NCBI RefSeq assembly: GCF_003171515.1
Contig: NC_089396.1
Coordinates: 1,240,001-1,304,000, forward strand
Direction: 5' to 3'
DNA: 64,000 nucleotides
From: Pyrenophora tritici-repentis
Lineage: Eukaryota; Ascomycota; Dothideomycetes; Pleosporales; Pleosporaceae
The translations under genes were made by a program, and so were the position numbers. The notes under the pieces are model-generated. The model made no database searches, was not told where the DNA came from, and saw nothing but the letters and a program-made list of their open reading frames with translations. Of this stretch, positions 1 through 64,000 are shown in pieces; position 1 is the first letter of the stretch; each line of letters starts with the position of its first letter.

Positions 1-478
1 TGAACCTCTAAAGAGTAAAGAGCACTAAGATCGTTTACATATCTTCTTTGTGTTGGGAAGGACAAATTATTAGGAAAGCTGTCAAGGAAGAGGCATGACT
101 TGTTGCCGTGCGTTTCTATCAGAAACGAGGAAGGTGCCCCTAGCAGAAAATATAAATGATAAGACTAAACAGCATATCATGTGTGACTAAAAATTCTTGC
201 TGGATCATTAGGAACTTCAAGTTTGTAGGTGAGGAGTTCTATGAGAATAAGGTACAGGCAGCTACACCAGCCCCTCAAACAAAACACGTGAAGTTGCAAT
301 GAACCATAAGATCGTCTCATTCAGTATTCAATGAACACAACGTATACGTCCCAAGTATCAGCCACCCAGAATCGACGAGTCGCCGCTCGCCATCGCCCAG
401 AAGCAGCCAAAACGCCATACTATAACAGCCCATTATAATCGCCGCACCAAACACTCGCACCCAAGAACTTAACGCCAT
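1..478. other. Intergenic, no gene seen
   Basis: No reading frame or RNA gene is supported here. The right part is probably the 3' untranslated region of the SIN1 gene that ends at 479; the left part may belong to a neighbour outside the window. Confidence 0.5.
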
Positions 479-3105
479 CTAGACAATCCCCTCCTGGAAC
501 CTCTCCACCCCCCTTTTAATCTCCCTTACGATTTCAACCGCCTCATTCGTAGCCTGCGCCTCAAAATCATATCGCTTCGTCTCCCTCTCCTTGAAGACGA
601 TAACGCGGAACATCTTCGGGTGCTTCTTGCTAACCTTGCTGCCAATGACACTGCTAAAATGCACGGTTGTGGTTTTTCCCTGGCCCTCGACACCAAAGCC
701 ACCACGAGCACCGGTTTTGGACTCACCGGGCATGATATGCATATACTCGTTGTCGAGAGCGAGGATACGGGATGTTGAGGAAGCAAATGACATTGGTTGT
801 TTGCGTAGAACGAGGTAGCGGCGGTAGTAGTTTGTTGCTGTGAGAGATAAGGCGCCTGAATCGCCGGTCCTTGCGAGTGGGTGGATTAGGCCTTGGCCGG
901 AGACAGCAGCAGCGGTACGATCACCCTTCTTTGTCTTCTTTGGCGCTCCTCCCGTGCTGATGATGAGTGGGGCGTTGGGTGATGATGAGCCTGGTGATCC
1001 AGCCAGGCCAAATACCCCATCACCGACGTACCGGCGACGCACCAGATCAAGATCCATGCGCGTATCCAGTGCTTCTACCGTACGATCTGGTGGCGCTACG
1101 GTGGTGCTACCGGATACCTTGAGGATGTAGAGTGCTTTATCGAGCCGTAAGTCGTGGCAGACTTGGTCGAACAGATCAGCAATGTACGTATCAGTCGTGC
1201 AAGGTAGTGAAAAGTGTTTGGTGTGAAAGTTTTCGTCGGTGTAATGTATATTGACCGTCCTTGGGGCTCCAGTACGACTTGCAGCATGCGATTGGGGCAC
1301 CTTTGGAACGTCGGCGAGGTTGCTTGTGTCTTTACGCGTCGCCGTTGGCGCGAACGAGGGCCCAGTAATCGGATTTCTAAAACTCTTCGCACGACTGGGA
1401 AGGGGTTTCACGGGTTTCTTCTCTTCCTTTTCGGTAGGCCCGTCTTGTGACACGGCCGCACTGGCTGCTTCTTCGCTGTAGATTGGCGTAAGCTTCTCGT
1501 TCTCGACAAACTCTCGTTGAGTGGCCTCGACAAGCGCGAACTCATCCCATGGCTTTTCTCGTGCACGAGGTCTCATTCCACGAGCATTGTTGGATGCAAA
1601 GTCCTTCAACGACTTGTTTCTTGTGAGAGGTGGAAACTCGTCGTCGACTTCGCCATCGTCATACATGCGCATGACCCAGCGGTTTACATTAATCTGTTCG
1701 GGAGTTAGTGGCGGCTCTAGCTTCTCCTCTTGATATCGATGCAGGGCGTATCCGATGGCTTCAGCCACAGAAGGTCCTTCGCCTTTATCATTGAACTTCC
1801 TGATGAGAAGCTCAATGGGTTTCGAGGGCTTTGCAGAGAATGGGCAGTACAACTTGATATATAGAGGATTTTGCTGGGCTTCACTAGCTGCATTCCACAT
1901 GGCAAAGCGTTGCAGTGGATTCGATGGCTTCTGTTCCTTGGCCCGGAGAGCCTGAGTCAAGGCGCTCACTGGCAGCACGAAACTAATCGGGCGCGGTGGG
2001 GGGAGAGCTTGGAGAGTTGGCAGGATTGATTCCTTTCTCTTCTTTGGTGAGCTTTGGAAGGGGGTCATGCCCGGCATGGTGGGAAGATGTCCTCCAGCTG
2101 GAGACGAGTCCAAGGGGTCGCCTGCACCTATAAGAGAAGCACTGTCGTCAGAACCAGAAAACTCGGATGTTAGAGAATCGTCAGACTCGTTGCCTTCTTC
2201 GTTCAAGGCTTCCAGTCGTGCGCGTGTTTTACCAGCTTCTTCTCCGTCCTCTTCTATCCGTTGCGAAAGCAACTGATTTGCACCGGCAGCTTTTCGAGGA
2301 TTGACCCGTCTTTTCTTGAAGGATGAGCTGTCAAATTCATTCTCAGAGGACATCTCACTGCCGGTAATGGTGTCTCTTCGTGGTCTTGCTTTTGATGTTT
2401 CCACCGTACCCAGGGATGCTCTACGCAGCATGGGTTCGCGTGGCCGTGACGGAGATGTGACCAAAAGTGAGGGTCCTTGTCCAACTTCGGCGAGTTCTCT
2501 TCGCAGAGCGGAGCCAGGTATGGGTGAAGAGCCAGAGCGGGTGCGTAGTGGCATCTTGGTGAACTTGATCTGATTGGCGGGTCTGGTATCTGTTAGTCCA
2601 ATCTTTGGGCGCATGGCGAATGACTACCTGTGCGAATCGTCATCTTCGTCGCTCTCATCGCTGAGGTCACTGCTGTCATCCTCTTCTAATTGCTCCTTCC
2701 TCCGCCTGCGCTTCGCATTCAACGTAGGTCCCACCGTGTCATTGCTTCCCCCTCCAGTCACCATTCCGCCTTCCTCTTCATCGTCCCCAAAACCTTCGGG
2801 CGACTTCAGACCAGCCGATCGGGGAGCCTGGAAGTATTCCGAGGTAATGGCGGTGGGGATGGGCGGAGAGTACGTGCGCTTGATGTCAGAGGCATTGGGA
2901 ACCCAACCAGCAGCGCGAAATGCAGGGTTGTTCAGCACACTCGCGTCGACGTTGATTAGTCGTTCGCCGACACCGTCTTTGATCGAGGAAAGGTAAGCGG
3001 TCCGTAGTTGATATAAGACGAAGCTGGGGGGTGAGTTAGTTGACTGGCGAATGCGAAGCGGAGGTGATGCGGGCTCACTCACTCTTCGTTCTGAAGGAGA
3101 GACAT
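479..3105 (-). CDS. SIN1: TORC2 subunit SIN1/Avo1, three exons
   Basis: Stress-activated MAP-kinase-interacting protein 1, the substrate-recruiting subunit of TOR complex 2 at the plasma membrane. I join 3083-3105, 2628-3023 and 479-2582, giving 840 residues. Both introns have GT-AG ends, and the second has a CTAAC branch site. The first exon encodes only MSLLQNE plus part of a codon; the second continues FVLYQLRTAYLSS, the conserved N-terminus of fungal Sin1. A long disordered acidic and serine-rich stretch follows. The CRIM domain lies at about 334-464 (NPLYIKLYCPF, RWVMRMYDDGEVDDEFP), a Ras-binding-like domain at about 584-664, and a C-terminal PH domain begins near 719 (NYYRRYLVLRKQPMSF). 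It is divergent from the PRCC-like gene, with about 245 bp shared between the two start codons. Family assignment is secure; the second acceptor was chosen because it alone keeps frame. Confidence 0.9.
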
Positions 3106-3350
3106 GGTGCAAGGATCAACCTATCATATTATTGTAATAGAAGGGAGTTGCCAGACCAGCTGAAGGGTATCATGAAGCCATAAGGGAAGCTGCAGTAAGC
3201 ACAGTGAAGGCTGCGGGCAAGTGAATGGTGTAACTGGACCCTGGCTTGGCAATGGCGCGCGACAACAGTGATCTCATCGTCAACTTCAACTTTGTCTTTC
3301 GTTTCCCCAGGATCCACCACAACACCAACAACAACAACAACAACAACAAA
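3106..3350. promoter_or_regulatory. Divergent promoter region SIN1 / PRCC-like gene
   Basis: About 245 bp separate the two divergent start codons, so both promoters or leaders must lie here. The last 30 bases before the PRCC ATG are a nearly pure CAA/AAC triplet run, an unstructured A-rich leader typical of well-translated fungal mRNAs. No TATA box is evident. Confidence 0.5.
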
Positions 3351-4604
3351 ATGAATCTTCTCGCCGATTATTCAGATTCTGAGTCGGACAGCGAGGCGCC
3401 CTCTGCACCAAAAATAGCCGCAAAGCCAGCACCGAAGCCCAGTTTCCAGAAAGTTGTCGACCGCTCGAATCCAGGCCGAATCAAGGTCAACCTCCCGGGC
3501 GCATCGCAGTCGCGACAAGACAAGGACGACATACAAGATGACGCGCCACCTGCGAAGAAGCCGCGCCTAGGTGGGCAGTCGTCTTTCGGTGGGTTCAACG
3601 CAATGCTGCCCGCGCCAAAGAAGCCAAACGTAAACGCGATATCAGCATCGGAAAGCGCAAAGACAGGAAGCAGAGGATTGGGCAAGGGGCTCGCTTCGGG
3701 TGTCAATCTCAAGACTGGCGCGGAACCTGCATTCAAGAGGGAACCAAGAGTCGAGACGGACGAATACGATGAAACTGGTAACCCGATCAAGAAGGAGCCT
3801 ATGAAGAAGGAGGATTTCAGAGCCATGCTTAACCTGCCACCGCCTAAAACAGAAGTAAAGAAAGAAACTCAAGTGAAGGCGCCAGCCGAAAATACGCAGC
3901 CAACACCAGCGCCGCAACACGTGCCAAAGCCAGCCGCACCACGTTTCGTGCCCATGTCTGTTGGCAAAGGGAAGAAGAAGAAGCCCGTAGTTCCTCGTCC
4001 AACACCCAAATCAACCGACAGAACCAGCACACCCAGCACGAATGCGCAAGATTCCCAAGCACTACCTACTGCTACTGCACCGCGCAAGCCCAAAGTCTCA
4101 CTCTTCGGCGTCTCAAATGAACCAGAACCTACAGTATCCAAAGCACCAACCGACACTCAATATCAGCCCCTCCTCTACGGCGCCGACGAAGAGCAAGCTC
4201 CAACCATACCTTCGGAACCCTTCCTAGACCACTCCGCATACACTACCACACAACCGACACCCACCCCGTCTGGCCCGTCAGATCTCACCAATATCGCCTC
4301 GGAACTCAACCTCACTCCCGCTGAGCGCCGTCAACTCTTCGGCAAACAGCGCCGTGACGCTCCGGACCTATCTTCGGCCCATATCGCAGAATTCAACACA
4401 GACGCCGAGTACGCGCACAACGAGAGATTGCGCCAACAGGGAGAGGCCGTGTCACACAACCCACTCAAGTCAATTACTGGAACAGGCAAGAATAGTCTGA
4501 GGAGTTTGGTCAATGTCGCCACCACACAGAAGGAGGCGCTCGAGGATCATTTCGCCGCTGGTCATCGGAATAAGAAGGAAGCGGGAAATAGGTATGGGTG
4601 GTGA
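3351..4604 (+). CDS. PRCC-like protein (MAD2B-interacting, PRCC C-terminal family)
   Basis: Single-exon gene of 417 residues. The frame opens at 3246, but I place the start at 3351: that ATG follows a CAA-repeat leader and begins MNLLADYSDSESDSE, the usual acidic N-terminus of this family. The middle is low-complexity, rich in Pro, Lys and Ala (PKIAAKPAPKP, GKGKKKKPVVPRP). The last 70 residues hold the conserved PRCC C-terminus, ending ALEDHFAAGHRNKKEAGNRYGW in substance: lysine/arginine-rich and finishing in the diagnostic YGW. The human homologue PRCC is nuclear, associated with splicing factors, and binds MAD2B. In fungi the function is inferred only. No signal peptide or membrane segment is seen. 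Confidence 0.8.
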   Translation: MNLLADYSDSESDSEAPSAPKIAAKPAPKPSFQKVVDRSNPGRIKVNLPGASQSRQDKDDIQDDAPPAKKPRLGGQSSFGGFNAMLPAPKKPNVNAISASESAKTGSRGLGKGLASGVNLKTGAEPAFKREPRVETDEYDETGNPIKKEPMKKEDFRAMLNLPPPKTEVKKETQVKAPAENTQPTPAPQHVPKPAAPRFVPMSVGKGKKKKPVVPRPTPKSTDRTSTPSTNAQDSQALPTATAPRKPKVSLFGVSNEPEPTVSKAPTDTQYQPLLYGADEEQAPTIPSEPFLDHSAYTTTQPTPTPSGPSDLTNIASELNLTPAERRQLFGKQRRDAPDLSSAHIAEFNTDAEYAHNERLRQQGEAVSHNPLKSITGTGKNSLRSLVNVATTQKEALEDHFAAGHRNKKEAGNRYGW

Positions 4605-4826
4605 AGACAAGTCTTCATCCAAGGCGGGACGCACATGGATGTAAAGCGGATTGTGAGGTGGTTTAGAGTAAAATTTACGTGCATTACATCTCTCTTTTGG
4701 AAACAACAGAACTCCAAGCCCACAAACACCGCAATCATCACCTGGCCTTCACTTTCTCCGTGCATCGTAATGAACAAGGCGCGGGAATCGGTACATGGTT
4801 AGTCTAACCATCTCTTGTGGAATGCT

Positions 4827-4895
4827 ATAGGCATGTCTGGCGACTACAGTGGCCATTTTACACTAGTATGTCAAGTATTTCATGACACCCAGGTG
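4827..4895. repeat. Partial, diverged copy of the MITE at 50226-50343
   Basis: About 69 bp match the right half of the inverted-repeat element near the tRNA gene: both contain GTCTGGCGACTACA-TGGCC, then ACTAGTATGT and GTATTT-ATGACACCC-GGTG in the same order and spacing. Differences are mostly transitions. The left half cannot be aligned by eye. It lies between the 3' ends of the PRCC-like gene and the sesquiterpene synthase gene. Confidence 0.6.
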
Positions 4896-4985
4896 CTATT
4901 TCAAATGGAATGGAAGCATCAAGCATGTGTGTCTGTGCAGCATCGTATCGATTTAGGCCAGGTGAATTACGAGTACAAAGCGCAC

Positions 4986-6614
4986 TCACTTGATTTGGCA
5001 ACCAGTCCCATCCGACTTTTGGACTTCCGGGAAGACAGTGTTAAAGCGATCAGGGAAGGATTGAACATATGCGCCCCACGACTGCTTACACTTGCTACAT
5101 AGCTGTACACCTCCAAAAGCGTACGAGGTCTCGGCGCCGTATGTCTGACGCTGCTGGCAGTCTTCGCATGACTTCTCGCCGCTCGCGTCCAGGAATGCGC
5201 GGAGGCCACTGAACATCAGCTCATTGCTCCTTGCGGTTAGATCCTTGTAGCGCTCAATATCCTGGACGCTGCAGTTCTCAGCGTCGACTCGGTTCCAGAG
5301 CTTGAAGTGTTGGCGTGCTAGCTTCACCATGGTTTCTGTTTCTGGCCGGCCGATTGTGAGGCCTTCTTCGACGAAGCGGTAGCGTCGCATCACTGGAACA
5401 GGGAGAATTGATTAGTACTTCTCATGAAGAAATGATCATACGACGTACTCATATGGATAGGACCACCAAAGAAGCGTAAGAAGTTGATGACAACAAGGTG
5501 TTCCGGCTTTCCGGCCCATGCGACATCAAGAGCCCAAAGTAGCTCACGGCACTGATGGAAGGCCTGGACGCGAATGCTGGAGGGCACGTATGCGAATGTT
5601 GAGTGCTGGATATCATGTCAGCCTATATCCTATGCCAAGCTCTATCCAATAGCTACTTACGGTCTCCGCTTCAGTACGATGCTTGAAGAAAGCCACGCTG
5701 TCGTAGAGGGTTGCACCAAGCTCACATAGCGTCTCCATCTGCTTTTCAGTGTACCAGATACTATCGAGGTCGTTACAGGCGAGGGCAGCACCAAGCGTAA
5801 AGCGGATCAAAGCATCCGTGTCTCGCATGCGAAACCACTGGCTGGGTGACTTCGCAAGCGCGTTGACGTAGCTTCGAAATAGTAAACCATCGCGCCAGTT
5901 ACTCGACTTGTCAGCAGTGATGAGTAGGAAGCAGCGAAACTCCCGTGCCATCTCGGTACTGTAAGAAAGAATTAGCACCTGTGTGTCTTGTATCTTTCGG
6001 AGTCCGTTTGGTAGCAAACGGAGTAGGCCATTCGACAAGGGATACTTACTGAATCCGAGTGCCTTGGAAAAGGTCTGCGAGAACAGCAGTGAGGTTGTAG
6101 CCAAGCAGTGTGTCGGTCTCTGCGACTCTGACTAATTCACCGTTGTACTCTGCAATGATGCCTATGACTATTATGCGCATAAAGGCTATATAGCGTTTCC
6201 AGTTAGTGTACTGCGGAATCACACAACGTGTGTATTCCCACGCGCATGCGTAAACTTCTTCCTTGACCCTCTGGGGAAGATCGATATGCTCCAAATCGTT
6301 TGCGATGTCGGTGGGGTAGTCTGAGAAGAAAGCAAATTCAATACGCATCCGGTGTGGTTACAAGTGGATGGGCAACTTACACCACTTTTCCTTCACAATC
6401 GGTACTGATTGTTCAAGGGTGATGCTGCCGGGATGCACTAAAAGCGATCCAGGATTCGAGGTGAGATCCTGTGCCAGGATTAGAATGTGAGCGATGGTTG
6501 ACAGCCAGGCATGTTTAGCGACGTAAACAAACTTACAGTCGAGTCTTTGCCAAATGAGCGGTATAGGCGCAATGGGTACGCCCAAAGCTCTTGGTAGCGG
6601 GTCTTTCCAGACAT
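4986..6614 (-). CDS. BcABA3-type sesquiterpene synthase, six exons
   Basis: Six exons (6537-6614, 6381-6468, 6050-6320, 5661-5958, 5449-5605, 4986-5392) join in frame to 432 residues; all introns are 54-91 nt with GT-AG ends. The product matches, from memory of the family, Botrytis BcABA3, which makes alpha-ionylideneethane from farnesyl diphosphate, the first step of fungal abscisic acid synthesis. Shared segments include ACAWEYTRCVIPQYTNW, AREFRCFLLITADKSS, LACNDLDSIWYTE, INFLRFFGGPIHMMMRRYRF and FKLWNRVDA. There is no DDxxD motif, as expected for this unusual class; acidic residues in helices replace it. The C-terminus carries CEDC and CSKC pairs about 25 residues apart, which could bind a metal. 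None of the partner ABA genes (P450s aba1/aba2, the dehydrogenase aba4) lies in the window, so the product here may not be ABA. The family call is good; the exact product is unknown. Confidence 0.75.
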
Positions 6615-8070
6615 GACTGGCTGGTAGGTCGTACGGAGAAGGGTGTGTCGAAAGTAACAGCCGCGTGCCGCGACGAAGAAGAATACAGGTGCAGTACAGA
6701 AAAAAAAAATCGAAATCTTAAGTGCTATGATGAGCGCGAGTGTGCAAACACCTGGAGCTTAGCCAGGCCCTGACATACATATACATATTCTCGTCAGTGT
6801 GTGAGTGAAGGTGAATCGCAAGGAATACAAAGCTGCTATTTATCAAATAGCAAGCACGGATAGCGGTGTAACAGTCCACACGCAAAAGGTGAAGGAACCC
6901 CATGTAGATTCCCGTCTTTTACATGTGCTATCTGACTGGTTGCACGAAATGGGAAGCTGTGAATATGTGCAGTACCTGGTCGCTCTTGCTGTAAACGTGA
7001 GACGTAAACACCAAGCTGCCTACTATGTCATTGTGTCCTGTTTCATACCACCAAAATAAGGAACATGGGCCATACCGGGTAGATTCATGATGAGATGATT
7101 TTGATATTTCTCAACAACCAAATTGTGAGGTGATTCTAAGGATCCGGCGAGGGTCTCGTTCAAGAGTTGCTAGCCTGTTTGGGGTACCCGTGCATGACAG
7201 TACTGCGCTGCACTTGAGACGTAGGACTACCAGGATCTATCAATCTTATTGATTTCTGTGTTGCTACGATCGGATTACAGAGTAGTTGCACTTTATTCCA
7301 TGCGGCAATAAACTGGATTCAGCTCACCCAAGCTCAAGAAACTCGACATGGGACAAGTCCCACAGTTTCTGGAGGAGACTAAGGTTCCATGTGTTGATGA
7401 TATCTATTGTCAGCTGCTGTGGGTGGTAGGATGACTAATACGTTTGCTTGACGCATTGTGATAGCTGGGCACAGCATGAGGATCTTTTTCATAAACTGAC
7501 AGTAGGACGTCGTAAATGAAAGATTTCGACCGGTCATTATTCCATACATGGAATAGATGTGGTGGTAGAAGGTAATACGTATGTTGAACACGGAAGTGAC
7601 TACGTTGTACTAGCGCAATGACGTAACCACAACCTTTCCAAACATGTCCGTTGAGAAATCAAAGAGGCTCTAACAGCATTATGTTTAACTGTATATTTCT
7701 AATTACTCCTACCACACCTTTTTTTCCAAACGTGGACTGAAAAGCACAGAACTACAGTTGATGTCCAAAATGACATTTACTTCAACGCATATGTTTCCCT
7801 AGCTTCTGGGGTATTACAAGCAGGGACTCTACGACTGGTGCCTCTTTAGAATATATATCCTTCTCACGCCGATGGTATCGTGCACTGCTTGGTAGATATA
7901 AAAGAACAAACTCCTGTTCAATATTCTCGAAGAAAATGTGCGATGGAACTCCAAATGTCTGTGCTGGTGTGCTTCCACTGTTAGTAAGATTTCAACAGAC
8001 CTTTTTTTCTTCCCACGACCGGCACACCGCCGTCCTATATCATTCACCAACAATGACACATTGTTTGATT
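6615..8070. other. Intergenic, 1.4 kb, no gene seen
   Basis: Only short frames with no recognisable domain, signal peptide or intron pattern occur. The left end is upstream of the sesquiterpene synthase; the right end is downstream of the NOSIP-like gene. Confidence 0.5.
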
Positions 8071-9147
8071 CTATACTTGAAACGCCACACCATCTTTCTT
8101 AATCACAGCCTTGCCTCCACTTGCAAACCCTGTCCCTTCACTCTTAATCTCTACCAGTCCTGGCTTCGGCGCTCTCTCCTTGTCCTTCTTCTTCTTCTTC
8201 TCTTCTTTCGCCTCCAGTGCTGTCGCAAGGTCTGCATCACAGACATAACAATGTATCGTTTCGGGCTCAGGACCATGGTCGTGTGCATCGCGGTGATGTC
8301 GATGCTCGGGCTTGAGAAACTTGTCGACGCACGGTTTGCAGAGGACGTGGCCGCAAGGAATGGCGAGCATAGCTTTTGAGCTGTTGGATAGCGATTTCTG
8401 GCAAGCTGGACACGTGCGGATAGATTTGCCAGTCTCTTGTGACTTTTCTTCGTGGAAATTGACGCTGGTGAGGCCCTTGAGGGATAGGCCGTGCGGATGA
8501 TCTGGATCGCTGCACGGGCAAATAGGCGTTTGCTTTGCCTTTTCGGCGTTTTTGTGGTGTTGATCTGGTGTCTCGCCTGGGACCCAGAAACTTGGTAGAT
8601 GGCCTTTTGCAGCTTTGCGCTCTTCATCTAGTGTTCGTTTTGCCTTGGTTCTTTCTTCGGTCGCGATGCGCTTGAGTTCCTCCTCGTCGATTTCGAACTT
8701 GCGCTTCGTGCCTCTACCCTCTCCGGCTTTCGCATCCTGCTCTTCTTCTACCATGATTTTGCCGTCCTGCCTCCCCACGACTCGTGCGGATGCGCCGGAC
8801 TTGACTGAAAGTCCCATTTGCACAGCTTCGAACTCTTCTACTGCTCGCAATCGCGCCTCCTCCTCTTCACGTGACTTTTGGTCTTCATCATCCAGCTTTT
8901 GCCGTTCATTGACCTTTTCCAGCCGCTTCATCTCTTTCCGTTGAGCCAAAAGATTTGTCATGGCGCACTCCCGACAGAACAAATCGCCTGATGGACAGCA
9001 TACTGGATCTACTGAGGGAAGGAGACATAGCTGGCAGGAGCCAAAGGGAAGGAAGGAATCACGATTGAGGCGCGTTGCTTGCGAACCCCATCTATCCTTC
9101 AGCGCGTTTCGCTCGTATGAGGTGAAGATTGTCTTTGGGGGCGGCAT
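8071..9147 (-). CDS. NOSIP-like RING-type protein
   Basis: Intronless gene of 358 residues. The N-terminus (MPPPKTIFTSYERNALKDRWG) and the following Cys-rich block at about 37-62 (CQLCLLPSVDPVCCPSG, FCREC) form the split zinc finger typical of nitric-oxide-synthase-interacting proteins. A long charged coiled-coil region (LLAQRKEMKRLEK onward) follows. The second half of the RING/U-box lies at about 245-285 (CPACQKSL, PCGHVLCKPCVDKFL), followed by another CYVCDADL pair. Metazoan NOSIP is an E3 ubiquitin ligase also found with spliceosomes. In a fungus without eNOS the likely role is a nuclear, splicing-associated ubiquitin ligase; that is inference. It is divergent from tafazzin. Confidence 0.85.
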   Translation of the reverse strand: MPPPKTIFTSYERNALKDRWGSQATRLNRDSFLPFGSCQLCLLPSVDPVCCPSGDLFCRECAMTNLLAQRKEMKRLEKVNERQKLDDEDQKSREEEEARLRAVEEFEAVQMGLSVKSGASARVVGRQDGKIMVEEEQDAKAGEGRGTKRKFEIDEEELKRIATEERTKAKRTLDEERKAAKGHLPSFWVPGETPDQHHKNAEKAKQTPICPCSDPDHPHGLSLKGLTSVNFHEEKSQETGKSIRTCPACQKSLSNSSKAMLAIPCGHVLCKPCVDKFLKPEHRHHRDAHDHGPEPETIHCYVCDADLATALEAKEEKKKKKDKERAPKPGLVEIKSEGTGFASGGKAVIKKDGVAFQV

Positions 9148-9485
9148 GACGAAAATGGGTTACGCGGGTGAAGCAAGCGTGATAGTTGGACAGCTTGAGA
9201 TTAATTTGGGCAACAGCGCCAAGACTTATTAGCTCCAGATAATGATGGGAATTGACAGATGCAGATGCGATAGTTGATGGTAAAGTAAACAAAGTCGCGT
9301 ACAGCACAAGGTATGTGGACTCAGACTGGAAGAGCCAGCCACTCGCGGCACGTGGAGGCCGGACAGGCGCTGATCCCTGTCGTCAAAATTCCGGTGCCTG
9401 GCCGTGACGTCGGCCGCGGCTTGTCCCTCGGTCAGCTGTTGGGAGCGAAAACTTCAATGTACCTCTTTAATCAACGACGCCACCA
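9148..9485. promoter_or_regulatory. Divergent promoter region NOSIP-like gene / tafazzin
   Basis: 338 bp separate the two divergent start codons, so the space must serve both genes. No clear TATA box or operator could be picked out by eye. Confidence 0.45.
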
Positions 9486-10773
9486 ATGCGACCAGAGGAG
9501 CAGCCGGAGGCTCCCAGCGGCCCATGGCGCGCTGCGTCTGCCATTACAATGGGCGCCGTCGGCCTTTTGTGCAAAGGATTCCTCAATGGACTGAGCAAGG
9601 TGGAGACGCATGGCATGGACGGCTTTTTGAAGCTGCTGGATGAGCGCGAGGATCCCGAACGGAGGGAGAGAGGCCTAATTACTGGTATGCGACAATGACG
9701 GTGGTTGTATGATTAATTCTAACGCTTGCAGTCTCAAACCACATCTCCGTGTACGTACGTTCGCCACGCGGTCGCTCTCACCATGTCATGTCAGGGCTAG
9801 GCTTATAGGATTTGGACAGAATGGATGACCCGATACTATGGGGCATACTCCCCCTCCCGTACATATTTAGCCCAGATAATCTACGTTGGGGACTGGGCAG
9901 CTATGATTTGTGCTTCACCAACAAGTACGTCAGCCTTTTGTATGCATATGGCAAGACTAACAGCAAGACAGAGGACTATCGACCTTCTTCACCTTTGGAC
10001 AGGTTCTCCCCACACATCGCTCGGCGCATTCAAACTTCGGTGGCCTCTTCCAGCCCACCATCACGGAAGCGATCCGGCTCCTTTCGCGAGGGCCATTCAT
10101 GCACGAACAGGACCCTCCTACGAAGCCGGCTACATCAGTCAAGAGCCCAGATGTCATCGATCCCTTTAGTGGCGGGCACCTTAGTTTCTCCACAAACGGC
10201 CAGGATACATTCCCAGCACCGTCGGCATACCGCAGTCGCCGGCACGCGTGGGTCCATATCTTCCCAGAAGGCATGATCCACCAGAGTGAGCAGAGGATCA
10301 TGCGCTACTTCAAATGGGGTGTGTCGCGGCTCATACTAGAGAGCGAGCCAATGCCGGACATCGTACCCATCTTCATCGAGGGCTTCGACAACATCATGCA
10401 CGAGACGCGCACATTCCCCCGCTTCATACCTCGGCCATTTCAGAACGTGCGCGTGACGTTTGGCGAGAAGCTGGATGCCGACGAGGTGTTTGGCGACCTG
10501 CGGGCTCGATGGAAGCAGATGCGGGCCAGGGAGGAGAAGCGCAGTGGCCCGCTGGACATGGGTGTGCTGAACGATGCGCTGAAGTACTCAGACGAGGCTG
10601 TCAGCTTACGCAAGGAGTGTACGCGACGGATACGGCAGGCAGTCTTGGACGTGAGGCGGCAGCGCGGCTACCCCGAAGACGACCCAAAGAACAGCCTCGC
10701 GTCGACTTGGCTACGGGAAGGGCCTCATCGCGAGGGGCGCAAAGAGGATGCCAGCATCACAAAGGATACATAG
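9486..10773 (+). CDS. TAZ1: Tafazzin, cardiolipin transacylase, four exons
   Basis: Exons 9486-9684, 9732-9750, 9820-9924 and 9972-10773 join in frame to 374 residues. Tafazzin is a mitochondrial lysophospholipid transacylase that remodels cardiolipin acyl chains. The acyltransferase motif NHxxxxDD is present as NHISVMDDP and is assembled across two introns, the 19-nt exon 2 supplying NHIS. The second block, FPEGMIHQS, is in exon 4, followed by FKWGVSRLILESEPMPDIVPIFIEGFD. An insertion of about 40 residues between the blocks (SVKSPDVIDPFSGG) is common in filamentous fungi. The start is the first ATG in the exon and may not be exact. Confidence 0.9.
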
Positions 10774-11016
10774 AGTGACGCCTCGTCTTGTCAGAAAAGC
10801 GCGGCAGAGTGTCAGATTAGATCAAGTAATTACACCATCAGCGACTCCTGATTCTGTGCGCCGATCAACCACAGCCAGCCAGGCACCGCAAGGCGCCACT
10901 GGGCGGGTTTCGTCATTTGCGGACAGAAAGCGGGCGCGGCGACATTGTCTCTGGCGTGCTCTTATCATCATCCACTGCTGGCGACGCGCAGTCACCGCAG
11001 GACGATGACTGTGACG

Positions 11017-11048
11017 AGGCTGAAGAAGAAGAAGAAGAAGAAGAAGAA
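11017..11048. repeat. GAA trinucleotide microsatellite
   Basis: About ten consecutive GAA units lie in the spacer between tafazzin and the NC2-alpha gene. Apparent acidic or serine reading frames here are a by-product of the repeat. Confidence 0.8.
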
Positions 11049-11289
11049 GTGAGCTGGGTCGTAGTTTTGACGGCAGGGCAGGGCGCACGGCCCCTGATTG
11101 CGCGCAGGGCCAGGGAGGCAGAACAGCAGATAAAAGCCTTCGATGCCCCGCTCTGCCTAATTGAATTCCACACCCACACCCGCGGGAGCCTCTGGCAATT
11201 TAATTCACCGCCCGCACCACACCAAGTCCCAATCGAGCACTACCGTTTTCCTACCCTTGTCCTCGACGACTGTCCACGACGACTGTCCA

Positions 11290-11973
11290 ATGAACAACAG
11301 CCAGTCTCCACACTCGCCAGATTTATCTTTGTCCTACTACGCTGCAACGCCTACATATAGCCCTCCCCAGCAATCGCCATATAGAAGCTCTTTTTCTTGC
11401 ATCCCGCCGCCCCATTCGCCCAACTACAGCTACATGCCTCGCGGTGTCAAGAAGGAGGAGAGCATGCAAGATGCGGACTACGTGCCCGACGCGTCAGTGC
11501 CCTCCATGTCCGACGCGAACATTGATCTAGGCGGGGCAGCCACGCCCGGCGCCGACATCAACATCAAGAACCACTTCCCTGTCGCGCGCATAAAGCGCAT
11601 CATGCAGGCCGACGATGATGTAGGCAAGGTTGCCCAGGTCACGCCCGTTGTTGTGTGTACGTATACGTATTAACCCCATCCCCAATACGAGTCTGACTAA
11701 CTCCCCGCAGCAAAAGCGTTAGAACTCTTCATGATCTCCCTCGTCACAAAAGCCGCCGCCGAGGCAAAGTCGCGCAACTCGAAGCGCGTCAGCTCCATCC
11801 ACCTCAAGCAGGCCATCACCAAGACCGAATGCTTCGACTTCCTTAACGAGATTGTCTCAAAGGTCGCCGACGCTCCGGAAAAGAACGAGGGCGATTCCAT
11901 GGACGTCGACGGCAAGAAGAAGAAGACATCAACCCGAAAGAAGAAAAAGGCTGAGAGCGATGAGGACTTTTGA
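11290..11973 (+). CDS. BUR6: Negative cofactor 2 alpha (DRAP1/BUR6), two exons
   Basis: Exons 11290-11656 and 11711-11973 give 209 residues. The intron is GTACGT...CTAAC...CAG. The histone fold reads [27 protein letters not shown], then [22 protein letters not shown] and [11 protein letters not shown], the DRAP1/Bur6 form of an H2A-like fold. It pairs with NC2-beta (DR1) and binds TBP on DNA to repress or modulate pol II initiation. A disordered N-terminal extension ([17 protein letters not shown]) of about 95 residues and a lysine-rich tail ([12 protein letters not shown]) flank the fold. An in-frame ATG at 11161 also exists; I prefer 11290 because the upstream part lies in probable leader sequence. 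Confidence 0.88.
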
Positions 11974-12849
11974 GCCGCTGTCGCACACTCATGACGACTT
12001 CTTCGTTAGAAGGCACGTGCAGCTGGCGCATAGTGGCAGTCTGCGCGTGCCCTCTGTCGCTGCTACTAAACATTGGCTGTTACTGATCGCGCTTCTTATA
12101 CCACCACCTGGCGCTCGATTCAGTCACATCTCCTGTACCCGCGGCATCTGACAGGACCCTGCTAAACCAGGTCAAGTTGTCAATAACTTGCACCAACCTC
12201 GTATCACATTGCCTCGGCCCGCCGCACATACCTCGAGCCTTTTGCGAGACGTAAATGCTGCCTGCTGTCATCCATGTAGAGACCATGGAATACCCTCAAT
12301 TGCGCAGTACAACATCACACGGCGACACGTGTGGGCTTGAGAGGCGTTTGGGTATACGAGCATTGCATGGGCGGCGTTATTTTATTTAGCATGAACAGCC
12401 ACGATACCAATGAAGACGGATATGTGATTTTTCTCTACTCGGTCTGGGTTCTCCCGCACAGTCGCGAAGCTAACGGAACAATTGTTCCCACGGGCCGATA
12501 ATTCGACGTCACGCTGCAGTTTACGCGGTGTGGAGCCGATGGATAAACAGTAGTCGCAACCAGAAGCCTTCCCACCAACCAGTCTCTTGTACCGTGCTAT
12601 TTATCCGACCCTCTCCGCAGATCCCCACAGGTTAACCGCACCCCGGATTCATTGCAGGAATATGTTGTGCACTAGTGCCAGGCTTAGCCCAGACTTGGTC
12701 TGGTATATTGACCTTGACTCGTTCTTTTTCCCTAGAGCCGTGGTACTGGTGCCATTGAAGCGGCCAAGTATTTAACATGGTCGATCCCCAGTGGTTAATG
12801 CATCGTGGACTTGACCTCTCTTTGGTATTCATTGAGAATCGATTGGAAG
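11974..12849. other. Intergenic, 0.9 kb, no gene seen
   Basis: Contains the 3' region of the NC2-alpha gene and the promoter of the GDSL hydrolase gene. Short frames on both strands have no recognisable features. Confidence 0.5.
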
Positions 12850-14248
12850 ATGATCTTTTCAAGGCTGGCAGTGCTCCTTGTGGGCGCTGCAGTGACCATT
12901 CAAGGCCAAGCAGTAGAGAAGAGGAATACCCACAAGATTCGTCCCAATCCTTCAGATGGCCACTGGGTTGATGCATTCGCAACCATGCCACAGCTCACAG
13001 AGCCGGCGAATTTGCCTCTGCCGCCATTCGTAAGGACATTCCGAACTACGCAATTTATGCTCGTCTAACAAGTAAACGCAGAACGGAACCGGTGCCGTTT
13101 TCGTTAACAGCACCATCCGCCAAACCCTTTACATGACCGTGAAGGCGCATCAAATCCGCCTGAAATTCTCAAACGTCTTTGGTGGATCCAGCCTCCCCAT
13201 TACCGCTGTCACGGTCGCCTTGCCCTCGAACCAGACAGCGGGTATCCACCATATCCTACCCAAGACTGTCCGAAAAGTTACCTTTGGTGGTAAAGATGGT
13301 ATCAGCGTGCCCAATGGTGCCTTGGCCGTGTCAGACCCTATCAACTTTGAGATATATCCCGGGCAGATAATTACTGTAACAATGTACCTTGCCAACGGTC
13401 AGAAGACCAATAGCATCACCAGCCACCCGGGCTCGCGAACAACAAGCTGGTTCCAGTCCGGAAACGCTGTCTCCTCGCCTGGCTTCACCATCACCAACAG
13501 CACCGAGCAAAACGCCACACACTGGTACTTCATCTCGAGCGTCGAAGCCTGGGCCGCACCCGAAGTCGGCTCGCTCCTCATCATCGGTGACTCCATAACT
13601 GATGGCCGGGGCTCCACGCCCGACCAAAACAACCGCTGGCCCAACCTTCTCCTCGCACGCATGCAGAAGCACTCGGCCACAAAACATATCTCTGTCGGTA
13701 ACCTAGCAGCGGGTGGAAACAGGATTCTAGCCGACGGCCTCGGCCCCAACGCCTTTGGCCGCATCGACCGCGACGTGTTAGCCCACCCAGGCGTAAAATA
13801 CGCCATGATCTTCGAAGGCGTAAACGACATTGGCGTTGCCGCTGCCACCACCGCCGCCCAAGACGCCATCTACGGCCCCTTGATCCAAGCCTACGAGCAA
13901 ATGGTCACCCTGATGCATAGTCACGGCATACCTGTTTTCGGAGCCACTATCACCCCCTTTTCTGCGCCGTCGAATTTCACCGGACAACCGTATAGTCAGC
14001 CTGAGAGGGAGGTTACAAGGCAACGGGTCAACAAGTGGATTCGCGAGAGTGGTGTGTTTGATGCCGTTGTGGATTTCGATAAGATGCTGGCGAACCCTAT
14101 TGTGCCGAGTCAGCTGGATCCCAGGTGGGAAAGTGTGGATTATTTGCATCCTGGTGTCGCCGGTTATCAGCACTTGGCTGATGAGTTCCCGTTGGAAATT
14201 TTCGAGGAGTGGGAGGATGGTGCTGATGAGTTTTCTTGGGGGCAGTAA
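12850..14248 (+). CDS. Secreted GDSL/SGNH hydrolase, two exons
   Basis: Exons 12850-13029 and 13082-14248 give 448 residues. The start at 12850 gives a clean signal peptide (MIFSRLAVLLVGAAVTIQG) followed by a Lys-Arg site (VEKRN). An upstream in-frame ATG at 12805 would bury it. The C-terminal half has the SGNH catalytic blocks: GDSITDG (nucleophile Ser), GGNRIL, EGVNDIG (block III Asn) and a DYLHPG-type block V with the Asp-His pair. The N-terminal 180 residues form a beta-rich domain usual in fungal esterases of this group, and several N-glycosylation sites occur. Likely an extracellular ester hydrolase of plant cell wall or lipid material; the substrate is not deducible. Confidence 0.88.
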
Positions 14249-14885
14249 GGGTTAGGAAGTTAGTAATGATGATTTTGTGAGCTTTACTCCTTGCGCATTG
14301 TGAGAGTGCGTGTGCGTTTTCGTGGTCATGTGATATGTGGTGAATGCTTTATGATTTCTGGTGCCTTTTAGGGACATAGTCTTATCGCTTCGTTATCTGT
14401 GTAATAGCAACATTGTAATTTTTGGTAAGGAAATTTCAATCAAGCAGGTTCGCGGAATAGCCCTTCCACTTGCCATATTCGTAGCTGTCAAAAGTTTCAC
14501 GTACGCCTCGTGCATGAAACCTCATTATCCTATTTGAACAGCACTCACTCACTCGCAGCCCCAAATACTTTGACCCTACTGTCTATTTTCTCGTAAGACA
14601 TGTGCTCTATTTGTATGATAGAGAACCACAAAAGTGAAATGGATAGTAGCTTTAAATGGAAAAGAAGCTTACAGATCCTTTGCTCGTGGCTGATGCCCGT
14701 TATTCGCTATCACGTGACGTGAACTAGCGAGGATGCATGCAGGTGTTGCCTGATTAGTACCTAGGTAGAGCATCTAACACCTCAATCTTTCTCTGCCTCT
14801 CACAGACCAACCATCACACACTGGGAATAGAGCTATCAGCGTCACTGCCCGCTCTCTGCGACGACCACAAGCTGCCTAGGTAGTC
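14249..14885. other. Intergenic with CCTAGGTAG motifs
   Basis: No gene is seen. Two palindromic-type motifs, TACCTAGGTAG near 14758 and GCCTAGGTAG near 14873, recur elsewhere in the window in gene-poor DNA. Confidence 0.5.
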
Positions 14886-16089
14886 ATGGCCGACACAAAT
14901 TTGACCGAACAACAGCGCACGACAATCAGAATGCTCGATGACTACATTCTGGACCCGGATATGCTTGTAAAGAAATGTCCTCTCGATCACGGCCGCCACT
15001 ACACGAGTCCCCGCTACGACCTTGGAGTCCTTCACATTCTGCCCACAGAGCTTTAGCATCATGTGTTAGGCTTCCTGGACATCGAGACACTGCTCAGCTT
15101 TCGGAGCGTTAGTATGAGCGGTATGAACTCTGTGAATTCGATGATTGAGTACCAGAAGGTATGCTGTGTTGAGTGGCGTGCGAATCCAGATGCTAATTCG
15201 TGGTATAGGTCGCAAACAATGCCAGCAACAGCATCCGCATGGCTATCAGTATTCAGACGGCGCACAAATTCACCATCAAGGACCTCTTCGCAAAACTCTG
15301 CCAAAGAATGTGTGATGGCTCTGGTTGTGACAAGTTCGCGCCTTACTTGGACGCACAGTCCGCAACAATCAATTAAGTGGGTCCTAGAAGGTTCAGATTG
15401 GATTGATTGATTACCGCTTTAAGCCTAGTAGTTACCTATAGGAGTTTAAGCCCTACCTAGATAGGTAAGTGGGTCTAGGAGAGTGACCGGATTGAATTGA
15501 TTGTTGCGGAGTCTACTTGGACGTCTTCACCCTTACTCGACGATGTCTTTCAGTTGGTGGTGGCTATCTATATCCCAGAGGTCCCATGTTGTTGGAAAGC
15601 TTCTTACCACCTCCAGATGAGAACATAGATCCGACTCCTGATCAGAATGCGTTATTGTCGCTCTCTAAGTTTGAAGCGATCAAGGGAAGGCATTCCAAGT
15701 ACTGGAGCTCGATTGATACGTCTGACATGGGCGATTGCACAACGTACTACGATTTTAGAGAAGTCGAGGCCTCTACTAGATTTGGTAGCATTTACGGTTT
15801 GGATGACTTCTATAGTTACCGGATTGATCTTGGCTGGAAGTTATGCTCAGTCCGAGCTCCTTGGCTGAACATCAATGGAGTTGAAGTTGAACACGGTATA
15901 TTCTGTGAGCTGTGCGAGGTACCTTGGAACATGCACGATGAAGAGACTCCAACATCGATCAGTGAAAGCAAATTGGACTGGTCAGATTTCGGATTTGGTG
16001 GTGGTTACCTACCAGACCCTATGTATATCCTTTTCATGTCGACGGAAAAACTCAAAGAGCATATGGAAAAACATCGTTCGGGTCAGTAG
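14886..16089 (+). pseudogene. F-box protein pseudogene, stop codon plus MITE insertion
   Basis: A paralogue of the intact F-box gene at 20824-21837. Translation from the ATG at 14886 reaches HILPTEL and then a TAG at 15054-15056, where the paralogue has glutamine: a C-to-T change of CAG. The F-box continues in frame (VLGFLDIETLLSFRSVS, SMIEYQK) to a GTATGC...TATAG intron at about 15160-15210 that the paralogue lacks. The next part (SIRMAISIQTAHKFTI) is cut by the 160-bp MITE at 15354-15513. Ignoring that insert and one copy of its 10-bp duplication, the frame runs on without loss into LTRRCLSVGGGYLYP, matching LFTCSRLCLSQ of the paralogue, and is open to 16089. F-box proteins are substrate adaptors of SCF ubiquitin ligases; this copy is not expected to work. 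Confidence 0.8.
15354..15513. mobile_element. Mutator-like MITE with 10-bp target duplication
   Basis: A 160-bp non-coding insert. Inner inverted repeats are perfect over 16 bp: TCCGCAACAATCAATT at 15359-15374 and its complement at 15495-15510. The flanking duplication is TACTTGGACG at 15344-15353 and 15514-15523. A 9-11 bp duplication with imperfect outer ends fits the Mutator (MULE) superfamily. Inside, AAGTGGGTCCTAGAAG recurs as a near copy (AAGTGGGTCTAGGAGA). It has no coding capacity and would depend on a transposase elsewhere. Confidence 0.8.
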
Positions 16090-16319
16090 GGGCCAAGGGG
16101 AAGAATGAGATTATAGTCGACTTTGATAGGTGCAATAGTGTAGTGACCATAAGTTATGGAATTCTATTGCGATGATCGCTTAGACAAATAACAAGACTTC
16201 ATTACTGAATACATGAAAATAACGTGCGAAACAGAATAACGATATCTAAAAGCCTCCGAAAAACTTCCAGGAATGACAATACCATAGAGTTAACCACCAC
16301 TGATGAGAATGCCAAAGCA

Positions 16320-18122
16320 CTAGTCAAACACACTCTTACGACTCCACTTACTCGCTCCCCTAATTCTCTTACCAAAAATGTAGAAGACAAATGGCACAGG
16401 AATCAGCAATGCCGCAAAACCACCCGTAATACTACTTGCAGGCCCAACGCCAATGTTATGATACAGCGGTGTGACCACCAGCGGGAAGGCGCCAGCAAAA
16501 ACGCTTCTTAGAAAAGTATTGGCCGCCACTGCGCTCGCAGCGTACAACGTGAACGTGTCGACAAGGTAGTTCAGCGCGGCCTGGAAAATTGTGAAGAAGC
16601 CCGTGCCCATCAATACCAATCCAATTACTGGGGCAATCCAAGGGTACTCTGGGCCAGCAGTCCAGCCCATGATGAACTGGCCAACGGAGAAGAGTGCTGA
16701 ACCGAGCATCATAGGAGGTAGACGTGCCTCGGGCACGGCACGGTCGCCGGCTGCATGGTATACTTTGTTGTATAAGATTTGATTATATGCGTTGATGCTG
16801 CAGCCGATCATTGCCCCGACCAAAATGCCCAAGAAAGGCAGTGTAGCACTCACCGCAGGCCAGCCTCTCAGTTCCCGGAAGATGATTGGTATACCTCCCA
16901 GTTGCATGTATAAGATTCCATAGCAGAAGCTAGCATACAAAGCCACCAGAAAGCAGATGGGGGTCATGAGGAGCTGGATTGGTCGAATCAAGAACTTCTT
17001 AGACAGTTCCTTGATGCTCACGTCCCACTCTTCGAACTTTGTATGAAGCGCCCAGTTACCAGTCTCGTGACGCAGGCGGCGTGCTTTGTAGATGAGTAGC
17101 TTTGGGGGATAAGATTCGTCGATGAAGATGAGGTCGACAAAGAGTATGCACGCTTGAAGGATTCCGGTGAAATATTCCGTCCAGCGCCAGCCTAGAGATG
17201 GGGTTGCGACGAATGCAGCAGAAACGATAGGCCCGAGACATGGTCCCCCGACAACCGCCATAGCGTAACCGGCCATAGCCATAGCACGCCATGCGGGACT
17301 GTACAGGTCGCCCAATACACCTCCAGTATTCGTCACCGGTGCGCTGGCGAAGAAGGCTCCAAAGAATCGCGTGATCATAAGCGTTTGGAAGTCCTTCGCC
17401 ACTGCGCTTCCAAAGCTGAAGCAGATGGCAACGAACATGGGCGTCAGGACAGCGATGCGTCGCCCGTAGACCTCAGATAACGGTGCCCAGAGTAGAGGTC
17501 CGAGACCAAAGCCGAAGAGGAAGAGTGTTGTTCCCAAGACGGCGACTTGATTACCTACGTTGAACTCCGCAGCTATTTGGCGTGTACCGGCAGAGTAGGA
17601 AGAGGAGGCCCAGGTAGCGCTCATCGTGGTCAAGCCGTACATAAGCGTGGTGTTGATCTTCTTCTTTGTGGGCCAGTTCACGGGTCTGTATGGATCATCG
17701 TCACCATCAAAGTCGACAAGCACATCGTGTGTTGTTGGCTGATGTGCTAGAGGGTGTGAGAAAGGGGCAACATTTGGTCGTGTGCGTATACGAGAAAGTA
17801 CAGTGTCACGCCTGGATATTGCTCGACTCAATGGTTGATTCGGACCGCTTGCCGTGCCTGTTGCTACTCGGTTTTGGGTATGACTGCGTCTACTCCGTGA
17901 TCGCGAGATGCTGTCGTGTAATTCCTTTCTTGATGGGCGGTGGCCATCGTGGTCGGTTTCCTTGTCTTCTTCTTCCTCATAATCGCCCGATGATGTTTCT
18001 GTGATTGACGTGTCCCTCTGCCGTGATCTAGGCTGCCTGCCATTCTCTAGGTCGACATCCATGTGCGATGGCTGTTGTGGCGAGGGCATCGTATCTTCTG
18101 ATTTCTCGTAATCAAACACCAT
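16320..18122 (-). CDS. MFS transporter, DHA1-type (polyamine/drug exporter group)
   Basis: Intronless gene of 600 residues. A hydrophilic, charged N-terminus of about 155 residues (IDVTSITETSSGDYEEEED-like acidic region) is typical of Tpo/Flu-type exporters. The entry into the membrane part is the family signature DPYRPVNWPTKKK, followed by about 12 hydrophobic helices. The loop 2-3 signature is GPLLWAPLSEVYGRR; the TM5 region reads GYAMAVVGGPCLGPIVSAAF. These point to the drug:H+ antiporter-1 family in the plasma membrane. The substrate cannot be told from sequence. Its neighbours (F-box pseudogene, secreted protein) suggest no pathway. Confidence 0.88.
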   Translation of the reverse strand: MVFDYEKSEDTMPSPQQPSHMDVDLENGRQPRSRQRDTSITETSSGDYEEEEDKETDHDGHRPSRKELHDSISRSRSRRSHTQNRVATGTASGPNQPLSRAISRRDTVLSRIRTRPNVAPFSHPLAHQPTTHDVLVDFDGDDDPYRPVNWPTKKKINTTLMYGLTTMSATWASSSYSAGTRQIAAEFNVGNQVAVLGTTLFLFGFGLGPLLWAPLSEVYGRRIAVLTPMFVAICFSFGSAVAKDFQTLMITRFFGAFFASAPVTNTGGVLGDLYSPAWRAMAMAGYAMAVVGGPCLGPIVSAAFVATPSLGWRWTEYFTGILQACILFVDLIFIDESYPPKLLIYKARRLRHETGNWALHTKFEEWDVSIKELSKKFLIRPIQLLMTPICFLVALYASFCYGILYMQLGGIPIIFRELRGWPAVSATLPFLGILVGAMIGCSINAYNQILYNKVYHAAGDRAVPEARLPPMMLGSALFSVGQFIMGWTAGPEYPWIAPVIGLVLMGTGFFTIFQAALNYLVDTFTLYAASAVAANTFLRSVFAGAFPLVVTPLYHNIGVGPASSITGGFAALLIPVPFVFYIFGKRIRGASKWSRKSVFD

Positions 18123-18660
18123 AGTTCTGAGTCGAACAAGTATTTTATTTCAGTAAAAAGATTTCTCCCCTCTCCGCGGAACGAGCGATTGGGTGGGGCA
18201 CCAAGAGAATTATTCGTTTAAATTGGTTGATGTTGGAATACAGTAGATATCCCCAATGGCTCTGGTATAACAATGTCCAGCATAGCACGAGAAAAAGATT
18301 GCAGCATCGTTGAAATATCTAGTTTCGACAAAGTCCACCCCGGCGTTCGCTGTTCTGCTTCTCCGGTCAGTGTGACGTAGATGTTGCTTGTTAATATGTC
18401 GAGCTAACCCAACCTGGCTAAGCCCTTTCATTGCTCAGCATTTGGTGATATCCCCATCGTTATTTCCCTGTAGCACACGGAAATACCTCGGGGCAAGAGA
18501 CGCCCCCTTGTGCAAAAGATGAAAATAGAAGAGAGTCGTCGTGCATCGGAGAAAAACACTGAAAGCTAGCCGGCGCAATGACGTACAAGACCCTGAAAAG
18601 CGAAACGGAATCCCTAGGCAGCTATTCTGGAGTTCCAACAACAAGAGGCTGGTGGGTAGC
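18123..18660. other. Intergenic, no gene seen
   Basis: Holds the promoter of the MFS gene and the 3' region of the secreted-protein gene. No supported frame was found. Confidence 0.45.
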
Positions 18661-19768
18661 TTACAGGGCCCCCGGTGTGTTTGAGACAGCTGTTGCAGCC
18701 TTCTCGCAATCCTCTCCCAGTGGTACAACAGGACTGCCATAACCTACCGTCTGCGCGCAAGCCGACAAGCCGTATACAGATTGATAGAAACCCGATCCAT
18801 CCGGGCTAGCTTTTTGAAGAACTGCACTGAACACGCTAGCACCCGCTGAAGGCCCAAGTGTCACGTTTCCGGATCGGTATGTCGGTTGTGCGGTGCTGTT
18901 GGTGAAGAAGACCGTGTTACGTTGACACTTGGTGCTGAATACGCTGTCAAGGTTCCCAAGAATCAAAGGTTGATTGATAAGACGCTTCCAAATAGAGAGG
19001 GAGTACCTGGGTGATGCTTGGTTGGGCTCACTGACGAACTTGAGATCGATAGCTTCAGAATATAGCCCTGGGCCGGTGACCGGATTAGGTGCTTGCGCCC
19101 ACTTGGAATTTATGCCCAAGGATCCATCGCTGTATGCCTGAAGAGGTGCTTTCATTGGAATGAAGGCTCCAACGCGTGTGAGAAGCCCACCTATAGTTGC
19201 TGGATCAAATGTTAGTCAGGCTAGCAGCGAAGACGGAATCGCTGCGTTTACCGACTACGGAGGGAATGAGACCAAACACATAACCCTGAGTTACTTCATC
19301 CACGCCTGCTAGATATGAAACGAGAGGCGCATTGAATGGCGTATTGGAACTGCCGATGCCGACATATGGTATCATAGAGGTGGCTACCATCAATCCTGTA
19401 GCTAGTTGGAAACCGCCTTGTCGAATATCGCCGTTCATTCCGGCAGATACAAGGACAGGATGCATCCCCACAGGGAAGTCTAGCTCCTCAGGAATGGGTA
19501 ACAAGTTCAGTCCTTGTAGAGTTACCAGGTTCGGGATAGACTCCCTCAAAGCTTTCATAATATCTTCTTTTGGAACAGGAACAACAAACCAGCCTATATG
19601 ACGGATCAGTCACATACAACATATCCATGAGATATAATACACACTCAACGTGGCGGTCATTGTTCGATCCTGCTGGTTGTATATGGCGACTTCATTTGGG
19701 CATGTTGCAGTTTGTCCAGCAACAAGCGCTGCAGTAGAGAGAATAAGTGTGAAAAAGAATCGTGCCAT
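18661..19768 (-). CDS. Secreted protein of unknown function, three exons
   Basis: Exons 19645-19768, 19252-19593 and 18661-19199 join in frame to 334 residues. Introns are GTGTGT...ATAG and GTAAAC...CTAAC...CCAG. The start gives a signal peptide (MARFFFTLILSTAALVAGQ). The mature protein has few cysteines and repeated glycine-rich, hydrophobic stretches (GFQLATGLMVATSMIPYVGIG, VTQGYVFGLIPSVVG). I do not recognise the family with confidence; the pattern recalls acetoacetate-decarboxylase-like folds, but this is a weak impression. Likely extracellular. Confidence 0.75.
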
Positions 19769-20823
19769 GGTATTGGCGATAAGATGAAGTCTAGGGAGAG
19801 GGTCGAATTGCAAATCGAGACAGCTGCTTATATGGAAAGGTGCGTCCCTCTCGGACAAAAACCATACGCTAAGTTGGCATGTAGATCATAGCGGCTCTGT
19901 ACCTCACTCAACACACCTTCTGAGCTCTAGACACTACCGAAAAGGACATGTTAGTTTAAGGCATTTGTGACCGGCTGTCAATAGCCCTATACCTCCACGT
20001 AGGGAGTACGTCATGATTACTCTTATTTGCGCTAGCAGACACCTAGCCTATGAGTTGTTTTAATTTCTATTTCCAGACCCACTTTGAACCAGGGACTAGC
20101 GGAAAGCCGCTGTTGGAGATCAGGAAGATCAGCAAGAGGGTTTGAACGATCCGGGTCGACCTGATGACGATCCGATTTTGGATGAAGGGGCAACTTCAAC
20201 ATGGGGCTAGAAACTCCTGAGATCTGCTAGTTGTGTTCCGTTCACGTACACAGATAAACAGTCGTGGAGTACTTGGAGGTACGATATGTATAATTACTGC
20301 ACTCGAATCATATGTGGAGCTTGAGACTACCGAATTGACCTGATACAGCGTCAGGGTCTTGCCTTAGCTTTGAGAACTTAGAGCTACCAAACACCGATGC
20401 TGAAATTTTAATGATTATATACCAGTGGGGCCTAGTTTCGGCCTGGAGTAGATATCGATGACGAGTCCAAGAGGGAGATAGGTAGCAGTGGGGAGCTAGA
20501 GGCGCGAGAACATCACTCTAAAAGCGGCTCGTGCTACATTTGAACTCCTGTTCGCCATACTAAGGTGGGACATACATCACAGGCACTAGGCAATAGGAAA
20601 TCAACAGCAGTTTGTTACATACCTCTGAACGAGGATCGGGGATATAATTCATTCTTCGCATTCCTTACTCCTAATCTCGCTATTGCAGGTAGCTCAATCG
20701 ATCGCTACCTGAGTAGCCTCACGCAGCCAGCTACCTCTGAGCAATAACTCCTATGGTGTACCAATCTTCCGATCAACAGATCAGAACGCAATAAATCGAC
20801 ACTTTCGTTCATACGCAATGCCC
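19769..20823. other. Intergenic, 1.05 kb, no gene seen
   Basis: Promoter side of the secreted-protein gene and 3' side of the F-box gene. It is somewhat A+T rich and has no supported coding region. Confidence 0.5.
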
Positions 20824-21837
20824 TCAAAGCTCCATATGGCCATTTTGACTACCGTCGTTACCACCATGTGCCCTGCGTGCATGCTCCACCAAGCCCTCTT
20901 TTGTCCAGATTTCACAGACTCTCGTGTCCAAATTAGGGGTGATGCTTGTTTGCAACACTGACAGGTTGGATATTGCCTCTCTATCCTCTTCCATGCAACC
21001 TGGGCATTGCATGCCGCACTCAAAGCTCATACTTGTCTTACTCAGCCAAGGTGCAACCACTACGCTGATGGTCTTGTACAGCACGTTCATAACCTGATCC
21101 TCGCTATCTATGTACTGGCTGACGAACTTTTTCCCGTTATCGAAAGCATTCATGTCGATGAAAACATTTCCAGGTCGGATTTTCGTGAGCGTGTGTGTCG
21201 AGCCGTATTTGCACAAGGGCCGAGATACGAAATATGTGCCTGGTACTGGTGTAAAGCGAGGAACATGCTCAGGTACCCAGTTGTCTGGCGCATTCTCTAC
21301 CTGCATGTCTGACTGTATGGACCCGTCGTCGTCCTGCACAGGCAAATCCAGCAATATCCGTGGGGCGAGTTTGCCAGGACAACAACCATTTTGGCTGAGA
21401 CAAAGGCGACTGCAGGTGAAGAGACAAATGTAGTGTGCAAGCGTGCCACAGTCGGCGCATCCGCGTTCGCAAAGCGCATCGAACAACTGAGAAATAGTGT
21501 AATTTTCGTGCATACCGATTGCGATGGACATGCGTAAAGCCATCGGTGCGTTCATGACAATCTTTTGGTATTCCAGTAAGGTATTGACGAGGCTGAGAGC
21601 TGGCTTGCTGACCCGACGGAATACGAGGAGGGCCTTGATGTCGAGAAAAGAGAGAACCTTTTGTTGTAGTTCGATTGGCAAAGCATCCAGGGCTCCCAGA
21701 GAGACATCATATTCAAGCGAGAGTGTGAAGTCCTGGTTTCCGTAATCGAGGGGATATCGGGTTTCCAGAGCGTCTTCATCGACGATGCCCTCCCGGAGGT
21801 GCTCGAAAGTTTCCTGTTGTAATCGCACAAAATCCAT
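20824..21837 (-). CDS. F-box protein
   Basis: Intronless, 337 residues. The F-box lies at about 53-95 (LDALPIELQQKVLSFLDIKALLVFRRVSK), the site that binds Skp1 in SCF ubiquitin ligases. A cysteine cluster (CERGCADCG, CLFTCSRLCLSQNGCC) at about 132-160 and a later CGMQCPGCMEE pair may bind zinc. The C-terminal KEGLVEHARRAHGG resembles half a C2H2 finger. It is the intact relative of the pseudogene at 14886-16089. No substrate can be inferred. Confidence 0.75.
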   Translation of the reverse strand: MDFVRLQQETFEHLREGIVDEDALETRYPLDYGNQDFTLSLEYDVSLGALDALPIELQQKVLSFLDIKALLVFRRVSKPALSLVNTLLEYQKIVMNAPMALRMSIAIGMHENYTISQLFDALCERGCADCGTLAHYICLFTCSRLCLSQNGCCPGKLAPRILLDLPVQDDDGSIQSDMQVENAPDNWVPEHVPRFTPVPGTYFVSRPLCKYGSTHTLTKIRPGNVFIDMNAFDNGKKFVSQYIDSEDQVMNVLYKTISVVVAPWLSKTSMSFECGMQCPGCMEEDREAISNLSVLQTSITPNLDTRVCEIWTKEGLVEHARRAHGGNDGSQNGHMEL

Positions 21838-24132
21838 ACCGCCGCAAGGTTGACTGATAGTCGAGATTAAGTCAAGGTCAAAGAGAGCGCCTGGGCAGTA
21901 TGAATGTGAGGAAGTGGTGTGGCAAACTGATTTCCCAAAACCAGGCTAGTTATTAGGTTGCAGGCTCGCGCACGCTAAACCCCAATAGATTGTAACATGT
22001 GTGGGACTTCATTCAAATTCACTGTCAATTATCAATAGACGCTAGTAATTTCCACTCGTGTGTCCCGATGACGTAATTATCGAGCTCAAGATAACCCTGC
22101 CAGCCATATTGAATAATAATAAGGCGTAAATGCAGGGTATTGAAAGGGCAGCTCTTGATATTAGGCATGAGCTGCCAGTGCAAATCGAGAGAAGTGTGCG
22201 GAAGATTCAGTAATCGCGAATACTACAAAGGAAGCAATGTGACTGTCAATCAAGGGATGTATTTACACGTGCAAAAAAGTTCGGGCAAGCTAAAGACCAA
22301 TTTGTTACTATGTGGGTAGTAATTATGCTTAACACAAATCAACATATGCTTTTATTGCAATTTTCTCAGCCCGAATTCCCATTGCCAAATACCGACAGGT
22401 ACAAAGCAAGTATCAGAAAACCCCTTCTTCTTTAAACTCAACGGAGAGCCTACGGAAGAGATGATGCGAAAGTCTTTACTTGTCGACTATTTCTCAAAAT
22501 TCCAACGCAATTGGCAAATGGCGAAGTTGATCGCGAATGTCATGTTTTATAAGGACCCGAAAAAGTATGCAAAGACTTCCAACAATCTGGAACAGCAGCG
22601 CTACTCTCATAATGACTTCGTGGTTGTGGATTTACATGAATTCCTCCCAAATTTATCATGTCTAAGCGTTATGACTGTCTTCAAACGTATTGAGAATGAG
22701 TATGAGCAGGTGGCAACGTCAGTAGTTGCAGCGTCATTTGTGACCTCGGGCGTCATGTGTGTAGGGCTTGTCTAGCATCGAGCTTTGGCCTACATCCTAC
22801 CTAGGTAGAACTGCGCCGCACAACCTTCCATGTCAAATTACAGTACGCACAGTGCCCAGTTCCTCGTCTCAGTAGCCTGAAAATATGACAACGAGGCCCG
22901 AGCGATGGATGCTGCACGGCCACGTTCGTGGGCATGTCTTGTATCGACTGCTCTGGAACGCCTTGGGCACTCAAGATGATATCGAAATCGCAGCGGCATC
23001 TTGCGATCAGACGATCAAAATCCTCTTTGTGATCAACTGCTAGCTAATGATTTTATCGCTATGTCGACGCTCACTCGTGTTGACCAGTTGTGCGCGGGCG
23101 AGTGCATGGACAAAGTGGATGTTCTTGTGGAGGGCCATCAGTACACACCGCCACCTGCTCTAACTTAAGATTATGAGGACGGTGAATCCTACCTAGGTAG
23201 TAAACTAGAACAATTCGTCACTGGAACGCATGCATAACTCAATCTTTACACAGAGAAGGTCAGAAGGGCCGAGGGAGAGTAGTATGGAAAGTGGTCATGA
23301 ACAAGGGCGGCACTAGGCCAGGGCCATTAACGATGAGCCTTACCTATCCCCCAAACATTGCATGGTTTTTGGGGGAGTCTTTACAGCGTAGATCGCTCAA
23401 ACCGTGTACTTTACCACTGACTTTTTGCCGAGGTAGAGGACTTCCGTTCGACAGATCAGTTTTGAACGCGACTACCGGTACGACTGGCCCATTCGCGCGA
23501 GCATAATCCATAGCCAAGTATTAAGCGTTGGTTCAGAAAGGCGCATGACGAGCCAAGGTGTTCCTCTGCCAATATACTCTTTCTGATATTTGATTATCCT
23601 AGTACTCCACTGGAACTACGGGGTCAGATCCAGACCGACAGTAATATGATGTATTCGACACCAAGCGTTATCTATGTACATTAGAGGTATGTATCTACAT
23701 TGAGAGACGTTCCCTTGTGCACGCTATAGGGCTATCGGCATTGTTCTAATTATAGAACAATTACTTAGTGCCACTTTCTTACGCTGACGTTGTGATGACT
23801 ATGCCGGGCCGACATTATGGCGACTCTGTTGGGCCGATATAAGTCTTCGGCCTATCTCGTTGGTACATCTATTCCATCGAGGCTGTGCTACTATCTAGCT
23901 TCCCTATATCTACCAATACGCTGCATTTCAACGACTTGTCGAACTCCTCATGTTGTCGAAATGGAGCCCATAGTACCAATCAATCTTCATAGCACTGTAT
24001 AGCAAAGGCATAAGATTAGAGTTTCTACGGACTGACAATTGACCCTTGTATCTCAACAAAGAAGGCCAAGGCGATCAGCATTAAGTACGTAGCGGTCAAT
24101 CTTGGAAACTACAAAGGTGGCTGCATACGAAT
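21838..24132. other. Gene-poor, A+T-rich stretch with palindromes
   Basis: 2.3 kb without a supported gene. A 104-codon frame at 22461-22775 has no domain or signal peptide. ATCCTACCTAGGTAG occurs twice in direct orientation near 22797 and 23188, about 390 bp apart, each containing a 12-bp palindrome. A hairpin TTGTTCTA-ATTA-TAGAACAA is near 23741. The stretch may be decayed repeat DNA. Confidence 0.5.
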
Positions 24133-24243
24133 ATGAAGTTACACTATAGGGATCTGATGTTCGCTATACTTTCTCTCCTGGTCGTATTCCAGGTTGTGGA
24201 GGCATGCGGTGTGTTACGAGTAATATTGCCTAGTGATGCTTAG
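24133..24243 (+). other. Signal-peptide-like short ORF, possible gene remnant
   Basis: A 36-codon frame begins MKLHYRDLMFAILSLLVVFQ and continues VVEACG, a convincing hydrophobic secretion signal with an Ala-x-Ala-like cleavage site, then stops. No intron continuing it in frame was found. It lies about 180 bp upstream of a second signal-peptide gene, so it may be the first exon of a decayed duplicate. Confidence 0.25.
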
Positions 24244-24423
24244 GAAAACAGAGGGGCTAAAAGTGGGCTCATGGTTAGACTGACAGGCCATCATACCCCT
24301 CTTAGAAAACATATTTAGTGTCGGACGTTGTACAACCTTGACCTAACATCAGTTCCGAGCAGCATTACACCTTCACAATCAACTCCTACAACTTATCTAT
24401 CCGCGATTATCAACCCAAACAAA

Positions 24424-24833
24424 ATGCGGCTCAGCGTTATCACCGTGACGATCTCCATGCTGTCCTTGACAACCGCTCAGCCTTATTGGGTACACCAACC
24501 ATCATTTTCGCCTTTGATGAACGACACTGACAGCCACAGACTTGTGTAACCAAAGATGACAGGGAAGCGAAGAGAATCCAAGATTTCGAAAAAAAATTAT
24601 CCTAATGGAATCTGCTATATCCCTGGCGGTTCGGCGACTGCGCGGTCATGCAATGATGTAAGAAGCAGCGGTACCACATGTATATTGGAAAATTCTAATA
24701 ATCTACGTCCAGGGCTTCGCTTGCATAGTCAACAGGAATGGTATAGTAACAGTTATACTTAGCCAGGGACCGATTTACTAACTATGTTATAGGATGCATC
24801 CCAATTGACGCCTTCACAGCGAACTGCTCTTAA
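24424..24833 (+). CDS. Candidate small secreted cysteine-containing protein, four exons
   Basis: Model: 24424-24489, 24568-24657, 24713-24740, 24793-24833, about 74 residues. Exon 1 is a signal peptide (MRLSVITVTISMLSLTTAQ). Later exons encode five cysteines spaced GIC-RSC-FAC-NGC-ANC. The model rests on intron signals: intron 2 is GTAAGA...CTAAT...CCAG, and intron 3 is GTATAG...TACTAAC...ATAG with an ideal branch site. Joining them converts stop-ridden flanking frames into an open Cys-patterned frame ending in TAA. The first intron's acceptor (GAAG at 24567, or AAG at 24582) is less certain. No family was recognised. Size, secretion and cysteines fit the general class of fungal small secreted proteins; any role toward a host is inference. 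Confidence 0.45.
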
Positions 24834-25504
24834 CGAATACCGAGCTCCCTATCTCCAATCAAGACTACTATGGTTACCATCAGCATGATACTTGGCTCGA
24901 TATCGTGTAGCACTTTCTACTACTACCTGGTTGAAACTCGGTGAAGTGGGAGAGAATATCAGTTCGGAGTATCCTATAGTTGTATGCAGAAGGAGTGCTA
25001 TAGAGCTTATAATTGTCATCAAGTTTGCGCAAAATGTTCATGTTCAGTGTGCTGCACAACGTGAGGTAAGGAAAATACGCAAGGGTAAGAACAGTAGTGG
25101 ATTATCATTTGGTAGAGTGACGGGGCACGAAACCTGCGTGGTCTTTCTACTGTTGTAGACCATTGCTGACACTGAATGCATGGTGTATTACAAATTACAA
25201 CTGTGTATATGGTACCAAGACGTTCGATCTACGAACAAAGCCGTGTCGTGGGTGAGAAGAAAGGCTTGAGTGGGGTATATGGCGAATTGGCAGAGGTGGA
25301 CCTCCCCCTAACGCCATTCGCAAAATCAAAAGCACGCCGTATCTTACATATCGTACATCTCTCACAACAGAATCAAGCAAGTGCTCGAACAAAGGTCCGA
25401 AACGCCGCGCTGAATAATGGCCCGGAATCCCGTAGTCTTACATATATTACGACGTGCTCTCGTGGGCACATGTAGGTTTCATCACAGCAGGCGAGTAAGG
25501 TAAC
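24834..25504. other. Intergenic, no gene seen
   Basis: Only short unsupported frames; the end of the gene-poor stretch. Confidence 0.45.
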
Positions 25505-26449
25505 TCAGAAGAAGCCTCCCTTGCTCTTCCCTAGTTTGGGGCTCATGGGCCCAAACAGCTTTGTGTCTGTGTTCATCTTCTTCGCAAAAATCAAGTAGGC
25601 CTCGAGGGCTTCTTCCTGCGTCTCAAATGTCTTATCGCGGTTCATCCACATCTTCAGGTATTTGTCCGCACTCACGTCTTTCAGTGCCGCATACCATTCA
25701 CCTGAAGATCGTTGTCGCAGCGATATCGCTAAGTTCTTGCCCTTGAGGCCTGTGACCTTTGAGACTTCACGGAGACAAGCGGTGCGCAGTTGGCCATACT
25801 CGTCGTCTTCGAGCGAGGAGCTGGAGGAGCTACGCTCCAGCTTAGGGCGTGACGAGGTGCGAGTTTCGGGCTTGGGGCGTGACTGCTTCTTGGGCTCGGG
25901 GGCAGATTTGAGGGCAGGTTTCGGCTCGGGCTTCTTCTTGAGTGGCACGGCCTTGGGTTCTGGCACCTTCTTTGGTGGTGCTGCTGCTTTCGTAGGTGGC
26001 ATCAACTTTGTCTGCGAGCTTGTCTTTTTCGATAAGGATGACTTTTCAGCCTTCTCTGTTCTGGACGGCTTATCGGTCTTGGAAGCCTTTTCAGCCTTCG
26101 GAGGTGCGGACGATGCGGTTTTGGGTGGCGCAACGGATTTGGATGTGGGGTTGGACGGCGATGGTGGTGGACTTGTCTTCTCTGGCTGCGCTCTCCTCGC
26201 CCTAAACTGCTCGAGAGGACTTGGCCATGCGCCTATAGGCTTTGGCGTTTCTTCAACTGGAGGTGGCGCATTTCTTGTCCTCGATAGCTTTGCAGGTGTC
26301 TTTGGCTCTGGACTTGGCTTCGGTGCTGCTGCAGCCTTTGGCGGGGCGCCTCTCCTTCCCGTCGCAACTGGTGGAGGTGTAGGCGCATCTGCTGGAAAAG
26401 CCGCCTCCCCAAACAGCTGTCGCGCTCGGTCCTTTACGCTGGGAAACAT
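25505..26449 (-). CDS. Conserved-looking basic, disordered protein of unknown function
   Basis: Intronless, 314 residues. Residues about 20-200 are low-complexity Pro/Ala/Lys with repeated PKP, PPKKVPEPK and KAEKASKTDKPS motifs, so probably disordered and strongly basic. The last 100 residues look folded: a predicted mixed alpha/beta unit with RTACLREVSKVTGLKGKNLAISLRQ-like start, WYAALKDVS, and TQEEALEAYLIFAKKMN. The C-terminus ends KGGFF. I do not recognise the domain. Even codon use and a clean ATG support a real gene. Confidence 0.65.
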   Translation of the reverse strand: MFPSVKDRARQLFGEAAFPADAPTPPPVATGRRGAPPKAAAAPKPSPEPKTPAKLSRTRNAPPPVEETPKPIGAWPSPLEQFRARRAQPEKTSPPPSPSNPTSKSVAPPKTASSAPPKAEKASKTDKPSRTEKAEKSSLSKKTSSQTKLMPPTKAAAPPKKVPEPKAVPLKKKPEPKPALKSAPEPKKQSRPKPETRTSSRPKLERSSSSSSLEDDEYGQLRTACLREVSKVTGLKGKNLAISLRQRSSGEWYAALKDVSADKYLKMWMNRDKTFETQEEALEAYLIFAKKMNTDTKLFGPMSPKLGKSKGGFF

Positions 26450-27336
26450 GGTGTGTTGAGAGAGAGAGAGTCTGGGGTGATATGGCAGAAATCGACTGTA
26501 CTGTTTGCTGGTGTATCAGATAATGACGGCGTAATTATGATTAAGAGGTACTGTTGTTACAAGAAAGCAAGCGCGCATCAGGGTCGGACTTGCGATGTGG
26601 AGGAGAGCGATGCCAGTTGTTTCGGTGCCTAGCCCGTGTTCCCTCAACGCGTCCCTTTGCGCATCGACCAGCATGCGAACAGGTGACCACATCCAAAATC
26701 TGCGGAAATGAGCTAGCTGCCGCTTCCAGAACGCCTTGGAACCATCTCGGAATGTACTTGCAGTAGGTAGTCCAACGGGCGCAGTTGTTTTTCCTTGACC
26801 GCCTATCCATGGAGACCGTGTATGCGATGCAGACGCAATATACAGCAGAATAAACCCTCTGTGCGAGCCATGCGAAGAGCTGAACTCATCTTACTACACC
26901 TCAGCGCGACGGGCGTACGTTTGCAGCGTAACCAGCCACAGTGGCCCCCCCTTTCCGGAGTACCGGGCTGTGCGGAAATTTGAAACGGGATTCAACATGG
27001 TGGCAACCACGCTATCAGAAGACACGACGGCCCTGACAGTTCAACATCAGCTCGTACGAAGATTTCCATGCCGTACGTCGTTCAAGGATGATAAAAATGA
27101 GTTGAAGGTGTGACGCGACAAGGTGAAGCTATCTGAAGACGCATGATGCAGGTTGCATATGCAGATGCACGTCAGCGACCACGTGCGGAAAACGGTCTCG
27201 GGATCAAAAGTTTAGTGCGCTCCACCTTGCTATTTGCGGTCCTGGTAGTGTTCATCCCCCGCAAACACGGCCCTTCCCCCAGCGTTGAAAACACTCCAGA
27301 TCCTTGCCGAGTAGGCTGTTCTCCAGGAACCTCTGC
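26450..27336. other. Intergenic, no gene seen
   Basis: Promoter of the basic-protein gene and 3' region of the FAD oxidoreductase. A short GA run (26460-26470) follows the start region. No supported frame. Confidence 0.45.
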
Positions 27337-28803
27337 CTATGCCTCCGAACTAACCGGCTTAATCCCCACCTCGGTCATCTTGGTCGCTTCAATCTCTTCG
27401 ACGGGACTATCCGCCCTCTCCACCACATCGGTCAAACACAGATACTTCAGGGTACTCGTCCAGGCCAGGTCATCACCAAAGTACGACTTCATAACCTCAA
27501 CACCATACTTTATGCCGTTCTTCGGGTCATACGTCAGACATTGCTTTCCAACTGCAATACCAATAACAGCATCCCATGCGGGTAGCTCGGCCGTGCCATA
27601 TTGCTCTGATGAAGGGGGAAGCTCCGAGTTCAACATGGCAGAATATATGTTTTGAGCAGCCGTCTGGCCCATGACCGTCGCGCTACCTGCGCGCTTAATG
27701 CCCGACCAGGCAATGACGTCACCAACACCAAAGTGACAGGAAGCGTTTGGAATGGTGTCTTTGAACATGAGCGATTGGTGGACCATGATCTCCTTGTCTT
27801 TGTTCAAGCACTCCTTGGGTAGAACATGCGTGGTCGGTGTGCCTTTTCTCGTAAAGTCGACGACAAAGTCTGCTGTTACAGGGTCGCCATTTGCGAGTGT
27901 GACGGTGAATTGTCCATTGGGCAGACTCGTGCTGGATGCCCTACTACCAAGAATAAGGTCAACACCCTCTTCCTGCAGAAGTATCTTCACGCGCTCTTTG
28001 ACGTCTGCAGGTAGTGGCTCGGAGGAGAGGACTTCGCTCCGTGAGTGTACCAGCGTAACCTCAATATGTGGGTAATAGCTCTTGATCTCAGCAGCAAATT
28101 CAACCCCAACAGCACCCGCGCCAATGACTACTACTCTCCTTCCTTGGCCTTTCGATGCGTCACCGCCAGTGATTTTCTCGATGAACGCCTTGGCATCTCT
28201 TTGATACTCTTCGAAGCTTCCGGACTTGGGAACGGCGGGAAAGGTCCTCTTTAGGCCAGTGGCCATGACGAGGTAGTCATATGTTTGTTGATGTGTCTTG
28301 CCATTACCGTCGCACCATTCGGCGACCTTGGCTTCTGGGTTGATGTTCTTAACACTTCCATGGTTGAAGCGGAGGTTTGGTTGTTTGAGCTCATTGAGAT
28401 GACTGAACCTCTTCCACATTTGGTTTGTATGCTTCGGTGTGACATGAGCGAGTGGAGCACCAACAGAGTGGACTATGATTGCAAGCGTCAGTGAAGAGTC
28501 TCACAAGACGAAGCTCCGATGTGGGGGCCAACGAGCAAGGCCTCGGCTAGCGGGGTAGTACAACGCACAGTAACCGTCTCGCTCATCGATAACGGTGATT
28601 TCAACCCCTCTCCTACTTTGCGCCCCCTTGAAATCCGGGCCGCCTGGATAGACACTCTGTCGTGGCTTCCCTTGTGCATAATCGAGGAGATTAACCACGG
28701 CAGATATACCGCCGTATGCGCAACCGACAACAAGGACGCGGTGAGGATTGCCTACGCTCAGGCTCAAGCCCTCCAACGAGTTGCTAACGCCCGTAAGTCT
28801 CAT
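27337..28803 (-). CDS. AIF/AMID-like FAD-dependent NAD(P)H oxidoreductase, two exons
   Basis: Exons 28569-28803 and 27337-28472 give 456 residues. The N-terminal Rossmann motif is VLVVGCAYGGISAVVNLLDY (FAD binding). A second dinucleotide fold reads VVVIGAGAVGVEFAAEI (NAD(P)H binding), and the FAD-closing motif is near GVGDVIAW. The arrangement matches class-II pyridine nucleotide-disulfide oxidoreductases of the AIF/AMID group, which oxidise NAD(P)H with quinone or oxygen. The intron (GTGCGT...CATAG) restores DGYFHSVGAPLAH at the join. No mitochondrial targeting sequence is obvious. The physiological acceptor is unknown. Confidence 0.85.
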
Positions 28804-29429
28804 TGCAAAGTTCGATCTGATAAGGTAGGGATAGGGGAAATGTGATGGAGATGAGATGATCTGATTAGATTGGCAAAACGCCCGCTTCTTATTGCCATCA
28901 ACACACCGCACTCCGGAGATGGGAAATCGGTTAGTCCTAAGCGCACCTCCACTTGGGCTGCCTGCTGTCTGCGACTGATCCACTGTTGTCGTCGCAGAGG
29001 GAGGGTAGCGAGATGCGATTGGTGGAAGACCCGCCGTCTTATCAGATCCGAGTCACTTCCGATGCAAATTTTATCTGATGCCCCACATATCGACATGTGC
29101 CACCTCCGCTTCCTCAACAGCCGGAAGGTGCGCAATCGAGCCTGGAACGTTACTACGCCTAGATGGAGGTATGAATCGCTCCGATTCAGCAGTTTTAACA
29201 TGTTCAGTCCGTGTCTTCGCGTCTGACAACTATCACATCTGACAATAAGCGTTGTGGAAAAGGGAAAGGATCAGTGTATTTGAATTGCATTATAGTTCAA
29301 CATTAATTTAAATCATATCACCTCTAGGTCTGCACATGTCTCGTTTTCACGTACACCGTCCGAACTATAACGACCGAGCCCAAATAGATGTGAAGCTTCT
29401 GTACTTTCGCTTCCCCATTCACTCAAGAC
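28804..29429. other. Intergenic, no gene seen
   Basis: Upstream of the oxidoreductase gene and downstream of the permease gene. No supported coding region. Confidence 0.45.
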
Positions 29430-31213
29430 TCATTGTCCCTTGAATCCTTCAACAAGTACGACTGGGCCCTTGTAATGTCTCCGACCTCTGATGACATAGT
29501 CTAGCAGACACAGGATAGCGACGGCTACGAACATGACCACCGCCCAGTTGAAGTTATCCAGTGCGACTGGTGTAGACTCTGGCCAAAAGCACCAGAAGAA
29601 GGCGTGTGTCGAGTACAATACACCACCGATGTTGATGGGAACGCCCCATTTGCCGAGCGACCAACGGCAGGAAGGGAGAAGTTCGGGGTGGCGGATACGT
29701 CGGTAGAGAACAGCGCCGATAGAGAACATGTATGTTATCATCAGGGCTACTACGTTGAGAGATATGACTAAAACACGTCACTGGGTTGCAAGGGAAAAGG
29801 TAGATGATGACAGAACTTACTAGCGTTGAAAGCAACATCTGAGCCAATATTGATCAAGCTCAAGATAACGGTGATGAGGCAGGTGATCGTCACAGCGTTT
29901 GCAGGTACCTGTAACTTTGGATCCACATGGCCAATCCAGCTGCTGAATGGCAACCCCTTATCTCTAGCAAAAGCCCACGTCTGGCGCGAAGTTGACAAGT
30001 TGAAGGTCAAAGTGCCGGCGAAGATGAGGATAGTGGGAATAGCGTTGAGAGCTACAACACCCCCTGCAGATACTGCCTGGCTAAATACCCACAGATGCGG
30101 ATACCCACTAGCATCGTCGAGCGCAGCTCTTACGTCGGTAACCATAAACATGTAGCTAACGAGGAAAACCATGCCGAGTAAACCGTTCATCAGGTATGCG
30201 CCCATCATGGCACGAGGAACAGTCTTGCCCGCGTCTTTGATCTCTTCGGCCATATGAGCTGCAGAATCGGAACCTGCAATGCCGTCAGTATCCCTTGGAG
30301 AGCAGCATGTATTTGGACTTACAGATACAGGCATAAATTGCCGAAATCTGGCCAACCATGAGTGCCAGTCCAGTCGAGCCCCAGTTGCCTTCGTTGGTGA
30401 AATGTGTAAATGTCACTTCTGCTGTTGCCCGCGGAGACAAGACCCAGAACACGATGATGATGGCCAAGAAGCCAAAGACGTGTACAACCAACATGATGTT
30501 TTGAAACAGCGGCATGAACTTTGAGCCCCAAATATTGAGCGTCCAGACCAAGATGGTCACGGCAATTACCATGAGTGTTCCTTGCCAGTTTGTAGGCGAG
30601 TAATCTGGATACATTACGACGACCGAGGACTGTATCAGCGTGCCGACAAGGAAAGGCCCGGAGGCTGTGCCGGCCTGCCACGAGAGCGTTGACATCCATC
30701 CGATGAAGTAGCTGAGCGGCTTTTGAACGCTAGGAGGAGAGAATTCCGAAACCCAGTGATATTGGCCGCCTGCAGTTGGGGCCATGGATGCCATCTCAGC
30801 AAGAGACAGCATCACTGTGCTGAAGCCGAACCAGGTCCATACGAAACTCCAGATGAGCCCAGCTGGGCCACCATCGGACAGACCTGTATAAGTTGCGCTT
30901 GTCATGGTCAGCATTTCGACTATCAAATTCCAATTAGTTATACTCACGTAAGGAGGACCTCCCATGTTCCTTGGAGAATAACAGTAAAGGCGAGTGCGGA
31001 CAATGGTCGATAATTCCTCTTCAACTCCTGCACCTTGCCCATGCGCTCCATGTCAGCGCGATCGGCTCTTGTGTGACCTCGTAGAGAATCATGATAGTCC
31101 TGGCTCTCATCTTCATCGTCAAATCTTGCCGCATGCGTCCGCGATTCCAAAGCAGTCTGCTTGTCCATGGTCCCAAGCGGCTGGCTACCCCCAACACCGT
31201 CGTAAGCAGACAT
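29430..31213 (-). CDS. APC-family amino-acid/GABA permease, four exons
   Basis: Exons 30948-31213, 30323-30897, 29822-30273 and 29430-29768 join in frame to 543 residues. A polar N-terminus of about 70 residues precedes about 12 transmembrane helices. Signatures of the amino-acid/choline transporter group include GTWEVLLT leading to GLSDGGPAGLIWSF, EMASMAPTAGGQYHWV in TM3, and the HMAEEIKDAGKTVPRAM loop. Related fungal proteins (Uga4/Bat1 type) carry GABA, choline or basic amino acids across the plasma or organelle membrane. The exact substrate is unknown. The first acceptor (GACAAG) was chosen because it alone gives the conserved TATYTGLSDGG join. Confidence 0.85.
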
Positions 31214-32408
31214 GGCTTACTCGCAGCAGATATGCAGGAACGTGGCGCCACAGGTAAGCTCAAACAAAACCAAAGAGTACAAAAACGAAAAAGTAGGCGC
31301 AGCAGGGCGAAAGGAGCGAAGAAAGGGATTTCCTCATGCGAGTAAAGACATGCGTGCATTAGATTGATGTGGGCTCAGCCAGGCAGTCTGCCGCATCCCG
31401 GTGGGACCACTAAGCCTATCAACCACCGGGCGATGATTCCTCACATGGACCAGGGTTCAACGATGCACATGGCTTTTGTGCGCCTGTTACTCAACAGAAA
31501 TCGTTACGGTGCAGCTTGCATGTGTTCCATCTGCCACTAGTCCAGCCGTGCCACGGGCCGCAGCCCTCATCTAGAGCTTTTGGCGCAACCGGTTTCTTGG
31601 CTGCCGATGCAGGAGGTCGTATACGAATTGCATATACAGTACACATGCCGCGGCTCAGACCAGAAGAGAAAATGCCCCGAACCGAGACCATGATGCGATC
31701 TTCTGAAAGGAAAGGAACTCTGAGAAAATTTCCGGGAGAATTCGGTCTACTTAGGCCTCCCAACGAGGTTACAAGGGCTTCCAACGCCAAGCGACCTCGG
31801 GAAGATTGGCGAGATGTATATGGTCTGATTCAGCTATTCAGTCTTAGGCAGTAAACGTCGAGGAAAGACGAGGCGAACGACGGCTCGTGTCAGGGGATGA
31901 GTAGTTTTGCGTATGTAGTCGAATTCATATCATGACATGCCATGGCGCCATGGCAGGCATCCCGCCATCTCGTCAACGTATCAGCAAGTTGCAAATGGCA
32001 TCCCGCCATGCAGCAAATTGGCACGCCTTCGCTTACAAAACGAAGGCTGACGCTAGCAAAGGCGAATAGGGCTCTTGCGTGTTAGAGATCTCGGCATTGC
32101 TGGCTTAGCATGCCAGGCGTCGCGTCTGCACGCTGTGTGGACTGGAAGCGGCCCTCCTTCCGCTGTTCCGCGTCGGTGCAAACCAGGCATGGAAGGAAAA
32201 TGATGACATATAGGGTGCCAAGTCCGCGGTTCTGGTGGTTGAGCTGGGATGCTCATCGGAAACAAACCAGCTGGAGGGCCTTGTCAGATCTGTGTTCAGC
32301 TGTAACTATAGAGCACAAGGAGTCCTGCTGCGCCGCACCGATGTACTCAAGTCCCATGGCATTCTTTTCATTGCACCGTACGCCTGGACTTTTCTTGTAT
32401 GATATACC
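31214..32408. other. Intergenic, 1.2 kb, no gene seen
   Basis: Shared upstream region of the divergent permease (-) and rhodopsin-domain (+) genes. Short frames are unsupported. A few repeated words (GGCATCCCGCCAT occurs near 31957 and 31997) are seen. Confidence 0.45.
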
Positions 32409-33960
32409 ATGGCAGCAGAGGCAATACCTCCGCCCTACGTTATCACGGCACATGATAAGCGTGGCCTAATCGTCGTTACTGGCGCTGTGGTGCTCGCCTT
32501 CGTGTGGTCGTGTTTCTCGATCCGAATATGGCTGCGATTAAAGTCAAGGGAGTGGAGATCCGATGGTGAGTTGACTTGGCCTGCTATGCCGTATGCCAGA
32601 CCCTGTACTGAGGACGTGTACGTCCAGATTGGTGGCTGGCAGCGGCAACGATACTAGACACGGTGCAGACAGCAGTCATCTTCCACCTAGTTGACCTTGG
32701 TCTTGGGGCATCTCAGGACGGTCTATCGTCATCGCAACTGGAACGAATTGGAAAGGTAAGTTGGTGATGTGTGGGTGATCGGTCCTTCTAGATCGGCGCC
32801 AGAACGTTCACGCAGGGCAAGCACGCGAAGAAGTTCATGGTCGATCCTGGTGGGGAACCACGTCTGACAATCTAAACAGGAAGGCTTCACGACTCAGATT
32901 CTATACATCCTCGTACTATTAGCCTCAAAGTTGTCGGTGCTATTTCTCTATCTACGCCTGTCGCCCGGAGGATCACACCGCCTTGCAACATGGTCACTTG
33001 CAGCGCTTTCAGGCGTATGGGCACTGGCGTCGATAATACTCATTGCGACACCGTGCAACACAACGCAAGCATACACGCAGTCGGCTGATTGTTCCAACAG
33101 GGTATACCCCACAGTATCTCGACTTCTTCGGAGCCCTCATTGACCAACTGCAGTGGCCGAAATGGCAGGCCGTAGCCGCCTTGGACATATTCACGGAATG
33201 TCTCATCTTCATGATCGCAATACAACTAGTCTACTCCCTGCATATGCATTTCTTCGCAAAATTTCTCGTCGTCATGGCGTTCGGCGCCCGTCTTCCCGTC
33301 ATAGCTATTGCTGCCATACGACTCTACTACATGAACGGGCGGATTCGCGGCTCAAGTTGTAAGTAGTCACGACAAAAACTAGCAATGGAAAGGAGATATT
33401 GATTTACTGTAGATACATTCGAGTTTATAGTAGCTACACAATGGCAGATGGGTTACGCCATCATGAGTAGCACCATCACAGGCATGGCGCCGTTTTTGAA
33501 ACCCTTCGACAGCAACTATGTGGCCAGCTACAAACACTCGGATCAGAGCACCCATAACAGACACACTGTACCAAACAGTTCGATGGACACTTCAGTCCTC
33601 CCTCCCCGGCGGAAGATGTCTTCAGGCGGTCTTTCAGAATCCTACTTGATGGAAACGCTGCCGAGTAGGAGAGGAAGCAAACAGACACTACCCGAGCGCC
33701 ACAGCTCCTTGGAACACATACGATCAACTTCAACATCACGAGCAGCGCAGTCTGCCACAATGACGGCAGACGAGCAATTCTGTCCTACACACCGGTACAG
33801 AGGCCACGAGACAGAGGTATGGGTTGGAGAAAGAAGCCTTAGTATGACCCAACAGGAAATGATGCAGGGAGCATCGAGTGGCAATAAGAGACAGAAGCTG
33901 GTAATTGGAAAGAAGAAGGAATTCAAGATCGAGGTGGATCGTGTGAGTCGCGACTTTTAG
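32409..33960 (+). CDS. Fungal rhodopsin-domain integral membrane protein, five exons
   Basis: Exons 32409-32565, 32628-32755, 32880-33101, 33154-33358 and 33413-33960 give 419 residues. Seven hydrophobic helices fill the first about 290 residues, followed by a serine-rich polar tail of about 130 residues (MSSGGLSESYLMETLPSRRG). This is the architecture of the large fungal 'rhodopsin domain' group related to PTH11-like proteins. Typical segments include AAATILDTVQTAVIFHL, ILYILVLLASKLSVLFLYLRL and WQAVAALDIFTECLIF. No CFEM domain precedes it and no retinal-binding lysine is claimed. Some relatives act as surface sensors; the role here is unknown. Confidence 0.8.
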
Positions 33961-34397
33961 CATACGTGGCTGGCGGTATCCTTGACTTTGGTGGTGTACA
34001 ATTGGGCGTCGATGAAATACCCCTGGTGATTTTTTTTGAATTTGCGCTCCTTGTGGTTTATTCATGCAAGGTGTATGTAGAGGATGCATTAACAAAAGTT
34101 GTCATTCTAGTGCGAACCTATAATACAGCTAGCAAGACTATCAGCCCCCGACCATGCAAGCTTCCGACGGTCTTGCTAGGTCCAATAGTCAAAATGATAT
34201 CATGGGCAATACTGCTTTTGCGGTTCCGTGATGCTCAAATCTGTTTTGGCCATACCCGAGGAAATTCGTCAAAGAAACAAAGACGGGTAATCGCAAGTCG
34301 AGGGTAGGAGGACTGTGGAGACGGGCGCAAGAGAGCGTCGCGCTCAAAATGGGGAATCAGTCGAAATATATGGAGAAATGGTGGTGATGTGGAAGCC
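33961..34397. other. Convergent spacer, no gene seen
   Basis: Lies between the 3' ends of the rhodopsin-domain gene (+) and the SEC61-beta gene (-), and is presumably their 3' untranslated regions. Confidence 0.45.
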
Positions 34398-34910
34398 TTA
34401 TGCGGAGAAGCGACGCATAACCTTGGCGATGACTGCTGTATGTTAGGCATTGGCTCGAGACAAGAACACGCGATTGTGCGTACCGTGAAGAGCGACAACG
34501 CTAAAGATGAAGACAACGGACAAGGTCATGACCACCACGGGGTCGACCTTGAGTCCGGGAGACTCATCGGTGTAGAGCCCTAAGAAGACAAGTTAGCTAT
34601 GGTATGTCTTCTCTCTTGCCGAGCGTGTACTTACTCAGCATGGTGCTTGAGCTTCCACCTGCGCCTGCTGCCCTTGTGCTGCTTGGTCGCAGGTTGGCCG
34701 TCTTCTCAGCACGGTCAGCGGCCGCCTTCCTTCGCATAACAGTGGCGGGGCCACCCGGGGGCTTTGGTGAGGCAGGGCGCGCTGTCGTTGTGCCTGAAGA
34801 GGCTGCATTTGAAGGCGAGGTGGCACGTTGAGAAGACTGTCAATAATCGTTAGTTGTCGCAAGCATATCTAATGGCTACCATTGTGCCAGGGCAAAGTGT
34901 TACTAACCAT
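34398..34910 (-). CDS. SBH1: Sec61 translocon beta subunit, four exons
   Basis: Exons 34908-34910, 34635-34836, 34484-34579 and 34398-34432 join in frame to 111 residues. The first coding exon is exactly the ATG, followed by a GTTAGT...ACAG intron. The protein starts MSSQRATSPSNAASSG, has the family motif PPGGPATVMRRKAAADRAEK and a Ser/Gly stretch, then LYTDESPGLKVDPVVVMTLS and a single C-terminal membrane helix, ending VIAKVMRRFSA. This is the tail-anchored beta subunit of the ER protein-conducting channel. No single long frame covers the gene, so it is easily missed. Confidence 0.92.
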
Positions 34911-35658
34911 GATGAAGTGGGAGAATAGTAACTGGTACGAGGAAGATGGACGCGTGGGGAGTGAAAGGTGTGCTTGAAGCTGCTGGTGATAGTCGCTCGT
35001 CCGATCTCAAAGGCCACGATTCTGGAGCTGGGGTTGCCGCAGCTGCGCTAACCCTGATCTCGCGTATAATGGCGCTAGCAAGGATCACGTGCCTAGCTTC
35101 CTTCACCACGGCACCAGTTCCCCCGAACAGGCAGGTCTCAATTGGCGTCGCGGGTCGTCAATGTGTACACGTAAGCGAGTTTCACCACAAAGAACCATGG
35201 TCTCAAGCCACTTTTCCCATTACAACGTTAGATGTACGAGCCCAAATGGCATCCCAACATCATCGGGGTAGCGTCATGCCTACCACTCGTTGACGCAGAT
35301 GCCCTTGATCAGATCCGAAAAAGCTAGCAACCGATAATAGCAACATATGCTCAAGCAAACTCCTGCAAGCCCCAATCCCCAAGCCTCATAAACCGATGCC
35401 GACCTTTGATCCTGCCCAGCAAACACCCGTGTAACCGCCCGTGAAAAGGTATATTATCTCCAGCCGACCCAGACATGTAGACGAGCTTGCTGAAAGAGCA
35501 TCGTTAAAACTACAGCAAATATTCGCCGACGACCAATTGACCTGCTACTCCCATGGTTACCTAGGTATAGTTGAAAGACCGACATGGCGTGACCGGGACA
35601 CCTGAAATGCAGTAAACTCCGGATGTGCATCATATCCCTATAAGCAAAACTCCAGATT
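34911..35658. other. Intergenic, no gene seen
   Basis: Upstream of SEC61-beta and downstream of the disordered protein gene. A TTACCTAGGTA motif occurs near 35558. No supported frame. Confidence 0.45.
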
Positions 35659-37178
35659 TTAGCCCCAAACAGACGCCTGAACTCCCTGAGTAGGTGTGTT
35701 GCTCCAGGGGCCGTTGTTCCAAATCCCTACGCCCTTGTCCGTGGCCGTAGCGGAGGGGTTCATAGAAGCAGACGTTGTGGCCATGTTGCTCTGCTCGCTA
35801 GCGTTGTACGAGTTGTAGCCCAGAGGCGAGGGCAGAGGAGAGTTTGCACGCTTGCCCAGCGCAGCACCGCCTGGTTGCTGAAGGTTCTGGTTCTGGGGAC
35901 GAGTGCCAATGGGAGCCACGTTGGAGCCGTTGGACTTGTGGCCGGGCACGGGAGGAGAGCCACCAGGCGACGAGTTGGAGGTGCGGCTAGCCTGCTGGGC
36001 ATCGAACAAGTTAAAGGCCGGGTTCTGGCCGGCAGAAGGCGACGAAGTGTTGTTGGAACGGGCGTCTTGGGCTCCACTTGCGGCATCCTTGTCGCGCGGG
36101 GGCATCTGGACGGAGCCGTCACTCTGGCCCTGCATGCCGAAAGGGTCAAAAGCGAGGGGGGACTGGCCACGACCAGCGGCCGAAGTCTGAACGCGTACGT
36201 CCTGGCTCGAGGTCGGGTTGTTGTTGTACAAGGTGGACGTCTCGCCATACAAAGCACGGTGCTGGCGGGCGATGAGTTCGCGGCGCTCATCTTCATTCAT
36301 GGCATTGGGGCTCATGGAGCGATCCGACTTTGAGCCAGAGCCCGAAACGTCTGTATTATCCTAGTCAACCACATGTCCTGCTTCTATTGTTGCCCAGATT
36401 CCGAGTCCTTACTTCTGTGGTATTGCTGTTCCTGGTGATAGTTGCGCAGCTCACGCTCGCGCTGAGCCGCCATCCGTCGCTTCGCCTGCGCCATCTGGTC
36501 CGCGTCGTTGGGTCGGGGCGCATAGCGCTGGTTCTGGTAGAAGCCCTGAACATTGGAGGCCGAGTGGGAGCGCGAGCCGTCGTACTCGCTGACCGAGTGG
36601 TGGCGCTGCGGGCCGCCCATGCGTTGTTGTTGTTCTGTAATCTATGTTAGTAGATACAACTTGGTGGTGGGTCATGGTGGGGTGTGCGTACCAAAGTCGG
36701 GGTAGGGACGAGGACCACCACCACCCATCATAGGCATGGACTCGCGACGGTTGGCGCCCATGGGCGTTGGAGGAAATCCAGGGCCAAAAGGCTTTCCGCT
36801 CTTGGCTATGTTCTCAATGGCGCGGTCAACCTCTGTGTCATGTTAGCGCAAAATGATCTGTCATGTTGTTGCAGCCTGTCACTGCTGTCTGGCTGTCTGC
36901 ATGTCTGCATGTCACTGCCAGGTTCATGTTGCAGCAGACAATAGACAAGCCCCAACATCAGGAATAGAAATCAACGCACCCTCAAACTGCGAGGCAAAGG
37001 CGTTGGCGGCCTCGCTATTGACCGTGGAGCTCGTGCCTATATCCGTGTGAATGGCTGGACTTTGCGCATTGTAACCCATTTGGTCAGTACCTGATCGCGA
37101 GGGCGGTGGCGGCTGCTCCCATGATGACTGTCGGCCAGGAGCAGGTGTGTTCCACGACGCGTCGTTGTAGTAGGACAT
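35659..37178 (-). CDS. Disordered fungal protein of unknown function, four exons
   Basis: Four exons run from the ATG at 37178 (MSYYNDASWNTPAPG) to 35659. Introns break after FASQFE (rejoining as EVDRAIENIAKSG), after GPRPYPDF (rejoining EQQQRMGG) and after QEQQYHR (rejoining NVSGSGSKSDRSMSP). The protein is rich in Ser, Asn, Gln, Pro and Gly. Two short blocks look conserved: AKRRMAAQRERELRNYHQEQ, a basic helix, and MNEDERRELIARQHRALYG. The C-terminus ends in a tryptophan/glycine pattern (GIWNNGPWSNTPTQGV, ASVWG). I do not recognise a domain. It may be a nuclear or RNA-linked scaffold, but that is a guess from composition. Confidence 0.7.
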
Positions 37179-39423
37179 GTTGGCTGGACGAGTGGTCGTG
37201 TGCGGTGGGTTATCCGGATTCGGGGTAGGCGCGCAAAAGAGTAGATGCAACAACTACAGTAAATATCCTGCACGCAAGCAAGCAGTCAGCATCTAAGCTT
37301 GCTGGAATAGACAAGGTCACGGGCAGCAATTGGCGATGGCGGATCCGGAAAGGTGGCCCTCGACGGCCGGACGGAGGTACTCGTGGGCGATATGGGGCGG
37401 GAAATGAGGTCGAGGCGGGCAGCGGAAAATTTTGGTGGAGAGGGCACATGTTTTGTCGACAGGGTGGTGGTGCCGCTTACCGAGAAATGCAATCCGTGTA
37501 CTCACCTTGACCGCGACAAAAGGAGCGACAGCTGTTCACTAAGCTGGGAGCAAAGTGAAATCACCGAGAGAGGACAGCTGAGGCGGGTAGGGGTGAGGGA
37601 GGGACTTCGGGAGATATCGCGGGAACGAGTGAGGATTATTGTCGAAAGGGGATGCTGGATTCATTCATGGCGCTAAGCAGGCCGAGCAACGACCTATCCA
37701 CTTAATTCATCTCCGCTCGCAAGACACGGGCCTCAGTAGCTGCATGCAATTAGTCTATCAAGTTATCCCGTTTGACCAACCGCTCACCACCATCTGCCAC
37801 CGACACGCCGCAGCCTTGCGCTTGGGAGCCTCGATGACCGTCCCAGGTATGTGCAAGCAATCGGTCCACTGGCAGCCAGAATGTGCAGATGACGTCCGTG
37901 ACGGTGAGGGACAGTTGCAGCTGCATGGAGAAGTCGAGCTATGCGAGACATGTATGGGTGCAGCAGTGGGAGCGCGGTTAGCGAACCGTTCAGCTTCGGC
38001 CTTGTCCACTGCCACCACATCGGCTATTCACCAGAGTGGCACAAAAACCGCCTCCCATCTTCCTCGCACGTGGGCGCCCGACGTCTCTGTACAGTATGTA
38101 AACCAATTTGACACACAGGCACTGTCTGTCAATGCGACGACGTATCTGCGCCACGACCATGTGCGAACCTGACGTTCGCAGTCTGCAGTCAGTGCCCCGC
38201 GCAGGAAAAGGGCGACTGGCGAGATGGATGCATGACACCCCACCAACTGCCAGCATGATCAACTTGCCCTCCCACTCCCCCAAAACCCAGACTGCTCGTG
38301 GACGTGGACGTGGACGTGGAAGTGGCCGGCAAATGCGGGCACTGCGGGGCATCCAAGACCATACACGGACAGCCTCCAATGGGCTCCCACCAACGACAGA
38401 CTTTTGTGAAAATATCCTTTTTTGTGGCTTACATTCCCCATCGTAGTCCATGCACCACCACGGTGCCAGAAAGCATACAGCCGACAGTTGATCGTTATCT
38501 CGCGCAACCAAGACCGACATGCACCCGGCACCCGGCATCTAGCTCTTCCAGACTTTCATTTGCCCTTCCAAACGTCAAGTTCAAACATTCAAGCTTCCAC
38601 CAGGTAGGCTGCACGTGATGAGCCACTAGCCGCGCTTGCTTGCTCATCGCCCGACCATGGCTGCCCAAGCACTTACCCACGTGCCTACGACTCGCCTAGA
38701 CTCCATGGACATCAAGAGCTTGCTGTCTTAGGCAACCGGCATGCATGTTGGCTGGCTACCAAGTTGCTCACCTGCACAAATGCCGTCACTTAGCGTGAAC
38801 ATGTACCCCGTCTACCCCAGCTTTTTTTTTGCCTTTGCCTAACTGCCGTTGCGCCATCACACTCAAAAAGGAAATCTGATTCTGACACCCGTGCTCAAGG
38901 AAAGTTTGCTTCTGTATATCCCGAATTACCCTGTCACGTCAGAGCTCCTGAGAAGGGACTCATTGTTACTTCCGCGAGCATGCCTTCCTCTTTTTCTTGC
39001 ACGTCATACGCCCAGCACCGACTGGCCTCAGTACTACTCGACATGGCCACGCATTCTTCCAAGCCTCCGACAGTAGCGGGAATGTGCCGCCATTGCATCA
39101 CGGGTCCAGCGTTTTTTTCTTGTACACGAAACACGAGACGCCTTTTCGACAATAACTCTCATCATGAGGATATTGGTACTACTATTCACTCGGCAGCCGT
39201 CGATGATTATACACTGTCTGCCTTGTATTTGCTTTTCTCTTTGCTTCCAAGACTCACAATACTAATACACCGCGACGACAAACTTGTGTGAATAATGACA
39301 ACATGGCGGCAACGGTTCACTTTGCCTTGTCTGCATGGACATTACATAGCAAACTTCTTGCTACTGTTTTTACCCAGCAAAACACAGAAAGTCTATTCAG
39401 GAACCACACCGAAAGCGCACGCT
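37179..39423. other. Intergenic, 2.2 kb, no gene seen
   Basis: Includes the long leader/promoter of the disordered-protein gene. A short GGACGT hexamer run lies near 38300. Frames up to 180 codons occur on both strands but overlap each other and lack domain or intron support. Confidence 0.45.
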
Positions 39424-40182
39424 ATGATGAACCTAAATACAACGTCTCTTTTGGACCTGCCTCCAGAACTTATCCTCGAGATCCATGACCACCTCTCCCT
39501 GGATGCACTGTTGGCACTCAAGCTTACGCACCCTCGACTCCATCAGATCATCCGTCTTGATCGACAGCGTTGGCAGAGCCCTCTCTCCCACTGCTCACAT
39601 CGCGCTATCCAACTCTACCTGGCGCTATCGACTGCGAAGGCCAGTCATCGGTTCTGTAGGCTATGTGCGGCCACCATACCCGTTAGTATGTTCAACTCAT
39701 CAACGAGCCCAGCTTTCATCCAGGCAGCAGATACGGATGATTTCCAAAACATCATTGAACTGCCACCGGGCATCTGCGCCTTGCACGTAAGCAGACTGAT
39801 GAGGGTTGTCCACACTGGGCCCAGGGGTCCAAACGAGTGGACTAGTACTCCAAGCAGGATGTGCATGCACTGCGGCAACATCGAAGGCTGGGCAGACTGT
39901 GACTGCAAGTGCGATAGCTGCGCGGTCGGAATAGTGAAGACATTCACCCGCTATCTCAACAACACTAGAGAATGCCAGCAATACCGTTTCTGGAAGGCCG
40001 ATTCCCCAACGAACAAAACCCGAGATGGCCATCTTTGGGTGCGAGAGACTGTGATGGATGAGAGAGATCACTATTCAATCATCAATCTTCCAATCAGGCC
40101 CATGTTGGATGAAGCCACCACAATGACGCAACATTCGCAATTGGGTTACGGTTCCTTCTTCCGCAGCAGCTTCTGGTTGTAG
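39424..40182 (+). CDS. F-box protein
   Basis: Intronless. The frame is open from 39295, but I prefer the ATG at 39424, which puts the F-box right at the N-terminus (LLDLPPELILEIHDHLSLDALLALKLTHPRLH), giving 252 residues. Zinc-like cysteine pairs follow: FCRLCAAT at about 78 and CMHCGN...CDCKCDSCAVG at about 165-190. It is probably an SCF adaptor; the substrate is unknown. It is convergent with the membrane-protein gene, only about 85 bp between the stop codons. Confidence 0.72.
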   Translation: MMNLNTTSLLDLPPELILEIHDHLSLDALLALKLTHPRLHQIIRLDRQRWQSPLSHCSHRAIQLYLALSTAKASHRFCRLCAATIPVSMFNSSTSPAFIQAADTDDFQNIIELPPGICALHVSRLMRVVHTGPRGPNEWTSTPSRMCMHCGNIEGWADCDCKCDSCAVGIVKTFTRYLNNTRECQQYRFWKADSPTNKTRDGHLWVRETVMDERDHYSIINLPIRPMLDEATTMTQHSQLGYGSFFRSSFWL

Positions 40183-40267
40183 CTCATCCTCAGCCTTTGA
40201 CCATGTATCATCTCGCATGTATCATGTCATCCCGTATGATTTGTACTCTTTTAATTTATTGTATCAT

Positions 40268-41051
40268 TTAGAATTCTGTCTTTTCCTTGCTCATGAACTC
40301 GTCTTTCTCTTCTGCAAGACCAGCCTGTTCCACATCCACACTGCCGTTTCTCCTCTGATATCTCAACTCATGTCCCCATCTTCGTACACTCATCAAAGCC
40401 CACCACTGCGCAATCATCAACACGAGGCCAAAGCATGCTGCGCCGAATTTGATGACGCTGAAGCTCGTGGAGCATTTTTCTAGCCATTGAGCATTCCACC
40501 CAAAGCCTGCATCGATGTCGCGACATATCGAAGATCCGTCAAGAGCGTAGCTCGGGATTACCGGGTTTAGCAACCGAAAGTCGAATGGCAGGACCATGTT
40601 CACGAGTGCGATGGTTACGAAGGACAGCGTCGTGGTGTGAAGGATGGTGTAAGCTGACACGAGGCTTGGTATTGACTGAGTATCATTCGTTAGCTCTCTA
40701 CGCCTCACGAGTATCCAAGTCATGTAATCCGGACGGTCCGATTGGTCGCGGCATGATACCGGATGTAGCATGAAATACAGAGTAGGAACTTTGCTTACCC
40801 AAACGGCGCCCACCAAGCCTAGTGTGCTTGCGCAGCCAGCAAGCACATTATATGTTAATGAAAAGCATGCGCTATCGAGATCAGAGCCCGGAAGTATGAA
40901 GGAAAGAGCGAGGAGTGTGTGTGCGCATAGTGTGAGGGCCGGAAGCACGACAGCCAGAAACCTGATGAGGATCATGTTAGTCCCAGTCATCCGAACATAC
41001 GCGGGCGCATGCGACATACCTCATCTGGCTCTGCTCGGTCGACAATGCCAT
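40268..41051 (-). CDS. Four-helix membrane protein of unknown function, two or three exons
   Basis: Exon 1 is 41020-41051 (MALSTEQSQM), joined through GTATGT...CATCAG to 40961, giving FLAVVLPALTLCAHTLLAL, a membrane helix. Further helices are VLAGCASTLGLVGAVW, ILHTTTLSFVTIALVNMVLPF and VIKFGAACFGLVLMIAQWW, then a charged tail. The 123 bp at 40676-40798 are in frame but read like an intron (GTAAGC...GCTAACG...CTCAG) and are hydrophilic. I think they are probably spliced out: about 200 residues rather than 241. Family not recognised. Confidence 0.65.
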
Positions 41052-42555
41052 ATTTATCAAGTAGCCCAAGTATGTCCAGATCGAAACTAAACGTCACAAG
41101 CAGCGGTTGCTCTGTCAAGAAGTGCGATGCGGTACGATTGCGTTGCGCTGCGCTGCGGTCAAGGTGGATGTAAAAGCAAAAGACGTCGGTCGGAGGAGAT
41201 CCGGGGTATCAGAATTGGAGGACCAGCAACAACGCGAAGAAGCAAGCGGCACGACGTTGATGTAAAGTGTAGAATGTCAAGTGTGAAGATATGAGAAAGC
41301 TTTCTTGCGCAAGCCCCGAATGCGCGAGTGTGTTAGGTCAGATGCCTGTTTTCGCCGACGGAATGGTGAGATCGTGTGGTCGATATCGACGCCCTGTCCA
41401 CCAAAGTTTAGCTCCGGGATGCGCGGATGCTGGCGAAAAGAAAGTGTGATGTCACAATAACGCGATGGTTTTAGAAAAGCCGCTGAATCAGCAGCTGCTA
41501 CCCACTTGCAACAATCAAGAATACGAGTCGCAACACTTTGTCCGACAGCGAAAACGCGAGAAATGGTAAACCCCGCAAAAGTAGCGAGAGGGTGACAGTT
41601 GGGTGTTGAGAAGGGACGGCCCTTTGGACGATTCGACACGCAACTTGTGCCTGCAAAGAGAAAGGCTACCTATCTTGCAAAAGATATGTACACCACGCAT
41701 GCAGTTTAGTCCGGACGCGCCAATGGGATCATGCGGCATGCGGTAGTCCCAGTGGAGTTCAGTCCCGGACCTTGGCGGATTAACAAAACAAAGCCTAGAT
41801 CAAGCGCGTCATCTTTGTGTACGCCATTTTGCAAGAGACGAATCGCCTCTGCTCGAGCTACCTCCGGTCGTGCCCTGGGCGGGTAGAATCTTGGATGGCG
41901 TCCCAACTAGATCGCACTGAACCCCGCAAAGGAAATAAAGAGGAGGGGAAAATGTAACATGGCACATTTTGCATTTCGATGCGCCATTGTCATGAGATAC
42001 ATGGGGAAGGAGAGAGCGTCGGATCTCCGCTCTCCCATGATCCGTAGCGAATCACGCAAGTCTTGGGCCGCCTGCTTGTTAATCACATGCTTGTCTCCCA
42101 TCATGCCCCTTGGTTTCCGCTGTGCGGTGCTGACATGTGTAGATTGTGGAATGTTCAATTTCACGCGACTTTTTCTTCGTCTCTGCAAAACAAGCCTAAA
42201 CGTCCAGCGGCAGAAGTACAGACCTAAAAGCTTAGTCGACTGACAGCGACGATCGCAGCCAACAAGGAAAAATTGATTCAGGACTTCAATGAAAGCTTGG
42301 CAGGCTTGATTGACTCGTTAGTGTGGAGTGTGGAGTCTTGGCAAGCGAGCGAGTCCGATGTGTGACGGCGCGCTGACGTGGTAAGTAGGAAGGTAAGACG
42401 CGCAGCACCAATTCACAAAATGTTTCCAGACAGAGAGCAGTATGCATAATCATCATTGCTATCTGGTATTGCTACCTAGCGCGCCCATTTCAGGGCGACT
42501 CGCCGTTGTGTATCATGAACTCGCAATTGAATCAACCGTCAACCATACCCAACGT
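41052..42555. other. Intergenic, 1.5 kb, no gene seen
   Basis: Promoter of the membrane-protein gene and 3' region of xylose reductase. Short frames only. Confidence 0.45.
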
Positions 42556-43772
42556 CTATGCGAAAACGTAGCAGGGGATGCCGTACTAGACGAACAGTTA
42601 GCAGAGTATATAAAAGGACCGGGACTTCACGTACGTTGGTAGGAGCATTGAATTTCAGGTTCTTGTCCAAGTCGGAAATCTCCTTGATTTCGCTGTCCTT
42701 GAGATCGAAGCTCGTTACATCCAAGTTCTGGGCGAGACGGTGCTCAGAGTTTGACTTTGGAATGACGCTAAGACCGCGCTGTGTCGACCACCGTAGCAGA
42801 ACCTGTGCAGGTGTCTTGTTATGTGCTTCCGAGATCTTCTTGATGACGGGGTGGTCAAAGAGAAGAGGAGTGTCGGCGGCAATCTTCATGTCGCACTCGA
42901 TGAAGCTCTGGGGACCAAAAGACGAGTACGCAGTGACCTTGATGTTATGCTGGTTGGCCAGCTCGATGAGGTAGGGCTGAACGTAGTATGGGTGGTGCTC
43001 GATCTGAAGCGTTGCAGGCTTGATCTTTGCGTACGTGAACATGTCCAGGAGGAGCGCACCGCTGTAGTTGCTCACGCCAATGCTCTTGGCCAGTCCCTTG
43101 TTCTTGAGCTCCTCGAATGCCTCCCATGTGCTTTGTAGGCTGGCTTTGCTGTGCTCAATCTTGCTCTTGCCGTCAACGAACCAACCCGGTGGGTAACGCT
43201 CCTTGGGGTCGACGTATTTCAGGGCGACGGGGAAGTGAATGATGTACAGGTCAAAGTAATCGACGCCCCAGTCGGCCAACTGCTTGCGGCAGATGAGCTC
43301 GACTTGCTCGCGCTCGTGGAAGGTTTGCCAGAGCTTGCTGACAATGAAGAGGTCCTCGCGCTTTACGAGACCATCCTTGATGGCGCGGGCAACACCTTGG
43401 CCGCACTCGACTTCGTTGCCATAGTCTATGAAAACGACATGTCAGCTTCTGCATGTTCCCAGATGTAGGAGGGTATGTACACGTGAGCTCGTGTTTTCAT
43501 TCCGAGAAATGGCGCTAGCATTCCGAGGCAGCAGCAAGAATGCAAAAGGGCCACCGGTAAATTCGGAGTGACGCGCCGCCACGTCTTCCGGTCCAAGAAG
43601 GGATCACGTGAGTGTACATACCGCAAGCACCGTCGAAAAGTCTGTATCCAGCCTTGATGGCGTTGTACACGGTCTCGGCGCAAGTGGCATTGTCGACTTT
43701 CCACAGTCCAAAGCCAACCTGAGGCATCTTGTTGCCATCGTTCAGCGTGACATAGGGAGTGTTGGGAGCCAT
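42556..43772 (-). CDS. Aldo-keto reductase, xylose reductase type, three exons
   Basis: Exons 43622-43772, 42635-43425 and 42556-42585 give 323 residues, the usual length for D-xylose reductase. It reduces xylose to xylitol with NAD(P)H in the cytosol, the first step of fungal pentose use. The catalytic tetrad is visible: Asp and Tyr in LFDGACDYGNE, Lys in FIVSKLW, His in DLYIIHFP. The coenzyme motif is SVIPKSN. The last exon is only 30 nt; splicing it in (GTACGT...CTAAC...CTAG) restores the family ending NAPTNYGIP...FA. Reading through gives an unrelated tail. Related AKRs such as glycerol or arabinose reductases cannot be excluded. Confidence 0.87.
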
Positions 43773-44777
43773 TGTAGCGAAGCAGTTGCGATTAGCAAAG
43801 CTATTTCTCAGTAGATGGGAGGGTAGCGAGGGTACTCGTTGTGAGAAGCAAATACGTGCAGCAGGTAGTAAAGAAGAGGCAGGTTTGAATGAAGAAGCAG
43901 AAGAGCTGACGGCGGCGCGAAGCGTATTAATACTACCGGCGCGGCAGTATCGCCCAGCAATCATGTCCCTGATATTGGCCTTGAATTTTGCAGACGGATC
44001 AAGAGCAGTTGGCGCCAGGTACAACAGCCTGCCGTCTATATACGCCGTGTCAAAATCTAGTCCGACATATGACCCTGCGTCTTCACCCGGACGACTGGGT
44101 AGGCATAGTCGATCTGCGTCTTTACCCTGATGGGCCATGCTTCCGCCTCTCATTTAACCTTGTTGCGCCGCATCCTGTGGCGCCTATTCACCTTAGTCGT
44201 CGGCCTCGGTATCTGACGTCGACAGTTGAAAGCTCTGTTCCATGACGTCTCGAGACGCCCGGCAGTTATTGACAGATGGGTAAATAGCGGACCGTCTCAA
44301 CAATTCGCTATCAGTCAATTTCTTCGTGCTGAAACGGCATATGGAGCCATGTTGGTGGTAAAATAAGCACGCCAGCAATCACAATCACCGAAGAGACGAT
44401 AGTGGGGTAATCTGTGCCCCTCACTACCCACATTTCTTACCCTGCCACCACGCCGGGCACGTTGGACGGGTAAATTGACCGCACGACTCAAGGCACCGGA
44501 TAATTAATAAGCGCCAGAACTCGTGATTCACCATCCCTCCGTGGCAGTGGATAAACAGTCTTCTCTTGTGGAGAGTGTCTGATAAGTAACAAGTACCTGT
44601 AGTTGATCAAGGACAGGGTTTATTCTTCAAGTGACGCTAAATCGATAACACAATACACTGGTCGAACCAAAAACAAAAAGCCCATTTGGGGCTCAGTCGT
44701 ACAAGAATCTTGATAACACCCAGTGCACATGCGCCAATGTGACATTGCTGAGTGTACTGCTCCACCACACGCGTAAA
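43773..44777. other. Intergenic, no gene seen
   Basis: Upstream region of xylose reductase and 3' region of the flippase gene. No supported frame beyond shadows. Confidence 0.45.
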
Positions 44778-47700
44778 CTACTTGCGCGAACTCGCCATCT
44801 CTCCATACCGACCACGCTGTTGCGTGGTATCATAAGCTTGTAGAACCCTTGCTTGCGACTCGTCTGTTTGAGAAAAGGCATAGCCGCGCTGTTTGCGCAT
44901 ACGCTGCACCTGTCGGACTTTACGGATCGCTTTCTGGAATTGCTCCATGCTACCACATATGTTAGCACTAATTTGTATGCACAAAGTTTACGAGAGACGT
45001 ACCGTGGCCTGTAATCCTGAATGTTGTACTTTTGAATTTCCTGGACATGATGATAGCTCTGCGGGAAGTACATTCTTTTCGCGTACTTCCATGCGAAGTC
45101 TCTGATCAAGCAAAGCGGCGGTAATACCACAATCATCGCCCAGAAACGCGGGTCCGGGAAAAGTCGGGCAATGACGCCTACGTACTCGTTGGAGATGTTG
45201 ATCATCGGTGCAACGGTGGCGTAGAGGGGCATGAGTATGAACCAGAGTAGCATAGAGCCAGGGATTGCCAACACAGTGTACTTTGTCCAGATGTTGGTGA
45301 TGAGCGAGGCTTTGAGAAGGACGGTCGCAAGGTTAGCAGTGTAAGCAGCTGTGCCCCACACCCAATGACCTGCGTTTCGGCCGTCCCACTGCGGCCAGTC
45401 CCACAAGACGAAAGCTTGGGTGCCAAAGTAGAGAATGAGGGAGTGATAGAAGCCGTTTCCAACCCATGACCAGAAAGAGTGCATTCTGAAGAACACGCCA
45501 GACTGACTCAGGCGATAAAGCTGCGGATAGCGGTCCAGTAGTCTTGCGCTTACGAATTGATCGAAGATGCCGAGCACAAAAGGTGGTGCTGCTGTAAAGA
45601 AGACGTTGTACATTGTCAGCGTCCAGGACTCGTATATGATCTGACCAGAGAAGCCGTTCTGGAACGAGTACCAGAATTGTGTCATGAACATGGCAATATT
45701 CTTGTAGAAGGAATACAGGATGACCTTGCTGACACGCTGGTAGCTCCATGCGCCGTGGACAAGAAGAAGCTTTCGTAGGTAGCGGAATTGACCGATCGCA
45801 ATATCTGCGCTACGAGCTGCCTGTAAGCCCTCGACACCACTGATACCGACACCAACATGTGCAGCTTGAATCATAGAGACGTCGTTGGCTCCGTCACCAA
45901 TAGCAAGCAGGATGGATTTGAGATGACGCTTGACGAGCTTGACGACTAGTGCCTTCTGCAGAGGAGAAACACGACAACAAATGACAGCCTTGCATTTGAC
46001 TGCAAGATCGAGGAACTCCTTCTCGAGATCACGTTCGAGAGCGTACGTGAGCGACTTGCCGTCAATGACCAGAGCGAGAACATCCATCTCTGCACCACCT
46101 TGACTCTGGCTTGTAATGGCTTGGAATTTCTTGCGGATATTATCTCTTGTGTCTTCCTTGTTTTCTTCGTTGATGATGAGTAGACTCATATCCTCGCTGA
46201 TCAATTTGCAACTCATGCCGATGTTGATGGCAGTTTCTTGGCGATCTCCAGTCAAAACCCAGACCTTGATTCCGGCAGATTGGAGAGTGGCGATAGTGTC
46301 AGGTACGCCGTCTTGTAGTTTATCTTCGATAGCGGTTGCTCCAAGTAGAGTCATGTCGTGTTCGATGAGTTCAGCAGCCTTGTCCAGTTCATCTGCGCGG
46401 TTGCCACCAACTGTCGTTTGCGCAGTATTGAAGATGGTCCACCATTCTCGAAACTCATCTTCGCCGATTTCTCTCATAGCCAGACAAAGTGTACGGAGTC
46501 CTTCGGAAGCATACTCTTCAAGATGCGTGAGCGTTGCCTCTACATGAGGATTGTCCTTTCCGAGTCTCTCCAAAATGACGGTGTCGGCACCCTTTGTGTA
46601 GCACACGATCTTGCCTTCGGGTGTGCGGAATATTGTAGACATTCTCTTCCTTGTCGAGTTGAATTCGCAAACGGCCAGGAGTTCGTATTCCAGTTCGCGG
46701 CCGTCAACCTCGATGATGACAGCACGCGGCTTTCTTGCAGTGAACTTGTAGCCAAGGGTCACCGCGCCTTCCACCAAAGCTCCCTCGTCGGGAGAGGCGG
46801 CCTGATACTTGATGGCAGCCTTCTCGCCCTTTCTTTCCGGAATAACAGTATGACATGTCGCGAGTAATGTCAGGAATTGGTCGATGATGTACTTGTTGTG
46901 ATGTGTCTTTCGGTTTTGCTCGAGCTGCTTGAAGTCGTGAATTCCAACCTCAACGCCGTCCTCGATTGTCCCGCGCCTGTCTTCGGGTACCTCGTCAGCA
47001 TACTGTATTCCGGCAATTGTAGACTGCTTGAACTCCATCATGTTGCAGGTGAGAGTACCCGTTTTGTCCGAGAAGATGTATTCAATCTGGCCCAATTCCT
47101 CGACCAAAGACGATGTTCGGCATTTCGCGGGTGTGTCGGTTGGTTCGTAATAGATGTCCAGATCAGAGTCGATGAGACTACCGGTGTAGTATTTGACGAT
47201 TTCAATAGTGACGAAGAGCGAGATGGGAACCAGATTGGAGTATAGCACCCAGTATGTCAGCAAGTCACGGAAGAATTGTTTGGCGCCATTGAACCTGTCG
47301 AGGCGGAGATAATCGACGAGACTGTCTCTTTGCGTTGTTTGGATAATGACATCGCCGATGGAGCTGATGATACTCAGTGCAATGAGGATTAGCACGAGCA
47401 TGAGAATCTGCTTGTTGACCATCCTCTCGACCGCGGTGGTCTTGATGGGTGTAGCGGTCGCGTTTCTCATGAGCTTCGTTTCGTGGCCGGTAAAGACGAC
47501 GACGCCATGGATCCATGGTGTGTTACGAAGTGTAGCACCTCGCAGCAACAGTTGATCAGGTGCCAGGGGTAGCTCCTTCTCTCCTCCACCTGCTGCGATA
47601 GTCAAGGTTGCTTCATATGTATATAGACTGCTGTTGGGTTGTTCTGATCGTATCCTGCCACCTAGTCTCGCCAGCTCGGCTGGACTGACATAGTCTGCCG

Positions 47701-48862
47701 TTTCCGGAATAGCCTGCTTGATCTTGAGATTGGTCTCTCCGTCCAAGTTGGCTGTTTCGATGTAGCATAGACCCTCGGGCTCGGAGGATGCGAGAAGGAC
47801 GAGATCGGTGGGGAAGGGCTGCTCGGATTCGACGCGCACGATATCTCCTACTGCCACATTGACCCATTTCGTGTCTGTAAAGGTAGAACCCTTGAGGACC
47901 TGGGCTTTTGAGTTGTTCAGCTCCGAGTCGGACTGTTTCCGCCGGTAGTCTTCAATGTACTCCTTGACAGCTGACACCAGGAGGACTATGCCGAGCGGAA
48001 CGATGGTAGTGAATCGCGACGTGGGGGAGATGCCGGGAATCTGCTGGAGGATGGCAGTGAAGAGGAAGAAGAGGTTGGCGTATTTTGAGAATTGCTCGTA
48101 GAGGAACTTGGGGAGGAAGGTGACGATGTTGTACTTGCACGTCGAAATGTGGTTGTCGACGTACTTGTTGACGGCATTGGCGGGTGGGTTGTTCAGGTGT
48201 ATTATGCGGGGTCCCAATGTCGACGGGTCGGGTGTGCCTCGGCCGAAGCCAAACTTGAAGGTGCCCAGCCCCTTCTTGGGCTTAGCAGAGTGGCCGTCGT
48301 CGTGTTGACTTGCTGTCTCGTTGCCGCTCGGCTGGCGTTGGTGTGCTGCGTTCTCGGTCAAGGGCAGGTCCATTTCTGAGTACTCATTGCCCCGGCCAAA
48401 CATGTTCTTGACCCGGCCAGTCAGGCCACCTCCGAGGCTCAGGATACTATTCCTGTTGTGTGCGTTCTTGGAGTTGCCGCGCTGGAGGCTCGGCGAGGGC
48501 TGGTCGTAGGCTCCCCCGGCTGCGTAGTAGCCCTGGGTTGAGGCGTCATCGTCGTGGGGAATGTCGGCATCCGAGTATCGCTGGTAGTTGTGCAGGTCCG
48601 ACGTTTGCGAATAGGCTCGGCTGTTGTTGTTTGCTCCTCCTAGATAGGGCGTCGTCGCACCTCCTGGTGCGCCAGGCCCTCCCGGCAGGCCTGCTGTCGT
48701 CGACCTGGCACCGCCAACAAAGTCATCATACGAGACCGAGGGCCGGCCCTCGTCATGGGCGGCGGGCCGTGGTGGTGCGCCTGCATTGTGTGTGGGTTGA
48801 TGGTCGTCAAAGTCAATCAGGTTCTCGCTGTGAGACGGTCCACCCGGTGGCCGGCTGGCCAT
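44778..48862 (-). CDS. DRS2: P4-ATPase phospholipid flippase, Drs2 type, two exons
   Basis: Exons 45003-48862 and 44778-44949 join in frame to 1343 residues. It flips aminophospholipids to the cytosolic leaflet of Golgi/endosomal membranes, normally with a Cdc50 subunit. After a disordered N-terminus of about 215 residues come the P4 entry motif (RIIHLNNPPANAVNKYVDNHIST), the actuator signature (ETANLDGETNLK), the phosphorylation site DKTGTLT, nucleotide-binding motifs (KGADTVILERL) and the hinge GDGANDVSMIQAAHVGVGISG. Ten membrane helices fit. The final intron (GTACGT...GCTAAC...GTAG) must be spliced to give the conserved tail ending RMRKQRGYAFSQTDES; reading through it gives an unrelated tail. 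Confidence 0.92.
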
Positions 48863-49979
48863 AGCGGCCGAAAGTGCTCAGCGAGCGTCCTTCTCCTCGC
48901 AGCGCGTCTGCTCTACTGCTTCATGTGGATGTGGTCGAAGCCGCCAGTTTTGGACAATCCGGATTCGTAGTGTTGCGGGCAGCCACGGATCTCTGCTCTC
49001 ACTCTTGCCAGAAGGAATCCGCTGAGCTTGGTCTTGGCCGGCGTTTCGAGTCGTGCGTTTCGCCAGTGTGCGAGCTGCGCGCGCCTTTGTCGTGATGGCC
49101 TCTGTATTGTAGCGGAAAGAAAGTCTAGGCTGCTAAGTCGTCTCCTGGGCTGCAAACTGCAAACTGTCACGGGCTGGCTTGCAAGGGCTGGCTGACTGTC
49201 TGTCGTTGAAAGATGTGCGCACGGACCTAGATGCTGAGGCAGTGCCTACTACGACCCTAGGCAACCTGCTGCAGCCGCGCCCCTGGTGTCTCGTTGTACT
49301 GACGAATTATAATCCCTCGCCGCCTGACATGTGGCTCATAATTGAAAGCTTCTGCTTGCTGAACCGACGCCAACATCTGCACACTACCACAACCCGCACT
49401 CCCACGCCCATTACGCGGCGCCACGCTGTGGGGAGGGCTGTGGTGGAGACACTGGCTGCGCACGCCAAGTCTAGTTACAGTATGAGTTGACGTGCTTGAG
49501 ATGCGAGCTCATCCCAATTTCCCTGGTACTGGCATTACAAAGCCTGCTTGGTAGGGGGAACATGAATGTGACATTCGCGTCTCCAAACATGTCTTCCTCT
49601 CAAACGCTATCTTGCGACCCATCGCATGTTGATCTCGCGTTGCTGCTCGTCTCTATATTAATGAGGCTGTGGCCGCGTACGTATGTAACAAAGCTGTTCT
49701 AGCGGGCGAGTGATGCTTAAAATAGCACTCCGTGATGCGTCCATAGCTCGTACCATGTATTGTCCGAGGCTTCCAGCTGCAAGGCATCCAACTACCAAGT
49801 GTCATGTTCCATGATGGTTCATCTTCCACCACGTCCCCGCAGTGCTAGTGCGCTGCAAAACTTCTCTCGCCCCCACCCAGCACCAACCCCCACTGACACA
49901 TCTAAACCTATTCCGACTCCACACAAATCTACATTATATTCAAACTTATTTAACAAACCTCTATCAGTCAAAAAACAAT
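48863..49979. other. Intergenic, 1.1 kb, no gene seen
   Basis: Upstream region of the flippase gene up to the tRNA gene. No supported coding frame. Confidence 0.45.
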
Positions 49980-50149
49980 GCCCGGCTAGCTCAATCGGTA
50001 GAGCGTGAGACTCTTAGTCATCACGTCCTAGCAGACACGATTATTCAGTACATCTCAAGGTTGTGGGTATGTCTTCTCTCTCATACTTCTTATATATTAT
50101 CTCAGGACATCCCGCTAACCCTTAATAGGTTCGACCCCCACGTCGGGCT
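49980..50149 (+). tRNA. tRNA-Lys(CUU) with anticodon-loop intron and a second T-arm intron
   Basis: The acceptor stem GCCCGGC (49980-49986) pairs with GTCGGGC (50142-50148), and the discriminator is T as in yeast tRNA-Lys(CUU). The D arm is GCTC/GAGC. Anticodon stem TGAGA/TCTCA carries loop CTCTTA, anticodon CTT. A 35-nt intron (50017-50051) sits just 3' of position 37, the canonical place for tRNA endonuclease. The T stem 5' half, GTGGG at 50063-50067, is separated from the TTCGACC loop by a 62-nt insert at 50067-50128. The insert begins GTATGT, has CGCTAAC near its end, and closes TTAATAG. Excising exactly GT...AG gives GTGG+GTTCGACCCCCAC, a perfect T arm. The A box (TAGCTCAATCGG) and B box (GGTTCGACCCC) are intact in the DNA. 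Confidence 0.85.
50067..50128 (+). other. Spliceosomal-like 62-nt intron inside the tRNA T arm
   Basis: Ends are GTATGT and TAG. A pyrimidine-rich middle and a GCTAAC branch sequence about 10 nt before the AG match fungal pre-mRNA introns, including those of neighbouring genes here. Its length is typical for fungal mRNA introns. Its removal restores the tRNA exactly. It lies far from the anticodon, so the ordinary tRNA endonuclease site does not apply. Confidence 0.65.
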
Positions 50150-50157
50150 ATGCTTTC

Positions 50158-50168
50158 TTTTTCTTTTT
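50158..50168 (+). terminator. Polymerase III terminator of the tRNA gene
   Basis: Two T5 runs separated by one C begin nine bases after the mature tRNA end, the usual pol III stop signal on the sense strand. Confidence 0.75.
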
Positions 50169-50225
50169 GGTCTGCGCAAATATTCTATTGGTGTGTGCAC
50201 ATGACCTGTCTCTCGTTAACAGGCT

Positions 50226-50343
50226 CACCTAGGTAGTTATCATAAAATACTTTACAGTGTGGGTAAGCGCCTAATAGGCGTGTCTGGCGACTACACTGGC
50301 CTTTTTTTCACTAGTATGTTTAGTATTTTATGACACCCGGGTG
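50226..50343. mobile_element. 118-bp MITE with GGCT target duplication
   Basis: The ends are inverted: CACCTAGGTAGTTATCATAAAATACT-like left end and CACCCGGGTG...TCATAAAATACT on the complement of the right end. The 12-mer TCATAAAATACT is perfect in both. GGCT flanks each side (50222-50225 and 50344-50347). It has no coding capacity. A partial copy lies at 4827-4895. The superfamily is unclear from a 4-bp duplication. Confidence 0.65.
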
Positions 50344-50956
50344 GGCTGTACACAGTAACTTTTTTTTCAACGTAATTAGTAGCTACGAAGACTTTATTTC
50401 GTAAAGATAGAAAAGCTATGTTATTGAATTCTGTGCATTGCCCTAGGCTGTGTCATATCCGACGTCGTAGATACCTCGATCTTTTACGCAAATTACAATC
50501 GCAAATGTTACAATCAATAGTCTGGTCTAAGGAAATCATCTGATACGCGTATGATGTAATGACATAGCGAGCGTTGCCTTCTGGAAATAGCTTTACTACT
50601 TTGCAACACATACCCCGGGTAGTGTTAGAAAGGCTGAATCACACACACTATTGTATCCTGTGTCTAGCACTGGAGTACCTCGCTATGTACTTATTATTAC
50701 CTTGTTACTATCTTGTTGTGATCACATCTAACACTACCCAGGTACTGCGAGTACACTTCGATGTCCTGGTCATCATCTATGAACCTAAACACACTAATAC
50801 ATATGTGAATGATAAGTTTTAGCTATATTTTAGCAACTTCTTGTTCATCATCACTAGGGTCCATGTCATGATTGCAAAGAATTTGCGCGAGGTGTCATCC
50901 TCGAAATTACAAAATAACATTTCTGCAAGTAGATACTTTGATAATAATCAGAAAGC
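50344..50956. other. Intergenic, A+T-rich, no gene seen
   Basis: 3' side of the carboxylesterase gene. An 82-codon frame at 50574-50822 is unsupported. CCCGGGTAGTG / CACTACCCAGG words near 50610 and 50735 form an imperfect inverted pair, possibly another decayed small repeat. Confidence 0.4.
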
Positions 50957-52759
50957 TCACTTGTTCAATCTAGCCGCCCTCTCAGGATCATTCCACCAAG
51001 CACACTGTTCCAACCTAATCGCTGTACCCTCCTTTTCCATCTTCACGCCTCCCTTCATCGGAGGGTTAACTACCAGCTCGTCTGTTCCAGCACCCTCATA
51101 CCTCTCCCACTCAGAGGTGCTGCCTAAGCGATGCGTGTTTGGGTTGCCTGTAACAATAAAGCTCGCCCAGTAAGCAGGGTAGACCTCGGAGATTTCCGGG
51201 AACTGTGTATTGGGCAAGCCTTGGAAATATGATGAATCGCTGGCATGAGGCACACCTTGGTATGTTGGAGTAAAGTTTGGAGTGTCGAAGCGCGCTTTGT
51301 AAACGGGCGCTGAAGTCTTGGAAAAGTCAATGGCAGTGAGCTGCACGGGGCAGATGTATGCATAGTCCCCGTACGATTCTGCCAACCGCTGGTATTGGCC
51401 GGAGACGTAGCTCATGGTACCAGCCTCTGGCTTTTCCTCGGGATATAAGGCTTGGAGGTCAACGAGATCTTGAGCTGAGAGGCCTGGGACGAGCGTCTTC
51501 CAGTAGTTGACGAATTCTTCGTTTGTTTGCAGATCTTGCGGTACAAAGCCGTATCCCTCATCCGTGACGGAGGAGATTAGGAGGGGAATCTTGAAGAATG
51601 TGCCATCCGCGCCTGATGTGGACCCACGCTTCTCGAAGAGAGGACCCGGGGACACGGGCTGCCAAGGCCAAGTGAGGTTGCGGTTATGTGCGCTGAACAC
51701 TGAAGAGGAGATGAACTGAATGTCGTGGGCTTCGGCACCTTGGAGACATTCAAGAGCCGCAGAGCTGGGCGTTTCGGGACAATTCAGATAGTTCATGAAA
51801 TCTGCGACTTGGCGTTGGTAGAGCGGAAAGTCAACGCCGGGGAAGGCACGTGCGGTTGGTGAGCCAGAGGATATAATTGCCTTGCTAAACAAGGAATTGC
51901 CAGCATCAGAACCATAGTCATGGTAAAGGTGAATGCCGACCGCGTGGCCACCTGCACTCTGCCCACCGAGTGTGATCTGGTCTTTGTCGCCTCCAAACTC
52001 GTCGATGTACTTTTGCAAGAACTCCAAAGCCATTCTCTGATCCCTGATCCCAAGGTTCAAAAGATCGTCTTCTTCCATGAACTTTCCGGGCAAACTGCCC
52101 AATGCACCTAGTCGGTACTGGACAGTGATTACCATAAGAGGTTCCGCACTCTTCTCAACAAATAGTGCGCCATCAAAACTCTTGTGGGAGCCTGACACGA
52201 AAGCTCCACCATGCAGGTAGACAAAGGACGGGAGCTTGGTGTCCATGGGAATATGTGAAGGTCGGTAAATGTTGAGAGTAAGACAAGCTTCCGACTGGCC
52301 AAGCGAACTGTACATGTCCTGAAAACATGCTGGGCCTATGCTGGTCGCGTCCTTTGTGCCGTCAAATGCCGCTGGCCATGTTACTGGCTTGAACCTCCCC
52401 TCCCCAACAGGCTGTGTAGAATATTCAACATTCAACCATGCATCCACGGCGCTGCTGAACTCAACCGTCTTCTTCAAGTTGGTCATCAACTTGGTGCCTT
52501 GGAACGTTCCATATTCCGGGAGGCTGATGAGCAAATCCTGATCTGGTGTCTCATAAGTTGGCGGACTGGGCGATTGTGGCGTGGTCGGTCTCGCATAAGC
52601 AAAAGCACCATAGTACCAAAACAGTAACACGGTGCTGCCGGAGAAAATCATGATGATGGCTATCCGTCGTTTGAGCCATCGTGAGGAAAACCGGGTTGCT
52701 TTCATACCGTCGACGTTCCGGAGTTTTACCGGGGGCGAGGCAGGGAGTCGGTCCGCCAT
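50957..52759 (-). CDS. Type-B carboxylesterase/lipase with N-terminal membrane anchor
   Basis: Intronless, 600 residues from the ATG at 52759 (MADRLPASPPVKLRN); the frame is open a little further upstream but without an ATG. A single hydrophobic helix (RIAIIMIFSGSTVLLFWYYGAF) near residues 30-52 follows basic residues, suggesting a type II membrane anchor with a lumenal or extracellular catalytic domain. Alpha/beta-hydrolase signatures are SEACLTLNIYRP, VYLHGGAFVSGSH (oxyanion hole) and the nucleophile elbow GGQSAGGHAV. The acid residue is probably the Glu of SSVTDEGYGF, and the His lies near VPHASD. It hydrolyses carboxylic esters; the substrate is unknown. Confidence 0.87.
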   Translation of the reverse strand: MADRLPASPPVKLRNVDGMKATRFSSRWLKRRIAIIMIFSGSTVLLFWYYGAFAYARPTTPQSPSPPTYETPDQDLLISLPEYGTFQGTKLMTNLKKTVEFSSAVDAWLNVEYSTQPVGEGRFKPVTWPAAFDGTKDATSIGPACFQDMYSSLGQSEACLTLNIYRPSHIPMDTKLPSFVYLHGGAFVSGSHKSFDGALFVEKSAEPLMVITVQYRLGALGSLPGKFMEEDDLLNLGIRDQRMALEFLQKYIDEFGGDKDQITLGGQSAGGHAVGIHLYHDYGSDAGNSLFSKAIISSGSPTARAFPGVDFPLYQRQVADFMNYLNCPETPSSAALECLQGAEAHDIQFISSSVFSAHNRNLTWPWQPVSPGPLFEKRGSTSGADGTFFKIPLLISSVTDEGYGFVPQDLQTNEEFVNYWKTLVPGLSAQDLVDLQALYPEEKPEAGTMSYVSGQYQRLAESYGDYAYICPVQLTAIDFSKTSAPVYKARFDTPNFTPTYQGVPHASDSSYFQGLPNTQFPEISEVYPAYWASFIVTGNPNTHRLGSTSEWERYEGAGTDELVVNPPMKGGVKMEKEGTAIRLEQCAWWNDPERAARLNK

Positions 52760-53551
52760 GTGAACCAAACCGCGCTACTCGTCCTAGAAAGCGGAGGGTG
52801 CGGGGACACAAAGCGCTGTACGGATAATGAGGTCACGCGCTTGCTCTGGTTTGCACTAGTGTAGCGTGGTCGGTGGTACGCGATAGGCATACTCGTGGTG
52901 TTGACGGCCGCGGCGCTGCACGTGGATGGCGAATAAGTCAGTGCCGAGCGCCGTCAGGTCGGTCATCGACTCCGGCCAAGCAAATGTGGGGTAAAGTGCA
53001 GGGGTGTGGAGAGCCTCGTCGCGAACCTTTGCTAGGTACACAAGCCGGAAGCATGCTCCAGTAGAAACCAACTGGATTCTGCCTTTGGCAAACTGCGCTA
53101 ATGTCGTCGTTCGATAGCTCTTTACCATAATCTGGCAGATTATCAGCAGTATTGCTTTTGCGCTAGAAAGCATATTAGAGACTACCAAACTACCCAAGTA
53201 CTTGGGCAGCGACTACAAGCAGACGGACCTACACGTGCAGACATAAGAGGCGACTCGCATCGATGGCGGTTAAATGCACCATTGCAGTTAGGTTTACCCC
53301 ACACGACTAGGCTGTGTACCCTAAATCAGAAGGTTATCCCCGGGCGGTTGCTTTTCTAGCACCGATACCGGTAAGTGGAGGACAGGGCCAGAACACCATG
53401 ATGGAAAATTTGTAAAGCAATTTGGGTTTAGATGTACAGGGGAGTTGACTAATTTGGCTAGCTATCTTTCTTTCTAGCCTTCCAAGGTTGCAATGCATGG
53501 GATGCATAACCATGTAGTATCGTCGCCCGCACCGTTACTCTGCATTTATCT
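52760..53551. other. Intergenic, no gene seen
   Basis: Between the esterase start and the 3' end of the dehalogenase gene. A 113-codon antisense frame (52856-53197) has no support. Confidence 0.45.
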
Positions 53552-54283
53552 TTACTTGCTCAGCTCAGCAAACTCCTTCTCGACCGCGTCAGCCATGTCA
53601 GCAAGAGTGTCAAACTTCCAGTTATACACCGGGTCGTCTCTGTTTCCCATGACCGCACCCGGTCGATAGATCCAGCTGCTCTTGATCCCCATATCCTTTG
53701 CCGGATGATGATCATGATATTGACTTTGTGCAGTCTGTAGTACTTCATGTTTTTCGACCCCAAAGTCCTCCTTGACATGCTTGAGCATATATTCAAAGTT
53801 CCTGAGATCAGGCTTGTAGGACCCAATGTTTTGAGCGGTGTATACAGCGTCAAACTTGTAGCCCTTCAGTCCATTCGCATTGCCGATCTGAAATGAGTCG
53901 TTGTCGACATTCGATAAAACAACTAGCTTGTAATGCTGGGACAAACGCTGAAGTGCTTCGGGGATATCGGGAAATCCAGGCCAGTGCCCTATACTTGCTC
54001 CGAATTGGTTGCATTCGTCTTCGCTTGGTTTCTCCAACCCCAACGCTTCGCATAGCTCGGGGAGTACCATAGCCAAGACCTCGGAGTATTTGAGATTTCC
54101 GTGTTCCCTTTCCACACGCGCTTCGATCTTGTGCATGACTTGCATGATATGCTTGCGCTCCATATCTTCTTTCCCGGATTTCTTGAGCATGGGCTGCAAC
54201 GCTGTCAGGGCACCAGCTTCCCAGTCAATCAGAGTGCCGTAGACGTCAAAGGACAGGAGTTTGAAGTCTGTGAGCTTGGACAT
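53552..54283 (-). CDS. Haloacid dehalogenase, type II (HAD superfamily)
   Basis: Intronless, 243 residues, the family's normal length. HAD motif I is SFDVYGTLIDWE with the nucleophilic Asp at about 13; motif II is VVLSNVDN; the motif III Lys is in GSYKPDLRNFEYML; the motif IV region is at QYHDHHPAKDMGIKSSWI. The cap domain between motifs I and II fits (S)-2-haloacid dehalogenases. These hydrolyse the carbon-halogen bond of short 2-haloacids, but many fungal relatives act on unknown phosphate or halide substrates. Cytosolic; no targeting signal. Confidence 0.87.
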   Translation of the reverse strand: MSKLTDFKLLSFDVYGTLIDWEAGALTALQPMLKKSGKEDMERKHIMQVMHKIEARVEREHGNLKYSEVLAMVLPELCEALGLEKPSEDECNQFGASIGHWPGFPDIPEALQRLSQHYKLVVLSNVDNDSFQIGNANGLKGYKFDAVYTAQNIGSYKPDLRNFEYMLKHVKEDFGVEKHEVLQTAQSQYHDHHPAKDMGIKSSWIYRPGAVMGNRDDPVYNWKFDTLADMADAVEKEFAELSK

Positions 54284-54815
54284 GTTGGACTGTCGGAGGT
54301 TCGGTATGCCGATTGAAGCGCGAATGAGTTTCCAGAGGTTTGGTATGCAGATGTCAAGAGGTAAAAAGTAAACAGTTCAAAGTTTTCAAAGTTGAAGTAG
54401 ATGGGAAAGTTGTTTCGGTGGACGCGCTGATAGCGACTTATACTGTGCAATGACTCCACAAATATCGCTGTCCAAGGGCCTCATGGCACCCCCGCTTGGT
54501 CATGACGTTAGCGGGGTAGGCACTCTGGAAAACTAAAACACGCCCTACAAACTACACACCTCCACGTTAGCTGTCCACGTATGTACATTTGGAGAAAACG
54601 CGCCCTAGGAATGACAAGCCGGATAAGCATGATAATGAAACGGCCTATAGACGGCTGGGTCAGGGTTTAGATAGACGCTGCATGCGCTTTGTGGATTTGG
54701 AGATGTTGAGCTGGGAGGAGAGTGGACAAAAACACCGTCAATCAATTAGGCAACTGAATTGCGGATTCGTGAGTGACGAAAGAACACTACTATTCCTGAC
54801 CCGGACACACCGATA
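54284..54815. other. Intergenic, no gene seen
   Basis: Upstream of the dehalogenase gene, ending at the TA target site of the first transposon. Confidence 0.45.
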
Positions 54816-56922
54816 ACGTGTCCGTGCGCGTGATGCGCGGATTCGCGTGATGCGCGGGGAACACCATATCCACTACTTCAAAAATGAAGCTATTAAGCCA
54901 CGTATATAAGCTGTTATTATACGAATTTATAGAGGGGGAGTAATTAGATGCTTGCGATCAACTTGTACTATCTATATTTTGATGGGAGGTTGACGTTGCG
55001 GCCACGTGATGTGAGCTTTGATGGAGGAGCTGGAGGCTCTTCTTGAACTTGAGCACCAGCGCGAGCAGCCTCAACGCGTTTTTGACGCTTGTTGTTCGAT
55101 GAGGTAGCTGCTGAAGCTCTCCTCTTTCCCTTTTGGGGTAGTTGTATAGCTTTAGCAGCGTCTCTCTCCTCCTTCTGGCGCGCGCGTTCAGCTGCTTTCT
55201 CAGCTCGCTCAAGCTCCCTCATCTCCTTGAGTCTCTGCCTCTCCACACGCCTCTCCTCGAGCTCATCTTGACGCTGCAGTCGAGCCTCCTCGCGCTGCTT
55301 CTTGGACCGTGCTTTTTGGAGTTTCTCCTCCGTCTCATCTCGCTCCCGTACTGCTTCTCTAGCTCGAGCCTCACGCAGCTTGCGAGGAGACCAGAAGACA
55401 GAGCCACCGTGATACTCCTGGCGCTGTTGAAGGTCAAGAGCTTTGCCCTTCTTCCTGTGCTTCTTTTTATGTTGAAGAGCCTCCTTTAAGCCCTCGTTCT
55501 CATGCTTTAAAAGCTCATACTGCACAGAGAGATGGTGAACGCTTGAGCGCAGCTTTCTTGCCTCATACTGATGGCTATCATTAACAGCAGCTCGTACTAG
55601 CCGATCGAGCTTTCTCCAGTCATGATCAGAGAGCCCTGACGATGAGCTTCTCTCAGCTTCTGGCGTGCTAGCAAATCTACGAAGGATAACGTTGGCATCC
55701 ATCGGCCAGATCCCAGTGGCTTCGAAGGCCTTCAATATGAGGCTCTCTGTGAAGGAGGATATCCAGGCGCTCCAGAAGAGCGGGAAGAAGTCCCCTTTCT
55801 TGATTGGAATAAGGCCTTGAGCCTTATGGAGATGGTTAGTGAGCTCGTTAGAGTAGGCTTGAGAGAGTGGCTTGAACAGCACTACATCTAGCGGCTGGAG
55901 CGTATGGGTCGAATGGGGAGGAAGGATCATGAGGAGGATCCTATGGCGATCGCAGTACTTAATAAACTCCATCGTGAGGTGAGATCCATGGCCATCAAGG
56001 ATGAGCAATCTCCATCTACCTGATCGTTGCTTTGTAGAGCGATCAAACACCTGCTCCAGCCAAGCTAGGCCTACGTTATCATTTGACCAGCCTGTTGGAG
56101 ATGATGAGACAAAGACCTCATGTTCTCCTGCCTTGATATCTTCTACCCAACTCGATCGTATAGCTCCATTTTTAGCTGCGTAGATAAGGGCTGGAGGCAG
56201 CGAGCTCCCATCAGCGCAGCAGCAGGCCAGGACTGTCAGAAACTCGCGTGATCCATCCTGGAGAGATGCTCGAACCTCCTTCTTCTCCCATTGACGCCTG
56301 CTGAATATCCTCTTACTTCTGCCTATCAAGCCAATTAAGAAGCCCTTCTCATCCATATTGTATATATCTCGAGCCTCTAGGTGATATTCGGTGATCTTTC
56401 GATGCAGCAGCTCGAAGTAGAGTCTATACTTTGACTCAGAATCAGCCAGGTGGCGCGTACGATCCATGGCGCTGGTCCACTTTGAGATGAGATGGATCTC
56501 GTGTCGGTTGATGAAGCGAGTAACCCAGCTCTCGCTGAGCTGCTGATGGGCTACTTCTGATGAGAAATTCCTGATCATCTCTCGTGTAGGAGGAATGCCT
56601 CGCTTTGTGAGCTTTTCGATATATCTCACAAGCTCTAGCTCTTGTTGTGGGTTGAGTTTCTGCTGGTTGAAGTTCTTGTCTCTTTCTGAGCTTGTCTGGC
56701 CCTGGTGCCTTCGGGTCAACGTAGATCTCACAACACCATGCTTAGCAGCAATTTTAGTATACGAGAACTGTTCTCCTGGCTCTAGATTTTCAATATCTTC
56801 AATCGCAGCTTGAATTGGGTCCATATTGGTGGAGTTAACGTGTGTTGAAGGTGAAGGGGTTTGACGTGTTTTGGTGTTCCCCGCGCATCACGCGAATCCG
56901 CGCATCACGCGCACGGACACGT
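54816..56922 (-). mobile_element. Intact Fot1/pogo-like (Tc1-mariner) DNA transposon
   Basis: 2107 bp bounded by perfect 51-bp terminal inverted repeats (54816-54866 and 56872-56922), flanked by TA on both sides, the Tc1/mariner/pogo target duplication. Each repeat holds a duplicated CGCGTGATGCGCGG block, a likely transposase binding site. It carries one uninterrupted transposase gene on the minus strand. It shows no sign of RIP. Confidence 0.92.
54968..56824 (-). CDS. Fot1/pogo-like DDE transposase
   Basis: 618 residues without a break. The N-terminus (AIEDIENLEPGEQFSYTKIAAKHGVVRSTLTRRHQG) is a helix-turn-helix of the psq/CENP-B type, followed by a second DNA-binding unit ending WVTRFINRHEI. 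The DDE catalytic core shows Asp in YNMDEKGF, Asp in LLILDGHGSH and a third acidic site at HTLQPLDVVLFKPL. The C-terminal about 150 residues are a highly charged coiled coil (REARAREAVRERDETEEKLQKARSK-like) ending in a basic tail. It cuts and pastes the element at TA sites in the nucleus. All motifs are present, so activity is plausible. Confidence 0.92.
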   Translation of the reverse strand: MDPIQAAIEDIENLEPGEQFSYTKIAAKHGVVRSTLTRRHQGQTSSERDKNFNQQKLNPQQELELVRYIEKLTKRGIPPTREMIRNFSSEVAHQQLSESWVTRFINRHEIHLISKWTSAMDRTRHLADSESKYRLYFELLHRKITEYHLEARDIYNMDEKGFLIGLIGRSKRIFSRRQWEKKEVRASLQDGSREFLTVLACCCADGSSLPPALIYAAKNGAIRSSWVEDIKAGEHEVFVSSSPTGWSNDNVGLAWLEQVFDRSTKQRSGRWRLLILDGHGSHLTMEFIKYCDRHRILLMILPPHSTHTLQPLDVVLFKPLSQAYSNELTNHLHKAQGLIPIKKGDFFPLFWSAWISSFTESLILKAFEATGIWPMDANVILRRFASTPEAERSSSSGLSDHDWRKLDRLVRAAVNDSHQYEARKLRSSVHHLSVQYELLKHENEGLKEALQHKKKHRKKGKALDLQQRQEYHGGSVFWSPRKLREARAREAVRERDETEEKLQKARSKKQREEARLQRQDELEERRVERQRLKEMRELERAEKAAERARQKEERDAAKAIQLPQKGKRRASAATSSNNKRQKRVEAARAGAQVQEEPPAPPSKLTSRGRNVNLPSKYR

Positions 56923-57023
56923 TAACGTGTCCGTGCACCTCATGCCCGGATTCATCTCATGCCCCGCCGAACACCGACGCGTGTCTCAATACTACAACTT
57001 TGACGCGCAATAACTCCACAACT

Positions 57024-59021
57024 ATGGCTCCGATTGATGAAGCGATTGCAGATTTAGAATCGCGCGATTCAGGAGAGAAATTCACATTAAAAGAAGTTGC
57101 TGAAAAATAGGGGGTTAACCGCTCAACGCTAGGGCGAAGATGGAGGCGCGTGACAGGGCCTAGGAGCGATGGATACGCTCAGCAGCAAGCTATTAGCCCA
57201 CAACAAGAGTTAGAGCTTGTACGATATATCACTAAGCTCACTAAGTAAGGCCTACCTCCTACAAGCGAGATGATCAGGAATTTTTTATTAGAAGTAGCCT
57301 ATCAGCAGCTCAGCGAGAGCTAGGTTACTCGCTTTATTAACCAACACGAGATCTATCTTATCTCGAAGTGGACCACCGCCATAGATTGTACGCGCCACCT
57401 AGCTAATTCTAAGTCAAAGTATAGACTCTACTTCGAGCTGCTGCACTAGAAGATCACTAAATATCACTTTAAGGCTCGAGATATATACAATATAGATAAG
57501 AAGGGCTTCTTAATTAGCTTAATAGGCAGAAGTAAGAGGATATTTAGCAGGCGTTAATAGAAGAAGAAGGAGGTTTAAGCATCTCTCTAGGATAGATCAC
57601 GCGAGTTTCTAACAGTCCTAGCCTGCTGCTGCGCTAATAGGAGCTCGCTACCTCTAGCCCTTATCTACGCAGCTAAAAATAGAGCTATACGATTAAGTTA
57701 AGTAGAGGATATTAAAGTAGGAGAATATAAAGTCTTTGTCTTATTATCTCTAATAGGCTAGTTAAATAATAACGTAGGCCTAGCTTAGCTAGAGCAGGTG
57801 TTTAATCGCTATACAAAGCAGTAATTAGGGAGATAGCAATTACTTATCCTTAATAGCTATAGATCTTATGTTACGATAGAGTTTATCGACTACTGTGATT
57901 GCTATAAGATTCTCCTTATAATTCTCCCCCCCCTATTTAACTTACACGCTCTAGCTGCTTAATGTAGTGCTATTTAAGCTACTCTCTTATGTGAGGGATC
58001 GATCAAGAAAGATTGGATTTGACAAGATACAAGCTATCGAGCTATCGAGCTATCTACGTTGTGAGCCCGAACTTATGCTGTGGGCGCCAAGGCGCTAGTC
58101 CGATAAGATAAGGATCTTATCGATATGGGGGGCCATGGGCCGAGCGAGTCTATGGATCCGTAACATCTTAAGCCTACTCTAACGAGCTTACTAACTATCT
58201 CTATAAGGCTTAAGGCCTTATTCTAATTAAGAAAGAAGACTTCTTCCTACTCTTCCAGAGCGCCTAGATATCCTCCTTTATAGAGAGCCTTATATTAAAG
58301 GCCTTCGAAGCTACTAGGATCTAGCTAATAGATGCTAACGTTATTCTTCGTAGATTTGCTAGCACGCTAGAAGCTAAGAGAAGCTTATTGTTAGGGCTCT
58401 CTAATTATAACTAGAGAAAGCTTAATTAGTTAGTACGAGCTGCTATTAATAATAGCTATTAGTATAAGGCAAGAAAGCTACGCTTAAGCGTTCACTATCT
58501 CTCTGTATAGTATAAGCTTTTAAAGTATAAGAATAAGGGCTTAAAGGAGGCTCTTTAACATAAAAAGAAGCATAAGAAGAAGGGCAAAGCTCTTAACCTT
58601 TAACAGCGCCAGGAGTATCACGGTGGCTCTGTCTTCTAGTCTCCTCGCAAGCTGCGTGAGGCTCGAGCTGGAGTAGCAGTACGGGAGCAAGATGAGACGG
58701 AGGAGACACTCCAAAAAGCACGGTCCAAGAAGCAGCGCGAGGAGGCTCGACTGCAGCGTCAAAATGAGCTCGAGGAGAGGCGTGTGGAGAGGCAGAGACT
58801 CAAGGAGATGAGGGAGCTTGAGCGAGCTAAGAAAGCAGCTGAACGCGCGCGCTAGAAGGAGGAGAGAGACGCTGCTAAAGCTATACAACTACCCTAAAAG
58901 GGAAAGAGGAGAGCTTCAGCAGCTACCTCATCGAACAACAAGCGTTAAAAACGCGTTGAGGCTACTCGCGCTGGTGCTCAAGTTCAAGAAGAGCCTCCAG
59001 CTCCTCCACCAAAGCTCACAT
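57024..59021 (+). pseudogene. RIP-inactivated pogo-like transposase
   Basis: It begins MAPIDEAIADLESRDSGEKF, aligned to the first element's transposase, and reaches a stop at the position of its conserved His. From there to about 58600 there are dozens of TAG/TAA codons where the intact copy has CAG, CAA or TGG, and nearly all differences are C-to-T or G-to-A: the RIP signature. From about 58600 to 59021 the copy differs from the intact one by only a handful of transitions. It is further split by the solo LTR at 57990-58165. Confidence 0.85.
57990..58165. mobile_element. Solo LTR with TCTTA target duplication
   Basis: 176 bp starting TGTGAGGGATC and ending GGATCCGTAACA (TG...CA), flanked by TCTTA at 57985-57989 and 58166-58170. 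Removing it and one TCTTA rejoins the transposase frame at the aligned LSQAYS position. The 5-bp duplication and TG/CA ends point to a solo retrotransposon LTR. A MITE is the alternative, since the two ends are weakly inverted. It keeps CpA sites, so it probably arrived after the RIP of its host element. Confidence 0.7.
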
Positions 59022-59022
59022 A

Positions 59023-61893
59023 GTGGCGTATAAGCGGCATATCCAGGAAAAGTCGGACTATGGCCAATCCCCCTCAGAAGCCACCCGTGCGTTCCTAGCT
59101 ACGGTACGAAAAGCCAAGAGAACGTACTGGCAGCAGCGCATAGACGGCTGTAATAACGACAAAGATCTATACAAGCTAGTAGGCTGGCATAAACTATCAT
59201 TCGACCAACGGGACACCCCACTTGTAATCGAAGGTAGGACAATCACAGCACCACTCGAGAAAGCTGAGGCACTTAGAGAGGCAATCCTCGACCGTTTTTC
59301 GGCGGAGGACGACCTCCTAGAACCACCGCCTCTTGACAACGACCCGCAAACCACGCCACTACCATGGGACACATACATATCGATGGAGGAGACTGAACGC
59401 TACGTGATTGGAGTATCTAGCACCTCCCCAGGACCCGATCAGGTGACCGTCCGACTCCTAAAGGCATGCTGGGAACACATTAGACACCTAGTGCTAGGCA
59501 TCTACCGGGCGTGCATGGAACAAGGCCACTACCCAGCCGCCTGGAAGACGGTAGAAGTGGCCATGATACCCAAAGTCGGGAAGAAGGATAAGTCCTCACC
59601 CAGATCAATGAGACCAATTGCCCTATCGTCCTGTCTAGGGAAGGGACTCGAGCGTATCATAGCAAGGCGCATAGCACACACAGCTATGGCTTTTGACATC
59701 CTAAGCCCACAGCACGGTGGAGCGCTGCCAAAACGCTCTGCGATGGACCTGGCGACCGCATTCACACACGACGTGGAGATGGCTTGGTCAAGACACGAGC
59801 ATGTCTCTATGCTCACGTTAGACGTCCAAGGGGCGTTTGACGCGCTACTGAAAAACAGGCTACTACACCGAATGCGGCAACAAGGGTGGCCACCCCTACT
59901 CCGGAAATTTATCCAGAACTTCCTGTCGGAAAGGAGGGTGCGAGTACGCCTAGGCAATGTCACTACACCTGTACATCGAGTGGCCTGCGGCACCCCGCAG
60001 GGATCGCCGCTATCACCGGTCCTATACACCCTATACCTAGCTGAACTACTCAACCAGGACCGAAAACTCCGGTTCGGGTATGCCGACGACATCAACCTAT
60101 ACCGGGTCTCCCACTCTTTAGACGAGAACGTCGCACTGCTAGCAGAGGACCTCAAATCTATCAATGAATGGGGAGCTGCGAACAAGATCACGTTTGCACC
60201 AGAGAAACGGGAGCTGATCCACCTCACGCGCCAGAAAGGACTACATGCGCCGCCAATCCAATTGGAAGATCAAACAATTCACCCTATAGCCCCTGCGCAG
60301 GGGGAAGCCAGACAGCGCTGCGCTGGCTTGGGGTGTGGTTTGATAGGGGACTAACTTTCAAGAAGCACGTCGCAGAAAGGGCGGCGCAAGCTAGGAAAGT
60401 AGCGAACCATCTCCGGAGCCTCGCCAACACAGCCCACGGCCCTCCAGCAGGATCGCTACGCAAGGCAGCCATAACATGTATCCTGCCCATACTACTATAC
60501 GGAGCCGAAACATGGTACGAGGGCAGGACGAAGAACCCACGAATTGCAAGGGTTTCCCGTAAACCCACGGTCAGCACTAGGGTAGGCTGGCACCTAACCA
60601 CGATAGATCAGGCACTAGTAGCAGCCACGAAGGCAATCCTCCCTGCGTGGAGGACAACACCAAACGCAGTACTGCTAAGAGAAGCTGCGATGCCGTCGGC
60701 ACAGGTGGCGCTGGAGGAGGCTAAGCTCCGCTTTGCGGTTCACCTACGCACGATAGACGACAAGCACCCACTTACTAATAGAACTACACTGCCACTAGTC
60801 ATACGAGGACGCGCAGCGGGCAACCGACGGATACCAAGATCGAAGGTTCAGCGCGTAGCACAACTGCTACCCGCCACACCCCGAAACGTCCTAGCCAGCC
60901 CTCACTTTTCAGACGGGTCGAGGCAGGATCCAACGCAAGGGCAAGGAAAGGACATTGCTGCCCAGAATTTCACCATCTGGTGGGAGTCTCTTGGACAAGA
61001 GACAATCACTGTCTTCTCAGACGGGTCTGAACAACAAATCAACGGTACAAGGGTGGTCACTTACGGGTACGCTATATACCAGGGCCAGGCCGCCGTGGCG
61101 ACTGGACAAGGCTCACTAAATGCCCTTAGCCACGTCTTCGATGCGGAGGCTATAGGCGCATGCAGAGGACTCAAACACGCACTACAACTCTCACTGCCTA
61201 GCCAGAGGGAGATCGTACTTTGCATAGACAGCACTGCGGTAATATGGGGCATACGCGGAACCGCCCCTACCTCCTCCTAATAGGCGTTCCTCTAAATCTA
61301 TAGAGCTATAGAGGCCTACAACGTAAAAACGTGGTAGGCGCTAAGACATATAAAGATTGTTAGAAACGAACTCGCCGACTAGCTGGCTGACAACGAGGCT
61401 AAAGACCCGCACTAGCTATACGGCATAGCCGCCTCCCCTATAAGATCTAGTATACGAACAGTAGGCCGCCGCCTCCTCGAACATACAAGGGACACTTGGT
61501 GGAAGGATAAGAGCAGTAGGCTATCAGCATAGTACACGCAATAGCAGCTGCTATACGATACTAGGCGCACGCCCGCAGCGCTATAGCTACCCCGAAGGAT
61601 ACTTGCGAAAGTCCTTATGATACGCTCAACGCATAGCGACTTTAAATAGTACCACCGAAAATTCAACTACGAGGATACCTCGAAATGCCTATACGGCAGG
61701 CCTAAGACGCTAGAACACCTAGTGTTCTGCAAGAGAGCCACAACACACTTCAAGAAGTGGCCTCTACGCCCTATCGTGCCCCCTCGCACAAGACAGGAAG
61801 GCCTAGCGTACCTCGCGCAATTAATAGACTAGCCACAAGAGTTCAAGACCTTTGTGAAGGTAACGAACTCCTTCTATAACGAGTGATTTCTAT
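59023..61893 (+). pseudogene. LINE reverse transcriptase / RNase H, truncated and broken
   Basis: The frame is open from the very junction with no ATG (59023-60354). RT blocks are GPDQVTVRLLKACW, MIPKVGKKDKSSPRSMRPIAL, LTLDVQGAFDALLKN, GTPQGSPLSPVLY and the catalytic FGYADDINL. A frame change in the GGGGG run near 60300 moves coding to the overlapping frame ending at 61280 (LRWLGVWFDRGLTF onward). The RNase H domain shows FSDGSEQQ, DAEAIGACRG and CIDSTAVIWG with its acidic residues. From 61280 to about 61890 the remainder, including a terminal KCLYGRPKTLEHLVFC zinc-knuckle-like part, is full of TAG codons as after RIP. Confidence 0.85.
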
Positions 61894-62133
61894 TTTTGAA
61901 TTTCACAAAGACCCGCTGAATTCCTTGGCATTATTTAGTGTAGGATTCGCGGCAAAACGCCGCATAGATGCCACAACCCACACGCTCTCTTTTAAAACTT
62001 TTATTGTATCTTAAATTGCCTCTTGTTACTTTTCCGTTTCTCTCTCTAAAAAGCAGTTATTGTACTGCATCGATCAAAGGCGCAAGCCACGAAATACTAG
62101 AATATTGTAGGAAAACGGCTTTAAATAGCGGGA

Positions 62134-62511
62134 TGTGAAGGTCGTCCGAAGATGATCTTGGGTTGGTTCTCGGGGATGGAGTGATGCGATGGACACGAGG
62201 TTGTATAGCACGATTGGTAGATCGATGTAATATACGGGGAGTTGAGAATCAAGTACTAATCCTTAGATTTCGAAGTTGAACACAATGAACCGTAAGGGCT
62301 CATTGCCTACTGTTATATAATAAGCGTGCCCTCCATTGTGGCCTTTCCCTCCATGGAGGTCGCACCCTCCGTGGAGGTCGTGCCCTCCATGGCGGTCATG
62401 CCAAGGTTGGAGGGCAGGTCACGTGACTGCGCGGCACAAGCTTACCCGCTGTGCCCCGCCTTCAACGTTGTCCTGCCGTTGTTGCTTGTCCTCCTCCTTG
62501 CAATCGTAACA
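62134..62511. mobile_element. Solo LTR with CGGGA target duplication
   Basis: 378 bp beginning TGTGAAGGTCG and ending CAATCGTAACA, flanked by CGGGA at 62129-62133 and 62512-62516. Inside is a run of CCCTCCATGGAGGTCG-like units (about 62330-62400) followed by sequence with a promoter-like character. TG...CA ends plus a 5-bp duplication support a solo LTR nested in the LINE's 3' region. Confidence 0.72.
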
Positions 62512-62840
62512 CGGGAGTCCTTTTCACGAACATGTATATAGGCAGGACATCACTCCCCTTAGATACAAAACACCTAGGAATAGGTTCCACGAGGCAAGTG
62601 CGACAGCACTATAAGACCACGGCGGGACCCGCCCGAATACCCTATAGGAGGTTACAGATAGGGCGTTAAACCATAATCAACATCAACATCAACCAAAGCT
62701 CACATCACGTGGCCGCAACGTCAACCTCCTATTAAAATATAGATAGTACAAGTTGATCGCAAGCATCTAATTACTCCCCCTCTATAAATTCTTATAATAA
62801 CAGCTTATATACGTGGCTTAATAGCTTCATTTTTGAAGTA

Positions 62841-64000
62841 ACGTACCTAACGGGCGAGTGGGCCACACGGGCGAGTGGGCCACCTGCGCTAAGACCCCAT
62901 TAAAACCACGACTGTACACGACTATATAGCACCGTCAAAGATAGTAAATAGAAATCGTAATAGGCTATTCTACTCAGAATCTATCGCTGCTTCTTGCCTA
63001 CATGTGCGCATATTATGTCCTGCCTCGCCGCAGCGTCCACAGCGTCGTTGGCTAGGCTCGCCTGCCTCAACGCGCACTCTCTTCTTCGCCTTCTTCCTAT
63101 CACTACATGCCCCAAACTCCTTAAGAGTCGTCAGTCGCACGCCCTCATCAATTGTTAAGGTCCCTTGCTGCTGTAAGCGCTTCCTTTTATATGATCTACG
63201 CTTACTTGAGGCCTCGTTGGCGGCTTGGAGCTCAGCGTTGCGCTTGGTCATTAACACCAGAGAATGCGCTATCATCTCTGCACCTTTTGACAGGCTTTTG
63301 ATCGCCTCAACCATATACGTAGGTGAGCTATCTACATGTCTTCGAATCCTCTCTTGAATCAGCTTTGATTGCGACCCAAGTTCTAGGGTATTGCTTGGAG
63401 TTTGCGACTGCCAGGGACCGTCCTCGACGGTAGGTAGCAGTGGAGTGCGCAGCCGCACGTCAAGCGTCGATATCACAGCCTCTGGATTAAATGGGACTAA
63501 GCCAGCGCCTCGAAAGCTTCCTTGTATATTGGCCTTTGTAATCGCAGCGTCAAAAGCGCCTTTAAAGCACGGTAGGAACTCTAGTTTAGTGATATGGGTG
63601 ATCTTGTTGCGCATTAGATCCTCGGCTTGGCGGCCATACGCTGTCTTCAAAGGCGAGAAACACCCCACATCAAGAGGCTGTAGTAGGTGCGACGAGTGAG
63701 GAGGCATGCAGAGAGTAATAATGTTGTGATCCTTGCAGTACTGCTGGAAATCGAGCGAGTCGTGGCTCTCGTGGCCGTCGATAATAAGCAGACGATAGTT
63801 TCCTACAGTCCTCTTCTTTGTGTGAGCGTCAAAGTGCTTTAACCACTCTAGACCAAGCTTGTTTGTTGTCCAGCCGTTCTCAGAGACTGCAATAACCCAG
63901 TCGCGAGGTAGGTTATCTTCCTTGTACCAGGCAGAGAGGTGGTTCTTGCCTTTGAAGATGATAAAAGGTGGGATTGCCCACCCAGTCGCGTTGATACCCT
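62841..64000 (-). mobile_element. Third DDE transposon, cut by the window end
   Basis: It starts after TA at 62839-62840 with ACGTACCTAACGGGCGAG. Its end carries two tandem copies of CGGGCGAGTGGGCCAC, parallel to the duplicated blocks in the other two elements' repeats. It holds the transposase below. The other end lies outside the window, so its length and target duplication cannot be confirmed. Confidence 0.7.
62970..64000 (-). CDS. DDE transposase with C-terminal zinc knuckle, partial
   Basis: The frame is open from the window edge to the stop at 62970, about 343 residues of the C-terminal part. Visible are INATGWAIPPFIIFKGK, GWTTNKLGLEWLKHF, the catalytic Asp in LLIIDGHESHDS, and CMPPHSSHLLQPLDVGCFSPLK. 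This is the pogo/Fot1-like DDE core, of a different subgroup from the first two elements. The C-terminus ends in a CCHC knuckle, CGRCGEAGHNMRTC, uncommon in the compact Fot1 type but seen in larger fungal relatives. The sequence looks intact as far as it goes. Confidence 0.85.
   Translation of the reverse strand, partial: GINATGWAIPPFIIFKGKNHLSAWYKEDNLPRDWVIAVSENGWTTNKLGLEWLKHFDAHTKKRTVGNYRLLIIDGHESHDSLDFQQYCKDHNIITLCMPPHSSHLLQPLDVGCFSPLKTAYGRQAEDLMRNKITHITKLEFLPCFKGAFDAAITKANIQGSFRGAGLVPFNPEAVISTLDVRLRTPLLPTVEDGPWQSQTPSNTLELGSQSKLIQERIRRHVDSSPTYMVEAIKSLSKGAEMIAHSLVLMTKRNAELQAANEASSKRRSYKRKRLQQQGTLTIDEGVRLTTLKEFGACSDRKKAKKRVRVEAGEPSQRRCGRCGEAGHNMRTCRQEAAIDSE

Follow-up and report, generated by a model that had tools for sequence, protein, structure and literature searches.

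Spliceosomal-type introns predicted in the T arm of at least six tRNA genes of Pyrenophora tritici-repentis

The standard teaching is that only the tRNA endonuclease deals with introns of nuclear tRNA genes, and introner-like elements are known from protein-coding genes. We know of no tRNA that is spliced by the spliceosome. An mRNA-type intron does occur in the U6 snRNA gene of Schizosaccharomyces pombe and, according to excerpts of one paper, is thought to stem from reverse splicing (PMC10484740). In the openly licensed literature, as represented by titles and abstract beginnings, we recognised no report of a nuclear tRNA gene with a spliceosomal intron. No word beginning with "spliceosom" occurs in the main text of a review of tRNA introns (PMC4090602), and the main text of two introner papers contains the word tRNA zero times. 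In this study, we analyzed a window of 64 kb (the whole stretch of DNA under study) of the P. tritici-repentis genome, in which a tRNA-Lys(CUU) gene had been predicted to carry such an intron. Judged from sequence comparison, the Lys insert is very probably a U2-type spliceosomal intron in a tRNA gene that is functional and transcribed by pol III. At least six such genes appear to be present in the genome.

The tRNA-Lys(CUU) gene and its two interruptions

Neither an ARAGORN scan nor Rfam at gathering scores reported a tRNA in the 64-kb window. The gene comprises the following features, with their basis in brackets:

49980..50149, + strand: nuclear tRNA-Lys(CUU) gene, whole (sequence, paralogue comparison, ARAGORN)
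49980..50016, + strand: exon 1, positions 1-37 with anticodon CTT (same in all five copies found)
49987..49998, + strand: A box (sequence)
50017..50051, + strand: canonical tRNA intron, 35 nt, after position 37 (ARAGORN; introns of 35-36 nt at the same place in four paralogues)
50052..50066, + strand: exon 2, through position 52, with GTGG at its end (copy comparison)
50067..50128, + strand: spliceosomal-type T-arm intron, 62 nt, between positions 52 and 53 (exact empty site in four paralogues)
50067..50072, + strand: 5' splice site GTATGT (sequence)
50113..50119, + strand: branch site CGCTAAC, with branch A at 50118, 10 nt from the intron end (sequence)
50126..50128, + strand: 3' splice site TAG, the final G shared with the B box (sequence)
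50128..50138, + strand: B box GGTTCGACCCC (sequence)
50129..50149, + strand: exon 3, remaining T arm and 3' strand of the acceptor stem (copy comparison)
50158..50168, + strand: oligo-T terminator of pol III type, TTTTTCTTTTT (sequence)

The coordinates in the original prediction are exact. The gene has a 35-nt anticodon-loop intron and a 62-nt insert at 50067-50128, and the former, separate from the T-arm insert, does sit at the canonical place between positions 37 and 38. The GTATGT donor, the CGCTAAC branch site about 10 nt upstream of the end, and the TAG acceptor ascribed to the insert are all present. As had been claimed, excision restores the T stem: with both introns removed, ARAGORN returned a 73-nt tRNA-Lys(CUU) with a 5-bp GTGGG/CCCAC stem. 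When long introns were allowed, ARAGORN proposed a single 92-nt intron in this gene, which was rejected because it breaks the T stem and because the paralogues separate two elements. At the DNA level, the Lys B box, (AG)GTTCGACC, is uninterrupted. The gene is flanked by ORFs for a P-type ATPase and a carboxylesterase that run on the opposite strand. Two neighboring proteins show 92% and 94% identity to Pyrenophora teres proteins. A Tc5/DDE_1 transposase ORF (54968-56887, - strand) and a reverse transcriptase ORF (58960-60354, + strand) were found ~5 to 9 kb from the Lys gene.

De novo prediction of mRNA introns from coding potential was too noisy as a yardstick and was replaced by spliced alignment to one homologous protein per gene, which yielded just four introns from two genes of the window (47, 69, 47, and 52 nt). 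Their donors are GTATGC, GTACGT, GTACGT, and GTAAGG, CTAAC occurs in three of the four, and all four end in CAG. The original statement that the insert has a length typical of mRNA introns here holds on this small sample, and the lengths of all six T-arm inserts found in the genome (53-65 nt) fall inside its range of 47-69 nt (n = 4 only). Two other classes were considered. Group I and group II introns possess a catalytic core and measure hundreds of nucleotides; the inserts measure just 53-65 nt, and the window, which covers the Lys insert only, gave no Rfam match to either class at gathering scores. The class of canonical tRNA introns, which lie between positions 37 and 38, was rejected for the T-arm inserts, as these follow positions 52 or 54 instead.

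T-arm inserts in further tRNA genes

The genome (40.9 Mb, 41 contigs) was surveyed with short patterns that place an acceptor beside the T loop, and the neighborhoods of matches were then read. The patterns gave 180 matches (84 + 26 + 64 + 6), of which 135 were read or scanned. For the pattern with 84 matches, these were 39 (the window's own, 8 taken singly, and 30 carrying a retrotransposon 13-mer), while the 45 unread ones comprise 43 with this 13-mer and 2 on contig C41; the remaining patterns were read completely (26/26, 64/64, and 6/6). All 26 matches to the GTTCAA variant of the T loop were inspected by eye, and none was tRNA-like. Since the patterns were no commoner than reversed controls, each case rests on individual reading of the place. 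It was a D-arm pattern that first brought up Leu(UAG), and a motif scan of 306,816 bases (overlapping loci counted twice) returned the same six genes. An Rfam tRNA list of 63 rows was also used; among its 33 rows without a locus, 10 were inspected and proved to be Ser, Arg, and Leu(CAG). Two T-stem matches, L107 and L114, were dropped for want of a CTRAY branch site, the former also lacking a donor motif. Because the survey sought only YAG acceptors adjoining GTTCGA, GTTCAA, or TCGA in the T arm, six genes is a lower bound. Three tRNA 5' pieces had no match in viral contigs, and among GTDB contigs, the one match was a tRNA-like stretch in a bacterial metagenome-assembled genome with no such insert.

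The survey also touched on repeats. In the pattern with 84 matches, 73 read CAGGTTCGATTCC, many of them paired ~5500 bp apart (G000 C1 and others, e.g., L042-L044), and the three such loci that were looked at share a common repeat edge; the family is apparently an LTR retrotransposon with a B-box-like sequence inside its LTR. Nineteen places had one identical Rfam tRNA score, and the four that were read (L193, L194, L196, and L197) are tRNA-Arg(TCT)-like with a common 3' flank, CACCGCTATAAT, perhaps a SINE-like family.

Besides Lys, five genes carry a T-arm insert. In Leu(UAA) and Arg(CCG), inserts of 55 and 57 nt follow position 52, as does the 62-nt Lys insert, and in Leu(UAG) and two Leu(AAG) genes, inserts of 53, 53, and 65 nt follow position 54. 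The original description of a single gene is thus right for Lys and falls short in extent, as no fewer than six genes carry inserts and these occupy two positions of the T arm. The five further inserts all read GTANGT..CTAAY..CAG; a GTRNGT-like donor and a YAG acceptor lie at the boundaries of all six, and each has a CTRAY branch site near the acceptor, whose branch A lies 10-18 nt before the insert ends. None of 200,000 mononucleotide-shuffled Lys inserts matched GTRNGT..CTRAY..YAG in a register compatible with the empty site, and 3 of 200,000 shuffled Leu(AAG) inserts showed the motifs. The stem GTGGG/CCCAC is common to all six genes. It is not sufficient for an insert, because Leu(CAG) and the insert-free copies of Lys and Leu(AAG) have the same stem uninterrupted.

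After removal of the inserts, ARAGORN recognised a tRNA in 6/6 genes, although the fit of Leu(UAA) is imperfect. Canonical introns were called in Lys, Arg, Leu(UAG), and Leu(AAG). Spliced Leu(UAA) was returned as a 94-nt tRNA with no canonical intron and a poor anticodon stem; we infer a canonical intron of 12 nt there. ARAGORN labels the intron-bearing form of this gene (L077, L186) "tRNA-Stop(tta)", and this spurious suppressor tRNA may be present in annotations. A copy of the 5' half of Leu(UAG), including the canonical intron (L109), lies ~10 kb from the full gene.

Runs of four or more T residues follow 6/6 genes, and TTTT is absent from all six T-arm introns, a weak signal (P = 0.012 in mono- and 0.166 in dinucleotide shuffles). 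Both observations fit transcription by pol III. The former also bears on the idea that longer pol II transcripts carry the embedded tRNA sequences and splice them, to which the normal coupling of spliceosomal splicing to pol II lends some appeal. The downstream T runs speak against it, as does the place of the Lys gene between opposite-strand ORFs with its own A box, B box, and T run, and we regard a pol II origin as exceedingly improbable. The original claim that the B box is intact in the DNA and completed by the acceptor G is borne out for Lys, and in the other position-52 genes, too, the B box is uninterrupted and the acceptor G rebuilds it. In the three position-54 genes, the B box is damaged in the DNA (CAGTCGA versus GGTTCGA).

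The tRNA endonuclease could itself remove the inserts if they were non-canonical tRNA introns cut via a bulge-helix-bulge (BHB) motif, as in archaea and the red alga Cyanidioschyzon merolae. Such introns at other tRNA positions are described for C. merolae (PMC4090602), and shifting the Arg(CCG) junctions by one base gave pairing scores of 3/4 (outer), 3/4 (core), and 4/4 (inner). The strict motif asks for 3-nt bulges at the two junctions, separated by a helix of 4 bp. A 4/4 core helix was found, however, in 0 of 15 registers of the six inserts (best, 3/4), which speaks against strict BHB sites only. Strict BHB motifs are not needed by canonical eukaryotic tRNA introns, and the test failed on its positive control, since the Lys intron in the anticodon loop scored just 3/4, 0/4, and 1/4. 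The spliceosome is favored because an endonuclease would not require GTANGT, CTAAY, and YAG, none of which a BHB model predicts and all of which are present in 6/6 inserts. Cleavage by the endonuclease at the T arm therefore appears extremely unlikely, and the spliceosome would be the simplest agent for removal of the inserts.

Empty sites and the need for removal

The Lys(CUU) family contains at least five copies according to a genome DNA query, and one of the five found carries the insert; the other four (L002-L005) do not. The exons of the insert-bearing copy are identical to those of each insert-free copy over 73/73 nt, so that the boundaries of the insert are fixed to within four possible registers. 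Leu(AAG) provides a second exact empty site: of four genes found, two carry a T-arm insert and two do not (L181, L182, L183, and L184 in all). In the insert-free genes, query positions 1-79 and 133-151 adjoin, and since these flanks are contiguous, a 53-nt GT..AG segment is missing exactly, with no duplicated bases. An empty site hence confirms the boundaries of two inserts, that of Lys and one of those in Leu(AAG); for the remaining four, they follow solely from restoration of the T arm. Between the two intron-bearing Leu(AAG) genes, the exons are the same (82/82 nt), while the canonical introns have diverged slightly and the T-arm introns strongly. Unchanged exons beside diverged introns are what purifying selection on a spliced product would predict, and gene conversion of the exons could contribute. 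A 3' trailer of ~40 nt ending in a T run is conserved across the four Leu(AAG) genes, with or without a T-arm intron.

Insert-free relatives have a second side. Lys and Leu(AAG) inserts occur in families with insert-free copies, so the bearers could be silent, and this counts against our preferred explanation. Silent or dead tRNA copies would harbor introns or look-alikes in redundant genes without anything being spliced, a situation compatible with the at least four insert-free Lys and at least two insert-free Leu(AAG) genes and with the damaged B box of the three position-54 genes. Against it stand the exons, identical to those of insert-free copies, the complete splice motifs in 6/6 inserts, and the fact that Leu(UAA) and Arg(CCG) were found solely in insert-bearing form, with TTA codons in use in genes. 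A degenerating gene among intact copies had been named in the original prediction as a sign against it; the four intact copies do exist, but the insert-bearing one shows no exon decay (73/73). We therefore judge silent copies very unlikely. An mRNA-type T-arm intron in a gene that would need both endonuclease and spliceosome, as first proposed from the Lys gene, now draws support from five more genes and from empty sites in two families.

Leu(UAA) bears on the need for removal in vivo. A whole-gene DNA query matched only itself in the genome; as a positive control, the same type of query recovered the insert-free Lys and Leu(AAG) copies. Five places matched a D-arm 15-mer with no more than one mismatch, namely, Leu(UAA), Leu(UAG), the truncated 5' half of Leu(UAG), and two places that were negative in ARAGORN. 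The single copy thus comes from searches that give a lower bound and cover leucine genes other than Leu(CAA). Under decoding rules, UUA is read only by Leu(UAA), and TTA codons were present in 4/4 Pfam-supported ORFs in which they were counted (6, 3, 2, and 4). Because the lone UUA reader carries the insert and TTA is used in genes, cells must excise this insert, provided that no second copy escaped the searches. Arg(CCG) was likewise found once, with the insert; its codon is readable by wobble.

Origin, processing and comparison with known systems

The inserts of Leu(UAA) and Arg(CCG) are alike beyond the splice motifs (0/1000 shuffles, z = 5.5, and 0/2000 shuffles). Lys and Arg inserts are weakly alike (15/1000 and 8/2000), and likeness is not significant for Lys versus Leu(UAA) (274/1000) or for any pair with a position-54 insert. 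Genome DNA queries built on the three position-52 genes, or on their inserts, gave one match each, the query itself, and also missed each other, so that diverged relatives are invisible to them; within this reach, the Lys insert does not recur elsewhere with other boundaries, another counter-sign named in the original prediction. The Leu(AAG) query found no insert copy beyond the second, diverged Leu(AAG) gene. Each position-54 insert (Leu(UAG) and both Leu(AAG)) has one register, compared with four registers at position 52, and the single register implies that no target duplication accompanied these inserts.

These data bear on the idea that the inserts are introner-like mobile introns, copies of a transposing family present also in protein genes; this is a question of origin and leaves room for removal by the spliceosome. 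Hallmarks of introner-like elements are numerous near-identical genomic copies and, in certain families only, target site duplications or terminal inverted repeats. Such elements occur in related Dothideomycetes (PMC4457414), and the clear likeness of the Leu(UAA) and Arg(CCG) inserts, with the weak one of Lys and Arg, would suit a mobile family. The queries returning no further copies, the dissimilarity of Lys and Leu(UAA) and of all position-54 pairs, and the lack of target duplication in the three position-54 inserts point the other way, and we consider introners an unlikely source. The introns may have been copied from one tRNA gene to another by way of their common T arm, or may stem from separate reverse-splicing events. 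Under our preferred explanation, spliceosomal introns in functional tRNA genes, they would have been gained in particular gene copies, those of Leu(UAA) and Arg(CCG) at least sharing an origin.

For processing, we propose that pol III would transcribe the whole tRNA gene and that the nuclear spliceosome would take out the T-arm intron, allowing the T arm and the tRNA fold to form. End processing and export would follow, and tRNA endonuclease and ligase would then remove the anticodon-loop intron. The folded tRNA body is recognised by both tRNA export and the endonuclease, and the T-arm intron would for this reason go first or early. A broader reading is that in this fungal lineage the spliceosome has become obligatory for tRNA maturation, being required for the only UUA reader and for much of the leucine set, and that a small intron family spread from one tRNA gene to the next, always at the same T-arm site, via shared T-arm homology, as a tRNA-specific form of intron gain; we see the chances for and against it as evenly balanced.

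Genes that depend on the endonuclease and the spliceosome together, including what is apparently the only UUA decoder, would link translation directly to the spliceosome and would show the spliceosome acting on pol III transcripts that are short and structured. Copies that share identical exons and differ in whether they have the intron would offer a clean system for the study of intron gain and of the order of tRNA processing. For annotation, a warning follows from ARAGORN missing or misnaming genes with T-arm introns.

Among described systems, the S. pombe U6 gene likewise has an mRNA-type intron in a pol III-transcribed non-coding gene. U6 is, however, a spliceosome component, whereas the hosts here are tRNAs of five isoacceptors that also bear anticodon-loop introns; the best U6 copy in the present genome has no intron. 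Dothideomycete introner-like elements are also recently gained spliceosomal introns in related fungi. Archaeal and C. merolae tRNA introns, too, lie outside the anticodon loop and can number several per gene, but those of C. merolae are BHB-recognised (PMC4090602), and the six inserts here have no full BHB core. Canonical eukaryotic introns after position 37 are present in the same genes (by inference in Leu(UAA)), and the T-arm inserts differ from them in position, GT..AG ends, and branch site. The GT-AG intron as such is a known kind; a tRNA as its host, and the double dependence on endonuclease and spliceosome that would result, are new to us.
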